A stretch of 56,775 bases of DNA from Thermoproteota archaeon (GTDB lineage: Archaea; Korarchaeota; Korarchaeia; Korarchaeales; Korarchaeaceae): positions 1-56,775 of the forward strand of contig JALSOH010000001.1 of NCBI GenBank assembly GCA_026986575.1, in the 5' to 3' direction. Made by a program: the position numbers and the translations under genes. A model generated the notes under the pieces. That model saw nothing but the letters and a program-made list of their open reading frames with translations, did not search any database and was not told where the DNA came from. Shown here in pieces: positions 1 through 56,775 of the stretch (the stretch's first letter is position 1; the number at the start of each line of letters is the position of its first letter).

Positions 1-3000
1 CCTTCCCTCAGAGCTATATCGCAAGAGGTCACGCACCAGTAGTAGGCCCCCTCATCGAGATCGAAGGTCCAGTTCATGGAGACATCCTGCCCACTAAGAT
101 CCTTACTCTCTTGGTAGACGATGGAGTTGCCTTTGTACACGGTTATCGTGGCATTCTTAACACCGGTATCGTCGTGGGCCGAGGCGAAGAAGGTCACCTC
201 CCCCTCCTCCACAGTCGACCCGTCGGCCGGAGAGGCAAGCATGACCACTGGCGGGGCGTCGTCCAGTATGATGAGGTTAGCCCTCACCCTCTCCTCCTTG
301 GCTGGATCGTTAGAGGACTTGGCCTCCACATAGTAATTGAGCACGCACCTATCCCTCGAGACGAGCGGCGTCACTGTTACGACGAGGTCCCTCTTCTCTC
401 CAGGATTCAGGGGTATCGAGTAACCGGAAGCTGAGGTAATCTCGTTCGTCACATTGCTGGCTCCATCGAAGACAACGGTCCTGACGGTGTTCCCGGGCGT
501 GATGATCCTGACCACTATGTTGTCCGGCTGATTGCCGTCGTTCTCCACCGTCACCACGTAGCTCACCGTCTCGGACGACTTCTGAGTCTGGGCAGCGTAT
601 TGGACCTCCCCTGTAGAGTCATAAACATCGTCCCAGAAGGTGGAACCGTTCGGGAACGTCACCATCAGGTCCGGCTGAGCCACGGGCAGGACGGTCAGGC
701 TAAGCACCGTCTCATCGTGGAAGATCTCGTCCGCGTAGTACGGATCCGTTGGATAATTAGTCTGCCAGTCGAGGTTGCTCGATCCCCTGATCACAACCTG
801 ATATGTGTTTGGAGGGGTCCTCCTGGGGACATCCATCAGGAACACCATCCTAGCTAGGCCACCGTGAGGGGTCAGGTCACCTGTGTCGGGGATCCCGTCG
901 CCACCAGCGTCGTATTCTGGGACCACGACATCCCAGACGCCATCCCCATTCGAGTCCTCAGCTAAGAGAACATCGTCACCGTTCTTCACCGAGAAATCGA
1001 AAGCCCCTATGGGGTCGTTCAATCCCTCGTCCCTGAGCAGCCTGATCCTGAAGGAGCCGGTATTCTCCATGATCTTGACGTTCCCCCTGTCGGTCTCGGG
1101 AGCGATGTTGATCCAGTTCTGCACGAAGCTCACCGTGACGTTGGTCAGCGGGCTGATCGAGACGGATCCCGAGTCAGGATCTATGAAGCCGCACGGCACT
1201 GGCCCGATGTTGAGGGTTAGGAAGGAGTCCGCGTGCACTATATCGTCTTTGTAATATGGGTCCGCCGGATAGTTAGTCTGCCAGTCGTTGTAGGAGGAGG
1301 CCCTGAACCTGAAGTCGTAGTTATCGCCAGCCAAGACCTCGTCCCTCGGGAGATACACCACGAACACTATCTTCACGGAACTGCCAGAGGCGACGGTGCC
1401 GGTGTCCGGAATCCCATCCGAGTACGTGTCGAGAGCGTCGTTCACGTATGTCCAGCCGTTCGTACTGTCACCATCCAAGTCGTAGGCTATTAAAACATCG
1501 TCGGCAAAGTTAGCCGGTTCAGAGTCGGACAGGCCCAGATCATCGTCTCCATTGACATCTAAGTATACGGAAATGTTCCTATCGGGATCAGACCTCACAG
1601 ATATGTCGTACACGTCATCTAGGGCTCCGGAGTTGTGAAAGCTGACCACGTAGTAGTACTTGGTGATGCTCTGATCGCACTTGGGCTGCACGGTTGAACT
1701 GGTGGACGCGGGATCGGCCGTGACGTAAAGGGGCGGGGGTTCAACGGTCAAAGTCATCGAGAGGGCGTCGACCCTGCAGTCATCGGGCAGGTCGTTTAGG
1801 TCCTCATCATCGAAGACATAGACGGTCGTGGAGAAGGTGCCCGTTGGGTCCCCAGGAGGCACGTCGATGGTCATGACTACATCGGTGGAATCTCCTGCAG
1901 CGAGGATGAAGTCGTTTGAGGAGAAACTCACGTAAGACGGATCTACTTGGCCTGCAGGGTCCACCATCAGCTTGACATGCTGAGCATCCTGCACGCCCAC
2001 ATTGGTCACATGTATGGTGACCTGGACGGGGTTGCCCTCGACCACCGTCACGCTGATGTCCTCAGGCGTGGCGTCCAATCCCTCGACTAGGAACTGGAGA
2101 CTGTCAGAGACATGGTATCCGTTATCGTAATCGGGAGGATCGCCCGGCCAAGCTATCACGGTCCACGTACCTCCGGCCTCGTCTAGCACCGAGGGTAGTG
2201 TGAACGTGCCGTGAAAGATTCCATCGCTAGCGACGTCATCGGGCGCGACTCCATCGTCTCTAAGGGTGACTGTGGTGATCACATTAAAGGAGGAGTCCCT
2301 TACCTCGGCCTTGAGGTAAGACCCGTCGCCGCTATTGAGGTAGAGGCCGACGTCCGATCTCACCTCGATTAGCGCAGTATCACCGCACTTCAGAGGCTGT
2401 GAAGGATCGGCCGCGTTCGTGACCGCGACCACATCCAGGCCGAAACCCTCGGGATCCCCGAGCTCGGCCGGGAGCCACGCGAGGACCTTCACATCGTCCA
2501 CGTAAGCATAAGTGCCGTATAAAGCGTCTGCCGTGTTACCTGCCTCAAAGTACACCCTCACAGTCTGTCCCGCGTAAGCTGAGAGATCGAAGGTGAAGCA
2601 CTTCCACGGTCTCTCCTTCCATCCAGTCCCTCCCGGAGGAGCGGTCTCCTCCACGAGAGTTTGAAGAACTGCGTTGGATGTGCTCCTTATCTGGGCCCTG
2701 AACCGGTCGTAGTTGGCGTAGTCGTAGGACACTATCCTCCTGCAGAAGGAGAGGGTCGCACCACTCGGCGGGATGGTGATCTCTTGGTAAACATAGCCAC
2801 CCATCTTATTGCTGGCAGCGCTAGGTCCATAGCCAGCGTAATCCCACCCTATCTTATAAGATTGGGCACCGGAATAAGCCACGCTTCCCCCCAAGTGGGG
2901 ATCGCTTCCGCTAACGACGGAATGAGCGGCCAGCGGGTGATCGACTCCTCCTTCTACCCAAGGAGCTGGATCCTCCGTGCCTGGTGGACTGCCCTCGAAG

Positions 3001-3491
3001 TCTCCATCACCAACTAGGTTGACAGGCGCCGGATCGGGGAAGTTGGGCTGCGGCTTCACGCCGTTCTCCTCGATGTCGAAGTATATGTAGTAAGTGACTG
3101 GTGCCGCGTCCTCAAGAACGAAGCTCACGTCCCCTCTCGCGTTACCAGAGTCGTCGTCACTTCCCATGTAATGTTCATCGTCGAACTTCTGTGAGGCTAT
3201 GAGATTCCCAGTTGAGGAGACTACTCTGATGGAGTTAGCGTCGAAGGTCCCTGATACCCCTAGTTCAGAGAGCAAGGACCCGAAGTCTACGGCAATCCTG
3301 ATGGAGTCCCCCGGGGATCCCGCAGATATTTGGACCGGAACCCTATAGTGCCAGTCGTGACCGTTGGAGACACCATCCGGATCCCACCAGGACGGAGAGG
3401 CGAGATCCCCCTTAAGAGTGACCGGTAGGGGGATTGAGAGGCATAATATTGACATAGTGACGAATACAAGAATTAACTTATCTTCATACAT
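1..3491 (-). CDS. large secreted modular surface protein, partial (C-terminus beyond left edge)
   Basis: An uninterrupted minus-strand frame of about 1,163 codons opens at ATG 3491 and leaves the window at base 1 with no stop. The N-terminus has a hydrophobic stretch (LILVFVTMSILCLSIPLPV) that reads as a signal peptide, so the protein is probably exported. By eye the order is a jelly-roll-like region, a galactose-binding-like region with a GDGDFEG motif, a segment with DDGVAPDDVASDGIFHG typical of choice-of-anchor modules, CARDB-like beta domains, two copies of a calcium-type D-x-D-G-D module ending in DWQTNYPxDPYY (about 1300-1230 and 775-720), and an Ig-like segment at the edge. An A/T-rich box (3515-3522) about 25 bases upstream supports ATG 3491 as a leaderless start. 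The role may be surface layer or carbohydrate binding; no catalytic motif is seen. Domain names are inferred from pattern only. Confidence 0.8.
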   Translation of the reverse strand, partial: MYEDKLILVFVTMSILCLSIPLPVTLKGDLASPSWWDPDGVSNGHDWHYRVPVQISAGSPGDSIRIAVDFGSLLSELGVSGTFDANSIRVVSSTGNLIASQKFDDEHYMGSDDDSGNARGDVSFVLEDAAPVTYYIYFDIEENGVKPQPNFPDPAPVNLVGDGDFEGSPPGTEDPAPWVEGGVDHPLAAHSVVSGSDPHLGGSVAYSGAQSYKIGWDYAGYGPSAASNKMGGYVYQEITIPPSGATLSFCRRIVSYDYANYDRFRAQIRSTSNAVLQTLVEETAPPGGTGWKERPWKCFTFDLSAYAGQTVRVYFEAGNTADALYGTYAYVDDVKVLAWLPAELGDPEGFGLDVVAVTNAADPSQPLKCGDTALIEVRSDVGLYLNSGDGSYLKAEVRDSSFNVITTVTLRDDGVAPDDVASDGIFHGTFTLPSVLDEAGGTWTVIAWPGDPPDYDNGYHVSDSLQFLVEGLDATPEDISVTVVEGNPVQVTIHVTNVGVQDAQHVKLMVDPAGQVDPSYVSFSSNDFILAAGDSTDVVMTIDVPPGDPTGTFSTTVYVFDDEDLNDLPDDCRVDALSMTLTVEPPPLYVTADPASTSSTVQPKCDQSITKYYYVVSFHNSGALDDVYDISVRSDPDRNISVYLDVNGDDDLGLSDSEPANFADDVLIAYDLDGDSTNGWTYVNDALDTYSDGIPDTGTVASGSSVKIVFVVYLPRDEVLAGDNYDFRFRASSYNDWQTNYPADPYYKDDIVHADSFLTLNIGPVPCGFIDPDSGSVSISPLTNVTVSFVQNWINIAPETDRGNVKIMENTGSFRIRLLRDEGLNDPIGAFDFSVKNGDDVLLAEDSNGDGVWDVVVPEYDAGGDGIPDTGDLTPHGGLARMVFLMDVPRRTPPNTYQVVIRGSSNLDWQTNYPTDPYYADEIFHDETVLSLTVLPVAQPDLMVTFPNGSTFWDDVYDSTGEVQYAAQTQKSSETVSYVVTVENDGNQPDNIVVRIITPGNTVRTVVFDGASNVTNEITSASGYSIPLNPGEKRDLVVTVTPLVSRDRCVLNYYVEAKSSNDPAKEERVRANLIILDDAPPVVMLASPADGSTVEEGEVTFFASAHDDTGVKNATITVYKGNSIVYQESKDLSGQDVSMNWTFDLDEGAYYWCVTSCDIALRE

Positions 3492-3514
3492 CGGTTGTAC
3501 AGGCCATCGGAATG

Positions 3515-3522
3515 ATAAAAAA
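3515..3522 (-). promoter_or_regulatory. TATA-like box of the surface protein gene
   Basis: The minus strand reads TTTTTTAT here, centred about 26 bases before ATG 3491. This is the usual spacing between an archaeal TATA box and the first transcribed base, so the transcript is probably leaderless. Confidence 0.45.
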
Positions 3523-3643
3523 TTTCCCCGAGTAGCCGACGATAACTTCAGGATGGACGTGTTTTTTACGATGCTCCGATAAATTTCTCAGTTAATACCG
3601 TTATATCTCAGTTTTCGTTTTGAGAGACGGGGGCCCGCATCTC

Positions 3644-3979
3644 TCACCACACCTTCACACCCACTGGTACCTCCTCTCCCACCGTTATCAGATGAACCTT
3701 CCCGTCCTCCTCCTCAGCTAGAAGGAGCATACCTCTGCTCTCTACCCCCATAAGTTTCTTAGGCTTCAGATTGAGTACGAATATCATTTTCCTGCCCTCC
3801 AGCTCCTCCGCCCGGTACTGATCCCCTATCCCAGTTACGATGGTCCTTTCCTCATTTCCGAAGTCCACCTCGAGCTTTATCAGCTTCTTGGATTTGGGGA
3901 CCTTCTCCGCTCTCTTTACGTATCCCACCCTTAGATCGAACTTCCAGAACTCCTCGACATCGTACATTTCACTCCCCAT
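3644..3979 (-). CDS. tRNA-binding OB-fold protein (MetRS beta-subunit-like)
   Basis: The 111-residue product matches the stand-alone EMAP/CsaA-type tRNA-binding domain that in many archaea acts with methionyl-tRNA synthetase. Visible hallmarks are FWKFDLRVGYVKRAEKVPKS near the start, KLEVDFGNEERTIVTGIGDQY in the middle, and the FVLNLKPKKLMGVESRGMLL segment near the C-terminus, which covers the whole domain. The family binds the tRNA elbow or outer surface without base specificity. Met 1 and Met 5 are both possible starts. It stands alone, oriented towards the surface protein gene. CsaA-like chaperone function is the alternative. Confidence 0.88.
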   Translation of the reverse strand: MGSEMYDVEEFWKFDLRVGYVKRAEKVPKSKKLIKLEVDFGNEERTIVTGIGDQYRAEELEGRKMIFVLNLKPKKLMGVESRGMLLLAEEEDGKVHLITVGEEVPVGVKVW

Positions 3980-4080
3980 CGTGATCTCCCTCTCCCCAAA
4001 ACCTCTCTAGGCTTATCCCGTTCATGACTGAATGTACATGCGATTTGCTTTTATTGTTGATCTATGGTATAGTATAGTAG

Positions 4081-5448
4081 ATGAATAGCAGAGCCTTGAT
4101 CTCGTTGACGCTCATCGCATTGACTCTCCCGGCATCGTGGATGATTTTTGTAGGGAAAAATGGCTTCTATGAGGGGCTTTATGTTATAAAAGTGGGAAGC
4201 TTTCTGGTTGCTACCTCTTCCTTTTCGGAGCTTAAAAATAACCTCTTAGAAGAGGGAACTCTGTTTCTAACCGTAGATTCTTCAGGCAAGGTTAGCGGTT
4301 CATATAAGGTGAACGGAATGAAGCCGACTTCAATACTCGAGCAAGACGGAAAGATCGTCGTCCTCGGATACTTAGCAGGTTCAGGGAAGAAAAATGGAAT
4401 TATGATGACTTGGAGACCTGGTGATGACTTTCTGAATGGACTGATTATAAGGAACTCGTCTGTGACGCATTCTATGGCAAGGACAGACGGTGAATTAGTG
4501 CTGGTTGGTAGCGTTGAAATCTCCGATAGATGGTCGCCGTTCATCCTTAAGATGGGAGAAAGTGGTGTAGAGGAGGCTTTCACGATATCAGGATCAGAAG
4601 GTATAGAAGCTTACGACTCTGCTGTGAAGGAAGAATCTATAGCTCTAGTTGGGGCCTCATACTCTTCTCCCGGCATGGTAGTGGTCCTCCTTAGGGGCTC
4701 AAGAGTCGACTGGAGCAGGGAGGTTCTGTTGAAAGGGGCAAGGTTAGAACCTAACTCGATCTCTTTTGGTTCTAGTGATGGTACGATAGCTGTCGCAGGA
4801 ACTGCTTGGATGGGGGATCCAAAGAGGTCCGATGGATTCGTAGCTATCTTTGATGGAAACGGAACCCTACTCAATTTCCTACTTGTAGGGGGTAATGGTG
4901 GGAACCAATTATACAAGGTGGGGTGGGATCCTTATAGAGGCGAATTCATCGCGGTTGGAATGGGGGGTTGTTTCGTTGAAGGGGGATGCGATGTACTCGC
5001 GGTCAAAGTTGCTTCCAAAGGTGATCGCTCGACAGGCTTGAGACTGGGTACCACTAAGGTGGAGAAGGCCTCGTCAGTGCTTCCTTTAGAGGATTCCTAT
5101 GTAATAGCAGGAACCTCTGAAGGAGATGTCACCAGATCCCTCTTCTACAGTATGTTCGCGAGGATCTCTAAAGATGGGAGCGGATGCTTACCTAAGCGAG
5201 AATTCAACTTAGCGATGAGGCACGTGAAGCCCGAAGTGGGAGACCTTAAAGTGATCTTAACGAAGATGAACTTAGCCACAGAGAGTAAAAAACTGAAAGT
5301 AGAGGAGGTTCATTCGCTGGAGATATGGAATCCATGCTTCATCGATCCTTACTACCTAAGGGGGATTGCCATACTGATCATTGCTGTTGCTGCGATCTTC
5401 ATAACTATGGCTTACTTTTCAAAGAGGTTCATCGCTCAGGTCGAATAA
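4081..5448 (+). CDS. membrane-anchored extracellular beta-propeller-like protein
   Basis: This 455-residue protein of unknown function has an N-terminal hydrophobic segment (about residues 5-22) and a C-terminal transmembrane helix (about 427-447, GIAILIIAVAAIFITMAYF) followed by a basic tail, so the bulk should lie outside the cell. The middle has recurring strands such as GKIVVLGYLAGSGK, GELVLVGSVEISD, GEFIAVGMGG and DSYVIAGTSEGD, about 45-60 residues apart, as in delta-60/propeller-like repeats. Two cysteine pairs (GGCFVEGGCD and near GSGCLP) may form disulfides. A TTTTATT box lies about 30 bases before ATG 4081. Both neighbours read on the opposite strand, so it is probably a single-gene unit. 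Confidence 0.7.
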   Translation: MNSRALISLTLIALTLPASWMIFVGKNGFYEGLYVIKVGSFLVATSSFSELKNNLLEEGTLFLTVDSSGKVSGSYKVNGMKPTSILEQDGKIVVLGYLAGSGKKNGIMMTWRPGDDFLNGLIIRNSSVTHSMARTDGELVLVGSVEISDRWSPFILKMGESGVEEAFTISGSEGIEAYDSAVKEESIALVGASYSSPGMVVVLLRGSRVDWSREVLLKGARLEPNSISFGSSDGTIAVAGTAWMGDPKRSDGFVAIFDGNGTLLNFLLVGGNGGNQLYKVGWDPYRGEFIAVGMGGCFVEGGCDVLAVKVASKGDRSTGLRLGTTKVEKASSVLPLEDSYVIAGTSEGDVTRSLFYSMFARISKDGSGCLPKREFNLAMRHVKPEVGDLKVILTKMNLATESKKLKVEEVHSLEIWNPCFIDPYYLRGIAILIIAVAAIFITMAYFSKRFIAQVE

Positions 5449-5573
5449 TGAATGTGCCTTGTCTCCGGGGGAAGGGAGACGTAAAAACGAGAACTGATGC
5501 TTAAAGCAGGAAATTAGAGGCATCATCCCTGTCCCTATTCTTCCTTCAATGTTCTCTCTCATTACATACAGAA

Positions 5574-6599
5574 CTAGTCCCCAGTCGCTAAGATAATTTT
5601 TCCGAACATTTCGCTTCTCTCCATCTTCTCATGGGCGAATTTAGCATCTTCTAGCTCTAAGACGCTATCTATCACGGGTTTCAGCTTTCCACGCTCGATG
5701 AACTTGAGCACCTCCATGAGCTCAGCCCGACTGCCCATATAAGCACCTATTATGGAGATCTGCTTCGCGAACACGTACCTTACATCTACCTCAGCCTCCG
5801 GTCCTGAAGTGGCTCCAACGCTGATGAGCTTTCCTCCCTTCCTTAGAACCTTCAGGTCTTTGGGCCATGTATCTCTCCCCACCGAGTCTATCACTACATC
5901 AACGCCCCCAGCTATCTCCCTGATCTTTGACACGACATCCTCCCTCCTGCGCTGTATTACATGATCGGCCCCTATCTCGTAAGCTTTCTCTATTTTCCAG
6001 TCGTCTCCAACAGTAGCTATCACGTTAGCGCCCAACATTTTCGCAATCTGTATGGACGAAATGCCGACTCCGCTCCCAGCGCCCCACACGAGGACCCACT
6101 GTCCCTCCCTCACGTCAGCCAATGTCCTTAACATGTGCCAAGATGTCAGGAAGACTAGGGGAACTGAAGCAGCTTCCTCGAACGTAAGGCTGGAGGGTTT
6201 GGGGAGAATGGCCCTCTCCGGATGAACCGTCAGCTCAGCATAACCCCCATCCACATGATAGCCGGGCATCGTGTATTCGGAGCATAGGCTCTCCCTCCCG
6301 CTCAGGCAGAACTCGCAGACGCCGCAGCCATAGCCGGGAGCCACTATCACCTCATCACCTGGCTTGAACCTTTCTACACCCACTCCCACCTCTTTCACCA
6401 CTCCGGAGATGTCTGATCCGAGGATTCGAGGTAAGACGACGCCTGGGAGGCCCTCCCTGACCCAAATATCCAAGTGATTTAGCGCTGTAGCTCTCACCTC
6501 AACTAGGACATCTCTGGGTCCCACCTCAGGGTCCCTGTAATCCTCTACGAGAGAGAGGACCTCCGGTCCACCATGCTCGAAGACGACAACCGCTCTCAT
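5574..6599 (-). CDS. zinc-type medium-chain dehydrogenase/reductase (quinone or enoyl reductase-like)
   Basis: The 341-residue protein has the MDR layout: a GroES-like N-terminal half, then a Rossmann fold with the GAGSGVG dinucleotide loop at 173-179. Four cysteines at 92, 95, 98 and 106 form the structural zinc lobe. The usual catalytic zinc ligands are not evident: the position normally read as Cys is Asp in NHLDIWVREG, and the GHE motif is replaced by GSDISG. This pattern fits NAD(P)H quinone oxidoreductase or acryloyl-CoA reductase-like members better than classical alcohol dehydrogenases; the substrate cannot be read from the sequence. The gene is convergent with the propeller-like gene and divergent from the copper operon. 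Confidence 0.85.
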   Translation of the reverse strand: MRAVVVFEHGGPEVLSLVEDYRDPEVGPRDVLVEVRATALNHLDIWVREGLPGVVLPRILGSDISGVVKEVGVGVERFKPGDEVIVAPGYGCGVCEFCLSGRESLCSEYTMPGYHVDGGYAELTVHPERAILPKPSSLTFEEAASVPLVFLTSWHMLRTLADVREGQWVLVWGAGSGVGISSIQIAKMLGANVIATVGDDWKIEKAYEIGADHVIQRRREDVVSKIREIAGGVDVVIDSVGRDTWPKDLKVLRKGGKLISVGATSGPEAEVDVRYVFAKQISIIGAYMGSRAELMEVLKFIERGKLKPVIDSVLELEDAKFAHEKMERSEMFGKIILATGD

Positions 6600-6693
6600 A
6601 ATACCCTCCTAATCACACCTCAACCACTAAATAGGATAGCTCCCCCGGAGACCGTCATCACTGATGGGAAGGAGAGAAGTTAGAGATATCTAA

Positions 6694-6704
6694 GTTTATA
6701 TATT
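6694..6704 (+). promoter_or_regulatory. TATA-like box of the copper operon
   Basis: The run TTTATATATTT lies about 28-30 bases before ATG 6731. A near-palindromic TACTATAGTA follows at 6711-6720 and could hold a regulator site overlapping the start, but no regulator gene is adjacent. Confidence 0.45.
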
Positions 6705-6730
6705 TCATTTTACTATAGTAATTGGCTGAT

Positions 6731-7480
6731 ATGATGAATTCAAAAAATCTTCTAGTGGGGGCCGCGGCCCTTGCAGTCCTCGCTATCTCAGTATTCGTGA
6801 TAGCAAGGCCTTGGTCCCCGCTATATCCTCAGACACCGATTATGGGGGGCAGTTCTACCCAACCCGGGTTTCCGTCCGGTGGCATGGGAGGCCCGATGAC
6901 GGGCCAGCCCAGATCCGGCCCCGGGTCTGATATGGGGCCAGGAATGGGAGGACCTTGGGGAACCGGAGGTCCTTATACTGGAACCTACGCCGAAATCTCC
7001 ATGGACGACGCCATAGAGTCCTTCAGACAGTATATCAGAGGCATAGGATCCAATCTAGAGCTCTTGGAGGTAATGGAATTTCAACACAACTTCTACGCTG
7101 CTGTCAAGGAGAAGGACACTGGAATGGGGGCGTTCGAACTCCTCCTCTGGAAGGGGAATGGGAGAATAACTCCAGAGCCCGGACCTAATATGATGTGGAA
7201 CCTCAAGTACGGCATGAGAATGGCAAGGTCATACGGCGACTACGCTCCAACACTAGGTGAAGATGACGCTAGAGAGATGGCTCTAGCTTCCCTCCGAAAA
7301 CTGTTCCCCGGTAGCGAGGTGAACGTTGAGGAGGCTATACCTTTCTACGGATATTACACCTTCGACTACAGCGTGGACGGGAGGATGACGGGAATGCTCA
7401 GCGTTAACGCCTTCTCCGGCGAGATCTGGTATCATACATGGCATGGGTACTTCATAGGTATGAGGGAGGTCGAGGACTGA
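6731..7480 (+). CDS. secreted Gly/Pro/Met-rich protein with PepSY-like C-terminal domain
   Basis: About 249 residues from ATG 6731 (TTG 6722 is a possible earlier start). The N-terminus is a signal anchor (LLVGAAALAVLAISVFVIA), followed by a linker rich in Gly, Pro and Met (GGMGGPMTGQPRSG, SDMGPGMGGPWG), a composition often seen in copper-handling exported proteins. The rest contains two PepSY-like units: one near MDDAIESFRQYIRG and one near DDAREMALASLRKLFPGSEV followed by YYTFDYSVDGRMTGMLSVN. Its stop overlaps the start of the next small gene, and a CopB ATPase follows, so an extracytoplasmic copper-binding role is likely. That function is inferred from context. Confidence 0.75.
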   Translation: MMNSKNLLVGAAALAVLAISVFVIARPWSPLYPQTPIMGGSSTQPGFPSGGMGGPMTGQPRSGPGSDMGPGMGGPWGTGGPYTGTYAEISMDDAIESFRQYIRGIGSNLELLEVMEFQHNFYAAVKEKDTGMGAFELLLWKGNGRITPEPGPNMMWNLKYGMRMARSYGDYAPTLGEDDAREMALASLRKLFPGSEVNVEEAIPFYGYYTFDYSVDGRMTGMLSVNAFSGEIWYHTWHGYFIGMREVED

Positions 7481-7617
7481 TGTGCTGGGGATGCGGTTGG
7501 GGCTGGGGAATGGGCTGGTGGGGATTCACTTGGTTCATCGGTCCCCTTATCCTGATCGGAGCTATAGCACTCCTGTTCTTCCTCTTGGGAAGGGAATCCT
7601 TGAGGAAGGAGCGCTAA
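7480..7617 (+). CDS. 45-residue Trp/Gly-rich single-pass membrane micropeptide
   Basis: ATG 7480 overlaps the TGA of the PepSY-like gene (ATGA-type overlap), so translation is probably coupled. The product begins MCWGCGWGWGMGWWGFTWFI: six Trp in the first 18 residues and a C-x-x-C pair, then one helix (GPLILIGAIALLFFLLG) and a charged tail RESLRKER. The ORF closes at TAA 7615-7617, 38 bases before the CopB gene. The Cys pair and Met suggest metal contact at the outer face; this is inference. I know of no named family it clearly belongs to. Confidence 0.65.
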   Translation: MCWGCGWGWGMGWWGFTWFIGPLILIGAIALLFFLLGRESLRKER

Positions 7618-7655
7618 TCTTATTCTCTTTCTAATCAAGGGGAGAGTGTGGGCCT

Positions 7656-9716
7656 ATGGAGGATAATTCCCATCATCTACGTCATGGTCATGAGCACATC
7701 GGGAATGCTGAAGACGATCAGGTTCATGAGCATGATAAGATTCACTCCCACAATGACGGCCATGCGGATCACTCCTCCCACCATAAGCGGATGATGGAGG
7801 ATTTCAAGAGGAGGTTCGTAATATCCACCCTAATAACGGTACCCATCCTCATCCTCTCGCCCCTAGTTCAGAACTTCCTAGGAATAAAGGTGGAGTTCCC
7901 TGGGAGCAATATTCTCCTGTTCGCTCTCTCGCTATTCGTCTATCTGTACGGAGGGAAGCCCTTCTTGGCTGGAATGAGAGACGAGATGATGAAACGCTCC
8001 CCTGGCATGATGACGCTCATCGCACTGGCCATATCCGTGGCTTTCTTCTATAGCTCGGCCGTGAGCTTCGACCTTCAGGGAAGGACATTCTACTGGGAAC
8101 TGGCGACATTGATTGACATAATGCTGCTGGGCCATTACATAGAGATGAGGTCCGTTCTGGGGGCTTCGAGGGCGCTGGAGGAGCTGGTCAAACTCATGCC
8201 AACGGAGGCTCACTTGATCACGAATGGTGAGGTCAGAGATGTTCCCGTGAGTCATCTCAAGCCGGGAAACGTTGTTCTGGTGAAACCGGGAGAGAAGATA
8301 CCAGCAGACGGCATCGTCGTGGAGGGCGAGACGAGCGTGGACGAATCTATGCTGACGGGCGAGTCGAATCCCATCTACAAGGGCCCGGGAGATGAGGTGG
8401 TTGGAGGGTCGGTGAACTTAGAGGGATCGGTGAAGGTGGAGGTCAGAAGAACCGGGAAGGAGAGTTATTTGATGCAGGTGCTCGAGCTCGTGAGGAGAGC
8501 ACAGGAATCTAGGTCGAGGACCCAAGACTTAGCAAACAGGGCGTCCCGCTGGTTAACCATCATTTCCATAAGCGTGGGGACCGTGACGTTCTTGGCTTGG
8601 CTGTGGGCGGGCATGCCTCCCGTCTTCTCCTTGGAGAGGAGCGTTACTGTGATGGTAATCACCTGCCCCCATGCTTTGGGCCTAGCAATTCCACTGGTGG
8701 TCGCAGTTTCCACTTCCCTGTCGGCCAAGAAGGGAATACTCATAAGGGACAGGGAGGCGTTCGAGAGGGCAAAGGATGTGGATATTGTCGTTTTTGACAA
8801 GACTGGTACCCTCACGGAGGGAAGATTTGAGGTGACGGATGTGATCCCTCTAGGGCTTGAATGCGATGATACGCTCAGGCTCGCTGCATCACTAGAATCT
8901 AGGTCAGAACATCCCATAGCTAGGGGAATAGTGGAGAGGGCAGAGGAAGAGGGGTTGGAGCTAGAGGAAGCGAGCGAATTCAGGGCCATTCCAGGCAAGG
9001 GAGCTGAAGGTTTCGTAAACGGGAGGAGGATCGTGGTCGCCAGTCCAAAGCTCCTCGAAGAATTGGGTCTAGGCGACGGAATCGAGGTAGAGGATGTGAA
9101 GAAGGTCATGGGACAGGGGAAGACCGTGATATTCCTCGTAGTGGATGGAGAGCTAGCTGGGGCCATAGCTCTTGCTGACAGGATAAGGGACGAGTCGAAG
9201 GAGGCAGTATCCAAACTGAAAGAGAGAGGCGTCAAGGTCTACATGCTCACCGGAGACAACCAGAAGGTGGCTAAATGGGTCGCCGATGAGCTGGGACTGG
9301 ATGGGTACTTCGCTAAGGTTCTACCCCATGAGAAGGCCGAGAAAGTGGAGGAGCTGAAGTCCCTTGGAGTGGTCGCCATGGTGGGCGATGGAATAAACGA
9401 TGCTCCGGCTCTGGTCCAGTCGGATGTGGGCATAGCCATCGGAGCTGGGACTGATGTGGCCATCGAGAGCGCCGACATAGTACTGGTGAGGAACGACCCT
9501 AGGGATGTGGTGCAGGTAATGGACCTAGCTAGGGCGACCTACAGGAAGATGTACCAGAACCTGCTGTGGGCCACAGGGTATAACGCTCTGGCGATCCCTT
9601 TGGCAGCTGGGGTCCTCTATCCCATGGGGATCCTCCTGAGCCCAGCCGTGGGAGCGGTTCTCATGTCCCTGAGCACAGTGATAGTGGCGGTGAACGCCAA
9701 GCTCCTCGCTCCTTAA
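7656..9716 (+). CDS. copB: CopB-type copper-transporting P-type ATPase
   Basis: This 686-residue P1B-type ATPase moves copper across the membrane at the cost of ATP. Residues 1-45 are packed with His ([16 protein letters not shown]), the metal-binding tail typical of CopB rather than an MxCxxC domain. The transmembrane metal motif is CPH (Cys337-Pro-His339), which defines the CopB subgroup (Cu+/Cu2+, sometimes Ag+) as opposed to CPC of CopA. TGES is at 234-237, the phosphorylated Asp is 381 in DKTGT, and the hinge GDGINDAP begins near 577. Length and order are complete. It is the last gene of the copper operon that starts at 6731. Confidence 0.95.
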
Positions 9717-9868
9717 TCCATTTATCCCTCAACTAAAGGAGATAACCCTTCTGCTAGGATCACTACGTCTGAGAGATCAATACTATCTCCGGTTCTCCTC
9801 GATCTGTAAACATCTTTCACTTCACATTGCTTGCTCACGCGCGAGGAAATTGTTGAGTGGGTGGAGAG

Positions 9869-10274
9869 ATGCCTGTCAATTCAGCGCTGAGAGATATACT
9901 GAAGGAGAGGACAAGGGCTAGGAAAGAGGTCATAGAGAAACTCAGGGACTACGCCAAGAGACTTAGCGAGGACTTAGGCCAGGTGTCAGTGATACTCTTC
10001 GGCTCATTTGCTAGGGGAGGTTACAACCTGTGGAGCGACATCGATGTGATCGTAGTATCCGAGGGCTTCAGGGACATCAGGTTCGTAGAGAGGTGCGGGT
10101 ATAGGAGATCCCTCCGGTAACTTGAGCCTTATATGCTGGACCCCTGAGGAGTTCGAGAAGATGGTGAGGAAGCCTCCTCGGGGGAAGGCCCTCGAGCATT
10201 CCATAGTGATCTCGGACATGCACGGGGTGAGGGCGAGGCTCAAGTCAGAGGGGATAACCCCTGCTGAATATTAA
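9869..10274 (+). pseudogene. broken minimal nucleotidyltransferase (MNT) gene
   Basis: From ATG 9869 the frame encodes a nucleotidyltransferase domain with VSVILFGSFARGGYNLWSDI: the GSFARG and SDID motifs of the pol-beta-like MNT fold. The frame stops at 10120 just after RFVER. A second frame starting near GGT ATA GGA (about 10098) continues with SGNLSLICWTPEEFEKMVRK and ends at TAA 10272-10274, matching the C-terminal part of such proteins, which are often HEPN partners. Both a shift and loss of some codons seem to have occurred at the junction. No HEPN gene lies next to it. The alternative is a one-base sequence error plus a short native linker. Confidence 0.65.
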
Positions 10275-10359
10275 CAGGCAGCTGCCAGTGCTCGCATCGC
10301 CGCTAAAGGGATGTTCATTTCAAGGCCCAAGTTATATCTTTCCCTCACCTCAATGCGGG

Positions 10360-11463
10360 ATGACTTCAGAGGTCGTGTACTTCCTGCGCGAGCTCGTGAG
10401 GGTGAAGAGCTTCTCGGGTGATGAGGGCGAGTTAGCATCCCTGATAAAGGAGGAGCTGGGTAGGATCGGGATAGATAGGGTCTGGACCGACGAAGTGGGT
10501 AATGTGATAGCCGAGATACGGGGAGGAGACAACGGCCTCCTGCTCTTCGATGCCCACATGGACACAGTACCTGAGGGGGATCTGAGGAACTGGAGGAGGG
10601 ATCCCTTCTCCGCTGATGTGGTTGAGGGTCATGTATACGGCAGGGGCTCCGTCGACATGAAAGGCGGCCTCGCAGCTATGGTCCACTCCACTTCCTTGGT
10701 TGGAGAGGAAGATGCGGACTTGGTTTACGCATTCGTGGTACACGAGGAGGATCAGGAGGGCTTCGGGATAAGACATGTGATCGATTCCTTGGGTAAGAGG
10801 CCGGACCTCGTCGTGCTGGGTGAACCGACCTCCCTAAACTTATCTAGGGGACACAGGGGGAGGGCTGAGGTGCTCGTGACCCTGATGGGGAGGACCGCAC
10901 ACTCGAGCATGCCGGAACTTGGGGAGAACTGCCTCCATAAGATCTGCGCATACCTCTCCGAACTTCGGGACTTGGAGATGAACTCCCATCCCCTCCTCGG
11001 GGAGGGTTCGGTCGAACCTGTAGACGTGGAGGTCAGTCCGGGCACGATACCCGTCATCCCAGACAGGTGCATGATCCTCCTCGACAGGAGAACCGTCCCC
11101 GGAGAGACCAAGGAGTACGTGGAGGCCCAGCTGGGGGGCAGAGTTGTCAGGAGGAGACTGAGATGCTATACCGGTTACGAGGAGGATGTGGAGGCGTGGT
11201 TTCCTGCTTGGGTGAACGAGGATCCCTCCTTGGGAGGGCTCGCCCGCATACTGGGGGGTGAACTCATGGTGTGGAGGTTCGGCACCGATGGCTCCTACAC
11301 GGCCGGCGAGGCCGGCATACCTACGATAGGCTACGGTCCCGGCAATCAGGAGATGGCCCACCAGCCTAACGAGATGGTCCCGATAAAGGAGGTGGAGAGG
11401 GCGGTTAAGGGATATGCTGAGATCGTGAGGTGGTTCTCTAGTCTCCGACGTACCTCAAGGTGA
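10360..11463 (+). CDS. M20-family metallohydrolase, YgeY-like
   Basis: The gene codes for about 367 residues from ATG 10360, which sits 25 bases after a TTATATC box; an upstream in-frame codon at 10288 is less likely. Di-zinc ligands are visible in LLFDAHMDTVPEGD and GRGSVDMKGGLAAM, with the catalytic Glu pair in VHEEDQEGFG and GEPTSLNLSRGHRGR after it. The HRGR motif, TAHSSMPELGENC, the LDRRTVPGETKEY segment and the closing GYGPGNQEMAHQPNE resemble the YgeY branch of M20 (amidohydrolases/dipeptidases) more than ArgE or DapE. The substrate is unknown. The 3' end overlaps the convergent DUF4097-like gene by 26 bases. Confidence 0.85.
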   Translation: MTSEVVYFLRELVRVKSFSGDEGELASLIKEELGRIGIDRVWTDEVGNVIAEIRGGDNGLLLFDAHMDTVPEGDLRNWRRDPFSADVVEGHVYGRGSVDMKGGLAAMVHSTSLVGEEDADLVYAFVVHEEDQEGFGIRHVIDSLGKRPDLVVLGEPTSLNLSRGHRGRAEVLVTLMGRTAHSSMPELGENCLHKICAYLSELRDLEMNSHPLLGEGSVEPVDVEVSPGTIPVIPDRCMILLDRRTVPGETKEYVEAQLGGRVVRRRLRCYTGYEEDVEAWFPAWVNEDPSLGGLARILGGELMVWRFGTDGSYTAGEAGIPTIGYGPGNQEMAHQPNEMVPIKEVERAVKGYAEIVRWFSSLRRTSR

Positions 11464-12595
11464 TGTCCCCGCTGGTCGAATGTGCCCACACGACGAACTC
11501 TTGGGATGACTCGGTACCGACTATCCCTCGGGCAAATCTCTTGGTTACGCTCGTGATGCTCCTATCCTCCCCGGAGTGGAGGAGGCGTATGCTCTCGAAT
11601 TTGACGTCACCACTCGTTGTCTCGGCCGTTACGTTCAGGAAGATGTCATCATCCTTACTCAGATCCAAGACGATGTCGCCACTAGTAGTATCGGTGAAGA
11701 AGCCCCTCGATCCGCTTATACTGGGGTAAACCCCATAACATGCATGCACGCGACCCATTATGTCTCCGCTGATAGTTTTGACATCGCCGGAGTGCCCGAT
11801 CCTCACATCGAGGTTCACATCCCCGCTCGTTGTCCTCACCTGTAGACTCGCATACGTTCCTTTAACGATCACATCCCCACTGACAGTCCTCAATTCAGCG
11901 TCTAATCCACCCGTCTCCATCTCTACATCCCCGCTGACGGACTCCACCATAGCTAGCGTGGTCTCACACCCTTTAGGTATGAGAATCTCCATGCGGAGCT
12001 CCGGCTTGTACACCGGGAAACCCACTAGGATCAGAGGCCTTTCATACTCCGTGTATATGCTGAGCTGGGAGGGCTCACCAACTGAATCGCTCTCCCAATA
12101 GGTCAAAGATATACTCTTCCTAATCTCCTCGACCAAATTGGCTGGAGCCATCATTTTCACGGTTAAATTGTCCTCATCACCGCTCATTATCCTTATGCTG
12201 AAGGGTACCGCCGTCACATTAAGTACCAGCGTGCCGTTGCACTTGAAGCTGCCTAGGGTTACGGTAGAGTGCGGCGCGGGCTCCGCGAACTTCATCCCCA
12301 AGGCCCTGCCTGCGTGAACAGAAACCGTCATGAACACCATTGACAGGGCTAGGGACACCAGCACGACGACTAGGACCTTGACCAACTCCCTTTTAACGGC
12401 AGACGCCCTCCTCATCAAGTAGCTGAGGGTCAGCAGTACCAGCCCCAAGCCTATCAAGATGGCCGCCTTGCCGTAGTCGGGTATGCTCCACCAGGGCAGG
12501 TACTCCAGCGATAGGACCAAGACTCCCACGAACAGGAAGAACTTTCCGGCGCCGAGCAGGGCCCTATTCAAGGAGATCACCTCCCTCACTACCAC
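11438..12595 (-). CDS. DUF4097-like beta-helix membrane protein with SGD repeats
   Basis: The 385-residue protein starts with three or so membrane helices (FFLFVGVLVLSLEYL, AAILIGLGLVLLTLSYLM, VLVVVLVSLALSMVFM) and ends in an exported domain built from repeats with the core (T/V/I)SGD(V/I): SVSGDVEM, TVSGDVIV, TTSGDVNL, TISGDIMG, TTSGDIVL, TTSGDVKF, STSGDITL. This is the signature of the DUF4097 family, found in many envelope-linked operons. Function is unknown; adhesin or stress-sensing roles have been proposed for relatives. The start overlaps the previous gene of the operon by 32 bases. Confidence 0.82.
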   Translation of the reverse strand: MVVREVISLNRALLGAGKFFLFVGVLVLSLEYLPWWSIPDYGKAAILIGLGLVLLTLSYLMRRASAVKRELVKVLVVVLVSLALSMVFMTVSVHAGRALGMKFAEPAPHSTVTLGSFKCNGTLVLNVTAVPFSIRIMSGDEDNLTVKMMAPANLVEEIRKSISLTYWESDSVGEPSQLSIYTEYERPLILVGFPVYKPELRMEILIPKGCETTLAMVESVSGDVEMETGGLDAELRTVSGDVIVKGTYASLQVRTTSGDVNLDVRIGHSGDVKTISGDIMGRVHACYGVYPSISGSRGFFTDTTSGDIVLDLSKDDDIFLNVTAETTSGDVKFESIRLLHSGEDRSITSVTKRFARGIVGTESSQEFVVWAHSTSGDITLRYVGD

Positions 12596-12992
12596 CGTTC
12601 CCTCGACCGTCTCCCGCCCCGTTCGACCTCAGTCCCTCTGTTCTCCCCTTGAGACCCAGCACCACCATCAGAATGCCCAAGAGGATCAGGGCCACGGGCC
12701 AGTTTACTTCGATCTGCGGGAACATCTCTTTGAGGAGCCAGTAAACGCCTCCGAGTATGAGGATGACACCAACTAACAAGGCGAAGTCGCCGTTCCCCTC
12801 CTCGCGCTCGACCCTCTCGTAACCGTACCTCCCTCTCACATAGGAGGCTGATACTAGGAGGGTGGTGAATATCGCCGCTAGACCGTGGTGGATCCACGCT
12901 AGGAGCACCACTAGCACAGCTATGCCACCTGAGGATAGGTGTCTCTCCATTGCCTCGCCTAAATCGGCCAGGAAGTCCACTACCTGTCCCAT
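12564..12992 (-). CDS. small multi-pass membrane protein, LiaF/PspC-like context
   Basis: The 142 residues contain four helices in two hairpins: AVLVVLLAWIHHGLAAIFTTLL, then FALLVGVILILGGVYWLL and WPVALILLGILMVVLGL. The glycine-rich hairpins resemble small membrane proteins that accompany DUF4097 proteins in bacterial and archaeal envelope-sensing operons. It overlaps the following DUF4097-like gene (12564-12595) and is preceded by the wHTH-membrane regulator. The C-terminus is hydrophilic and Gly-rich. The role is unknown; context suggests part of one membrane complex. Confidence 0.65.
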   Translation of the reverse strand: MGQVVDFLADLGEAMERHLSSGGIAVLVVLLAWIHHGLAAIFTTLLVSASYVRGRYGYERVEREEGNGDFALLVGVILILGGVYWLLKEMFPQIEVNWPVALILLGILMVVLGLKGRTEGLRSNGAGDGRGNGGSEGGDLLE

Positions 12993-13077
12993 GTGGACAC
13001 CACTATGGATCTCAAACCTCAGCTAATAGAGATGGTTGAAGAGAAACGTTTGACGAGGGTCGTCTTCATCCTTGTAG

Positions 13078-13845
13078 CTAGCCCAGCACCAGACTAACGC
13101 CACCCACCGAGTCCAGCACGACCCTCCCGGCGAAGATGCCGACTGCTGCCACCACGAACGACTCGTTGGGATTCAACTTGAGGGAATGCCTAGCCGAGGT
13201 CATCAGTAGGTAGAAGAACCAGACGAGACACGCCTTGGGGACGGCGGAGGAGATCAGGTATGAGGGAACTCCCACCAGTTCGGCCACCGACTCGGGGTGT
13301 GCGACGATGAGGGACGATACGAAGAGGGGGAGGAGTGTTGCGGGGAAGGAGACTAGGAATCTGCCGTAATCTTCGGCATTGTACCCTACCTTGGCTCCGG
13401 CTAGGGAGAAGACCAGAGGGGAGAGGGCGTTTCCAATTAAGGATGGAATGCCAAAGTATCTGATCGTGGATAGAATTGCCGCCAAACCTATGAGCAGTGA
13501 TAGGGCTATGAAAGAAGGTTTAAGCTCGGCTAGAGCCCTGAAACCGATAAAGGGCCTCAGAATCAGATCCAAGGGCGATTCTACCCGGGAAGCGCCGATT
13601 GATCCCTCCTCGATGACGAGCATGGCCCTGTAGGCCCTCCACCCATCCTCAGTCAGTTCGTAGAGCCCCCTGTTGGAGGTTATGAGGCCCCTCATCTTCT
13701 CCAAATGGTGGTTGAGGGTGCCTGTCGTGAGGCCGGTCTTCCTGAGGAGGGAGGTATAGGTCTGGGGGCCCTCCTCGGCCAGCGATCTCAGGATGATCCT
13801 CCTAGTCTTATGCGCCAAGGCATGAAACAGTTTATCTTCTTCCAT
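13078..13845 (-). CDS. winged-helix regulator fused to a multi-pass membrane domain
   Basis: Residues 1-75 form an ArsR/MarR-like winged helix (FHALAHKTRRIILRSLAEEG, then LTTGTLNHHLEKMRGLI with recognition helix, wing NRGLYELTEDG). From about residue 105 to the end there are five or six helices (FIALSLLIGLAAILSTIRYF, FLVSFPATLLPLFVSSLIVA, ACLVWFFYLLMTSA) resembling the Yip1-like domain. A membrane-tethered transcription factor is likely. It lies about 85 bases upstream of, and in the same direction as, the two envelope genes and probably regulates them. Confidence 0.75.
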   Translation of the reverse strand: MEEDKLFHALAHKTRRIILRSLAEEGPQTYTSLLRKTGLTTGTLNHHLEKMRGLITSNRGLYELTEDGWRAYRAMLVIEEGSIGASRVESPLDLILRPFIGFRALAELKPSFIALSLLIGLAAILSTIRYFGIPSLIGNALSPLVFSLAGAKVGYNAEDYGRFLVSFPATLLPLFVSSLIVAHPESVAELVGVPSYLISSAVPKACLVWFFYLLMTSARHSLKLNPNESFVVAAVGIFAGRVVLDSVGGVSLVLG

Positions 13846-13886
13846 CCCGTCCGGAATTGGTGACGGAACTTAAAATGTTACTGGGG

Positions 13887-14147
13887 TCAGCTCGCAGGCA
13901 GGAAGGCGCCTAGGAGTAGCAGGGCCAGTATGGCGACTAGGATCCACCTGATAATCCCTGATATCTTGGCTATGAGGGTGACTAGCACGAGCAGCTCAAT
14001 TATCGTCGCGACCGCGCCAGCCACGGGTTCGCTCATCCCGACCTTGGTGAGGAGGGGGAGGAGCGTATCCTTCACTAGGGAGTCCATCCAGTTAGCTAGG
14101 CGGATCGGCAGTTCCTTCAGGAACTCTGTCAGATCGATGCTCATCAT
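13887..14147 (-). CDS. small membrane protein of unknown function
   Basis: About 86 residues from ATG 14147, which overlaps the stop of the upstream gene as ATGA. An amphipathic N-terminal half (LTEFLKELPIRLANWMDSLV) is followed by two helices (AGAVATIIELLVLVTLIAKI and WILVAILALLLLGAFL). It is translationally coupled to the next membrane protein. Function not recognised. Confidence 0.6.
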   Translation of the reverse strand: MMSIDLTEFLKELPIRLANWMDSLVKDTLLPLLTKVGMSEPVAGAVATIIELLVLVTLIAKISGIIRWILVAILALLLLGAFLPAS

Positions 14148-14449
14148 TCTAGGCTCTCCCACCTGAAGACGTCCATAAATATGCAGGCCGTCGTCCTGAT
14201 GTTGAGGCTCCTCATTAACCTATAGATCAAGCCACCCGATAGCTGCCCGAGAAAGAAAGCTCCCACGAGAACTGGAAAGGTTATGAGAGCCCATCCGAGT
14301 CCCGAAAGGAACCTCAAGGCTATGACCATTATGACGGGAATATGTATCGCTAGAAACCACTGCCTGCTAGCTCTCCTCACGTGAGCTCTCCAGTAGCCGA
14401 AAGGGAGGTTCATCAGGAACACGACAAGAGCTAGCTGTGCAAGATCCAT
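14144..14449 (-). CDS. small multi-pass membrane protein of unknown function
   Basis: About 101 residues from ATG 14449, favoured because a TATAATTAA box (about 14480-14490) lies roughly 30 bases upstream. Three or four helices are seen (LALVVFLMNLPFGYW, FLAIHIPVIMVIALRFL, WALITFPVLVGAFFLGQL). It is the first gene of a two-gene unit with the 86-residue protein and precedes the wHTH-membrane regulator in the same direction. Function not recognised. Confidence 0.6.
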   Translation of the reverse strand: MDLAQLALVVFLMNLPFGYWRAHVRRASRQWFLAIHIPVIMVIALRFLSGLGWALITFPVLVGAFFLGQLSGGLIYRLMRSLNIRTTACIFMDVFRWESLE

Positions 14450-14740
14450 TTCGCATCCTGAATGGGAGGGGAATAGCATTAATTATACTTTCGCACGCCT
14501 TTCCTAGAGGATTGCACTCCTCAAGTTCTACCGATGGATAGTATCCACTCCCCCTCTTACCCTTCATCTCACATAACATAAGTTAGAGTTTTAGAGTATA
14601 AGATAAGAAGAGAAGAAGAGATGCTTAAGGCCCTGCTAGATCCCTTATCGATCTTGAATTTTGAAGGAATCGTTTACCGTGGCGCGCAAGGGTTAGTCAC
14701 CAGATTACCCGCTCGGGTAGCTCCGAGCTATAGGTGCTAC

Positions 14741-15352
14741 CTAAGTTTCTTTACTAACAATTCCCGAATCGTTCAAAGGCTTAAAAGGGGTCAATTCCCT
14801 TAGTGCTTCAACAACCCATATGCCTCTCTTCTCTGCCTCTCTTATGGATTCAGGAGTCGCCCAGAGAGTGTATATCACCGCAAGTATCTTCTTGTCCCTG
14901 ATGTCCGGGACCTTCCTCCTCACTTCCTCCACCAACCCCAAGATCCTCTTCACCAGACCCACGCCCAAGCGAGTGGTGACCTCTCCGATGACGCATAGGT
15001 CATCGGCACAACCGTAGATGTCCACCTCAAGTCCCTCGATGAAGAGTCTCCTCAGACTTATGTCGATGCCCTTCTCCCTCAACTTATAGGAAATGACCTC
15101 CCTAGCTTCCTCCTCAAGAGATATGCTCGTTCTGTCCATGTATGAGCGAATTTCCTTTATTTTCTCCACTATCTCGTTGAATTTCCTGTCGTGCTCGGCC
15201 AGCTTGGCGACTATCTCGTTGAATTTCCTGTCGTGCTCGGCCAGCTTCCTGAGGATCTCCTCCATCCCGAGGAGGCCAGCCACCGCATACTTGAACTCCT
15301 CATCCTCCCTGAGCAGGGTGAGGATCTTCCTCTTCAAGTCCCAGCTGCTCAT
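14741..15352 (-). CDS. DUF3782-like protein with coiled coil and PD-(D/E)XK-like fold
   Basis: In this 203-residue protein, residues 1-75 are coiled coil with two tandem copies of LAEHDRKFNEIV encoded by near-identical 42-base units (15168-15247). The C-terminal half has GLEVDIYGCADDLCVIGEVTTR followed by a basic helix, the D...E-x-T/K arrangement of PD-(D/E)XK-like nuclease folds as described for DUF3782/DUF1626 proteins common in hyperthermophiles. Lys of the canonical ExK is Thr here (EVTTR), so nuclease activity is uncertain. It stands alone between the envelope genes and a long non-coding stretch. Confidence 0.7.
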   Translation of the reverse strand: MSSWDLKRKILTLLREDEEFKYAVAGLLGMEEILRKLAEHDRKFNEIVAKLAEHDRKFNEIVEKIKEIRSYMDRTSISLEEEAREVISYKLREKGIDISLRRLFIEGLEVDIYGCADDLCVIGEVTTRLGVGLVKRILGLVEEVRRKVPDIRDKKILAVIYTLWATPESIREAEKRGIWVVEALRELTPFKPLNDSGIVSKET

Positions 15353-15680
15353 TCATCTACCGATGGAAGGTGGTTAAGATGAAGTCAAAAACCTTTCGTT
15401 GAGCCTCCGCGCCTTGATTCAATGGATAGGTGCTGGATCCCCTTACCCCCTTAATCTTTATGGCCTCTTCACATCTGCATCAATTTCAATTGCATTCTTC
15501 CTTAAGATCCCTGGGACCCTCAAGATACCATTTAGTAGCTTTACGCCAACCTCTCAATGCTTTGCACGACTTTTCAACTTATAAGCTTTCGTATTTGCTG
15601 TAATTCATAAACCAATCGGACCTATAACCTGTTTCAGGGCTCAAATGAAGCGGTAAGGTTATACTCGATCCCCCCCCAAA
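15353..15680. other. intergenic region, no gene seen
   Basis: About 330 bases without a convincing frame. A short plus-strand frame at 15399-15584 has unremarkable composition and no start context. The stretch ends in the promoter of the 15712 gene. Confidence 0.5.
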
Positions 15681-15692
15681 AGTATTATAATG
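15681..15692 (+). promoter_or_regulatory. TATA-like box for the 15712 gene
   Basis: AGTATTATAATG is centred about 26 bases before ATG 15712. The placement supports a leaderless start at 15712 even though the present frame from that ATG is broken. Confidence 0.5.
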
Positions 15693-15711
15693 TAAACTTA
15701 CTTAGGTTAAC

Positions 15712-16483
15712 ATGGGTACCAAAGTGAGGGTGCTGGCCTATCCTCGAGCTTGGCCCGTTCCATGGACCGGTTGGCCCCTAGTCCTCTCAACCTTAGCAAA
15801 GAGCCATCAGTGCGGCGATTCCGCTCGGATTCGCGGCACTTGTCTTAGAGAAGGATAAGATCGCCGTCCTTTCATTAGCCCTCATGGTCACCGGAACGGT
15901 GATCCTTTTCATCTCTAGGGGGAGGCGTGTAGAGATCTCTGACAGGTCTGTGATCCTAGTCTATGGGATCCTCAAGAGAGAAGTCAGGTTTTCCGACATC
16001 GGAGAGCTGTTGAGTGGGGGTGACCTGTCGGGTCTCCTCCTAGCTAGAACTCTTCCCAAGCTAGCGATATCGATGGTGATCTCGACACTGTCCGGGTGCT
16101 GGGCTCTGCATTGGTTCCTCGCCCGCGTCTGGGACACACCCCTCGCTGCAATAGCCTCCCTAGCTGGAGGGATGTCGCTCCAGTACTCCCTAATGATATC
16201 TACGATCTCACCTAGTGGGGGGAGGAAGTTCGGCTATGGGCATATCTTAGGAATGTCAGTTGGAGCCATTACATTAGCTTTATCCTTAATATCTCCAGAT
16301 GGGGTCAAGCTTACCTTGATGCTGATAGGTGGCAGCTCACTCCTCCTCTCACTCGCGTTCTCCGTAGCTCCTGGTAGGATGAAGGGGATAGTTCTGATAA
16401 GATCTGTGGACGGAAGCGTTCACCCACTTATCGCCCAGGACGGAGTTAAACTGATGGAAGAACTCACGCGCGCAGAATACTGA
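15712..16483 (+). pseudogene. multi-pass membrane protein, paralogue of the next gene, with N-terminal frame break
   Basis: The long frame (open from about 15796 to 16483) encodes helices such as LALMVTGTVILFISRG and PLAAIASLAGGMSLQYSLMI but lacks a good start upstream of Met at 15884. A second frame beginning at ATG 15712 (MGTKVRVLAYPRAWPVPWTGW) supplies an N-terminus like that of the downstream paralogue (MGTLPDCEGR...PPWTGI). The two frames join by dropping one base around 15793-15803. The encoded architecture is helical hairpin, a PH-like cytoplasmic strand region (ISDRSVILVYGILKREV), then further helices. It is either a real one-base insertion or a sequence error. Function unknown; probably co-transcribed with 16530. 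Confidence 0.65.
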
Positions 16484-16529
16484 AGAATCTCGGAGGGAGC
16501 TTTAGGATTGAGGGGGTCGGGGTCAGGAG

Positions 16530-17351
16530 ATGGGGACGTTGCCTGACTGTGAGGGAAGGGCCTCCTCTCCACCATGGACGGGAATAAGATCTCTGCTCTT
16601 CGCCGTAGGGGGAGCGATTTCATCAGGTGGAGTCGTTTTCTCCCTCCTATCGGCGATGCTCGGGGCTTCACTCTCGAGATCTCTCTCATATCTGACTCTC
16701 TCCCTGGGGATCGGGATCATACTCTTGGCCCTCAGCACTGCGAGGGTCTACTTGGAGGACTCGTACATATTGGTGAAGGGAAGGCTCCTTCCTACTGAGA
16801 GGTACCAACTGTCCTCATTGGTGGAGTTCATCGATCTGACCTCGGTCAAGTGGTTCGTGGCCCTTCGCAGGATACCCGGTCTCCTGATGAGTACTGCATC
16901 AAACCTGATGGCTACGACTGCCGCGTTCCTGTGGGCCTATTTGAAGGCATTACCTCCTACTTTAGCCGTTATAGGGGCTGTGCTCTCAGGAATATGCTTC
17001 GTGTCTCTGGAGATATCTGTGCTGATCTCCCCAAGCTTAGGAAGAAATCAGCTCGATAACCGCTTCATCGGGATATCTTCCCTAGCCACCCTGATTATGG
17101 GCATCTCTGTGTTGGTCCAAGGATTTCCCGGAAACTCTCTAGAGAGGATGGCCACGGCAGGCTCGATGACCGGAGTCGGCCTTGCGGGAATGATCAATGC
17201 CTTGCTGAGTAGATCGAGCACTTGGGGAAGGGTGTTCAGGCTTCGCTTCTCAGGAGGTCGATTGATCTACGTATCCCTCCCCTCCCTTGACGATGCAATT
17301 TCCTTCAAGAGAACTGTGATGGAGGCCATTAAGAATGCCGAGACTTCCTGA
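16530..17351 (+). CDS. multi-pass membrane protein, paralogue of the 15712 gene
   Basis: The 273 residues form two helices (LLFAVGGAISSGGVVFSLLSA, LSLGIGIILLALSTARVYL), a short PH-like segment (EDSYILVKGRLLPTERYQLS), then five more helices and a C-terminal basic region (VFRLRFSGGRLIYVSLPS). The same order is found in the upstream paralogue, so the pair arose by duplication. It overlaps the Tfx-like regulator gene by 17 bases. Function unknown. Confidence 0.7.
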   Translation: MGTLPDCEGRASSPPWTGIRSLLFAVGGAISSGGVVFSLLSAMLGASLSRSLSYLTLSLGIGIILLALSTARVYLEDSYILVKGRLLPTERYQLSSLVEFIDLTSVKWFVALRRIPGLLMSTASNLMATTAAFLWAYLKALPPTLAVIGAVLSGICFVSLEISVLISPSLGRNQLDNRFIGISSLATLIMGISVLVQGFPGNSLERMATAGSMTGVGLAGMINALLSRSSTWGRVFRLRFSGGRLIYVSLPSLDDAISFKRTVMEAIKNAETS

Positions 17352-17766
17352 TAGAATGGAGGAGGTCTGGACTCTGACAGCTAGGGGGTTGAGCGAAGCT
17401 GAAGCTGCAAGAAAGCTGGGGACGACGAGACAAGCGGTGAACAAGATGGTGAAGGAGGCTAGGGCCAGGCTAGCACACTGGTTCGTCGAGAAGGCGGAAT
17501 TCCTCAATTCCGATCTGATAAGGTTAGATTCTGTCAGGGGATTCGCTGTTCTGAGGAGTAGGCAACTCGGGCTGCGGGTCTACGTAATATACGTTCCTAA
17601 AAAGGGTCTCAGAGCAATCTTCGGGATGGAGCCCTTATGCCCAGGGAAGGACAGTGAGAGACACTGCAGAGAGATTGCAAGGGCTGCTGTGGAGTTGGGA
17701 CTTGTGGACGAATCCAGTTCCGATGAGGAGGTGATAAGGCAGCTGATCGGGCTCATGGAAAGTTAG
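17335..17766 (+). CDS. Tfx-like HTH transcriptional regulator
   Basis: In this 143-residue protein the N-terminal helix-turn-helix (VWTLTARGLSEAEAARKLGT, TRQAVNKMVKEARARL) matches the Tfx family of archaeal DNA-binding proteins, in which the HTH is followed by a small ligand-like domain. The C-terminal part contains Cys pairs (PLCPGKDSERHCREI) that might bind metal or sense redox. The start overlaps the membrane protein gene upstream, so it may control that paralogue pair. Confidence 0.75.
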   Translation: MPRLPDRMEEVWTLTARGLSEAEAARKLGTTRQAVNKMVKEARARLAHWFVEKAEFLNSDLIRLDSVRGFAVLRSRQLGLRVYVIYVPKKGLRAIFGMEPLCPGKDSERHCREIARAAVELGLVDESSSDEEVIRQLIGLMES

Positions 17767-17882
17767 TATGCTCCCTACATGGAAGGTGAGGATAACCGGA
17801 CAGCGATTCTTGGGAGCTCGTTTCCCCAATAGCCTGACGATGCTCTTATTACCGCTGTTCACTCGACACATTGGTGGTTTGA

Positions 17883-18889
17883 ATGAGCCCCATGAAACCT
17901 AGACCGCCGTTCGGGAAGGTAGGTGCCTTTCTCTCTGATCTGAGGAGGAGACTGTACCTCTACGTCGTCATAGACATGATAATTGGGATCATCTTGGGAA
18001 ACTGGATGGAGGTCAGCGGACAGTTACTGAGGCACCTGAGCGTAGTGGCCGTCTTCCTGATGCTCTACCCCATGATGATCAGGCTGCCATGGAGAGACTG
18101 AAAGACTCCGCTAAGAACTTCCGGCTCATCGGAGCCTCCTTAATCTATGCTTACGGCATAGGGCCTCTAGTGGCTTACCTAGTGGCCAAGCATCTCCTAC
18201 TACCTTTTCCAGAGCTTTATGCTGCTCTGATCTTGGTGGGAACGATCCCTTGCAGTAATATGATCATAGGATGGTCTGGAATAGCCGGGGCCAGCGTCGA
18301 GGATGCGTTAATCGTTGCCGTAGTGGGCCTTCTCACAATACCCTTCCTCTCTCCCCTACTCACCGGGCTCTACCTAGGATCCCCCCTGCAGGTAAATCTG
18401 GCTAAGCTGTTCCTAGCCTTACTCGGCTACATATTAATGCCGATGGCCTTGGGTTACTACACTAGGAGGACCATTATCAGGAGGAAGGGGATGCCTTACT
18501 TCAAATCACTTGGACAGATCCTGCCGGGTTTCTCAGCTCTTGGAATCGTGCTGATAGTCTTCCTAGCTTCGCTTAAATCCTCCAAGATCGTGCTGAGGGA
18601 GCCCGTTATACTGGGGTTCATAGCGGTCTCGCTCTTGCTGTTCTACCTGATACAGACGATCCTAGCGCTCATCGGCCTCAAGATCCTGAGGTTCGGATAT
18701 GAGACAGGCTTCATATTCCTGCTGGCAGCAATTGCAAGGTCACAAGCTATATCCTTAGCTGTGGCGGCCACCTTCTTCGGCGCCCTAACTACCCTAGCGA
18801 TATCGTTCAAGCCCGTTCTGCAGGTCGCCTATATATTGATGCTCATCTATCCCATGGGTGATTGGCTCAGGAGGTTCATGAAGCATTAG
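17883..18889 (+). pseudogene. ACR3/bile-acid-symporter-family carrier, split by one frame break
   Basis: Two overlapping frames together give one about 335-residue carrier. The first (17883-18101) carries helix 1 and most of helix 2, ending MLYPMMIRLPWRD; the second (from about 18089 to 18889) begins MERLKDSAKNFRLIG and carries the remaining eight helices. The joined YPMMIRLP-MERLKDSAKN mirrors the YPMM(L/I)(K/R)...KN signature of ACR3 arsenite permeases, and LVGTIPCSNMIIGWSG matches the conserved Cys region. A one-base loss around 18085-18090 would explain the split. It may be a sequence error, true decay, or (less likely) programmed shifting. Arsenite export is the family role; substrate not proven. 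Confidence 0.72.
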
Positions 18890-18920
18890 TTTTTAATGTG
18901 GAAGGATCAGGAGGGGAAAG

Positions 18921-20096
18921 ATGGAGCTATTAGTGATCTCGCCTCACTACAACACCTTCGTCAAGGGCGCTGTTGAAGCTCTAGCCCGGGAAGTAGAGTT
19001 CATTGAGGTGCTCGTCCACCACAACAAGCTGACGGACCTGCTGAGGGCCATACCCTTCGGGGGGTACTTGGACTACGCTAGGAGGTTCACTAGGGAGAAG
19101 CTTCTGAATACGGAAGGGAAGCCCGAAAACGTGAGAATACACTTCATCTCTAAGCCTTACTTCCCTCCCAGCTCGAGGAACCCTAGGGTTGGTGATATAT
19201 TTGCCAAGGAGATGCTCGAAGTCGTTAGGAAGGAGAGAATAGAGGCTAATCTGATCCACGCCCACTTCGTTTGGCCCCCTGGATACATAGGGGCCAAGTT
19301 GAAGGAGGTTCTAGGCCTCCCTCTCGTGATCACCGGGCACGGATATGATGTCTACGACCTTCCCTTCAGAAGCGAGGAGTGGAGGGAGAGGGTGAGTTGG
19401 ACCCTCTCGAGGGCAGACGCGGTGACAACGGTGAGCGGCTCCAACAAGAGGATACTAGTGGATGAGCTGGGATTGAGGGAGGGGGCGGTTCACTTGGTGC
19501 CTAACGGGGTGAGTCGGATCTTCAGACCGATCAGCAGGGAGGAGGCTAGGGAGAAGCTGGGGATCCCGGTGGAGGGTAAGGTGATCCTATCCGTGGGTAG
19601 CCTGATAGAGGTCAAGGGTCACGAATACCTGATCAGGGCCCTTAAGATCGTGAAGGAACGGGGATACAAATTCTTCGCATATCTGGTGGGTGAGGGACAC
19701 CTCAGGGGCAGGTTGGGGAAGCTCATCTCCTCCTTGGGCTTGGAGGAGGTGGCGCTGGTGGGTCCCAAGCCGCACAACGTGATCCCACTGTGGATGAACG
19801 CTGCTGACCTGTTCGTCCTCCCTAGCCTGATGGAAGGCCTGCCAACAGTGATGCTTGAGGCCCTTGCCTGCGGGACCCCCTTCTTGGGGACGAGAGTTGG
19901 GGGAATACCTGAAGTGGTGAGGGAGGGAATCGGCATCCTTGTGGAAGCAGGTCGTCCCGATCTGCTGGCGGACGCGATCGAGGAGGCGCTGGAAAGGGAG
20001 TGGGACCGAGAATCTATTGCTAGGTACGGGAGCCAGTTTTACTGGGACAGGATAGCCGCGAAGTACATCGAGATATACGAGAGGGTAATGGGTTGA
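18921..20096 (+). CDS. GT4-family glycosyltransferase
   Basis: This complete 391-residue GT-B glycosyltransferase has an N-terminal acceptor domain (LLVISPHYNTFVKG, HAHFVWPPGYIG, VITGHGYDV) and a C-terminal nucleotide-sugar domain with VPNGVSRIF, ILSVGSLIEVKGHEYLIRAL and the E-x7-E motif in PSLMEGLPTVMLEALACGTP. It probably acts at the cytoplasmic membrane face in glycan or glycolipid synthesis. A purine-rich site (AGGAGGGG) precedes ATG 18921. Donor and acceptor cannot be read from the sequence. Confidence 0.92.
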   Translation: MELLVISPHYNTFVKGAVEALAREVEFIEVLVHHNKLTDLLRAIPFGGYLDYARRFTREKLLNTEGKPENVRIHFISKPYFPPSSRNPRVGDIFAKEMLEVVRKERIEANLIHAHFVWPPGYIGAKLKEVLGLPLVITGHGYDVYDLPFRSEEWRERVSWTLSRADAVTTVSGSNKRILVDELGLREGAVHLVPNGVSRIFRPISREEAREKLGIPVEGKVILSVGSLIEVKGHEYLIRALKIVKERGYKFFAYLVGEGHLRGRLGKLISSLGLEEVALVGPKPHNVIPLWMNAADLFVLPSLMEGLPTVMLEALACGTPFLGTRVGGIPEVVREGIGILVEAGRPDLLADAIEEALEREWDRESIARYGSQFYWDRIAAKYIEIYERVMG

Positions 20097-20102
20097 CCTT
20101 CT

Positions 20103-20519
20103 CTAAGCTTCCTCGCACATCACCACATTCACACCGTGCTCCTCAAGATCTCCCCTCGTCCTTCAGTGATCCTCATCGCATGTCAGAAGTTTCGACGGCC
20201 TAACGGAGGTAGCTATGAGGAGACCCATGTCGGGATAGGTCTCTCCCCTTATCAGCGAGCCTGCCTTGAGCTGAGCAGCCAGTCTCACACCCTCCTCGTC
20301 TAGAGGATAGACGCTCATCCACTTGAGCAGGGAATCGACCCAGAGGATATCCCTATAGTCACCTCTCTCCCTGAGGCGGTAGGCTCCCATCAAAAGCTCG
20401 TAGAGTGAGAGGATCGATACCCTCACATCTCCAGCGTCCTCACTCTCCTTCCTGAGGAGATCAGCAAATTTACCCTTCCGCAGTTCAAGCAGGAAGGAGG
20501 TATCCACCAGGAGCCTCAT
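20103..20519 (-). pseudogene. PIN-domain (VapC) toxin with premature TGA near the C-terminus
   Basis: From ATG 20519 the product starts MRLLVDTSFLLELRKGK and shows PIN acidic residues: D6, E in LYELLMGA, and D and DED near the end. It stops at TGA 20163 right after LTCDEDH. In the same frame translation would continue RTRGDLEEHGVNVVMCEEA to TAG 20103-20105, which looks like the normal last helix and strand of a PIN protein. A nonsense change therefore removed about 20 residues. All catalytic positions are before the stop, so partial activity is possible. Confidence 0.65.
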
Positions 20520-20651
20520 ATTCTCGCCCTAAAATCTTTCCTAACCCTCCTCACTATGTCCTCAAGTTCAGGGGGAGGGTGGAGCCGAACAGATCTCGAT
20601 TATCTTCCTCACCCTCCTTTCAATGTCTCTCCTTATCAGTTCGTCAATCAC
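20516..20651 (-). pseudogene. putative VapB-type antitoxin remnant
   Basis: Directly upstream of the PIN gene, minus-strand frames read NVIDELIRRDIERRVRKIIE and, after a shift within a C-rich run (about 20565-20575), PPELEDIVRRVRKDFRARI ending in TGA that overlaps the toxin ATG. The charged helical composition and coupling fit a VapB C-terminus. The N-terminal DNA-binding part is missing or unrecognisable. Confidence 0.4.
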
Positions 20652-20789
20652 ATTGGAGAATCTTCAATGGAACCGACGGTGTGGAGGCGATAAACCCCTC
20701 GAATTCGTGGAAAATTGCTTGCAGATCGTCCGTGCCTCAGCGATCATCTCTGCCCTCCATCTTTAAGTTCCTTCACCGCTCATGTCCAT

Positions 20790-22412
20790 GTGCTATTCAG
20801 GGAACTGGCCGAGCTGGCGAGGAGAATAGCTTCCACATCATCGAGAAGGGAAAAGGTGGCGATAGTAGCGGAACTCATAAGGAAACTGGATCCCGAGGAG
20901 GCTTACAAGGCCCTCCTCATCTTGACCGGGCGCATTTTCCCTCCCTCTGATCCTAGGGAGTTGAATGTGTCTTGGGCTACTCTCTGGAAGGTCGTCAGCG
21001 AGCTCACGCGAAGAGGTGAGCCAAAAGGCGTGGATGTCGGTGAACTAGTGGAGTCCATGCTCAAGTCCCGAGATAAAAGGCAGACCATCCTCTTCGAGGA
21101 ACCCCTGACAATCGAAGAGGTATACAGCCTATTGGAAGCTATAGCCGAAGCTGAGGGGCCCGGATCGAAGGGAAAGAAGGAGTCAATACTCAAGACTCTA
21201 TTCTCTAGGATGGAGCCGGAGGAAGCTTGGCTTCTGGCCAACGCCATAATCGGAGAGACTAGGCTGGGTCTGAGCGAGGGTCTCCTTATCGATGCCATTG
21301 CTCACGCATATCGGCGCAGGAGGGAGGATGTTGAGAGGGCCACTATGGTGCTGGGCGATCCTTACGAGATCGTGAGGAGGGGAGGGAGGCTGGAGTTCAA
21401 ACCCGTGGTCTTCCGCCCGTTGAGGCCCATGCTGGCCCAGAGGGCTGAGGGCGTGAGGGCTGCGATAACCGAACTAGGGAAATGCGCGCTGGAGTACAAG
21501 CTGGACGGGATCAGGGTTCAAGTCCACGTGAAGGGCGAGGAGGTGAGACTCTTCAGCAGGAGGCTAAGCGATGTAACGAGAAGCGTGCCCGATGTGGTGG
21601 AATCGGTAAGATCAGGAGTTAGGGCCGAGGAAGCTATCTTGGAGGGAGAGATAATAGCGGAGAGGGATGGAAGGCCCCTTCCTTTCCAGATGCTCATCAG
21701 AAGGTTCAGGAGGACGAATTTCGACCCCAAACTGTTAGAAGAAATACCGCTAAGGCTCTATCTGTTCGATCTCCTCCTCCTTAACGGCGAAAGCTACTTG
21801 GAGAGGCCCTACGTGGAGAGAAGGGCCAAGCTGGAGCAGGTGGTAAGTGAGCCCCTCAGACTGGTCCAGTCGATAGTGACGTCAAACCCAAGGGAGGGGG
21901 AGAGGTTCATGAAGGAAGCCTTGGAGAGGGGGCATGAGGGGATCATGGCTAAGAGGCTGGACTCCCCTTACGTGCCAGGGGTGAGAGGGAGATTCTGGCT
22001 CAAAGTCAAAGAGGTGCACACGCTCGATCTGGTCGTAGTGGCGGCGGAGAGGGGATACGGGAGGAGACATCGCTGGTACAGCGACTACTACCTTGCTGTG
22101 AGGGATCCTGAAACGGGCGAGTTCTTGGTGGTGGGAAAGACATTCAAGGGACTTACTGACGAGGAGTTCGAGTGGATGACCCGCAGGCTGGAGGAGCTGG
22201 CTGTGGAGAGGGAGGGTAAGCTGATCAGGGTAAGGCCGGAGATAGTCGTCGAGGTAGCCTTTAACGAGCTCCAGAGGAGTTCAAAGTACAGGAGCGGATT
22301 CGCGCTAAGATTTGCGAGGATATTGAGGATAAGGGATGACAAGGCGCCGGACGAGGTGGACACCTTGGATAAGGTGAGGGAACTTTACGAGAAGCAGGGG
22401 AGAAAACTGTAA
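20790..22412 (+). CDS. lig: ATP-dependent DNA ligase
   Basis: The product has about 540 residues from GTG 20790, chosen because FRELAELARRIASTSSRREK is the normal N-terminus of archaeal/eukaryal ligase I and a TTTAAG box lies about 26 bases upstream; an in-frame codon at 20715 gives an unlikely extension. The enzyme seals nicks in replication and repair. The adenylated lysine is Lys237 in EYKLDGIRVQ (motif I); motifs III (ILEGEII), IV (GHEGIMAKRLDSPY), V (GRFWLKVKEV) and VI (FNELQRSSKYRSGFALRFAR) are all present. The N-terminal DNA-binding domain is full length. Confidence 0.96.
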   Translation: MLFRELAELARRIASTSSRREKVAIVAELIRKLDPEEAYKALLILTGRIFPPSDPRELNVSWATLWKVVSELTRRGEPKGVDVGELVESMLKSRDKRQTILFEEPLTIEEVYSLLEAIAEAEGPGSKGKKESILKTLFSRMEPEEAWLLANAIIGETRLGLSEGLLIDAIAHAYRRRREDVERATMVLGDPYEIVRRGGRLEFKPVVFRPLRPMLAQRAEGVRAAITELGKCALEYKLDGIRVQVHVKGEEVRLFSRRLSDVTRSVPDVVESVRSGVRAEEAILEGEIIAERDGRPLPFQMLIRRFRRTNFDPKLLEEIPLRLYLFDLLLLNGESYLERPYVERRAKLEQVVSEPLRLVQSIVTSNPREGERFMKEALERGHEGIMAKRLDSPYVPGVRGRFWLKVKEVHTLDLVVVAAERGYGRRHRWYSDYYLAVRDPETGEFLVVGKTFKGLTDEEFEWMTRRLEELAVEREGKLIRVRPEIVVEVAFNELQRSSKYRSGFALRFARILRIRDDKAPDEVDTLDKVRELYEKQGRKL

Positions 22413-22436
22413 ATTTGTGATCAGTTCCCCTACCCT

Positions 22437-22772
22437 ATGAATCCCAGAGGATTCCTGAAGGATCTATCCCTCCTCTTGGGAATAGGTTACTTGGTTCAAG
22501 ATGTATTACTCATTCTGGTGTTCGGAGGGGCTCCTTGGTGGCTACTCGCCGAGAACATACTTCTCGGTTTAGCCTACCTTGTCTGGGGATACTTTAGGCT
22601 GGGGAGGTACCCTGAGATTCCCTTGGTCTGGGTAGCTGGCTGGAATGCCGCTAGAGTGATAGATGCAGCGTTGGATCTCTCTAGACCCATGTACTTCACG
22701 ATATCTCATGCCCTACTTGTGATCCTAGCTGTAATAGTTGGGATCTTGGCTTGGTACTCGCTGAGGGGTTGA
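22437..22772 (+). CDS. four-helix membrane protein of unknown function
   Basis: This 111-residue protein has four predicted helices (LLLGIGYLVQDVLLILVF, WWLLAENILLGLAYLVWGY, VWVAGWNAARVIDAALDL, SHALLVILAVIVGILAWYSL). A TAAATTT box sits about 25 bases before ATG 22437. It follows DNA ligase by 24 bases but probably has its own promoter. Function not recognised. Confidence 0.65.
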   Translation: MNPRGFLKDLSLLLGIGYLVQDVLLILVFGGAPWWLLAENILLGLAYLVWGYFRLGRYPEIPLVWVAGWNAARVIDAALDLSRPMYFTISHALLVILAVIVGILAWYSLRG

Positions 22773-22888
22773 TTGGAGTGCCCCCAGCATTCTACCCAAT
22801 ATTGATGCGGAAATCACATCATCCAACACTGACCACCTCACTAATCGGGGGCGATTTTCCCGAGAAGACGATGTGGACAGCTCCAATC

Positions 22889-23830
22889 TCATTCAACGAG
22901 GTCTTCCCCACTATACCTATAATAATAGGAGAATTCTTGGAGGTGTTCGCTGTACCACTCTATGGTTCTCCTCAGACCGCTTTCCAAGTCGACTTTAGGC
23001 TCGTACCCTATCAAGTACTTCATTCTCCCATTTGCCCTTACGTCGAGAGGATCGAGTGGTTCGCCCCTTCTCATGGGTAAATGGACTATCTGAGATGAAC
23101 TTCCCGTCAGCTCAATGATCCTCCTAGCTATATCGAGTACCCTTACCGATTGAGCGCTACCTATCTCGACCACTTCATCCGGCTCAGCTACGTACGACCT
23201 TACGATAGCCTGAACCACATCATCGATGTATATAGGATCCATGGTCTGCTCTCCCGTTCCGAAGATTTCAACTGGTTCGTTTCTGAGAGAGGCTATTATG
23301 AAGTAGGAAATCGCCTTCCTGTACTCATTGAGATACTCACCAGGCCCATAAACGTTGAAGGGCCTTGTTATGATGGTCTTCAACCCATAGACCTCTTTAT
23401 ACATGTTCAAATACCTCTCAGCATTTTCCTTTGTAATAGTGTATACGTTATTCCTCCATACATTAGGTTTAGATGTGAATAATATCTTTTCCAAATCACA
23501 CCTCCTCATCCCCTCTAAGATCCGAAGCAATCCAACTACATTGACCATTTCCGCTTCTACTACCCTATGAAATAGCTCCGTGGTTCCGAGGAGCCCAGCT
23601 AGATGAAAAACACCCCCCACCTCCTCACGCCTGAACAGATCCTCGAAATCGTAGCTCAAAATATCTTCCCTGATGAACCTAATACCGGGATCCCCGAAGT
23701 CGAGGGGCCTCTTATCCATGGCAATGACCTCGAAGCCCTCTCCAACTAACGATTTTACTAGGTGTCTACCGATGAACCCAGCCGCTCCAGTGACCAGTAC
23801 ACATTCTTTGTACCTTGATGATGGGATAAT
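22889..23830 (-). CDS. NAD-dependent epimerase/dehydratase (extended SDR, nucleotide-sugar type)
   Basis: The protein is an extended SDR: the glycine loop VTGAAGFIGRHL (about 23800-23765), the acidic NAD ribose contact VIAMDKRP, the catalytic region with NVYTITKENAERYL (Y-x3-K variant) and FNVYGPGEY, then GEQTMDPIYIDDVVQAIV. The first in-frame ATG (23719) lies after the glycine loop, so the real start must be upstream; only non-standard codons (ATT 23830, ATC 23827, ATA 23842) are available behind a TTAATAAATT box at about 23860. Start uncertain. It is divergent from a glycosyltransferase, and both probably serve glycan synthesis. Confidence 0.82.
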   Translation of the reverse strand: MIPSSRYKECVLVTGAAGFIGRHLVKSLVGEGFEVIAMDKRPLDFGDPGIRFIREDILSYDFEDLFRREEVGGVFHLAGLLGTTELFHRVVEAEMVNVVGLLRILEGMRRCDLEKILFTSKPNVWRNNVYTITKENAERYLNMYKEVYGLKTIITRPFNVYGPGEYLNEYRKAISYFIIASLRNEPVEIFGTGEQTMDPIYIDDVVQAIVRSYVAEPDEVVEIGSAQSVRVLDIARRIIELTGSSSQIVHLPMRRGEPLDPLDVRANGRMKYLIGYEPKVDLESGLRRTIEWYSEHLQEFSYYYRYSGEDLVE

Positions 23831-23898
23831 CTCTCCCTCTATGCCTGTTTGAGATGGGAATTTATTAAGTAGGATAGTAACATCTCTGCAGAGTGACT

Positions 23899-25057
23899 GT
23901 GAAGATACTCATTGTTAACAACGGGATGATATATCCGCACACCATTGGAGGAGCTGAGATATTCGCCCACTCTATCTAATCACTTGGTCAGACGAGGATA
24001 TGATGTCACCTTGCTCGGATACAGCAAATCACATCAAGACCTAGATGCTGGCTCACTCAGGAGGGAATACGCTCTAGCGACATCTCCCTCATTAGGGAGG
24101 TTCATCGACAGGTTAGCCCTGCCTCTTCACGTGAGTAACCTAATAAGGAATTTGAGCTCTAAGGACTGCTCAATAGTACTCTCCATAATGCTGCACTCCT
24201 CCCTTCTCGGATACATGTTGGCTAGGAGACTTCGGCCTAAATGCCACATAGTCAGCTTCTCAGGGGGAGATGCTGCTATATCATCAATGACAGGAATTTG
24301 GCTGGAGAACATGAGAATGGATTACTATCTCTATTCAAAACTCGCAATAACCCTGAACAATCCGACTTCTGTGTTTATCGCTACTACTAAGCTCATGAAG
24401 AGACAGATGATTAAAGCCGGAGTAAAGAGAGGTAGAATAGTCGTGATACCGAGGTTTGTGGAAGAGAGGTTTTTCCGTGTGGATCCAACCGAGAGCGTAT
24501 TGGAAGGAAACGATATCGTTTACGTGGGGAGATTCTCTGAGGAGAAAGGTATCAAAATTCTTCTAAAAGCGTTCGAGATAGTCGCTAGAAAACTCCCCGA
24601 TGCCAAGTTGAGGCTGATTGGAGAAGGACCTCTTTTGGGCTTCATATTGAGATACGTCCGTGATAAAGGGATTCAAGAAAAAGTGGAGATAACTGGTAAA
24701 GTGCCATACGAGGCTGTCCACACGTACCTCACGAACTCAACGTTATTCGTCCTCCCCTCTCTTAACGAGGGCCTTCCAAACGCGTTAATCCAAGCTATGG
24801 CAGCTGGTCTACCGATCGTCGCATCTAAGGTCGGCAGCATACCCGAGGCCGTTAGGAACGGCATAGATGGCTTATTAGTGAAACCGGGATCACCAAACGA
24901 GCTAGCAGAAAGTATAGCTAGAATCCTAAAAGATAGGGAGTTGGCTTTAAAATTAGCTAGAAATGCAAAATCCTCCGCAGAACGTTACAGAGCAGACTAT
25001 ATTATTGAAAAATACACCAGATTATTCGAGGCGTGTTCGGAGGTTTCCAATAAATAG
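23899..25057 (+). pseudogene. GT4-family glycosyltransferase with frame break near the N-terminus
   Basis: GTG 23899 opens the expected N-terminus (KILIVNNGMIYPHTIGGAEI) but meets TAA at 23978. The frame open from 23945 to 25057 then carries SNHLVRRGYDVTLLGYSKS and the rest of the enzyme, including IVYVGRFSEEKGIKILLKAF and the donor motif LNEGLPNALIQAMAAGLP. The join falls in CACTCTATCTAATCAC (about 23967-23982), where dropping one base restores the whole gene. The 370-residue downstream frame alone would lack the first acceptor-binding strand. It may be a sequence error or a recent mutation. Confidence 0.75.
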
Positions 25058-25335
25058 TGAACTAAATCATGGTATCTCTCTAAAAGCTTGGGAAGTTAAT
25101 GGGGTTAATGTATCAATTCCTAGCCTGACAAATTGGCCACATTCAAGAATTAAGGCAAGTAAAATCAGTATCAAAGCCATTATCTACCATACGGTATGAA
25201 TAATCGCCTTTAACGATCCATTTGACCCCCACTACGCTGCAAAAGGAGATTATGAATTGGTGTTATTTACGGAGTGAGTAACGTATTGATCAGGTGGGCG
25301 GAACTTAAGAATCCCCTTCATCACCTAGTCCGCAC
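25058..25335. other. intergenic region, no gene seen
   Basis: About 280 bases of A/T-richer DNA between the glycosyltransferase and thyX promoter. Only short frames of poor composition are present. A TTTATTTT box at 25338-25345 belongs to thyX. Confidence 0.5.
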
Positions 25336-25367
25336 AGCTTTATTTTCCCCTTATCCAAAGCCATGAG

Positions 25368-26246
25368 ATGAGGGTATTGAGAATCGAGATAGTGGGAGGA
25401 GAGGGCCTCATCTACTTGGCAACGAGGATCTCTAGGAAGGTGGGAGGCCCTGAAGAGATAGCTGAGGAGCTGAAGGACGAAAGAAGGGTGAGGAGGCTCC
25501 TTACCAACATAGTAAGGGCGGGACACCTATCCGTCTTGGAGCACTCCTTGGTGAGGATGTGGATAGATGCTAAATGGGACGAGATGACGAGACTGCTTTT
25601 CCACTATAAGTATGTCGAGGCCAGCAACCGGGATGACGGAATACTCCTGTCCCTGAATCCTCGAACAGCGCTGGAAATGCTGGAGGATCCACGCACCTCT
25701 TCCATAGCTAGGGAGGCCCTGAAGACCACCCCGATAGTAGCAGAGGCAGCTGGCATACACGTGGATATGAAACCCCTCTTAGATGTGGAGATGAAGAGAG
25801 TTAGCGAGGATCCCCCGGTCTACGCCTTCAACAGCTCCGGCCACGAGGACCCCAAGCATGGATTTTACTCATTCTGGACGGAGATGTCCCGCGTCGCCTC
25901 GCACCAGTTCGTGAGACATCGCAGGCTGAGCTTCACCCAGCGTTCAGGAAGGTACACCAAGCCTGACGGGTTCGTGTTCCCCAGAACCGTCGACGAGGAG
26001 GCCTTGGAGGTGATGAGGAGACACGCGCAGCTCAGCTACGAGGTCTATTTGAGGCTCCTAGAAATGGGCGTAAAGAGGGAGGATGCCAGATACGTGCTCC
26101 CCGCAGCTTTAAAAACTGCTCTATTCGTCAGCGGGAGACAGTCAGACTGGCATCACTTCCTGGAGTTGAGGACCGATGTCCACGCGCAGGATGAGATAAG
26201 GAGGTTCGCCCTTGTGGTGGCCGATGTTATGGGGTGGGAGCGCTGA
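25368..26246 (+). CDS. thyX: flavin-dependent thymidylate synthase ThyX
   Basis: This 292-residue protein methylates dUMP to dTMP using methylene-tetrahydrofolate, NADPH and FAD. The signature RHRxxS region is clear in FVRHRRLSFTQRSGRYT, and the C-terminal QSDWHHFLELRTDVHAQDEI matches FAD/dUMP-binding residues of the family. The first part (LATRISRKVGG, GHLSVLEHSLVRMWI) is also typical. ATG 25368 follows a TTTATTTT box by about 25 bases. It marks the left border of the toxin-antitoxin island. Confidence 0.96.
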   Translation: MRVLRIEIVGGEGLIYLATRISRKVGGPEEIAEELKDERRVRRLLTNIVRAGHLSVLEHSLVRMWIDAKWDEMTRLLFHYKYVEASNRDDGILLSLNPRTALEMLEDPRTSSIAREALKTTPIVAEAAGIHVDMKPLLDVEMKRVSEDPPVYAFNSSGHEDPKHGFYSFWTEMSRVASHQFVRHRRLSFTQRSGRYTKPDGFVFPRTVDEEALEVMRRHAQLSYEVYLRLLEMGVKREDARYVLPAALKTALFVSGRQSDWHHFLELRTDVHAQDEIRRFALVVADVMGWER

Positions 26247-26325
26247 AGCTGGAACACTGAGATTCTCATTGCAAGGACTTGAGTCCCTCCCCAAAAATTA
26301 GTGACCTTATCTAGTGTCGTGCGAT

Positions 26326-26742
26326 TTAATCGGATTCCGACTCTTCAACGGGATCTATCCTCTCCAGCCCTGGGATGCTATCGTAGGCCCTGTCAAAGGA
26401 TATGATCTTGCCATCCAGATAGAGGGCTGTAGCTGCGTAGTGGGAATCGAAGAAAGAGAGCCCGAATTCCTGCCTGAGTTTTACACTGGTTATGACGGTT
26501 TCAGGCGTAAGCGGGATGAAACTTACGTTTGGCAGCGAGAGGAGAGCAGACATCACTTGGAGGAGTCTGTCCTCCAACTTCTGGGATTTGTATATGAGCT
26601 CTATCTCTATGAGGGTAACTCCGGAGATATCCAGTTTCAACCTGCCTTCCTTCAGTTTATTGAAGATCTTCTCTGCGATATGATGTTTCTCGTCGTTCTC
26701 GTTCATGTAGGCGAAGATCACATCGTTCTCTATGAGAACCAC
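26326..26742 (-). CDS. VapC-type PIN-domain toxin (intact copy)
   Basis: This 138-residue PIN protein starts at GTG 26742, one base inside the stop of the AbrB gene, so the two are translationally coupled. The acidic site residues lie in LIENDVIFAYMNEND (E/D at the usual VDTN position), ISGVTLIEIELIY, and FFDSHYAATAL near the end. PIN toxins are Mg-dependent RNases. A truncated near-copy lies at 34421-34801. Confidence 0.85.
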   Translation of the reverse strand: MVLIENDVIFAYMNENDEKHHIAEKIFNKLKEGRLKLDISGVTLIEIELIYKSQKLEDRLLQVMSALLSLPNVSFIPLTPETVITSVKLRQEFGLSFFDSHYAATALYLDGKIISFDRAYDSIPGLERIDPVEESESD

Positions 26743-26972
26743 TATGCTTCAGCCTCCCTCTCCGCTAAGGTCTCAGCCTCCTTCCTCAGCTCCTTGAAGG
26801 ACTTTTTAGTGTTGAAAGATCCCTTGAGTACTTTGAAAGGATCCTCTGGAATGGGCACTATCTCTATTCTATCGCCTAGGCTGATTAAAAGCACCTTTCT
26901 TCCTCTGAGGATCCTCCTCATCCTCTTCGGAATGGTGATCCTGCCCTTCTCATCGAGTTCCACTATACTCAT
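26742..26972 (-). CDS. AbrB/SpoVT-type antitoxin
   Basis: About 76 residues from ATG 26972. The N-terminal swapped-hairpin DNA-binding fold is clear (SIVELDEKGRITIPKRMRRI, VLLISLGDRIEIVPI), followed by a helical toxin-binding tail (FKELRKEAETLAEREAEA). It should bind its own promoter and neutralise the PIN protein whose start it overlaps. A near-copy lies at 34782-35030. Confidence 0.85.
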   Translation of the reverse strand: MSIVELDEKGRITIPKRMRRILRGRKVLLISLGDRIEIVPIPEDPFKVLKGSFNTKKSFKELRKEAETLAEREAEA

Positions 26973-27197
26973 AATATGGCAGTAAAGTGGGAGCATAAAA
27001 ATATAGATTTGGATGGGTGGGGTCTAATCCTGTTAGTAAGAATATGGATCCCACTTTACTTTGAGCTTCATAGGGGGATCGACGCTGAGCGCCGTGGGTA
27101 GGCGGAAAGGTACGTATGGAGTAAATGCCCAGCTGGTAGAGGGTCGCTGTTCGTTGCTATACTGTCGAGCGTTCTGCCTCCACGATTAAACTGGGGA

Positions 27198-27599
27198 TTA
27201 GGATATCCCTCCGACAACCTCTATTTCTAGGGGGCTTAGTCCCTTACTCAGAATGTCCCTATCAAATGTCACGAACCTGTCGGCCCCGATCATCTTAGCT
27301 AGGGTGACGTGCATGAGATCAAGGGTCTTCAGTCTGAGCTCCTCGGAGAGCGAGATGGAGAGATCGAGGGCCTCGTTGAAGTTGACCTCCTCAATTCTAG
27401 CTTTAGACCTCCTTATCGCGTATTCGGCCAGCGGTACGGGATCGTCAGATAGCCTAGAGAAGACCGAGTATATCTCCACAACCACCAGCTTCGATATAAC
27501 CGGATCTCTAAGATATTTCTCCAGTTTAACCGCCCTCTGGTGATTCACATCGCTCTTCACAGCAAGAGAGATGATGTAACTCGTGTCTAGGTAGTCCAC
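27198..27599 (-). CDS. VapC-type PIN-domain toxin
   Basis: The 133-residue protein opens with MDYLDTSYIISLAVKSDVNH and has VVVEIYSVFSRLS, LDLMHVTLAKMIGADRFVTF and FDRDILSKGL: the four acidic positions of a PIN RNase. Its start overlaps the upstream antitoxin by 13 bases. Only a short stretch matching its 5' end remains in the degraded duplicate near 35170-35240. Confidence 0.82.
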   Translation of the reverse strand: MDYLDTSYIISLAVKSDVNHQRAVKLEKYLRDPVISKLVVVEIYSVFSRLSDDPVPLAEYAIRRSKARIEEVNFNEALDLSISLSEELRLKTLDLMHVTLAKMIGADRFVTFDRDILSKGLSPLEIEVVGGIS

Positions 27600-27850
27600 C
27601 TGTTCCTCTCCCTCCTCACGAACTCGGCCAGATCCACCGGTCCCAAATCTATCCCTCCCTCCTCCTCGTACTCCTTGACTTTCTCCTCTACCTTCATGGT
27701 CTTACGGATCTCAGGGAGAATATCTTTCACGCCCCTCTCTAGAAGGATGTTCAGAGCATCGTTTCTACTCTTGGCCAGCCCTAGCCTCACCATTTTCTCG
27801 GCTATGGCCAGAATCCTGTGACTCACCCTTACACCGACGACCTTCGACAT
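27587..27850 (-). CDS. VapB-like antitoxin
   Basis: About 87 residues from ATG 27850 (SKVVGVRVSHRILAIAEKMV), an N-terminal ribbon-helix-helix-like segment followed by helices (RNDALNILLERGVKDILP) and a charged toxin-binding tail (EEGGIDLGPVDLAEFVRRER). It overlaps the PIN gene downstream. A decayed copy is at 35241-35483. Confidence 0.75.
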   Translation of the reverse strand: MSKVVGVRVSHRILAIAEKMVRLGLAKSRNDALNILLERGVKDILPEIRKTMKVEEKVKEYEEEGGIDLGPVDLAEFVRRERNRWTT

Positions 27851-27962
27851 GTGTACCACCACGTATACTAATTGGCAATATAAAAAGGATGCTGAGAATG
27901 GAGGAGAGGGATGCGCGACGCCTCTTACCGCGCGCTCAGAAGGCCTGAGAAATATAAACAAT

Positions 27963-28046
27963 GTTTCCAGCGAAAACCATTAGTTGGAAACAAGCTTTGG
28001 CAACGATCATCATGCAGGATATCCTTAAAGATTATCTGGAAACACT
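27963..28046 (+). repeat. non-coding element, copy A (GTTTCCA/TGGAAAC)
   Basis: GTTTCCA at 27963 and TGGAAAC at 27985 form a 7-base inverted repeat; about 45 bases on comes CTGGAAAC (28037-28044). The same order with related spacing and flanks is found at 30298-30378. Both copies lie just upstream of a DUF104 antitoxin gene. No coding frame is seen. Confidence 0.5.
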
Positions 28047-28104
28047 TAAGGTCTGGAGAAAGGCTAATTGGCAAGTGAAGCTATATTTGACATGAGTGTA
28101 AAGC

Positions 28105-28299
28105 TTGTCCAAGGTTGTTAGGGTAAGATATGAGAAAGGCGTATTGCGGCCTCTTGATGATGTTGAGTTTAGAGAAGGTGAGGAGCTGGATGTCATAATT
28201 GTTCGAAAGAATTTCAGTGGGTTCCGAGAGGAGGCAGGCAGATACAAGTTCAGGGTCGACCGGGATGTTGTTGAGGAGTTCATAGAGGAGAGGAGGTAG
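28105..28299 (+). CDS. DUF104 (AF2212-like) antitoxin
   Basis: The 64-residue product starts at TTG 28105, with a CTATATTT box about 22 bases upstream. SKVVRVRYEKGVLRPLDDVE followed by EGEELDVIIVRKNF is the beta-strand core of DUF104 antitoxins, which pair with PIN toxins; the C-terminal helix (VDRDVVEEFIEERR) would bind the toxin. Its PIN partner immediately downstream is broken. Two further DUF104 genes in the island also start with TTG after a conserved upstream box. Confidence 0.8.
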   Translation: MSKVVRVRYEKGVLRPLDDVEFREGEELDVIIVRKNFSGFREEAGRYKFRVDRDVVEEFIEERR

Positions 28300-28320
28300 A
28301 TATCTAGAGATATCCAGGCT

Positions 28321-28642
28321 GCCGTAGTAGATACTAGTGTCTTTGCAGACTACTACTTTATTTTATCCTGGAAAGCCGGAGGAGACACGAAAGAGCAAGA
28401 ACGATTCTAGACAAGCTGTCTGGTCTAGGCTTACCAGTCTCGCGCGCGTGGAAATAGCCCTTCTTACTGGTTGTAGGGCAGTTGACGCATACTACATAGC
28501 AACAACTAATCACGTCAATGCCGCCCTAATTACTAACGATAGAGTCATGAAATATAATGCCTTAAAAGTTGGAGTCGAGGCCTACTACTTGCTAAGCGAC
28601 AACGACTATAGCACACTCATAAGCAAACTAATAGTCAGTTAA
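28321..28642 (+). pseudogene. decayed PIN-domain toxin
   Basis: The 5' end reads AVVDTSVFADYYF in one frame, then a shift leads to FYPGKPEETRKSKN, and the 3' part reads VEIALLTGCRAVDAYYIATT and VNAALITNDRVMKYNALKVG, the end of a PIN domain. Compared with normal length (about 130-140 residues) part of the middle is missing. It lies directly after the DUF104 antitoxin, which is probably an orphan. Confidence 0.7.
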
Positions 28643-28689
28643 CCTAGCTAGAACGAATTCATCGTCATAATACGGATGCACTATCGATG

Positions 28690-28757
28690 GGTGGTGGGCC
28701 CGCCGGGATCCGGGGCCCGGGGCCTCCTGCTCCGAAGGCCGGCCCTTAAAAACTAAT
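28690..28757 (-). other. tRNA-Arg-like 3'-half fragment, degenerate (A)
   Basis: On the minus strand this G/C-rich stretch reads an anticodon-like loop CTTCGGA (anticodon TCG), a variable-loop-like GGAGG, a damaged T-arm, and CGGCGGGCCCACCA, like a tRNA acceptor end with CCA. The 5' half of a tRNA is absent and the TTCAAAT of the T-loop is lost. The upstream side (plus-strand right) is A/T-rich and holds an inverted repeat GTCCCA/TGGGAC. An integration scar is the likely reading. Confidence 0.5.
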
Positions 28758-28927
28758 GTCCCACTGATTGATGAGAAACTGGGACAGATACGATAAGAAT
28801 TCATACTCGTTTTCTAGTATATGGGACGATGCCGTTAAGTATCGTTATCCTGACGCTATGTCAAGCATTTTTTGGGAAACAGTTATAGACGATTGTGTTC
28901 TTCCCGGTAATTGTGTAGCTTCTCTTC

Positions 28928-29428
28928 TTACGCCTCCCCTATATCACTTAATAGTTTGTTTACGAGGTCATCACTAATATAGAACCCTTTCTCTCTAAGC
29001 CTTTCTATAAACGGTTTGACTTCCCCTATTACGTCTTTTAGCTTCATAGCCTTTAAAACTCCTAGTGTGCCAATGATTTCTAAGCCTAGTCTTCTCGCCA
29101 CCTTCCTACCCTTGAGATCATCTATTATCAGTAAACTGTTTTTCTCCAAGGCCAGTGTTATAGCTTCAGCCTCGCCTTCATCAACGATAGTCTTTAACAC
29201 AAGTACAAGCCTACTATCACGAGGCTCCTCCACAGATAGAAAGCTTAAGCTCTGGAAATACTCTTTCTCTTTAACGCTAAGCTCCCGCATAACACTTGGT
29301 GGGACCGTTATTCTTTGGAATAAAAGATTGAGCTTCTCTAGCAACTCTGCATGTTTAAGAGCTATGAGGGGAGATGTGTTAGAGACTGCAATACTAGCTC
29401 CTCGCTTCTCTAGCAGTGTATTCGGCAA
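28928..29428 (-). CDS. DUF3368-type PIN-like toxin
   Basis: This 166-residue protein has the DUF3368 pattern: IAVSNTSPLIALKHAELLEK, ITVPPSVMREL, VDEGEAEAITLALEKNSLLI and DDLKGRKVARRLGLEIIGTL, all characteristic of PIN-like toxins paired with UPF0175 antitoxins. It overlaps the upstream UPF0175 gene by 35 bases. Complete in length. Confidence 0.88.
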   Translation of the reverse strand: MPNTLLEKRGASIAVSNTSPLIALKHAELLEKLNLLFQRITVPPSVMRELSVKEKEYFQSLSFLSVEEPRDSRLVLVLKTIVDEGEAEAITLALEKNSLLIIDDLKGRKVARRLGLEIIGTLGVLKAMKLKDVIGEVKPFIERLREKGFYISDDLVNKLLSDIGEA

Positions 29429-29657
29429 TCCTTAGCTCCTCCTTCAACTCCTCCTCATCCAGGTTAATTATGCTGACCTTCCTCCTCGAGAGCTCTTTCA
29501 TAAAATCCTCGACACAGAGCCCAGCAAGTTCGGCAGCCTGCATGAGAGTAAGCCTAGCCTCCCGGTAAAGCTCAACAGCTAAGAGAAGCCTAGCTTCATA
29601 CTCATCAATACTAATGTGCTCAGGTATATTTATCCTCAAAACCTTAGCGCCACTCAT
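29394..29657 (-). CDS. UPF0175-family antitoxin
   Basis: This 87-residue product has the family core YEARLLLAVELYREARLTLM-QAAELAGLCVEDFMKELSRR with the HTH-like helix pair and a C-terminal acidic segment (INLDEEELKEELRIAEYTAR). It is paired and overlapping with the DUF3368 toxin. A damaged relative is found at 31706-31939. Confidence 0.88.
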   Translation of the reverse strand: MSGAKVLRINIPEHISIDEYEARLLLAVELYREARLTLMQAAELAGLCVEDFMKELSRRKVSIINLDEEELKEELRIAEYTAREARS

Positions 29658-29769
29658 TTCGCACTATCCCTTTAGCATACATAATTCATCAACCTTATTA
29701 AGGTGCTATAGCATAGCAAGGATAAATTTGCCAAGGATTTCGACGAAAGAGAATGCTTAAGAAGACTAA

Positions 29770-30195
29770 ACTGTATATACTATCAGATCATGGCTTAACC
29801 TTATACAAACAGAGATATCTACTTCCAGTTATCGACTCTTTATCGACTCTATTCTGTCAGCAGGTGGAGAAAGAGGAGCCTTCTATAAAGAACCAGATGT
29901 AGGTGAAGTCGAGAATGAGATTAGGAGAAGAGGGATTTCAGCAGATGTATTTAGAATAGAGGAGCTAGAATACTTCAAAGGTGAAATAAATCCTAGGTGT
30001 CATGAAGACTACGGGTATGTAATAGTGGTTGCGTCGCGCGCGATAATTCATGTCATGTACATGAATTTACATCTGCTAACAGCGTTGTTTGGTATAATTA
30101 ATTGGTCCCTAATCAATAGGGAAGATTGCAATGCACCACACCAGAGACGTAACACAAAATCCTACGCTTCGAGCATTTCTAGAAGAAGTCCTTGA
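29770..30195 (+). other. open frame without start codon, possibly a gene remnant
   Basis: About 141 codons stay open from just after a TAA at 29767 to TGA 30193. The middle (GERGAFYKEPDVGEVENEIR, GISADVFRIEELEYFKGEIN) has protein-like composition; the ends do not, and no usable start exists before an internal ATG far downstream. I do not recognise a family. It lies between the UPF0175 pair and tRNA-like fragment B. Confidence 0.25.
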
Positions 30196-30228
30196 GATAT
30201 CAACTTTTTACTATTTAGGTTGCTATTA

Positions 30229-30300
30229 GGTGCGGCAAGCCCGCCGGGATTTGAACCCCGGGACCTCCGACTCCGAAGGCCCGGATATAAAACCACGTTT
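30229..30300 (-). other. tRNA-Arg-like 3'-half fragment (B)
   Basis: On the minus strand the order is an anticodon-like arm with loop CTTCGGA, GTCGGAGGTC, an intact T-arm CCGGGGTTCAAATCCCGG, and CGGGCTTGCCGCACC as acceptor-like 3' end. The D-arm and 5' acceptor strand are absent: upstream the DNA turns abruptly A/T-rich (TTTTATAT). The boundary near the anticodon stem is where many archaeal integrases recombine. Same orientation as fragment A, 1.5 kb away. Confidence 0.55.
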
Positions 30301-30378
30301 CCAGAGGGAACCATCAAATGGAAATAACTTTCACAAGCAGTTATCACTCGCGAATATCATCATTGATAATCTGGAAAC
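30298..30378 (+). repeat. non-coding element, copy B (GTTTCCA/TGGAAA)
   Basis: GTTTCCAGAGGGAACCATCA and then TGGAAA (30319), with CTGGAAAC at 30371-30378, parallels copy A at 27963. Flanking bases such as AACCAT, ATCATC and AAAGCTAATTG are also shared. It leads into the next DUF104 antitoxin. Confidence 0.5.
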
Positions 30379-30437
30379 ATCTCTCTGGGGATAAAGCTAA
30401 TTGCTCTGACATATAGAGTATAAGTGGTGACTAGAGC

Positions 30438-30662
30438 TTGTCCAAGGTTATTAGAGCCAGGTATGAGAGAGGTGTGCTGAAGCCGCTGGAACCATTGGAG
30501 CTCATGGAGGGTGAGGAAGTACAGGTTATCTTGAAGACTAGTGATGACTCTCTTACCAAGAGGCTCTATGGTGTAGCAAAGAAGAGGAGGCCGGGCCTTA
30601 CAAGGAGCGAGTTCCTTGAGGTCATTGAGGAGATAGAAGATGAAGATATTCGCGGACTCTAG
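30438..30662 (+). CDS. DUF104 antitoxin
   Basis: This 74-residue protein starts at TTG 30438. SKVIRARYERGVLKPLEPLE and EGEEVQVILKTSDD give the DUF104 core; the C-terminal half (RPGLTRSEFLEVIEEIEDED) is a charged helix for toxin binding. It overlaps its PIN partner by 23 bases and is the only complete DUF104-PIN pair of the island. Confidence 0.85.
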   Translation: MSKVIRARYERGVLKPLEPLELMEGEEVQVILKTSDDSLTKRLYGVAKKRRPGLTRSEFLEVIEEIEDEDIRGL

Positions 30663-31074
30663 CGTCATCCTCGCGTTCCTGGCTGGTCAAGACGAGAGGG
30701 CTTATAGTGTTATTGAAGAGATAGAAAACCATAGGGCCACAGGCTTCATCAACGCTATAGTAGTAGATGAGGTTATCCATGGGTACCTAAGACTCGCATC
30801 AGGGCTCAGCTCAAAACGAATAAGACAACTATTAACGAAAAGGGACAAGAAACTCATCGAACTAATAAGCAATGACGTGGAGCCAGTTCTGGGGCTATTC
30901 ATAACCCTATCAATCGCATTATTCCCTGACGAAATAATCAGTACCATTGAAGAATATGGGCTCATGCCAGCCGACTCCGTAATAGCATTAACATGCAAAC
31001 ACCATGGAATAAACATCATAGCGACATTCGATGAAGACTTTAAGCGTGTTCCATGGCTCAAAGTAGTCCCTTAG
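30640..31074 (+). CDS. PIN-domain toxin
   Basis: This 144-residue PIN RNase has acidic residues in MKIFADSSVILAFLAG, NAIVVDEVIHGYLRL, GLMPADSVIALTCKHHG and FDEDFKRVPWLKV. Full length with normal ending. Coupled to the overlapping DUF104 antitoxin. Confidence 0.88.
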   Translation: MKIFADSSVILAFLAGQDERAYSVIEEIENHRATGFINAIVVDEVIHGYLRLASGLSSKRIRQLLTKRDKKLIELISNDVEPVLGLFITLSIALFPDEIISTIEEYGLMPADSVIALTCKHHGINIIATFDEDFKRVPWLKVVP

Positions 31075-31148
31075 ACCAACTTTAGCTAATTTGGCTCCGA
31101 GCTAGAATTCTTTAGAGTAGACCTTGGATAGCCGGGAGGGCTTACGGG

Positions 31149-31304
31149 ATGAGGTTGTGCAATAAACGCTTTCTGTATGTCATAGTAGCGTGGTTTTGGA
31201 TGTTTATTGGTTTTGGCGTCACTAGCTTTTCATTAGCTCGTATCAAAGGTGTAGAGTTCACCTTTGAGCATATTATCAACCTTATAGTAGTGACCCCTAC
31301 TTAG
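31149..31304 (+). CDS. possible 51-residue single-pass membrane protein or remnant
   Basis: ATG 31149 to TAG 31302 encodes a basic start (MRLCNKRFLY), a helix (VIVAWFWMFIGFGVTSFSLA) and a second hydrophobic end (FEHIINLIVVTPT). The composition is that of a real membrane peptide, but no promoter or ribosome site is obvious. It could be a fragment of a larger gene. Confidence 0.35.
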   Translation: MRLCNKRFLYVIVAWFWMFIGFGVTSFSLARIKGVEFTFEHIINLIVVTPT

Positions 31305-31444
31305 CAGTTTACGGTGAGATAGCTAGTGTGGGGGGATTACCTCTTCTCATCTCTATCTTATGTGGAGACGGTTTCACAATGTATGGTTTTAGGAGAAAAG
31401 GAATGCGCGTGTGTGAAGCTATATATGACATGAGGTGCGGGAGA

Positions 31445-31645
31445 TTGTCCAAGATTGTTAGAGTGAGATATGAAAAGGGGGGTCTTAAGCCTTTAGAGAA
31501 GCTAGACCTTCCTGAGGGCGAAGTATTGATTGTGAAGTTTATTAGAGCACGACTAGCGGAGAAAGTGTTTGGCTCCATAAAAGTTGATAAGGAGGCTCTC
31601 GAGCACATTCTGAGGGAAGCTGAAGATGAGTTCGGTGTTTATTGA
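31445..31645 (+). CDS. DUF104 antitoxin (third copy)
   Basis: About 66 residues from TTG 31445. SKIVRVRYEKGGLKPLEKLD and GEVLIVKFIRARLAEKVFG match the DUF104 core. The upstream GAAGCTATATATGACATGAG is almost the same as before the 28105 gene, so promoter and gene moved or duplicated together. Its toxin partner is cut after 34 codons. Confidence 0.75.
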   Translation: MSKIVRVRYEKGGLKPLEKLDLPEGEVLIVKFIRARLAEKVFGSIKVDKEALEHILREAEDEFGVY

Positions 31646-31730
31646 CAGTAATGTAGTGATTAGATATTTTGCTGGCGATAGAGTGGCTAAGAGTCTCTTA
31701 GAACCGCGCGATTATATGAGAAGGATATAG
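31626..31730 (+). pseudogene. truncated PIN toxin, first 34 residues
   Basis: ATG 31626 overlaps the DUF104 gene and starts MSSVFIDSNVVIRYFAGDRV, a normal PIN beginning with its first Asp, but ends at TAG 31728. The remaining three quarters are missing; the sequence passes into an antitoxin fragment of another family. Confidence 0.7.
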
Positions 31731-31939
31731 CTAGCTTAGGCCAGGCCCGTAGGATAGCAAGATTATCCGAATAGGACTTTCTAGATCTACTAGCAAGGGA
31801 AGGAATACCAATACATTACGGCGAGGAAGAGTTGAGGGAGGATCTGAAGTTCGCCAAGAGGCTTGCAGGGAAATGCGCACGCGGGAAAAATTCTTCAGAC
31901 TTCTCTATAAGCACTATTTCAATGAAATTCGCAAAATGA
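31706..31939 (+). pseudogene. UPF0175 antitoxin fragment with in-frame TAG
   Basis: In the frame overlapping the PIN stub, ARLYEKDIASLGQARRIARL is followed by SE-stop-DFLDLLAREGIPIHYGEEEL, the UPF0175 core, and then KFAKRLAGK. The TAG at 31772-31774 stands where the family usually has Trp (SRWEFLE-type), so a TGG to TAG change is likely. The N-terminus is lost at the junction with the PIN fragment. Confidence 0.65.
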
Positions 31940-32241
31940 AAATAGATTTTACCAAAAGAGGTGATATCTGTGGAAAATGATAATAAAAAACGTGGTGCTG
32001 ACTACATCATCTTGAACAAATTACCTGTTACCATTATACATTTACGCATAGTCCCAACACAGTATATCTACCGAGTAAAGGATCTAAATGTGCTTGGAAT
32101 AATGAGAGGTATCCTATCAGCGTGTTTATTATATTCAATCGCGCGATCTATGAAGGTGACTCAGTACGTGTGGAGAAATAACTCCATCGATAGATTCCTT
32201 CTCAATAGCCTTTGCAATAACCTTGAAACGTTAAGAGTGAC

Positions 32242-32949
32242 TTAAATCTTGAAACCCTTCGCTACCTGAGTAAATAGAATTAATAAGAGATTGGGCATCA
32301 CTGTAGCGACTAAGATCTTAAGATTGCTTACTTCACGCTTACTGATTAACCTGAATCCAAGAGCGTACAGAGAGACAGCTAGTACTTCAGTCCCCTTTCC
32401 GACTACTGGGAGCATATCTTGGGGGAGAGGGATCGAATACATTATGAGGTAAAGTATGTAGACCATGTACGCAATGGAGTTTACTTGGAAAAGGTTGCTG
32501 AGGCTCAAGTCCACCAGTAGGGAAAGAGCAATTAAGTATTCTACGAAGGTGATTAGAACGAGCCCCCCGAACTGGCTCAGAAAGCTCGTTAATATGAGTA
32601 GAATTGTAACCAGCTGTGGTGGAGGAGTAGCTGTCGAATGCGATAGAAGATGCGATTCGAAGTAAGAGACAGCACTGAGGGAGACTAAAGTGCTTACTGC
32701 GGCAGCTAGGGCGAGGGCGGATGTAGTCCCATAGCTTAGTCTCATTATCCTGCCATTCGAAGGTCTCTCATATTTTATTACTACACACACCAAACTTGCT
32801 GCAAGTCCTACGATCAGAGATGATATCTCTGCAATCCCGGGATCTATGAGAGCACCTGAGTAAAGCAGGAGGAAGTAAGTAGTGATCGAAATAGCGAGGA
32901 GCACGAGATATGGAATATAGTCTTGAGGCTTACCTAAGATGAGGAGCAA
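32242..32949 (-). CDS. six-helix membrane protein of the SpoIIM operon
   Basis: The 235-residue product has about six helices (YLVLLAISITTYFLLLYSG, EISSLIVGLAASLVCVVI, ALALAAAVSTLVSLSAVSYF, LVTILLILTSFLSQFGGLVL, EYLIALSLLVDLSLSNLF, LKILVATVMPNLLLILF). It overlaps the SpoIIM gene by 16 bases and is the last gene of the four-gene operon. Family not recognised; multi-pass proteins of unknown function accompany SpoIIM in circular bacteriocin clusters. Confidence 0.65.
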   Translation of the reverse strand: MLLILGKPQDYIPYLVLLAISITTYFLLLYSGALIDPGIAEISSLIVGLAASLVCVVIKYERPSNGRIMRLSYGTTSALALAAAVSTLVSLSAVSYFESHLLSHSTATPPPQLVTILLILTSFLSQFGGLVLITFVEYLIALSLLVDLSLSNLFQVNSIAYMVYILYLIMYSIPLPQDMLPVVGKGTEVLAVSLYALGFRLISKREVSNLKILVATVMPNLLLILFTQVAKGFKI

Positions 32950-33503
32950 CCTAGTACACCTGGTGTGATGAACGTTTCAATGCAGCACGCTAATAGAAGC
33001 AGTGAATAGGCCATAATTAGGAGTCTAACCGATAATTCTATCTCCCAGTGATCTGTTCCGCTTCCGTAATGCTTCTCTCCACCTCTACTTATTAGCCTCT
33101 TGAGGAGGACTCCACTCATCCTGCGGGATATATCTGAAGACAAGATGAACGAAGAGATCTCCGGTATGCCGTGGGGGACAACACCCGCCAACAATCTACT
33201 GAGTCCAGATCCTGCTATGGTATATCCATGGTTCACCCCTTGGGCGAACAAGATTAGATAGGATAGGAAACCGTAGGATATAATACCTGAAATAAATATT
33301 GCCATGAAGATGGAGGTATTGGCCTCTAGAATCATAATAGCATTGGCTTTCCTACAGTAGAGGTGGGATGTTGGTCCTTTATGCGTGGCGATCCCAAAAA
33401 TCAGACCTAAGATATAAAAGAGAGCGGGGAGGATGGTCCATTTTGAAACGAGCTTCTCTTGTAAATCTTTGCGAGTGTTTCCTAAGTTTAGTACTCTAAG
33501 CAT
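32934..33503 (-). CDS. SpoIIM-family (DUF95) membrane protein
   Basis: In this 189-residue protein the key family segment is present: LARLAGVVPHGIPEISSFIL-type sequence (here GLSRLLAGVVPHGIPEISSF), the PHG-x-x-E motif of stage II sporulation protein M relatives, with helices LFYILGLIFGIATHKG, IFMAIFISGIISYGFLSYLI and SVRLLIMAYSLLLLACCIET around it. In bacteria this family appears in sporulation and in circular bacteriocin maturation/export. ATG 33503 overlaps the preceding stop. Confidence 0.8.
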   Translation of the reverse strand: MLRVLNLGNTRKDLQEKLVSKWTILPALFYILGLIFGIATHKGPTSHLYCRKANAIMILEANTSIFMAIFISGIISYGFLSYLILFAQGVNHGYTIAGSGLSRLLAGVVPHGIPEISSFILSSDISRRMSGVLLKRLISRGGEKHYGSGTDHWEIELSVRLLIMAYSLLLLACCIETFITPGVLGCSSS

Positions 33504-33732
33504 ATCCCTTCACCTTGCCAGATCGGGCTTTCCTTTTACTTATCAGAAGCGTTACACCTGAGTAGGAGAATCCAACGATCAACCAGACAGCTGTGAGGAG
33601 GATGTCTCTATTTAAGGCGTAGACTACCGCGAGAATAAAGATCAGGGAAGGGAACAGTACGAACAGCAGAAGCTTCTTTATTGCACTAGAAAAATTCGAG
33701 AGGTGTATGGTCATGGCCCCCCTAAAGTTCAT
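33496..33732 (-). CDS. small basic two-helix membrane protein
   Basis: About 78 residues from ATG 33732, which overlaps the TGA of the secreted peptide gene (ATGA), so 33732 is preferred over the in-frame codon at 33813. Two helices (KLLLFVLFPSLIFILAVVYA and ILLTAVWLIVGFSYSGVTLL) are followed by a basic tail SKRKARSGKVKGYA. Size, two helices and basic charge resemble immunity proteins of circular bacteriocins; this is an analogy, not a match. Confidence 0.65.
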   Translation of the reverse strand: MNFRGAMTIHLSNFSSAIKKLLLFVLFPSLIFILAVVYALNRDILLTAVWLIVGFSYSGVTLLISKRKARSGKVKGYA

Positions 33733-33980
33733 AGTGAGGCGGTCACCCAGATCGCAGTCCATGCAAGCATCTGCCAGCCGCACCAAGAGGTCATTGCCAG
33801 CCCCCAGTACCACTCTAGATAGTGCGCAGCCAATCCTCCTACAGCAGCTCCTGCTCCAAGAGATGCCACCGCGTTTCTACTGTAATAATACGTCACCTTT
33901 GATGGACTCTCAGCGAGCAGAACTGGAGAGATCATTATTAGAACGGCCAGAAAGAGGGGAGATATACGAAATCTTCTCAT
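33729..33980 (-). CDS. small hydrophobic secreted peptide precursor (bacteriocin-like)
   Basis: The precursor has 83 residues from ATG 33980, preceded by a strong GAGGTGAGGT site; an in-frame GTG at 33989 is less likely. A basic, hydrophobic leader (RRFRISPLFLAVLIMISPVL) ends in LLA, a plausible signal-peptidase site. The remaining about 60 residues are Gly/Ala/Trp rich (SLGAGAAVGGLAAHYLEWYW, then GLAMTSWCGWQMLAWTAIWV) with almost no charge. Known circular bacteriocins are 58-70 residue helical peptides with such composition. It is the first gene of the SpoIIM operon. Confidence 0.65.
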   Translation of the reverse strand: MRRFRISPLFLAVLIMISPVLLAESPSKVTYYYSRNAVASLGAGAAVGGLAAHYLEWYWGLAMTSWCGWQMLAWTAIWVTASL

Positions 33981-33982
33981 AT

Positions 33983-34031
33983 ACCTCACCTCTATTAAGG
34001 TTAATAATGCTACGCATATATTTAAATTTTT
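33983..34031 (-). promoter_or_regulatory. promoter and ribosome site of the SpoIIM operon
   Basis: The minus strand carries a long TATA-like run (AAATTTAAATATATG, 34015-34030), then 25-30 bases on a GAGGTGAGGT ribosome-binding match (33983-33992) just before ATG 33980. Unlike many genes here, this transcript seems to have a short leader with a strong ribosome site. Confidence 0.55.
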
Positions 34032-34127
34032 GTTCCATGCACCAGGTATGAAAGGATTATCCTATCCCATTAAGTCCTCTGAACATTACAGGAAACGATT
34101 AATACCTAGAAAGGGCCTCCAATCAAG

Positions 34128-34499
34128 ATGGTTAAAAGGGATGAGTATCTATATCTATTGAGAAGATCTGAAGAATTTCATGAGATAGTTCTGATGAAAA
34201 CAGACAAAGGTTTTCTAGGATCAGCTGTTTTGAACTTGGAATAATCATTACAGCTATTCTTAAAGGCGAAATTACCGGAAAGTGGAGTAGACTATCCTCG
34301 AACCCATAGTGTGCGTAGACTCCTAGAGCTCCTAGCAGAGATCATGAGCGCACCCCTCTCACAAAGGATCAATCGACTAATAGGTGATTACTCGCTGGAA
34401 TTAGCGTTGCTGGAAGATACTTACATCACCTTCAGATATGTACCTAAGGAATTCCGTAAAGATGAGGTCCTAAAGCTAAAGAGAGCCGTGGTGGCATAG
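34128..34499 (+). pseudogene. HEPN-domain gene with in-frame TAA and altered 3' end
   Basis: ATG 34128 follows a TTAATACC box by 26 bases. The frame reads VLMKTDKGFLGSAVLNLE, then TAA 34242-34244, then in the same frame SLQLFLKAKLPESGVDYPRT-HSVRRLLELL and EDTYITFRYVPKEF, the classic HEPN order. CAA to TAA (Gln to stop) is the simplest cause, since NLEQ(A/S)LQL is usual. The last codons (KRAVVA) run into DNA of the antisense PIN gene, so the 3' end was replaced. No partner nucleotidyltransferase is adjacent. Confidence 0.72.
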
Positions 34500-34801
34500 T
34501 GGGAATCGAAGAAAGAGAGCCCGAATTCCTGCCTGAGCCTGACACTGGTTATGACAATTTCAGGAGTGAGTGAGATGAAACCTACGTTTGGGAGCGAGAG
34601 GAGAGCCGACATCACTTTGAGAAGTTCCTCCTCCAGCTTTTGAGATTTGTATATGAACTCCAACTCCAACAGGGTCACTCCAGAGATATCTAGCTTCAAA
34701 TTACCTTTCTTCAGTTTGTGGAATATCCTCTCGGCGACTTGGTGGTTCTCGTCGTTCTCATTCATATGGGCGAAGATCACGTTATTCTCTATGAGAACCA
34801 C
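34421..34801 (-). pseudogene. VapC-type PIN toxin with replaced C-terminus
   Basis: From GTG 34801 the protein follows the 26326 toxin closely (LIENNVIFAHMNENDENH, FGLSFFDSHYATTALF) but leaves it at about 34495 and ends with about 20 residues read from the antisense of the HEPN gene (SFRTSSLRNSLGTYLKVM). The last 25 or so residues of the intact toxin are missing. It overlaps the AbrB copy. Confidence 0.7.
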
Positions 34802-35030
34802 GATTCTCAACCTCCCGCTCTGCTAAAATCTCGGCCTCTCTCCTCAGCTCCTTGAAGGACCTTTTTGTGGTGAAGGATCCCTCGAGCACTTTGAAAGGAT
34901 CTTCCGGAATAGGAACTACTTCTATCCTATCGCCTAAATTTATTAGGAGCACCTTCATTCCTCTGAGGATCCTCCTCATTCGCTTCGGAATGGTGATCCT
35001 GCCCTTCTCATCGAGTTCCACTATATTCAC
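34782..35030 (-). CDS. AbrB/SpoVT-type antitoxin (second copy)
   Basis: About 82 residues from GTG 35030 (NIVELDEKGRITIPKRMRRI, VLLINLGDRIEVVPIPEDPF). It differs from the 26742 copy at few positions in the DNA-binding part. The original stop is lost, so the tail extends by some residues (VENRGSHRE) into the PIN gene. It probably still binds the same operator. Confidence 0.75.
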   Translation of the reverse strand: MNIVELDEKGRITIPKRMRRILRGMKVLLINLGDRIEVVPIPEDPFKVLEGSFTTKRSFKELRREAEILAEREVENRGSHRE

Positions 35031-35169
35031 AGTGGAAAGGAGAGGAGAAGTGGGAGCATAAAAATGTAGACTGGAATTGGCGGGCCGGGCCTCGATGATA
35101 AGGCACAGGCGCTCGCTCTGAACCTGAAATGGGCCCATGAGCTCGATGCTCGCGCGAGTTTAACTGGTC

Positions 35170-35483
35170 TCTCTAGTGGTTCGCATCGCACTTAACAGCT
35201 GGGTCAGAGATTAAGTAACTCGAAACTAGATAGTCAAACTGCTTCTCTCCTCACGAACTCGGCCAGATCCACCGTCTCAAATCCACCCATCCTTCTTCCC
35301 GCACTCTTCGAATTTCTCCTCAACATTCATGGCATTACGGATCTCAGGGAGAATACATTTGGTCCCTCTGTATAGAGGGACTTTCAGAACTTTCATTTCT
35401 ACTCTTGGCCAGCCCTAGCCTTACCATTTTCTCGGCTATGGCTGGAATCCTGTGGCTCACCCTCACACTGACAACCTCGACAT
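35170..35483 (-). pseudogene. decayed second copy of the VapB antitoxin plus scrap of its PIN gene
   Basis: From 35241 to 35483 the DNA follows the 27587-27850 antitoxin (CTCACGAACTCGGCCAGATC, TCTACTCTTGGCCAGCCCTA, ATTTTCTCGGCTATGGC) but with small indels that break the frame. Left of it, about 35170-35240 resembles the first codons of the 27198 toxin; the rest of that toxin is deleted. This confirms that the whole two-module block was duplicated. Confidence 0.7.
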
Positions 35484-35552
35484 GTGCGCTATCTCCCAAA
35501 TTAATACTAAAATTTAGCCGTGATAGGATGTAACGAGAATGGAGATGAAGGC

Positions 35553-35867
35553 ATGCTGAAGGAAATTCTATTTTACTTTCTTTTCATAATACCGTTAGTC
35601 GTGTACTTCTCAGGGATATACAGGGCCAAAACTCAAAGGATGATGCTATCGATAGCAGCCTTTGTACTCGTTTCTACCTTCATCATACTGTTCGAAGAAA
35701 TCCCGGCACCCGCGCGATGGATACTACTTAGCGTGATCTTACTGACGCTTCTCTATCACCTAATCGTCCCGATACTGTTGAAAACGGGGGTGATAAAAGG
35801 GATGGATAGGTCGACTCCGCCCGCGCGGGAGATGTCTCCGGGGTCCTCAAATATACAGACCGGTTGA
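35553..35867 (+). CDS. small three-helix membrane protein
   Basis: About 104 residues from ATG 35553, behind a purine-rich GGAGATGAAGG; a GTG at 35520 is in frame too. Helices: EILFYFLFIIPLVVYFSGIY, MLSIAAFVLVSTFIILF and WILLSVILLTLLYHLIVPIL, then a polar tail rich in Ser and Pro. Function not recognised. Confidence 0.55.
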   Translation: MLKEILFYFLFIIPLVVYFSGIYRAKTQRMMLSIAAFVLVSTFIILFEEIPAPARWILLSVILLTLLYHLIVPILLKTGVIKGMDRSTPPAREMSPGSSNIQTG

Positions 35868-35952
35868 GATCAGTGAAGATCGGATAAACGCTCAGCACTC
35901 AGAGGACCACTGATGATATAAAGAATGGGAGAAACCAGCCTTGGGGTGTCTC

Positions 35953-36462
35953 ATGCCCTCAAACGACAGTGAACTAAAGCTCCTGTACAGGGGCAGGGTT
36001 GTCACTCTTGAGGTGAGGGAGGTCGACGGCAGGATCCGGGAGGTGGTGGGCCACCGTGGTTCGGTATCCATCCTCCCTGTAGATGGGGACAGGGTCTTCC
36101 TGATTAGACAGTATCGCTACCCTCTGGACGATTACATATGGGAGATCCCCGCAGGCACCCTCGAGGAAGGAGAATCACCCGAGGAGTGCGCTATCAGGGA
36201 GCTGGAGGAGGAGACCGGCTTGAAGGCGGGGAAGATAGAGAAGATGTTCGAGGCTTACTTGGTTCCGGGTTACGGGACTGAGAAGATGCACTTCTTCCTA
36301 GCCACGGAGCTCTCGAGGGGGAAGATGCACCCCGAACCCTCGGAGAGGATAGAGGTCCATGAGCTTCCCGTGAGTAGAGCCATCGACATGATCAGGAGCA
36401 ACGAGATCTCCGATGTGAAAACCATAGCCGCCCTCTTGTGGTACTGGGGGATGAGGGGATGA
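35953..36462 (+). CDS. Nudix hydrolase, ADP-ribose pyrophosphatase-like
   Basis: About 169 residues from ATG 35953 (35941 also in frame). The Nudix box is complete in GTLEEGESPEECAIRELEEE-TGL (G-x5-E-x7-RE-L-x-EE-x-G). FLIRQYRYPLDDYIWEIPAG and a distal Glu-rich helix match ADP-ribose pyrophosphatases, which split ADP-ribose to AMP and ribose phosphate. The stop overlaps the next gene's ATG (ATGA), so the two are coupled. Confidence 0.92.
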   Translation: MPSNDSELKLLYRGRVVTLEVREVDGRIREVVGHRGSVSILPVDGDRVFLIRQYRYPLDDYIWEIPAGTLEEGESPEECAIRELEEETGLKAGKIEKMFEAYLVPGYGTEKMHFFLATELSRGKMHPEPSERIEVHELPVSRAIDMIRSNEISDVKTIAALLWYWGMRG

Positions 36463-37814
36463 GGGAAAACACCTTGAACTTCATGGTCCGCAGGCTGCCT
36501 AACGATCTGGAGGTCTTGGTAAGGGAAGGGAGACATTCGGAGGCAAAGCGAAGAATAAAAGAGCTTCTCAAATCTGCTGAAGGAAGGTACAGAAAGAGGT
36601 TGGAGTTCGAGATGGACAGGCTGAGGAGGTGGCCACTCCAATACCCATACGGTGAGGAGGGGGCCTACAAGGTAGCGGCCGAGAGGGTCGAAGGGCTGAC
36701 TCCTGAAGAGTTCAAGCGCCTGCTCTCATCAGGATGCGTCGATTACATAAGGCTAGATGGCGAGATCAGGATCTTCGAGAGGTTCCTCCCCAACATGGTC
36801 TGGCTATGTCCCGAGCTTAAAGGGAGGTATAAGGAGGAGAACGGCACCAAGGCGAAAGCCAGGGAGGCGTTGAAGGAGAGGGCAGTGGAGGTGTTGAAGG
36901 GAGAAGCTACCCCCCTGATATTTAGAGTGAGGGCGGAATTGCGGGTTAAGGGAGATGCCGTCCCTAGAGGTGAGAGAGTGAGGATATGGCTCCCCATACC
37001 TAGGATAAGCTCCCTCCATCCTAAGGTGAGGGTGCTGTCCCACAGCGGTGAGCCCTACATTTCCAGCGAGGACCACCCCCAGAGGACGGCCTACTTCGAG
37101 GTGACCAGCTCTGAAGATGGGACCAAGGTCTGGTTGGAGTACGAAGTCGAGGCTGTACCCCGGGCACCTGATTCACGGGAGATAAATGAGCTGGACGGGA
37201 AGCCTCAACCCCACCATCTGGAGGAGGGGATACCTCATATCACCTTCTTCGAGGAGTTGAGGGATTTGGTCAACTCTCTGATAGCAGATATTGACGATCC
37301 GCTCGCGAGGGCGAGGAGGATCTGGGACTGGGTCATCGACAACATCGCCTACACCTACGTCCACGACTACGCTCTCTTCGACGACATAAGCCGGTTCATC
37401 TTCCAAAGGAGGAGAGGCGATTGCGGAGTTCAAGCGATCCTTCTTATAACGATGCTCCGAATAGCTGGAATCTCTGCGAGGTGGCAGTCGGGGTGGTACG
37501 CGAACCCAGTCAGGTGGGGAATGCACGACTGGGCCCAGCTCTACATCGAACCCCTCGACTGGATCTACATGGATCCCAGCTTCGGTCATCCCAGAGAGGG
37601 GGAGGAGTGGAGGAGGGACTTTTACTTCGGGGGGATAGAGGGCTACAGGCTAGCGTTCAACTCCGAGGTGAACTACCCTTTCGACCCGCCCAAGGAGCAC
37701 TTCAGGTCTGATCCCGTTGATAATCAAAGGGGTGAGGCCGAGTGGGACGGTGGGAACTTGTACTACGATGTGGTGGACACGAGGCTGGAGATACTGGATG
37801 TCAGGCGGCCCTGA
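36459..37814 (+). CDS. transglutaminase-like cysteine protease-fold protein
   Basis: About 451 residues from ATG 36459. The C-terminal half carries the transglutaminase-like triad: Cys322 in RRGDCGVQAILLITMLR, His356 in RWGMHDWAQLYIEP and Asp372 in YMDPSFG. The first 120 residues are charged helices; a beta-rich region (RVRAELRVKGDAVPRGERVR) comes before the triad. No signal peptide, so cytoplasmic. Archaeal members are thought to be proteases or amidases; the substrate is unknown. A decayed copy of the last 70 codons lies at 40079-40291. Confidence 0.82.
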   Translation: MRENTLNFMVRRLPNDLEVLVREGRHSEAKRRIKELLKSAEGRYRKRLEFEMDRLRRWPLQYPYGEEGAYKVAAERVEGLTPEEFKRLLSSGCVDYIRLDGEIRIFERFLPNMVWLCPELKGRYKEENGTKAKAREALKERAVEVLKGEATPLIFRVRAELRVKGDAVPRGERVRIWLPIPRISSLHPKVRVLSHSGEPYISSEDHPQRTAYFEVTSSEDGTKVWLEYEVEAVPRAPDSREINELDGKPQPHHLEEGIPHITFFEELRDLVNSLIADIDDPLARARRIWDWVIDNIAYTYVHDYALFDDISRFIFQRRRGDCGVQAILLITMLRIAGISARWQSGWYANPVRWGMHDWAQLYIEPLDWIYMDPSFGHPREGEEWRRDFYFGGIEGYRLAFNSEVNYPFDPPKEHFRSDPVDNQRGEAEWDGGNLYYDVVDTRLEILDVRRP

Positions 37815-37839
37815 TGCTGGTCCCCGACAGTATCTATTT

Positions 37840-37859
37840 ATTGATATCATGATATCAAT
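37840..37859. promoter_or_regulatory. perfect 20-base palindromic operator of the RHH/PIN pair
   Basis: Half-site ATTGATATCA is followed directly by its reverse complement. It lies between a TATCTATTTA box (37831-37840) and ATG 37862, so binding would block transcription start. Ribbon-helix-helix antitoxins usually bind such sites to repress their own operon. Confidence 0.75.
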
Positions 37860-37861
37860 TC

Positions 37862-38086
37862 ATGATGTCATCGCAGGTGCTCGTGAGGCTGGATAAATCC
37901 TTAGCTGAGGAACTGGACAGGATGGCCAAGTCCTTGGGTATGAGCAGGGCTGAACTGGTCAGAATAGCCCTCAGACACTTCTTAAGGACGGGAAGAGGCG
38001 ATCTAAAGACGAAGCAGATCAGGGGATTGATCAGATCCAAGTTGAGCCTGGAGGAGTTGGAGGAGATATATCAGGTGGGCAGATGA
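37862..38086 (+). CDS. ribbon-helix-helix (CopG/VapB) antitoxin
   Basis: This 74-residue product has the RHH strand QVLVRLDKSLAEELDRMAKS, helix LGMSRAELVRIALRHFL, then a charged tail (LIRSKLSLEELEEIYQVGR) for toxin binding. Start at ATG 37862 (37865 also possible), 2 bases after the palindromic operator. The stop overlaps the toxin ATG by 4 bases. Confidence 0.88.
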   Translation: MMSSQVLVRLDKSLAEELDRMAKSLGMSRAELVRIALRHFLRTGRGDLKTKQIRGLIRSKLSLEELEEIYQVGR

Positions 38087-38547
38087 GCGCCCTCATCGAC
38101 TCATCAATATTTCTTCATCTGCTGCTTGACGGTGATAGGGCCGATGAAGCCGAGGTTCTCCTCAGCTCAGTCGAGGAAGGGGCCTTAAGGGCTTATACCA
38201 CCACTCATGTCCTCGAGGAGGTGTCTTTCAAACTGTTGCTGGGTAAGGGTAGCGAGTTGGGGGAGACCAGCTTCTGGGGCTTCAAGAAGAGATTCGCTAA
38301 GGATAAAGAGTTCAGAAAATCATGTTTGGAGGCATTAGAGACCTTCAGAGACTATATCTCCTCTTTAAGAGGTCTGACGATAGAGGAAGTTACTTTGGGA
38401 GATTGGGAGAGGTCAGTGGAGATCTGCAGACACGGCTTGCTCACCTCGGACGCCCTCCTCGCGGCCGTCGCCTTGAGGCTCAAGGTGCCCGTCTATACCT
38501 TCGATCATGATTTCAAGAGGGTCCCGGGATTAGAGGTGAGGCCCTGA
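38083..38547 (+). CDS. PIN-domain toxin (VapC)
   Basis: The 154-residue PIN RNase begins MSALIDSSIFLHLLLDGDRA and has HVLEEVSFKLLLGKG, GLLTSDALLAAVALRLKV and FDHDFKRVPGLEV, covering all acidic sites. It is intact and coupled to the RHH antitoxin, the cleanest TA pair in the window. Confidence 0.9.
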   Translation: MSALIDSSIFLHLLLDGDRADEAEVLLSSVEEGALRAYTTTHVLEEVSFKLLLGKGSELGETSFWGFKKRFAKDKEFRKSCLEALETFRDYISSLRGLTIEEVTLGDWERSVEICRHGLLTSDALLAAVALRLKVPVYTFDHDFKRVPGLEVRP

Positions 38548-38821
38548 TACTGGAAAGCGGGTGAGAGACCGGAGATTGGGTGAATAGGTATCGACAACTC
38601 CCAATATACCTCTTTACGGTAAAGTCCGTTTCACCCGTGACCCCTCGGAGCGTGATTGAGCTGGGGCCTCTTCGTGAGCCCGGATGTGGAACGGGATTCT
38701 GCTGGCTCGTTCAAGCGGAGTACCCATTTATCTCGAGCTGTTGGATGGGCACTACGCGCTAATCCGACTCTCTAGACGGATACCCTGATATTAAAGCTCT
38801 AGTTGGTGTCGATGGCTCAGG

Positions 38822-39043
38822 ATGAGGATCATAACGATAAAGTGCGCCAAGTGCGGCAGTAAGGTGCTTAAATACCAGAAAATGGGGAAGGGGAGGCTAT
38901 GGAGGTGCTGGAAAGGGAGAATAATCGAGGACCGCAGTGTGCGTCAGGGAGATGTAGTCAAGTGCACCTGCGGGAACGTCATAGGCTTTGACAAGGGCGG
39001 ATACATCAGGATGAGGCAGAGTTCCTTCACTCTATCATCGTGA
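38822..39043 (+). CDS. small zinc-ribbon protein
   Basis: A 73-residue protein with two Cys knuckles: IKCAKCGSKVLKYQK and VVKCTCGNVIGFDKG. The basic middle (KMGKGRLWRCWKGRIIEDRS) suggests nucleic-acid contact. Small ribbons like this often act in transcription or translation. It is convergent with the first RNase HII gene, with 35 bases between them. Confidence 0.75.
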   Translation: MRIITIKCAKCGSKVLKYQKMGKGRLWRCWKGRIIEDRSVRQGDVVKCTCGNVIGFDKGGYIRMRQSSFTLSS

Positions 39044-39078
39044 GTTATAGTAAGGAGGGAGTTGCGGCTTCGAACTCG

Positions 39079-39741
39079 TCACTGCAGAAAGCCCATCAGG
39101 CTTGTCCTCCTTCTCTCGTCCAGCAGGTTCTGCATGGTGGCCCACTTCCACCTTATCTGATCCTTGGGGAATGGATAACCACCGAGGACTTTTAGGAGGA
39201 ACTCCTTCGTCCTCCGATCCCCCGGATACCCCGATCCGAAGTCATAACAGGCTCTTTCCTTGAGCTCATCGACTCTCCTGTCCCTCTCGACCTTAGCAAG
39301 TATTGAGGCGGCCGCCACGTGTACGAACCTCTTGTCCGCCTTGTTCTCAGCCCTCACCCTCACCGACATCCCTCCAAGCTTGGACTTGAGGACGCGCTTG
39401 AACCTGTCCGTGTTCCTGCCGGGGGCATCCACTATCGCCAGGCTGGGCCTCAGTTCCCGGATTATATCGGCCATCACTTCCGCCTCCAAGAGGTTGAGTC
39501 CATTCTCGGACACGGCTTCATCTATCCTCTTCGGTTCCACGACCCTGAGCACGTAGGCCTCGGCCAGCTCCTTAATCACAGGTTCAAACTCTTCCCTTCT
39601 CTCAGGTGTTAGGAGCTTGGAATCCTTCACCCCCATAGCTCTGAGCTTCCTAGCAGCGCTAGGCGTCAAGACGACCCCTGCCACCACCATGGGTCCTATC
39701 ACTGGCCCTCTACCAGCTTCATCCAATCCTGCAGTTGGCAT
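39079..39741 (-). CDS. rnhB: ribonuclease HII (copy 1)
   Basis: A 220-residue RNase HII that removes RNA and single ribonucleotides from RNA-DNA hybrids. Active-site residues are in AGLDEAGRGPVIGPMVVAGV (Asp and Glu), AIVDAPGRNTDRFKRVLKSK, and the region VHVAAASILAKVERDRRVDE; the C-terminal GSGYPGDRRTKEFLLKVLGG and QIRWKWATMQNL are as in archaeal enzymes. A second, very similar gene lies at 44940. Confidence 0.95.
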   Translation of the reverse strand: MPTAGLDEAGRGPVIGPMVVAGVVLTPSAARKLRAMGVKDSKLLTPERREEFEPVIKELAEAYVLRVVEPKRIDEAVSENGLNLLEAEVMADIIRELRPSLAIVDAPGRNTDRFKRVLKSKLGGMSVRVRAENKADKRFVHVAAASILAKVERDRRVDELKERACYDFGSGYPGDRRTKEFLLKVLGGYPFPKDQIRWKWATMQNLLDERRRTSLMGFLQ

Positions 39742-39922
39742 GATCGAGAAAGGTGGTCCTCAGCAACTAAAAAGGATCTCGTTTGAACATAATCTCTCTT
39801 AACAGCCTGTTCGTTATCCAGACGAACCTTGATCGGTAAGCGATAAATCGGGAGTGCTTCCGCAAGCTCAAGCTGGCGGTCATACGTAATGTATTATAAG
39901 GTAAAGTGACGGTTGAGAGCGC

Positions 39923-40078
39923 GTGATACCATCTCTGACTTATGAAGAGTTCGTAAAGTGGCTGAAAGAGGCCGGAAAAACCAGATCCTTCTGGACCAGG
40001 CCGATAGACGATATATCACTCGAGACAGCCGACGGGGAGATATCCTTCCGTGTAGTCTGGGCCACTAGGGAGAGGTAG
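39923..40078 (+). pseudogene. 5' fragment of a paralogue of the 51119 GNAT gene
   Basis: GTG 39923 opens a 51-codon frame, IPSLTYEEFVKWLKEAGKTR then SFWTRPIDDISLE, which matches the first 50 residues of the 51119 gene (PPFTPNEFIDWLREAGKTRT). It follows a TTATAAG box as in the intact gene and ends at TAG 40076, where DNA from another gene begins. Confidence 0.65.
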
Positions 40079-40291
40079 AGGAATGGAGGAGGGACTTCTA
40101 CCTCGAGGGGATTGAAGGTTACAGGCTAGCATTCAACTCTGAGGTAAATTATTCTTTCGATCTGCCCAAGGAAACACCTCAGGTCTGATCCTGTTGATAG
40201 TCAAAGGGGCGAGGCTGAGTGGGATGAGGGAAACCTCTATTACGATGTGGTAGACGCGAGGCTGGAGATATTGGAAGTGAGGAGATCCTAG
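40079..40291 (+). pseudogene. 3' fragment of a paralogue of the transglutaminase-like gene
   Basis: Starting with GAATGGAGGAGGGACTTCTA, the DNA follows the last about 70 codons of the 36459 gene (GIEGYRLAFNSEVNYSFDLP) with frame breaks, ending with the same EILEVRR-type C-terminus at TAG 40289. It is joined base to base to the GNAT-gene fragment. Confidence 0.7.
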
Positions 40292-40462
40292 TCCGTTGAT
40301 CCTCAGCCCTAAAGTTTTCTACCCTCCTCTTGAGATTTAAGGATCTCAGAAAACGCAGATCGTCTATTGCAGTTATGCTCGTGGGATCCTCCGATTGACA
40401 GCGTAATCCTGTGAGACCCTGTACTCAAAAGAGATTATAAGGCGATCAAAGAGGTTGGTAAT

Positions 40463-41962
40463 ATGCGAGCGCGTAAGCGAAAGGACTTAAAGCGAATGAG
40501 GACTGTCCGAATCATACTGCTACTTATAATTCCTGTTATACTCCTAAGTGCTTCTGTGATTGGGGTTCACTCCGATTCCGACGAGGACGAGGGTGAACAC
40601 GGCAGTTGGATCATGATAAGCTCCGAACTGTGCACAACCTGCCATAAAGAGGTGACCATCTCGGTAAAGGAAATGGCCACCCTTGGATGTTCGTCTTGCC
40701 ATTACGGGGATCCTGGTACAACATCTATCGAGCTCGCACACAAGAACCTCATCTCCAATCCCCTAAACAAATCTGTATTAAGCAAGACCTGTGGACAATG
40801 CCACAGGCTCTCCAGCGATGATGTTAGGAAGTTCATATACGGGTATAGGAGAATGCATCCCTCTACTGGAGAAATTGTTCTGGCAAATCTGACAGGAGGT
40901 GGGTCGGAGAGCTGCCTCAATTGCCATCAGAATATCACCATAGGCATAAGTGGCATGAAGAATCTAACCTGCACTGTGTGCCACGGAGGAGACCCCAGCA
41001 GCCTCGAAAAGGATTTAGCCCACTCCGGACTCATAATAGATCCGCTAGAACCGGGTATTGCGGACAAGACCTGTGGACAATGCCATTCTAGCTCGGTATA
41101 CGGAACCAGAATAGAGATACACCCTAGGAGTGCGCAGCAACTAGGAACGACTACTATGTCCTCTACCACTTCCTCTACCACTGAAGTAACCGCGAGAGTG
41201 GAGTCGCCTACCATCGATGGCATAGTGTCTGATGGCGAATACAGCGCCAAATTCGACTTAGGAAAGGTTACGGTATACACTAGGACAGAGGGCGACGTAG
41301 CCTACATCGCTGTTGTTGGCAAAACCACTGGATGGGTAGCAATAGGCTTCGGAGCTACGGAGGGGATGAAAGATGCAGACATCATAATCGGCTGGGTATC
41401 GGGAGGGAGGACTCATGTGCTAGACTCGTACTCGACTGGGAAAACTGGTCCTCACAAACCAGATACGTCGCTTGGGGGATCAAACAATATCCTCGAATAC
41501 GCTGGCAGTGAGGTCAACGGCATAACAACGATAGAATTCGCTAGGAAGCTGGTAACAGGTGATCAGTACGACAAGCCCCTCAGGATCGGAACTAACGCAG
41601 TGATCTGGGCTATAGGGGATTCTGATGATCCTAAGGATATACATGTGGAGAGGGGAAGCGGTACCATCGTTTTGAGAAAGGCCGCACCCACCACGTCGAG
41701 TGAAGTCGTAACAGAGACTCCAAGGGGAAGCACTGCGAGTGCAGCGCTTGAAACAAAGACACTTACCCTAACATATACTGAGTTCAAAGAGCAACTGGAG
41801 ACGGTTACAGAGGTGAAAACAGTCACGGTCACTGAGACCGTAACGGTGGGAACTTCAACACTGAATCAGGGAATATATCATCTCACGAGTCTGCTGGGAA
41901 TCCCGGTGGCGATCGTAATCGCGATGGTTCTGGTCGCCTTCGCGAGGGGGAGATCCCAATAA
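40463..41962 (+). CDS. membrane-anchored hexaheme c-type cytochrome with DOMON domain
   Basis: The 499-residue protein has an N-terminal helix (about 14-36) for export. Six CxxCH haem sites lie at 57-61, 76-80, 110-114, 151-155, 170-174 and 204-208, forming two three-haem units exactly 94 residues apart; extra His residues (LAHKNLI/LAHSGLI, MHPST/IHPRS) recur in both and may be axial ligands. Residues about 248-405 form a DOMON domain (TTGWVAIGFGATEGMKDADI, IIIGWVSGGRTHVLDSYSTG), a b-haem- or sugar-binding fold. A Thr-rich linker and a C-terminal helix (about 474-491) follow. Electron transfer at the outer face is likely. A single-gene unit ending in a T-run. Confidence 0.9.
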   Translation: MRARKRKDLKRMRTVRIILLLIIPVILLSASVIGVHSDSDEDEGEHGSWIMISSELCTTCHKEVTISVKEMATLGCSSCHYGDPGTTSIELAHKNLISNPLNKSVLSKTCGQCHRLSSDDVRKFIYGYRRMHPSTGEIVLANLTGGGSESCLNCHQNITIGISGMKNLTCTVCHGGDPSSLEKDLAHSGLIIDPLEPGIADKTCGQCHSSSVYGTRIEIHPRSAQQLGTTTMSSTTSSTTEVTARVESPTIDGIVSDGEYSAKFDLGKVTVYTRTEGDVAYIAVVGKTTGWVAIGFGATEGMKDADIIIGWVSGGRTHVLDSYSTGKTGPHKPDTSLGGSNNILEYAGSEVNGITTIEFARKLVTGDQYDKPLRIGTNAVIWAIGDSDDPKDIHVERGSGTIVLRKAAPTTSSEVVTETPRGSTASAALETKTLTLTYTEFKEQLETVTEVKTVTVTETVTVGTSTLNQGIYHLTSLLGIPVAIVIAMVLVAFARGRSQ

Positions 41963-41964
41963 GC

Positions 41965-41971
41965 TTTTTTT
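41965..41971 (+). terminator. T-run terminator after the cytochrome gene
   Basis: Seven T residues follow directly after the stop codon (TAA GC TTTTTTT), the usual archaeal termination signal. No clear hairpin. Confidence 0.5.
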
Positions 41972-42248
41972 ATCTCCCCACTAGTCCGAATTCTTAACAG
42001 ATAGGGTTGACTATGTGCCGTCTCGCCACTAGTGTGTGTCCTCGAGAGTATCCAAGTATTTCTTCCGTGAAAAAAGTGATCTGGTCCTTTTAATGAGCAG
42101 CGGAGCTATATTCCCTAAGGACGATAATTCCCGGAGTCTCACAAAGGGAGGAGACCATTCACTTTATCTGCGAATGTGGATTGAAGGGAAAACGCCCAGA
42201 GACCATTCGGCCACTTAAATTAAATTGTAGTACCATGGTTATAGCAAC

Positions 42249-43268
42249 GTGCTGAGTACGGGTTTGCTCAGGTACTCTAGGCAATTGTCCCTGAAGGTAA
42301 TTGGGATTGAAGGGCAGAGGAAGCTCCGAGAGGCGAGTATTGCAATAGTTGGTTGTGGCGCTCTTGGATCTCACTCTGCAGAGTTGCTGACTAGAATGGG
42401 CGTTGGGAGACTCAAACTGATTGATAGAGATGTGGTAGAGCTGGAAAATCTCCATAGGCAGTACTATACCGAGGAACATGCCAGAAATAGTCATCCCAAG
42501 GCCATAGCACTCGCAGAGAGGTTGTCTAAAGTCAACAGCGAGGTGGAGATAGGGCCCGTAATTGCTGATGTAAATTCCAGAAACGTCGTCTCGTTAATCA
42601 CTGATGTCGATATTGTCGTGGACGGGACCGACAACTTCGAAACGCGATTTCTCCTTAATGATGCCTGCATCAAACTTGGGAAACCCTGCGTATTCGGTGC
42701 TGCAGTGGAAACTTACGGAATGGTCTATCCAGTTCTCCCCAGTGGACCATGCTTGAGGGACCTCATGGACTCCCCACCTCCCCCCGGATCAGTGCCGACG
42801 TGCGATGTAGTTGGCATACTTCCCACGGTAGCCTCGATGGTGTCTAGTCAGCAGATAACAGAAGTCCTAAAGATATTACTAGGTAAGGCAGAGACAGGGA
42901 AGGTCCTATTCTTTAATCCCTGGGAAAGGATCTTTGATGAGATCAAAGTGGCTAAAAGAGATGATTGCCCCTCATGCGCTCTCTCCAAGTTCGAGTACCT
43001 GTCTAAAGAGGTTAAAGACGCTGAGCTATGTGGGAGGAGTTCCGTCCACCTGAGTTCCAGGGGACCTGTCGATATCAGGTCTCTGTATCAGAGACTAACC
43101 AGCCTGCAAGACCTACAAGACGAACTTCGACTGAAACTATCTGCTTATGCCCTCTACATCAAAGGTAGAGATTTTGAGATGATCTTATTCCCTGACGGGA
43201 GAGCGATCGTTAAAGGGGCGGATCTCAATAGAGCGAAGTCCCTTTACGCAAGATATGTGGGGATATAG
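42249..43268 (+). CDS. E1-like ThiF/MoeB-family adenylyltransferase
   Basis: The gene encodes 339 residues from GTG 42249, about 27 bases after a TTAAATTAAAT box. The ATP site is GCGALGSHSAELLTRMG with LIDRDVVELENLHRQ, and VDGTDNFETRFLLND follows. CPSC at about 238-241 may bind zinc with further Cys residues. The last 90 residues form an extra domain, not a clear rhodanese (no CxxGxR loop seen). Such enzymes adenylate the C-terminus of ThiS/MoaD-type sulfur carriers. Its neighbours, a serine kinase and a CysM-like synthase, suggest a role in sulfur supply for cysteine. Confidence 0.88.
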   Translation: MLSTGLLRYSRQLSLKVIGIEGQRKLREASIAIVGCGALGSHSAELLTRMGVGRLKLIDRDVVELENLHRQYYTEEHARNSHPKAIALAERLSKVNSEVEIGPVIADVNSRNVVSLITDVDIVVDGTDNFETRFLLNDACIKLGKPCVFGAAVETYGMVYPVLPSGPCLRDLMDSPPPPGSVPTCDVVGILPTVASMVSSQQITEVLKILLGKAETGKVLFFNPWERIFDEIKVAKRDDCPSCALSKFEYLSKEVKDAELCGRSSVHLSSRGPVDIRSLYQRLTSLQDLQDELRLKLSAYALYIKGRDFEMILFPDGRAIVKGADLNRAKSLYARYVGI

Positions 43269-43291
43269 AAGTGGATGGGTACTCAGAGGGG

Positions 43292-43756
43292 TTAAACTAG
43301 GTTAAGATCGACGACAGGGCTACCTTTTCTTACATTTAGCCCCTTCAATACCTCTAAGGGAGTTGGATGTTCTCCCTCAAGAAACTCCACATGCCTCTCA
43401 CAACCATCGCAGAGAATGACGTGTTTACTGGTTTTTGGTGGGAGCAGCTTGCCTGTAAGCCCCGCTCTCACGACATCCTCTTTAGTCACCTTGTCACAGT
43501 CTCTCCAAGGTACAACGCATATATTGCTGTTCTCGTAATCAACTAGAAGCGCTGGCACGAGCTTGCAGCCCAGCTCCCTGAGCGCTTGCACCCTGTGATG
43601 TCCGTCTATAACAATTAGGTTCTTTTCATCCACTAATATGGGTCTCACAAGTACCCCGCTTCTTCTGAGCTCCTCTTTGAGCTTCTCCACCCTATCACGC
43701 TCAACTAACTCATGTGCTCTTAGCCTGTCGATCTCTATAAGCACGATTCGACTCAT
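43292..43756 (-). CDS. serK: SerK-like free serine kinase (ParB-fold)
   Basis: About 155 residues from ATG 43756 (two upstream ATGs also in frame). The ParB/sulfiredoxin-like core is present: IEIDRLRAHELVERDRVEKL and NLIVIDGHHRVQALRELGCK, then LLPPKTSKHVIL. These match SerK, the ADP-dependent kinase of Thermococcus that converts L-serine to O-phosphoserine; the Glu of RAHELV and Asp of IDGHHR correspond to the residues found important there. It is shorter than the Thermococcus enzyme and has three Cys in the C-terminal part (LCDGCERH). Divergent from the CysM-like gene with a shared promoter. A ParB-like DNA-binding role is the alternative. Confidence 0.75.
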   Translation of the reverse strand: MSRIVLIEIDRLRAHELVERDRVEKLKEELRRSGVLVRPILVDEKNLIVIDGHHRVQALRELGCKLVPALLVDYENSNICVVPWRDCDKVTKEDVVRAGLTGKLLPPKTSKHVILCDGCERHVEFLEGEHPTPLEVLKGLNVRKGSPVVDLNLV

Positions 43757-43803
43757 ACGCCTCATCATTAACTATAGTAATAAATAAATGTATCTAGGTT
43801 CAG
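43757..43803. promoter_or_regulatory. shared divergent promoter of serK-like and cysM-like genes
   Basis: The A/T core TATAGTAATAAATAAATG (about 43774-43791) can serve as TATA box in both directions, 22-30 bases from each start. One regulator could control both genes together. Confidence 0.5.
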
Positions 43804-44760
43804 ATGGGTACGATGTACGCGAGCGTGTTGGACCTCATAGGGAAAACCCCCCTCGTGAGAATAAACAGACTGAATCCGAATCCCAAGGTGGAGATTTACG
43901 CTAAATTGGAAGGACTCAATCCCGGAGGTTCAGTTAAGGATAGGATTTGCGTGAAGATGATAGAAGAAGCTGAGAGAAAGGGTGAGCTCACTAAGGAGAA
44001 GGTCATCTTGGAGCCCACCTCTGGCAACACGGGCATAGGGCTAGCGATGGTGGCAGCCGTCAGAGGATACAGATGCATCTTAGTCATGCCCGCCAGCGTA
44101 AGTATAGAGAGAGTGCTTATGTTGAAGGCTCTTGGAGCTGAAGTGGTACTCACACCACCAGAAAAGGGGACCGATGGAGCGATACTAAAAGCCCGGGAAA
44201 TATATCAGAACGATCCATCGCGTTACTTCATGCCAGACCAGTTTGATAACCCAGCAAATCCCTTGGCCCACTACGAGACGACTGGTCCGGAGATATGGAA
44301 CGACACAGGCGGTAAAGTGACCCACTTGGTGGCTGGTCTCGGTACGAGCGGTACCCTCATGGGAGCGGGTAGATACCTCAAGGAAAGGAATCCAGACATT
44401 CAAATAATAGCGGCAGAGCCGGAGATGGGTCACAGAATACAGGGACTGAAGAATATGAGGGAAGCCGTCGTCCCAACAATATACGATGAGTCCTTCATAG
44501 ACAGAAAGATAGAGGTGAAGACTGAGGACGCATATGAGTGGGCGTTACGTCTCACTAGGGAAGAAGGCATATTCTCAGGACAGTCATCTGGTGCCGCGAT
44601 GTATGCTGCCGCAGAGGTGGCGAAGGAACTGGAACACGGCTTAATTGTCGTCGTTCTACCGGATATGGGATTCAAGTACCTCTCTTCGCCCCCCTACTAC
44701 GACGAAGAAATAGTTGAGAAGGTAATGGAAGCCAGAAAGGGGCTCGTGGTGAAGATCTAA
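43804..44760 (+). CDS. PLP-dependent cysteine synthase, CysM-like (probable O-phosphoserine user)
   Basis: A 318-residue fold-type II PLP enzyme. The PLP lysine is in LNPGGSVKDRICVKMIEEAE, the phosphate loop in EPTSGNTGIGLAMVAAV, and GLGTSGTLMGAGRYLKE follows. EPEMGHRIQGLKNMREAVVP and IYDESFIDRKIEV are characteristic of the branch containing CysM of actinobacteria and its relatives, which use O-phosphoserine and a thiocarboxylated carrier protein rather than O-acetylserine and sulfide. With SerK-like and E1-like neighbours, synthesis of cysteine from phosphoserine is the likely role. Confidence 0.85.
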   Translation: MGTMYASVLDLIGKTPLVRINRLNPNPKVEIYAKLEGLNPGGSVKDRICVKMIEEAERKGELTKEKVILEPTSGNTGIGLAMVAAVRGYRCILVMPASVSIERVLMLKALGAEVVLTPPEKGTDGAILKAREIYQNDPSRYFMPDQFDNPANPLAHYETTGPEIWNDTGGKVTHLVAGLGTSGTLMGAGRYLKERNPDIQIIAAEPEMGHRIQGLKNMREAVVPTIYDESFIDRKIEVKTEDAYEWALRLTREEGIFSGQSSGAAMYAAAEVAKELEHGLIVVVLPDMGFKYLSSPPYYDEEIVEKVMEARKGLVVKI

Positions 44761-44939
44761 GTGGAGTAACCCCCCTTATTCGATAGATGTGCACCTAACG
44801 GCTATCGCTCGAAACCCTAGTGCTCATCACATCCGATATGGGTTTTGGGGAGCCCTAGGGATCGAGATAAGCCTTTACACTGAAAGACCGATGAAGCGCG
44901 CGCGGTGAACTGAGTGGGAGTAGCGACCTCCTCTCACGA

Positions 44940-45602
44940 CTACTCCATGAAATCCGTTAAGCTCGCCCTCCTCCTCTCATTTAGTAGGTTCTGCATGGTG
45001 GCCCATTTCCACCTTATCTGATCTTTCGGAAATGGAAAGCCACTGAGCACTTTTAGGAGGAACTCCTTCGTCCTCGGATCACCCGGGTACCCTGATCCAA
45101 AGTCATAGCCAGCCCTTGCCCTGAGTTCAGCCACCTTCCTGTCTCTCTCGACCTTAGCAAGTATGGAGGCGGCAGCCACATGAACGAATCTCACATCCGC
45201 CTTGTTCTCAGCCCTCACCCTTACAGGCACTCCTCCCAACTTGGATTTTAGGATACGCTTGAACTTGTCCGTATTCCTACCGGGGGCATCCACTATGACC
45301 ATGCTAGGCTTTAATTCCAAGATTATCTCAGCCATAACCTCCGCTTCCAAGGCGTTTAGCTCATTTCTCGTTACAGCGTCATCTATCCTCTTGGGCTCAA
45401 CCACCCTGACAGCATACGCATCTGCCAACTCCTTTATCATAGGTTCGAGCTCCTCCCTTCTCTCTGGAGGGAGGAGTTTGGAATCTCTTACCCCCATCCT
45501 CTTCAGCTTCTTAGCTGCATCGGGCGAGAGTATAACCCCAGCAATCACCATAGGTCCTATCACTGGTCCTCTGCCCGCTTCGTCGAGCCCTGCTGTCGGC
45601 AT
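44940..45602 (-). CDS. rnhB: ribonuclease HII (copy 2)
   Basis: About 220 residues from ATG 45602 (MPTAGLDEAGRGP), same start as copy 1; an in-frame ATG 15 bases upstream also exists. All active-site segments are intact: AGLDEAGRGPVIGPMVIAGV, VIVDAPGRNTDKFKRILKSK, and VHVAAASILAKVERDRKVAE. Most residues are shared with copy 1 at 39079, and the differences are conservative, which suggests that both are functional. Confidence 0.95.
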   Translation of the reverse strand: MPTAGLDEAGRGPVIGPMVIAGVILSPDAAKKLKRMGVRDSKLLPPERREELEPMIKELADAYAVRVVEPKRIDDAVTRNELNALEAEVMAEIILELKPSMVIVDAPGRNTDKFKRILKSKLGGVPVRVRAENKADVRFVHVAAASILAKVERDRKVAELRARAGYDFGSGYPGDPRTKEFLLKVLSGFPFPKDQIRWKWATMQNLLNERRRASLTDFME

Positions 45603-45650
45603 GATCGAACTCAACATCCTACTGAAACTAAAAAGGGATCCGGTTTAGAG

Positions 45651-46607
45651 CTACACCTTGTGACAGGCCACCCAGTGACCCGATCCCACCTCCATCAGTG
45701 CGGGCTCCTCCTCAGCGCACCTCTCATCGGCCAGCGGGCAGCGTGGGTGGAACCTGCATCCAGAAGGCGGGTTCCTGGGATCCGGGGGCTCTCCAGGTAA
45801 TATCTCATCAGGAGCCTTCGCATTTGGAGATGGCTCGAGGACGCTGGCTAAAAGACCCTTGGTGTAGGGATGCATGGGGTTGCCGAATATCTCCTCAACG
45901 GAGGCCATCTCCACGATCTTGCCCGCATACATTACGGCCACCCTGTGGCTGATGTTCCTCACTACTGCTAGGTCGTGGCTTATGAATAGGTAGGCAATAC
46001 CCCTCTCTTCCTGGAGCGATTTCAATAGCTTGAGTATCTGGGCTTGCACGCTCACATCCAGCGCGGAGGTCGGTTCATCCAGCACAATGAACTTGGGCTC
46101 CGGGGCTAGGGCCCTAGCTATGGCTATCCTCTGCCTCTGACCCCCGGAGAACTCATGCGGATACCTGTATAAATGGTCCCCACTGAGTCCCACTCTCTCT
46201 AGGAGGCGCCTAACCATCTCATCTCTTTCCCTCCTGCTCGACACCATGCCGTGTATCTGAAGAGGTCTCCCCACTATATCAGCGATCCTCATCCTTGGAT
46301 TCATGCTGGACATGGGATCTTGATATACAATCTGCATCTCTTTTCTCAATGGTCTGATATCCTTAACAGCCGTCACATCCCTACCATCGAACAGTATGCG
46401 GCCGGATGTAGGTTCGATAAGCCTGAGCACAGTTTTTCCGACCGTAGTCTTGCCGCTGCCAGATTCCCCAACCAAGCCCAGTGTCTCTCCTGCATTCACG
46501 GAAAACGAGATGCCATCAACTGCTCTAACGACCTCCTTCTTCCTCAAGAAGCCCCCGGAGATGTAATGCTTAACCAGATCCTCCACGACGAGAAGCACGA
46601 TCACCAC
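45651..46607 (-). CDS. oligopeptide ABC transporter ATPase, OppF/DppF-type
   Basis: A 318-residue ABC ATPase: Walker [10 protein letters not shown], signature [15 protein letters not shown], Walker [13 protein letters not shown], then the C-terminal oligopeptide domain with [20 protein letters not shown]. The last 38 codons are encoded by DNA identical to that of the adjacent OppD-type gene. It starts 6 bases inside the OppD gene end. It powers peptide uptake through the permeases upstream in the operon. Confidence 0.93.
45659..45774. repeat. 116-base direct repeat, copy 1 (3' end of OppF-type gene)
   Basis: Identical at every base to 46627-46742. It covers the C-terminal Cys-rich domain codons of both ATPase genes. 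Copies are 968 bases apart in the same orientation. Confidence 0.95.
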
Positions 46608-47563
46608 CTCCCTGACCCAGAGACCCTGTGACAGGCCACCCAGTGACCCGATCCCACCTCCATCAGTGCGGGCTCCTCCTCAGCGCACCTCTCATCGGCC
46701 AGCGGGCAGCGTGGGTGGAACCTGCATCCAGAAGGCGGGTTCACTAGGCTGGGGACGGATCCCGGTATTGGCTCCACTTCACCGCCGCTCACTTTGGGGA
46801 CAGCTCTAAGCAGGCCCTGCGTGTAGGGATGCATGGGGTTAGAGAAGATCTCTTCCTTGCTTGCCATCTCCACGATCTTGCCCGCATACATTACGGCCAC
46901 CCTGTCCCCGACAGCGGCGGCAACGCCCAAGTTGTGCGTGATGAAGATGAAGGATGCCTCCACCTGACTCTTGAGCTCCGCTATGAGCCTGAGTATCTGG
47001 GCTTGCACACTTACATCCAGCGCGGAGGTCGGTTCATCCATTATGACAAGATCGGGCTCCAACATGAGGGAGGATGCGATTAGAACCCTCTGCCTCATTC
47101 CACCGCTCAGCTCGTGGGGATAGCTGCTAAGGACCTTTTCAGGTCCCGGGACCTTCACCTTACCCAACCACTCCCTGGCCAAGGAGAGAGCATCCTTCTC
47201 GGTTCCCCCCCTATGAGTTAAGTAGATGTCTCTCATGAACTTCCCGATCGTAAACACGGGATTCAGGGCGGTCATAGGCTCTTGGAATACTATGGTTATC
47301 CTGTCCCCCCTGAGCCTTCTGAATTCCTCCTCCCTAAGGGAAGTGAGCTCTTTATTTAAGAACCGGATACTCCCATCAACTCGCGCTGTCTTCGGTAATA
47401 GGCCTATTATGGACAGGGCTAACGTTGATTTTCCGCTCCCTGATTCGCCTACGATGGCCAGAGTCTCCCTCCTACCCAGTGAGAGAGTTACACTGTCGAC
47501 TGCCTTGACGGTTCCTTCATCCGTGTGGTAGCTAACCCTCAGGTCATGGACCTCTAAAAGCAT
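46601..47563 (-). CDS. oligopeptide ABC transporter ATPase, OppD/DppD-type
   Basis: About 320 residues from ATG 47563 (GTG 47569 also in frame). Walker A GESGSGKST, signature ELSGGMRQRVLIASSLM, Walker [13 protein letters not shown], and C-terminal [20 protein letters not shown]. The start overlaps or abuts the DppC stop. It partners with the OppF-type ATPase. Confidence 0.93.
   Translation of the reverse strand: MLLEVHDLRVSYHTDEGTVKAVDSVTLSLGRRETLAIVGESGSGKSTLALSIIGLLPKTARVDGSIRFLNKELTSLREEEFRRLRGDRITIVFQEPMTALNPVFTIGKFMRDIYLTHRGGTEKDALSLAREWLGKVKVPGPEKVLSSYPHELSGGMRQRVLIASSLMLEPDLVIMDEPTSALDVSVQAQILRLIAELKSQVEASFIFITHNLGVAAAVGDRVAVMYAGKIVEMASKEEIFSNPMHPYTQGLLRAVPKVSGGEVEPIPGSVPSLVNPPSGCRFHPRCPLADERCAEEEPALMEVGSGHWVACHRVSGSGRW
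46627..46742. repeat. 116-base direct repeat, copy 2 (3' end of OppD-type gene)
   Basis: Second member of the identical pair with 45659-45774. Shorter shared runs also occur around the H-loop codons (45912-45949 and 46872-46909). Confidence 0.95.
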
Positions 47564-47565
47564 AG

Positions 47566-48420
47566 TCACACCTCCATCTTCGGATTGAGGACATCGTTGA
47601 GTCCGTCCCCGAGCAGGTTGAAGCCGAGGACTGTAATGAAGAGAGCGATGCCCGGGAAGATCCAGACGTGCGGAGCCGTGACGAGGTACGTGCGCGCGTC
47701 ACTCATCATCTGTCCCCACTCCGGGATTGGAGGTTGAACTCCCAAGCCGAGAAAGCTCAGACCTGCTGCTGTAAGTATGGACGCCGCCGTCCTAAGGGTG
47801 GCGTGTACTACTATCGGAGCTAACGAGTTCGGGAGTAGGTACCTAGCGAATATAGAGGCATTGCTCTCACCAATAGCTCTCGCTGCCTCCACAAATTCCA
47901 TCTCCTTCGCTTGGAGGGCCGATCCTCTCATTATTCTCACGAACTGGGGGAAGTTGTAAAGGGCCACAGCCACTATTACATTCTCCAATCCTGGACCAAC
48001 TATGGCGGCCACGAACAACGCTAGGAGGATGTCGGGAAAGGAGAGCATCACATCCACGATCCTAGTCACGACCTCGTCGATCCATCCCCCAACATAAGCT
48101 GATAGGCCGCCAACGAGGACACCAGCGATCACGGCTATGAAGACGCTGACTGTAGAAACTATGAGGGAGGTTCTAGCACCCCATATGACCCTGCTGAGGA
48201 TGTCCCTGCCAGCAAAGTCCGTCCCGAACGGGTACTTCGAGCACGGAGGCAAAAGGCTGTCCCTCAAATTCCCCTTAGTGGGATCGTAGGGAGCTATGAA
48301 AGGAGCCAATAGACCCATGAGAACGAAGGTAGCGACTATAATCCCTCCAACCCTTATGTTCCTGTTTCTGAGAGCCTTTCTCAAGGTCTTCTTGGTCGAA
48401 GGATCCAGCTCCACCAACAT
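47566..48420 (-). CDS. oligopeptide ABC transporter permease, OppC/DppC-type
   Basis: A 284-residue permease with an N-terminal helix (VGGIIVATFVLMGLLAPFIA), the typical GTDFAGRDILSRVIWGARTS segment and five more helices. The ATPase-docking EAA loop is EAARAIGESNASIFARYLLP. It ends in LGFNLLGDGLNDVLNPKME as is normal for DppC. Pairs with the DppB-type permease 4 bases upstream. Confidence 0.93.
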   Translation of the reverse strand: MLVELDPSTKKTLRKALRNRNIRVGGIIVATFVLMGLLAPFIAPYDPTKGNLRDSLLPPCSKYPFGTDFAGRDILSRVIWGARTSLIVSTVSVFIAVIAGVLVGGLSAYVGGWIDEVVTRIVDVMLSFPDILLALFVAAIVGPGLENVIVAVALYNFPQFVRIMRGSALQAKEMEFVEAARAIGESNASIFARYLLPNSLAPIVVHATLRTAASILTAAGLSFLGLGVQPPIPEWGQMMSDARTYLVTAPHVWIFPGIALFITVLGFNLLGDGLNDVLNPKMEV

Positions 48421-48424
48421 GAGA

Positions 48425-49354
48425 TCACCTCAACCTTATCCTCGGATTTATGAACGCGTAGAGTATGTCCACTGCCGTGTTTATCACCACGAAGGTCGTC
48501 GCCACTACCAGAATTCCTGCTTGGACTATTGGGTAGTCCCTAGCGAATATCGCATTGACGATCAGCCTGCCCAAGCCTGGGAAGCTGAAGACTGTCTCAG
48601 TCAGAACGGCTCCCGCCATCATGTAACCGAAGATGAGGCCAGCGACGGTCACCACGGGGATCAACGCATTTCTCAGGGCGTAGACGTATATCACGAGCCT
48701 GTCAGGGAGGCCATACGCCCTCGCCGTCCTGATGTACTCTTGGGAGAGGACCTCCAGCATACTCGCTCTCGTGGCCCTGCCGACGTAGGCAGCTCCCACG
48801 AGTCCGAGGGTGAGGGAGGGGAGTATGAGGTGCTTGAAAGTGCCACTCCCGCCACTAGGAAGCAGCCTGAGCCAGACGGAGAAGATCTCTATGAGAATGA
48901 GCCCGAGCCAGAAGACGGGCATTGATATACCGAGGAGTGAGAGGGAGGTGACAGCTTGATCCCTCACAGTGTTCGGCCTGAGCGCCGCATATATTCCCAT
49001 CAGGACGCCTATCACAAGCCCGAAGCCCATGGCTAGCACGGATAGGGTCAACGTATTCAGGTAAGCCGGCCAGAGAAGCTCGCTTACCGTATGGCCCGTG
49101 AACAGGGACTTACCAAACTCGCCCTTAAGGGCGTTACTCATGAATATGAGGTACTGTTCCCAGAGAGGCTTGTCTAGACCCAGCCTCCTCCTTATCATTT
49201 CAACCTCCTGTATTGTCGCCTCTGGAGGAGCTAGGAGTTGGGCTGGATCTCCAGGTAACATGTGAATCATTAGGAATACGATCACGCTGACCCCTAGCAG
49301 GGTGGGAATCGCGAGGATAATCCTCCTGATGACGTATCGGGCGAGGTCAGACAT
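48425..49354 (-). CDS. oligopeptide ABC transporter permease, OppB/DppB-type
   Basis: A 309-residue six-helix permease. The N-terminus ARYVIRRIILAIPTLLGVSV and MIHMLPGDPAQLL are typical, with the EAA loop near YIRTARAYGLPDRLVIYVYA and the closing FINPRIRLR. Located between the binding protein and DppC genes, all in one direction. Confidence 0.93.
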   Translation of the reverse strand: MSDLARYVIRRIILAIPTLLGVSVIVFLMIHMLPGDPAQLLAPPEATIQEVEMIRRRLGLDKPLWEQYLIFMSNALKGEFGKSLFTGHTVSELLWPAYLNTLTLSVLAMGFGLVIGVLMGIYAALRPNTVRDQAVTSLSLLGISMPVFWLGLILIEIFSVWLRLLPSGGSGTFKHLILPSLTLGLVGAAYVGRATRASMLEVLSQEYIRTARAYGLPDRLVIYVYALRNALIPVVTVAGLIFGYMMAGAVLTETVFSFPGLGRLIVNAIFARDYPIVQAGILVVATTFVVINTAVDILYAFINPRIRLR

Positions 49355-49390
49355 TGGAAAAAGGGGAGGAAGGACTAGTTAAAAAGATGT

Positions 49391-50944
49391 TCAGCCACCG
49401 GAGCCGAAGTAGGCGTACTTGGTCAGGATTACCTCCGTGGGTATGTAGTAAAGGGACTTTATGTCCTTCTTGTAGACTACGACGTCTCCCGGATTGTATA
49501 TTGGTATGGCAGGCAAGTCATCCAGCAGTATCTCCTGTATCTGCTTCGTGTAATCGACTATCTTATCTCTAGGAGCATGCTCTGCCTTCTTTATTAGTTC
49601 ATCCACCTTGGGGTTGCTGTAGAACCACAGGTTGAACTTCGGAATGCTCTCACTCAGGAAGAGCGGCCTGAATACTCCTATATACTCTCCAGTGCTGGGA
49701 GCCCATCCTATGAGGAAGAGATCTCTCTCGGGGCTCGCGTCTTCGGGCTTCTTTAGCAACTCAGCCACATAGCTTCCCCACTCCCACACTCTTAACTTGA
49801 TCTTCAGACCTATAGCCTCCAAGTACTGGGCTATGGCCTGAGCGGCCTCGTAGTCACCGGGATATCTTCCCTTGGGCGTCCACAGGTTGAGTTCCAGGCC
49901 TTCGGCTCCAGCCTCCTTGATGAGCTGCTTGGCCTTCTCGAGATCGTATTTCAGCTTACCAGTGTCGTAGAACCCTATGAGTTCCTCGGCTATGACGCTC
50001 TTAGCCGGCCTACCTACGCCATGAAGTATCTTCTCTACTATGGCATCCCTATCTATGGCGAGACTTATGGCCTGTCTCACTCTCTTGTCTTGGAGCCTCG
50101 GGCTCCTCATGTTCGCCCCTATGTAGACGATCCTGATGGTCCTCGTGACGTTCACATTGAGATCAGGGTTTTGCTTGAGTCTCTGCACGTCTATGGCTGG
50201 GACCCTTATGGCCACATCTGCATCGCCCGACTCGACCATTTGGACCCTAGCTTCGTCCTCCGGGACTACGAGGAACTTTATGCCTGCCAGCTTAGGGGTC
50301 CCTCCCCAGTAGTTAGGATTCGGCTCCAGCTCTATGTAGGTGTTGGGCTTCCACTCCTTCAACTTGTAAGGACCAGTTCCCACGGGGTTATGCTTCAGAT
50401 CGACGCCCTCCTTTATGGCCTTAGGGCTGATCATCATGCCCGCCGGGTGGCAAAGCAGGTTGAGGAAGGTAGCTACGGGCTCCTTTAGTATGATCCTAAC
50501 AGTGTATTCGTCTACCACCTCAACCTTATCTATGAAGGGGACGAGCCTATTTCTGTTGGCCAGCTCTTTATTGTTGAACAGCCTGTCGAAATTGGCCTTG
50601 ACGGCCTCGGCATTGAAGGGGGTACCATCTTGGAATTTAACCCCCTTCCTCAAGTAGAACGTGTAGACTTTACCATCAGGGCTTATCTCCCACCTTTCAG
50701 CCAGCACCGGCTTTATGTTGAGCTTATCGTCGTACTCCACCAACCCTTCGTAAATATTGTCTATCACGTAGATGCTGGGGTTATCGGGGACATCGTGGGG
50801 ATCCAAAGTGACGATATCGGTGCCCATTGCCACCTTCAGTACCTTCCTCTCAACAGGAGTTGGCTTAGGAGCCATAAATAGTACGGCTGCGGCCACAATG
50901 ATGATGACGACCACGGCCGCAAGGGCCAAGGTCTTGGCATTCAT
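49391..50944 (-). CDS. oligopeptide-binding lipoprotein-like protein (SBP family 5), membrane-anchored
   Basis: About 517 residues from ATG 50944, which lies about 27 bases after a TTTTTAAG box; an in-frame upstream codon at 50968 is less likely. A single N-terminal helix (LALAAVVVIIIVAAAVLFM) anchors it outside. The SBP_bac_5 fold is shown by TLDPHDVPDNPSIYVIDNIY, YTFYLRKGVKFQDGTPFNAE and the NPVGTGPYKLKEW motif, with AIDRDAIVEKILHGVGRPAK later. It captures peptides or related solutes for the operon's transporter. Confidence 0.92.
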   Translation of the reverse strand: MNAKTLALAAVVVIIIVAAAVLFMAPKPTPVERKVLKVAMGTDIVTLDPHDVPDNPSIYVIDNIYEGLVEYDDKLNIKPVLAERWEISPDGKVYTFYLRKGVKFQDGTPFNAEAVKANFDRLFNNKELANRNRLVPFIDKVEVVDEYTVRIILKEPVATFLNLLCHPAGMMISPKAIKEGVDLKHNPVGTGPYKLKEWKPNTYIELEPNPNYWGGTPKLAGIKFLVVPEDEARVQMVESGDADVAIRVPAIDVQRLKQNPDLNVNVTRTIRIVYIGANMRSPRLQDKRVRQAISLAIDRDAIVEKILHGVGRPAKSVIAEELIGFYDTGKLKYDLEKAKQLIKEAGAEGLELNLWTPKGRYPGDYEAAQAIAQYLEAIGLKIKLRVWEWGSYVAELLKKPEDASPERDLFLIGWAPSTGEYIGVFRPLFLSESIPKFNLWFYSNPKVDELIKKAEHAPRDKIVDYTKQIQEILLDDLPAIPIYNPGDVVVYKKDIKSLYYIPTEVILTKYAYFGSGG

Positions 50945-50948
50945 AGGG

Positions 50949-50978
50949 GAAGCGACGCTTCGCGACACTTAAAAACGT
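50949..50978 (-). promoter_or_regulatory. promoter of the oligopeptide operon with inverted repeat
   Basis: The TATA-like TTTTTAAG (minus, about 50968-50975) precedes ATG 50944 by 27 bases. Between them GAAGCG-A-CGCTTC (50949-50961) forms a 6-base inverted repeat placed where a repressor could act. Confidence 0.45.
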
Positions 50979-51118
50979 TCCATGCGGCGACCGGAGAGGT
51001 CCTCTCTTAGCCCCGGTCTTTACTCGATAGCTCTACTACCTAAGTTGTAAATCGGTTTCCTCATAAAGTTCGAGATTCGCAACGCACGTTATAAGGGGTC
51101 ATGATACGAGGTGATGTG

Positions 51119-51829
51119 ATGCCACCCTTCACACCGAACGAATTCATAGATTGGCTGAGAGAGGCCGGAAAGACGAGAACCTTCTGGACAAAGCCCATAG
51201 CCGAAATCTCATTTGAAAAGTTGGGAAACATGCACTTATTCAGGATCGGGTGGCTCTCAAGAGGGAAAATAGAGTATACTCAAATGATCATCGCACCACA
51301 ATTGGAAAAACACCACTGGACCGGACGGAGTGAATCGATACTCATTCTACCTAAGGGTTCCGAACCACCCGAATACGATCAGCACTCATGTGTTTACTTA
51401 TGGGAGTTGCCATCCCGTACCTTAGAACCCAATACTGATGTAAAAGTGGAGAAGTACGAAACTTGGAGTTCCCAAAGCGTTTTCAGGGAGATACAGAGGA
51501 GGAGTTGGGGTTTTTACGTTCTACCTCGAAAGGGGGATCACTTAGTTCTGGTGGCGATTCTCTCGGGAAGGCCCGTGGGCCTCACATATCTCAATGTTAA
51601 GAACTTCAACTTAGATTACGGAGTTCATGTCGTCAGGGATAAGTGGAGAAGGAGGATTGGCACGAGACTCCTAGTGGAGGCCATGGATTTAGCCAAAGAG
51701 ATGGGTTCCAAGTACCTCACTATGTTTAGATGGCTCAGGAGGAAGCTGGATTCGAGAGACAGAGCAGCTATCTCCTTTTACGAGGCAAACAATCCCAGAT
51801 GGTCCTACATGACCTATCGAATGTTATGA
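51119..51829 (+). CDS. protein with C-terminal GNAT acetyltransferase domain
   Basis: About 236 residues from ATG 51119, behind a GAGGTGAT ribosome site; ATG 51101 is in frame. The first 120 residues (FTPNEFIDWLREAGKTRTFW) belong to a family I do not recognise. The C-terminal 110 residues match GNAT: VVRDKWRRRIGTRLLVEAMD holds the acetyl-CoA loop (R-x-x-G-x-G/A region, here RRRIGT) and AISFYEANNPRW the usual last motif. A 51-codon fragment of a paralogue lies at 39923. The 3' end overlaps the convergent wHTH gene. Confidence 0.75.
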   Translation: MPPFTPNEFIDWLREAGKTRTFWTKPIAEISFEKLGNMHLFRIGWLSRGKIEYTQMIIAPQLEKHHWTGRSESILILPKGSEPPEYDQHSCVYLWELPSRTLEPNTDVKVEKYETWSSQSVFREIQRRSWGFYVLPRKGDHLVLVAILSGRPVGLTYLNVKNFNLDYGVHVVRDKWRRRIGTRLLVEAMDLAKEMGSKYLTMFRWLRRKLDSRDRAAISFYEANNPRWSYMTYRML

Positions 51830-52446
51830 GCGGCACTTATCGTCAGACCATGGATCTCTAGATAATCTCCCGAGGCCCTCTCGCTGAACCTCACTATCCT
51901 AGCATCCCTCAGGTGGGAGACAGCGCCCAACACCGATTTCCTAAATTCCGTCTTAGAGAAACCCCACCCCTCCAGTACTTCGGATACCTTGGATAGAGGG
52001 ACAACTTCCCCTGCATCCGCTATTTCAAAGAAGGCCCTCTCTATCGCAGCTGCCAGAACTTCCCTCCTTCCCCTTTCGGTAAGTCCTCTTTCCGTAACCA
52101 ACCCCATTTCCATGGCAAATTTGACCCCAAATTCAACCCAGGGACCCTTCCTGATAGGTAAACCCACCAATAAGGACCACATCACCCAGAAGAATATCTC
52201 ATTCCTGAGAAAAGATTCTAAGAGATCCCTTCTCTCCCCCAATCTATAGAAGAAAAGCCTTCTCCCCCTCTTAACCCTCTCGACTATTCCCAAGGAAACT
52301 AGGAAGGCTAGGGCGGATCTCACCCTCCATTCCTTCAGTCCCGTCAACGTCAAAACTCTTCTAAGATTAACCCATGTATCTCCTAAAGTGGTCAAGACAG
52401 CTCTTATGGAGTCAAGCCCCGGGTACTTGTAGCTGGGGAGATCCAT
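51814..52446 (-). CDS. winged-helix DNA-binding protein
   Basis: Of its 210 residues, 20-75 form a winged helix (LGDTWVNLRRVLTLTGLKEW, RVRSALAFLVSLGIVERVKR, RLFFYRLGE). A second helical region (EVVPLSKVSEVLEGWGFSKT) near the C-terminus may be another winged helix. It probably acts as a regulator; target unknown. The 3' end overlaps the GNAT gene by 16 bases. Confidence 0.65.
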   Translation of the reverse strand: MDLPSYKYPGLDSIRAVLTTLGDTWVNLRRVLTLTGLKEWRVRSALAFLVSLGIVERVKRGRRLFFYRLGERRDLLESFLRNEIFFWVMWSLLVGLPIRKGPWVEFGVKFAMEMGLVTERGLTERGRREVLAAAIERAFFEIADAGEVVPLSKVSEVLEGWGFSKTEFRKSVLGAVSHLRDARIVRFSERASGDYLEIHGLTISAAHNIR

Positions 52447-52490
52447 TCAACACCTTATCTTACACCTTAATGAAGAATAAATCCCTTGCT

Positions 52491-52997
52491 CTAGCTCAAT
52501 AGTTCATCCAAGCCACTAGATTTGGAGAATCTCTTGACTACCTCCTCGAAGTGATCTCTTACAGGTAAGTAAACCTTTTCATAGAATTTCCTCTGATCTA
52601 GTAGTACCTCCTTGGGAAATGTCCTGAGATAGTTAATCGCTGCGCTCCATGCCTCTTCATATGGAGTCACCGCGTCTATTCTCTGGGCTATCTGCCTGTC
52701 ATAGTCCTCAGGCCTCTGCACCTCCTCACCAATAGTAAATAATCCTCCCTCGGAGACGTAAGCTGCCTCATTTCCTATTTTCTCAATGTTCCTAGCTGCT
52801 GGTGGCATAGACGGAACTGTTGCACCGGCGGCATATCTCCTCCCAGGTCTTCCACCGGATCTCTTCGCCCAAGCATAGAATATCGCCCTGTTAAGACCGA
52901 AAGACTTCGCTCTCTCTAGATCTCCTTTGAGCAGGTAATATCTAGCAGCTTGAAGGAGACCCATCACCTGGAATCTCCCTATCTTCCCCCTAGGCAT
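52491..52997 (-). CDS. conserved-looking hypothetical protein
   Basis: About 168 residues from ATG 52997. A helical N-terminus (GLLQAARYYLLKGDLERAKS) with FGLNRAIFYAWAKRSGG, then a Pro/Gly-rich middle (AGATVPSMPPAARN) and a charged C-terminal half. The composition is of a soluble protein; I do not recognise a family. It sits about 55 bases downstream of the OB-like secreted protein gene on the same strand. Confidence 0.6.
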   Translation of the reverse strand: MPRGKIGRFQVMGLLQAARYYLLKGDLERAKSFGLNRAIFYAWAKRSGGRPGRRYAAGATVPSMPPAARNIEKIGNEAAYVSEGGLFTIGEEVQRPEDYDRQIAQRIDAVTPYEEAWSAAINYLRTFPKEVLLDQRKFYEKVYLPVRDHFEEVVKRFSKSSGLDELLS

Positions 52998-53064
52998 CGT
53001 GCGTACCATCCAGAAAGCTGTAAAAAAGTTCCTGATAAGGAGATAATGGGGCTCGTCGTGATCC

Positions 53065-53433
53065 TCAGTACTTGACTCCTGCCGAGGGTATCTCTATGTA
53101 TTTGGCCACCAGATTGCCACCTTCGTCCTCGACCTCCATGACCACTTCTTGGCCCGTATATCTCCTCAGCTCTTCCAGAACCTCGAACCACTTCATGGTC
53201 CTCTCCCTGTACCACCCATGCACGCTGACCTTCACTTCACCTTGAGAAGTCTGCACAGTCACGTAGTAGTCACCCACCTCACTCAACACACCCCTTATCA
53301 CGGAGGTCTGGTTCTTCTCTCCATGCACCAGTTTGCTCTCCGTCCCAGCCACTTCCGGGTACCAGAAGGGGAAGGTGGCTATCACCATAGCGAGAGAGAT
53401 AACGGACAAGAACCTAACCGCCTCCCAACTCAT
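53065..53433 (-). CDS. small exported OB-like protein
   Basis: A 122-residue protein with an N-terminal signal (FLSVISLAMVIATFPFWYPE) and a beta-rich body (SVIRGVLSEVGDYYVTVQTS, QEVVMEVEDEGGNLVAKYIE) like a small OB-type barrel. Only 4 bases separate it from the two-helix protein upstream, so they form one operon. Function unknown; it may bind a ligand outside the membrane for its partner. Confidence 0.6.
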   Translation of the reverse strand: MSWEAVRFLSVISLAMVIATFPFWYPEVAGTESKLVHGEKNQTSVIRGVLSEVGDYYVTVQTSQGEVKVSVHGWYRERTMKWFEVLEELRRYTGQEVVMEVEDEGGNLVAKYIEIPSAGVKY

Positions 53434-53437
53434 GCCA

Positions 53438-53707
53438 TCACCCCAGCAGCCTTTTGGTCAGCACCCTCAGCGTCCTATAGTTCAGATCCACATGTATGAG
53501 CGCAGAGCCGGCCATGACGAACCCGATCACCGTGTGCCAGTACTCCCAGTCGGCCTTCGTCATGAACCATATCAGGGCTTCACTGCTCCCCCTCCCAGAG
53601 GGGGCTATGTAGAGAGCTATTCCGCTCAGCAGCAGGAAGGCTCCCATGACCAACTGGGATATGCTGACCACTGACCTGACTTTGAGCTTTATAGCGGTCA
53701 GATCCAT
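53438..53707 (-). CDS. two/three-helix membrane protein with paired His (DUF4405-like)
   Basis: About 89 residues from ATG 53707. Helices QLVMGAFLLLSGIALYIAP and WHTVIGFVMAGSALIHVDLN; the second holds His at both ends, a pattern of small b-haem membrane proteins such as DUF4405 members. The first helix has no His, so haem binding is uncertain. Coupled to the exported OB-like protein. Confidence 0.6.
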   Translation of the reverse strand: MDLTAIKLKVRSVVSISQLVMGAFLLLSGIALYIAPSGRGSSEALIWFMTKADWEYWHTVIGFVMAGSALIHVDLNYRTLRVLTKRLLG

Positions 53708-53866
53708 ACAGACCACCTCCTATACACCTCAACCCCCATTCTCGTAGCTCCTCCAGACTCATCCACTCGTCAGAATATATTACGGGTACGGACAAATCGT
53801 CCTTCCACTTAAGGAGCTGAGAAAGGTTTTCTTTTAGACGGACAAGACAACAGGGGAGAGAGATAG

Positions 53867-54334
53867 ATGCCGCCACCCATTAAGGGACACTCAAGGGGAT
53901 CACCTCCCATAAGCAGGGAGGAGGCTGAGAGGGCTATAGAGACGGTGAGGGAGATCCTGCATCTCCTCGTAGCCGGACCTGCGCTGGTCAGGGGAGGTCC
54001 GGAAGGCTGGCACGTGGACGTCCCCGTAATGTATCAGGGGTACGCCCTAGACAGGATTCACTTAGACGTCGATAAAATGGAGCCATCCCCCAAGGGCAGA
54101 CCGGCCAGATCGTCGCGTGAAGTGGACCCAAATGAGATCAGGGGTAAAGCGGAGGAGATAGTTAGCGAACTTAGGGTGGTCGACGCTGCTGAATACAGGG
54201 AACCCGAGAAGTGCTGGGTCGTGCCCCTCGCATGGGGGCCGTACCTAGTGGCCCATGTGAAGATATCCAGCGATGGAAGGGAAGTAGTACCTGACTACGG
54301 CCTGACGGAGGAGGTAAGGAGATACGTTTACTAG
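53867..54334 (+). CDS. hypothetical soluble protein
   Basis: The 155 residues have a helical N-terminus (SREEAERAIETVREILHLLV), a middle with GPEGWHVDVPVMYQGYALDR, and a C-terminal region KCWVVPLAWGPYLVAHVKIS. Good coding composition and a clean stop 32 bases before the permease gene. No known family comes to mind. Confidence 0.6.
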   Translation: MPPPIKGHSRGSPPISREEAERAIETVREILHLLVAGPALVRGGPEGWHVDVPVMYQGYALDRIHLDVDKMEPSPKGRPARSSREVDPNEIRGKAEEIVSELRVVDAAEYREPEKCWVVPLAWGPYLVAHVKISSDGREVVPDYGLTEEVRRYVY

Positions 54335-54365
54335 CCTCATCAGGCGGTTCCTCCTGCGGGAGAAG

Positions 54366-55418
54366 TTGCTAACCACTCTCATCCTAGTCTACGTCCTCCT
54401 GCTCATCCTAGATCCGAGCTTCCTCTACAGGTCTCCATCCTACGTGAACTTGGAGGCCATATCTCTAATCCTCTCCTTCATGCTCGTGTCCAAGCTCATG
54501 GACATCTCAGGGGTCTTCTCGAGGGTCTCCACGTGGATCCTCTCCTTGAGGGATAGGAAACGCATCATCCTGCTTCTGATCACCTCCGAGCTGGTAGCCG
54601 CCCTACTCATGAACGATACTGCCCTCTTCTTTCTTATTCCGCTTGTCGTCACTCTCTACAGGATAACCGGTGATGACCCCTCGGACATGCTCGTCCTCGT
54701 CACCATAAGCGCTAACGTGGGTTCTGCGCTTACACCCTTTGGAAACCCTCAGAACATCATAATCTGGAGTCATTTCCACATACACGCGATCTCGTTCCTA
54801 CGCGTGTCCTTCCCCTTCTTTCTCCTGTCCTCTATTTTGCTGATCATCTTCTCCCTGAGACTTTCTGGCGAGGGTGAGGGGTTGGCCAGAGTGGTTCCCA
54901 TAAGGATGGACCTCAAGTCAGCGATCTCGGCCGTGCTCCTCTTGGCTGTTAACTTGGTGCTTGCTAGCTATGGATATTACCTCATGGGAGTGGTGGTCTC
55001 CCTGCTGATCTCCCTGATGGTCAGGAAGGAGGTGATCGGAGGGGTTGATGTCCCTCTTCTAGCCATATTCACCTTTCTCTTCATGGATTTCGGGCAACTC
55101 TCCCACGTTTTGGGATCGATGGGGGTCATACCCCACCTAGATGGGGTAGCACTGCTGGCCACCTCGGCCCTGCTCAGTCAGGTGATCAGCAATGTATCAG
55201 CCACCATAACACTGCTCAACCACACGACGGATTGGAGATCCCTCTTGGTGGGCGTAAACCTAGGGGGGACTGGCTTCATAGTCGGATCCATGGCCAACTT
55301 CATCACCCTGAGGATAGCGGACCTGAAGCTGTGGAAGTTCCACAGGATAGCGGTCCCCTTCTTCCTCGCATCCGCGGCGGTGTTCATCTGCTTGGCTTGG
55401 ACCGGGATTTACCCTTGA
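54366..55418 (+). CDS. NhaD/ArsB-like (ion transporter superfamily) permease
   Basis: A 350-residue permease with about ten helices. LVAALLMNDTALFFLIPLVV and ANVGSALTPFGNPQNIIIWS are the conserved motifs of the IT superfamily (ArsB, NhaD, CitM): the MND and GNPQN loops. A second related loop appears in the C-terminal half (VISNVSATITLLNH). TTG 54366 is the best start available; the frame extends further up without ATG/GTG. Shorter than the usual 420-450 residues, so some helices may be missing. Substrate (sodium, arsenite or anion) unknown. Confidence 0.8.
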   Translation: MLTTLILVYVLLLILDPSFLYRSPSYVNLEAISLILSFMLVSKLMDISGVFSRVSTWILSLRDRKRIILLLITSELVAALLMNDTALFFLIPLVVTLYRITGDDPSDMLVLVTISANVGSALTPFGNPQNIIIWSHFHIHAISFLRVSFPFFLLSSILLIIFSLRLSGEGEGLARVVPIRMDLKSAISAVLLLAVNLVLASYGYYLMGVVVSLLISLMVRKEVIGGVDVPLLAIFTFLFMDFGQLSHVLGSMGVIPHLDGVALLATSALLSQVISNVSATITLLNHTTDWRSLLVGVNLGGTGFIVGSMANFITLRIADLKLWKFHRIAVPFFLASAAVFICLAWTGIYP

Positions 55419-55455
55419 GTCTTAAATAGAAGATAGAGGAGGAATCACGATATCG

Positions 55456-56016
55456 ATGCAGGCGATCCCCCCGTCTTTGGCACTGACCATATCGGTCCTG
55501 AACTTGGCGGCAGCCCTCATAGCAAGCTATCTCTCGCTCCAAGCCTGGAAGGCCCGGAAGATGGGTGTTCCGGGCATGGGAATGATATTCGGATCCTTCT
55601 CACTCATGGTGGTCTCGTTCGTATCCTCAGCCAGCTTTTCAGCGACCCTCTCATCCCCTCCTCACGCCCCGCCCAAGGTCTGGCTCTCCAGTTTGGCTGC
55701 CAACCACTGGTTCATCGCGATACAGCTCTCCTTCACACTGAGTTACCAGCTGCTGGCGGTCAGGGTCACAGCACCCACCAAGAGGCTTTTCTCACTCGTG
55801 CCCCTCCTTCCGGCCATGATAATTCTTTACGTGGCCCTAGTCTCTTATGGTCGGGCCTCCAAGCACGCCACTGCTGCCTACTTGGGGCTCGGTGCCTCAC
55901 ACATCATGACCTTCCTCTCACTCATCTACGCCAAGCCTTGGTTGCTAATCGCTGGAGAGATGGTTAGACCCATTGCCCTGCTTCTGCTCATCCCCGTGCT
56001 CAGGGTGGAAGGGTGA
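55456..56016 (+). CDS. multi-pass membrane protein paired with a wHTH regulator
   Basis: The 186 residues form six or seven helices (LTISVLNLAAALIASYLSLQ, GMIFGSFSLMVVSFVSSASF, HWFIAIQLSFTLSYQLLAV, LFSLVPLLPAMIILYVALVS). Its last codons overlap the start of the winged-helix gene by 4 bases. Membrane protein plus small wHTH pairs are common in TACK archaea, with unknown signals. Confidence 0.7.
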   Translation: MQAIPPSLALTISVLNLAAALIASYLSLQAWKARKMGVPGMGMIFGSFSLMVVSFVSSASFSATLSSPPHAPPKVWLSSLAANHWFIAIQLSFTLSYQLLAVRVTAPTKRLFSLVPLLPAMIILYVALVSYGRASKHATAAYLGLGASHIMTFLSLIYAKPWLLIAGEMVRPIALLLLIPVLRVEG

Positions 56017-56282
56017 GGGGGAAGTACCGCTCCCAAGCAGCTATAGTCATGGATGTGCTGGAGGCCATATCGACCAATCCGGGAATAGCTCCCACGAGGC
56101 TCGGTCAAGAGGTCAATGTCCCCTATTCGAGGTTGACGGAGTACTTGAGGTTATTAATGGAGAAGGAGCTCATCTACAAGGGAGAGAAGGGCGGGCTATA
56201 TCTAAGCGAGAAAGGATTCAGGTACCTGACCGAGATGCGGAGGTTCAGGAGGATATTCTCCTCATTGGGACTCATGCTCTGA
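56013..56282 (+). CDS. small winged-helix transcription regulator
   Basis: This 89-residue wHTH has AAIVMDVLEAISTNPGIAPT, the recognition region RLGQEVNVPYSRLTEYLRLL and wing EKGGLYLSEKGFRYL. It resembles the HTH_45-type archaeal regulators. The start overlaps the membrane protein gene, so both are made together. Confidence 0.8.
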   Translation: MRGKYRSQAAIVMDVLEAISTNPGIAPTRLGQEVNVPYSRLTEYLRLLMEKELIYKGEKGGLYLSEKGFRYLTEMRRFRRIFSSLGLML

Positions 56283-56295
56283 TCTGATCAGATCA
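56280..56295. repeat. 16-base perfect palindrome after the wHTH gene
   Basis: TGATCTGATCAGATCA includes the stop codon of the wHTH gene and is followed by ATCAAATCAAAC. It may be an operator for the regulator or a weak terminator stem; nothing decides between them. Confidence 0.4.
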
Positions 56296-56385
56296 AATCA
56301 AACCTGTCTAAAGGACAAATCTGAAGAGCAGCCTGCGTGATGAATGTTCAACAATGATTTAATTTCTTTAGCCTACATTCAGCGA

Positions 56386-56775
56386 GTGATAGCGTTCGGT
56401 CCCGTTCCATCTAGGAGGTTCGGCCTCTCCTTGGGCGTGAACAATATCCCACCCAAGCACTGCACCTACTCGTGCATCTACTGTCAGATAGGCAGGACGA
56501 TCCACATGGACATCAGGAGGAAGGAGTTGTTCTACGATCCCCGAAGGGTGGTTGAGGAGGTGGTGAGGAAGGCAGAGGAGACCAAGCCCGAGATCGTGAC
56601 GTTTGTACCCGACGGGGAGCCCACTCTAGACCTCCATCTAGAGGAGGAGATAAGGGGGATAAAGGAGGCTCTGGACATACCGGTGGCCGTCATAACGAAT
56701 TCTTCCCTCCTCTTCTTGAAGGAGGTCAGGGAGGCCCTCTTCTTAGCGGATGCGGTGTCAGTAAAGGTGGATGCC
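56386..56775 (+). CDS. radical SAM protein, partial (C-terminus beyond right edge)
   Basis: The frame is open to the window end. GTG 56386 is preferred because a TTTAATTT box (56357-56364) lies about 26 bases upstream and family members start just before FGPVPSRRFGLSLGVN; ATG 56344 is in frame. The 4Fe-4S/SAM motif is CTYSCIYCQIG (C-x3-C-x2-C). VTFVPDGEPTLDLHLEEEI resembles the GEPTL motif of COG0731-type radical SAM enzymes. The reaction is unknown. Confidence 0.88.
   Translation, partial: MIAFGPVPSRRFGLSLGVNNIPPKHCTYSCIYCQIGRTIHMDIRRKELFYDPRRVVEEVVRKAEETKPEIVTFVPDGEPTLDLHLEEEIRGIKEALDIPVAVITNSSLLFLKEVREALFLADAVSVKVDA

What the first reader, a model, noticed from the sequence alone, without database searches (positions are those of the whole stretch)
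40463..41962. Hexaheme cytochrome built from a 94-residue triplicate-haem duplication, fused to DOMON and anchored at both ends
Seen: six CxxCH sites at exact 94-residue offsets (57/151, 76/170, 110/204), with matching extra His residues, then a DOMON domain, a Thr-rich linker and a C-terminal helix. It stands alone with its own terminator. The fusion of two three-haem units with DOMON in one archaeal surface protein is unusual and could wire electrons from the membrane to outside acceptors or carry a b-haem.
Basis: partly seen in the sequence, partly recalled or inferred. Interest (0 to 1): 0.65.

Follow-up and report, generated by a model that had tools for sequence, protein, structure and literature searches.

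The report
Archaeal six-haem cytochrome fused to DOMON
This gene encodes a membrane-tethered surface protein of a (probably korarchaeal) archaeon that joins two copies of a three-haem electron-carrying unit, otherwise found here only in bacterial cytochromes, to a DOMON domain that probably holds a seventh haem; it most likely passes electrons at the cell surface, and similar fusions are already known in a few bacteria.

Summary
Window 40463-41962 (+) encodes 499 aa with six CxxCH motifs at exactly 94-residue offsets, a DOMON domain (PF03351, 2.4e-26), Thr-rich linkers and a C-terminal membrane helix. The N-terminal hydrophobic stretch may be a signal peptide rather than a second anchor. The genome carries an archaeal-type Ccm set (CcmC, CcmE with CxxxY, CcmA, CcmB, CcdA-thioredoxin, CcmF) beside an octahaem cytochrome. 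Motifs 2 and 3 are invariant, and motif 1 nearly so, in bacterial homologues. Each three-haem unit is homologous to the N-terminal module of bacterial 11-12-haem ExtM-like cytochromes; no other genome of this archaeal phylum (28 searched) has it. The DOMON half is instead closest to a stand-alone DOMON of the same genus, and both keep a Met and a His spaced as in b-haem DOMONs. So this looks like a local DOMON joined to a bacterial-type module, in a segment that three close relatives lack. Most likely it is a seven-haem surface electron relay; donor and acceptor are unknown. Precedent: an MtrA-family nonahaem-DOMON fusion in bacteria (PMC8805035). New variant of a known kind, moderate interest.

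The parts
40435..40440 (+). TATA-like box (TTATAA), about 25 nt upstream of the ATG
   Evidence: read directly from the sequence; consensus resemblance only
40463..41962 (+). hexahaem cytochrome-DOMON fusion protein, 499 aa
   Evidence: ORF and translation
40499..40561 (+). N-terminal hydrophobic stretch (residues about 13-33) after a basic start: signal peptide or signal anchor
   Evidence: hydropathy; AlphaFold helix 2-32 with good pLDDT
40616..40882 (+). three-haem unit 1 (CxxCH at residues 57, 76, 110)
   Evidence: motifs; profile of the module rings at 40619-40876, E 5.4e-25, though this sequence was a member of the profile
40898..41164 (+). three-haem unit 2 (CxxCH at residues 151, 170, 204)
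   Evidence: motifs; alignment to bacterial modules
41129..41197 (+). Ser/Thr-rich linker (residues 223-245)
   Evidence: composition
41270..41617 (+). DOMON domain (residues 270-385 in Pfam); predicted b-haem ligands Met302 (41366-41368) and His394 (41642-41644), the latter just past the Pfam boundary
   Evidence: Pfam PF03351 2.4e-26; alignment of Met/His
41684..41896 (+). Thr-rich C-terminal linker (residues 408-478)
   Evidence: composition
41870..41953 (+). C-terminal membrane helix followed by a short basic tail (residues 470-497)
   Evidence: hydropathy, AlphaFold helix 470-497
41965..41971 (+). T-run after the stop codon, probable archaeal terminator
   Evidence: read from the sequence; no hairpin on + strand

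Best explanation
An extracytoplasmic electron-relay cytochrome, held by a C-terminal membrane helix on a Thr-rich stalk. It is exported, its six CxxCH motifs are loaded with c-haem by the genome's Ccm system, and its DOMON domain binds a b-haem through Met302 and His394, giving seven haems in one chain. Electrons would pass between the tandem three-haem units and the DOMON haem, linking a membrane-side redox enzyme (octahaem cytochrome, formate dehydrogenase with cytochrome b, or another quinol-linked enzyme) with an acceptor or partner outside the membrane. Shown: motifs, duplication, domain homologies, Ccm genes, conserved Met/His. Inferred: export, haem loading, b-haem, membrane topology, direction of electron flow and partners. 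Evolutionarily, a DOMON of this genus was joined to a duplicated bacterial-type three-haem module (inferred from relatedness of the halves).
For: Six CxxCH in a duplicated unit. Module homologous to N-terminal three-haem modules of bacterial 11-12-haem ExtM-like cytochromes, with motifs 2 and 3, the AH histidine and KTCGQCH invariant and motif 1 nearly so. Ccm genes in one row beside an octahaem cytochrome; CcmE-like protein with C-HKA-Y, matching the CxxxY that PMC9084895 shows to be needed for haem attachment. DOMON Met302/His394 are 92 residues apart; Met286/His379 of fly CG8399, equated with the CDH haem ligands, are 93 apart (PMC10691727). 4 of 5 DOMONs also match Pfam CDH-cyt, weakly. 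Met and His are kept in the DOMONs of the six genomes that have PF01578 (Ccm) genes and lost in the DOMONs of G006/G007, which lack them. Six non-motif histidines (36, 46, 93, 132, 187, 220) could serve six haems.
Against: No biochemical evidence. No confident structure. No adjacent redox gene: the neighbours are a MoeB/ThiF-like protein, a SerK-like protein and cysteine synthase. Present in only one of 29 genomes of the phylum, so it is not essential to the lineage's respiration. His394 aligns one residue out of register with the stand-alone DOMONs. Distal haem ligands are only partly conserved: many homologues have Met where this protein has the HP His.
Confidence: 0.62

Rival explanations
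1. The DOMON domain binds a carbohydrate or surface glycan rather than haem, and serves to dock a six-haem cytochrome on the cell surface or on a substrate.
For: Some DOMON-superfamily members bind sugar (PMC10691727); the nearest Pfam match beyond DOMON is weak for CDH-cyt (0.0032).
Against: Met and His at the haem-ligand spacing are conserved in this protein and in the genus's stand-alone DOMONs, whereas PMC10691727 reports that they are not conserved in sugar-binding DOMONs. DOMONs without Met/His (G006, G007) come from genomes without Ccm genes.
Confidence: 0.15
2. A dedicated partner of the octahaem HAO/HDH-family cytochrome: it shuttles electrons for a nitrogen-compound oxidoreductase rather than to extracellular acceptors in general.
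For: In this genus all five genomes with a DOMON of this type also have the octahaem cytochrome (7 of 16 genomes have it); chance by simple counting is 21/4368, without correction for kinship.
Confidence: 0.18
3. A recently acquired gene with little or no role, on the way to being lost.
For: Found in one of 29 genomes, inside an added segment bounded by duplicated genes.
Against: Long intact frame with all six motifs, TATA-like box and T-run terminator; base composition like the window (50.1 versus 51.3% G+C); the fused DOMON, 53-59% identical to the genus DOMON, argues for residence in this lineage.
Confidence: 0.05

Closest known systems
[quoted passage not shown]
   Same: Multihaem c-type cytochrome fused in one chain to DOMON, in an extracellular electron transfer setting
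   Different: Nine haems of the MtrA family, bacterial periplasm, inside an mtrCAB cluster; here six haems in two ExtM-type units, archaeon, stand-alone gene. Sequences were not compared here
ExtM (12-haem cytochrome of the Geobacter selenite/tellurite ext cluster, PMC5877670) and ExtM-like 11-12-haem cytochromes
   Same: The three-haem unit is the N-terminal module of these proteins, motif for motif (CLxCHxGI, CHGGDP, AH, KTCGQCH)
   Different: Only that module, duplicated; no remaining six to nine haems; NCBIfam ExtM score 64.7 against a cut-off of 800; no ext cluster
Tandem three-haem c7-domain dodecahaem cytochromes of Geobacter (GSU1996 by my recollection; PDB 3ov0, 3ouq, 3oue, listed only as 'Cytochrome c family protein')
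   Same: Array of repeated three-haem units in one chain; sequence profile matches 3ov0 at E 2.7e-5
   Different: Weak, partial match; motif spacing 19/34 here; only two units, plus DOMON and a membrane helix
Cytochrome (DOMON-like) domain of cellobiose dehydrogenase and CYBDOM proteins
   Same: DOMON fold family with Met and His spaced 92-93 residues apart as b-haem ligands, used for inter-domain electron transfer
   Different: Fused here to c-haems, not to a flavin dehydrogenase or cytochrome b561; haem binding not measured

Membership tests
c-type multihaem cytochrome | Several CxxCH haem-attachment motifs | tested here: met
   Six motifs, conserved in homologues
c-type multihaem cytochrome | Cytochrome c maturation system in the genome | tested here: met
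   CcmC, CcmE-like (CxxxY), CcmA, CcmB, CcdA-Trx and CcmF in a row at G000:C4
c-type multihaem cytochrome | Covalent haem | not testable with these tools
   needs haem stain or mass spectrometry
DOMON (PF03351) | Score over the curated cut-off | tested here: met
   92.8 against 32.7 bits
b-haem-binding DOMON (CDH/CYBDOM type) | Met and His ligands at conserved positions | tested here: met
   Met302/His394, spacing 92 against 93 in CG8399; one-residue register uncertainty at the His
b-haem-binding DOMON (CDH/CYBDOM type) | Pfam CDH-cyt (PF16010) over cut-off | tested here: not met
   17.6 against 27 bits
ExtM (NF040943) | Full-length equivalog score (800 bits) | tested here: not met
   64.7 bits, only the N-terminal module matched
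Cytochrome_C7 / Cytochrom_c3_2 (PF14522, PF14537) | Score over the curated cut-off | tested here: met
   26.6 against 24.8 and 34.4 against 25 for the whole protein; unit 2 alone is below both
MtrA-DOMON | MtrA-family nonahaem domain | tested here: not met
   six haems; no match to a DmsE/MtrA-type model above cut-off (TIGR03508 18.3 against 192.2 bits)
Extracellular electron conduit | Surface exposure and electron transfer to an external acceptor | not testable with these tools
   only membrane stretches predicted

The most novel reading that the evidence does not exclude
A seven-haem c/b hybrid made inside one archaeal genus by joining its own haem-binding DOMON to a duplicated three-haem module imported from bacteria, giving this species a surface electron outlet that its relatives lack.
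Probability: 0.35. Interest if true: 0.6.

Novelty: new variant of a known kind. Interest (0 to 1): 0.4.

Why it matters
It would be an example of a mixed c- and b-haem electron carrier in an uncultured archaeal lineage, and a clear case of domain shuffling in which the two halves of one protein have different kin. It also brings to light a respiratory set (octahaem cytochrome with archaeal Ccm genes) in part of this genus, which makes its anaerobic respiration directly testable.

Tried and rejected
AlphaFold of the DOMON alone (mean pLDDT 36) and of the whole protein with 15 rows (44.9) gave no usable fold, so no fold search was made. Sequence search of the PDB with the DOMON, alone and as a profile, found no significant haem protein; dopamine beta-hydroxylase appears only at E 2.1. 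Viral contigs and plasmids: no relatives. Tree of the three-haem units: long branches, unresolved, neither supports nor excludes sister units. Contamination of the contig was considered and rejected: flanking genes are syntenic with several genomes of the same genus. Misassembly through the duplicated rnhB was considered: the copies are only 80% identical and relative G011 also carries the MoeB-SerK-CysK genes beside transglutaminase and rnhB. Other archaeal phyla could only be covered by the seed-based scan of 84,980 genomes, whose 23 hits are all bacterial; a diverged fusion in other archaea could have been missed.

Full report
Observation. The ORF at 40463-41962 (+) is real and is as described. 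It has six CxxCH motifs at residues 57, 76, 110 and 151, 170, 204, each pair exactly 94 residues apart, and no other cysteines. The halves are identical at 32 of 75 positions; leaving out the C, C and H of the motifs, 23 of 66 against a maximum of 15 in 10,000 shuffles. At DNA level the halves no longer find each other (blastn self-comparison), so the duplication is old. DOMON follows (PF03351, 92.8 bits, cut-off 32.7), with Thr/Ser-rich linkers on both sides and a C-terminal hydrophobic helix with a basic tail. The N-terminal stretch is basic then hydrophobic; whether it is cleaved cannot be told, so 'anchored at both ends' is half shown. The gene has its own TATA-like box and a T-run after the stop.

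Who the halves are related to. The scan of 84,980 bacterial and archaeal genomes gave 23 relatives, all bacterial, all through the haem part. They are large cytochromes, almost all with 11-12 CxxCH, and the match is to their N-terminal three-haem module. All four of them that were scanned match the NCBIfam ExtM model strongly, and L009 exceeds its cut-off (928 against 800 bits). In the alignment, motifs 2 and 3, the glycine after motif 2, the AH histidine and KTCGQCH are invariant, and motif 1 nearly so. A profile of this module finds only this gene among 29 genomes of the phylum, apart from a marginal hit to the octahaem cytochrome of G016. The profile matches solved multihaem cytochromes weakly, among them 3ov0 (E 2.7e-5). 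The DOMON half has other kin: 53-59% identity to stand-alone DOMON proteins of about 202-213 aa in this genome and in G011, G016, G017 and G018 of the same genus, and only 35-38% to DOMONs of other genera. So the fusion joins a DOMON of this genus with a bacterial-type haem module (inference).

Haem chemistry. PMC10691727 reports that the CDH cytochrome domain binds b-haem by Met and His, that these are Met286 and His379 in fly CG8399, and that sugar-binding DOMONs do not conserve them. Here Met302 (GMKDADI) and His394 (DIHVERGSG) are 92 apart, and the genus's stand-alone DOMONs have the same pair (RMKDADM, KHNVAKGSG), with a one-residue shift at the His. In G001 the Met and a His are also present; in G006 and G007 both are missing. 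The PF01578 genes of the Ccm system are found in G000, G011, G016, G017, G018 and G001 but not in G006 or G007: Met/His and Ccm go together in these eight genomes. Non-motif histidines of the haem part are six (36, 46, 93, 132, 187, 220), enough for six distal ligands, but only the AH histidine is invariant in homologues, and many have Met where this protein has the HP histidine.

Can this cell make c-type cytochromes? Yes, by gene content. At G000:C4:645614-654433 an octahaem cytochrome (Multi-haem_cyto 5.9e-24; best NCBIfam hydrazine dehydrogenase, far below cut-off) is followed by CcmC, a CcmE-like protein ending in C-HKA-Y, an ABC ATPase (CcmA), CcmB, a thioredoxin-CcdA-like fusion and CcmF. 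The CcmE-like protein had no Pfam match; I identify it by place, length, N-terminal helix and the CxxxY motif, which PMC9084895 finds in all archaeal CcmE and shows to be needed for haem attachment in M. acetivorans. Six other genomes of the genus carry the octahaem cytochrome. A split-Soret cytochrome with a cytochrome b (C9), a formate dehydrogenase with cytochrome b subunit, and a sulfide:quinone reductase-like protein are further redox parts.

Setting. In relatives G015, G016 and G017 the order is NUDIX, transglutaminase-like, (PIN), rnhB, and Opp genes where the contig continues, with one such rnhB. In the window a segment is added after rnhB: a 213-bp copy of the transglutaminase end (40070-40282), the cytochrome, MoeB/ThiF-like, SerK-like, cysteine synthase and a second rnhB. 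G011 has cysteine synthase, SerK-like and ThiF beside transglutaminase and rnhB, but its contig ends inside ThiF, just where the cytochrome would follow, so absence there is undecided. The neighbours look like a cysteine/sulfur-carrier group and have no evident tie to the cytochrome.

Organism. Genus member G009 (one contig, about 1.6 Mb) fits Ca. Korarchaeum cryptofilum by my own knowledge, so I take the genome as korarchaeal, with moderate confidence.

Verdict. Best explanation: a seven-haem (six c, one b) surface electron relay, 0.62. The electron path, the b-haem and the second anchor remain unproven. The architecture has a bacterial precedent in the mtrA-DOMON proteins of PMC8805035; it is therefore a new variant, not a new kind. 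A literature search for DOMON with multiheme cytochrome and archaea found nothing in the open library, which is weak evidence of novelty only.

Noticed in passing
G000:C4:645614-654433 (L037:5614-14433): Octahaem HAO/HDH-family cytochrome with a C-terminal membrane helix, directly followed by a full archaeal-type Ccm gene set; the octahaem gene is present in 7 of 16 genomes of the genus, patchily
   Followed up: partly
G000:C9:252975-255103 (L040:4975-7103): Split-Soret-type cytochrome c (two CxxCH) next to a cytochrome b561/formate dehydrogenase gamma-like protein
   Followed up: no
G000:C4:802159-804688 (L056:5159-7688, - strand): PhsA/DMSO-reductase-family molybdoenzyme interrupted in frame by a TAA, next to an NrfD-like membrane protein and a sulfide:quinone reductase-like gene: pseudogene or assembly error
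   Followed up: no
39079-39741 and 44940-45617; 37594-37805 and 40070-40282: Second RNase HII copy (80% identical DNA) and a copied end of a transglutaminase-like gene frame the segment that holds the cytochrome; relatives have one copy
   Followed up: yes
42249-44760: MoeB/ThiF-like, SerK-like (ADP-dependent serine kinase family) and cysteine synthase genes side by side, suggesting O-phosphoserine-based cysteine synthesis and sulfur-carrier activation
   Followed up: partly
G006:C15 and G007:C15 (L033, L034): DOMON proteins that lack the haem-ligand Met and His, in genomes without PF01578 Ccm genes
   Followed up: partly
26435-27853 and 34494-35486: Another pair of long repeats, 80-83% identical
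   Followed up: no
15168-15247: Two exact 38-bp tandem copies (period 42) giving a repeated KLAEHDRKFNEIV stretch in a coiled-coil-like ORF (14741-15352, -)
   Followed up: no
7656-9716: Heavy-metal P-type ATPase with a very His-rich N-terminus
   Followed up: no
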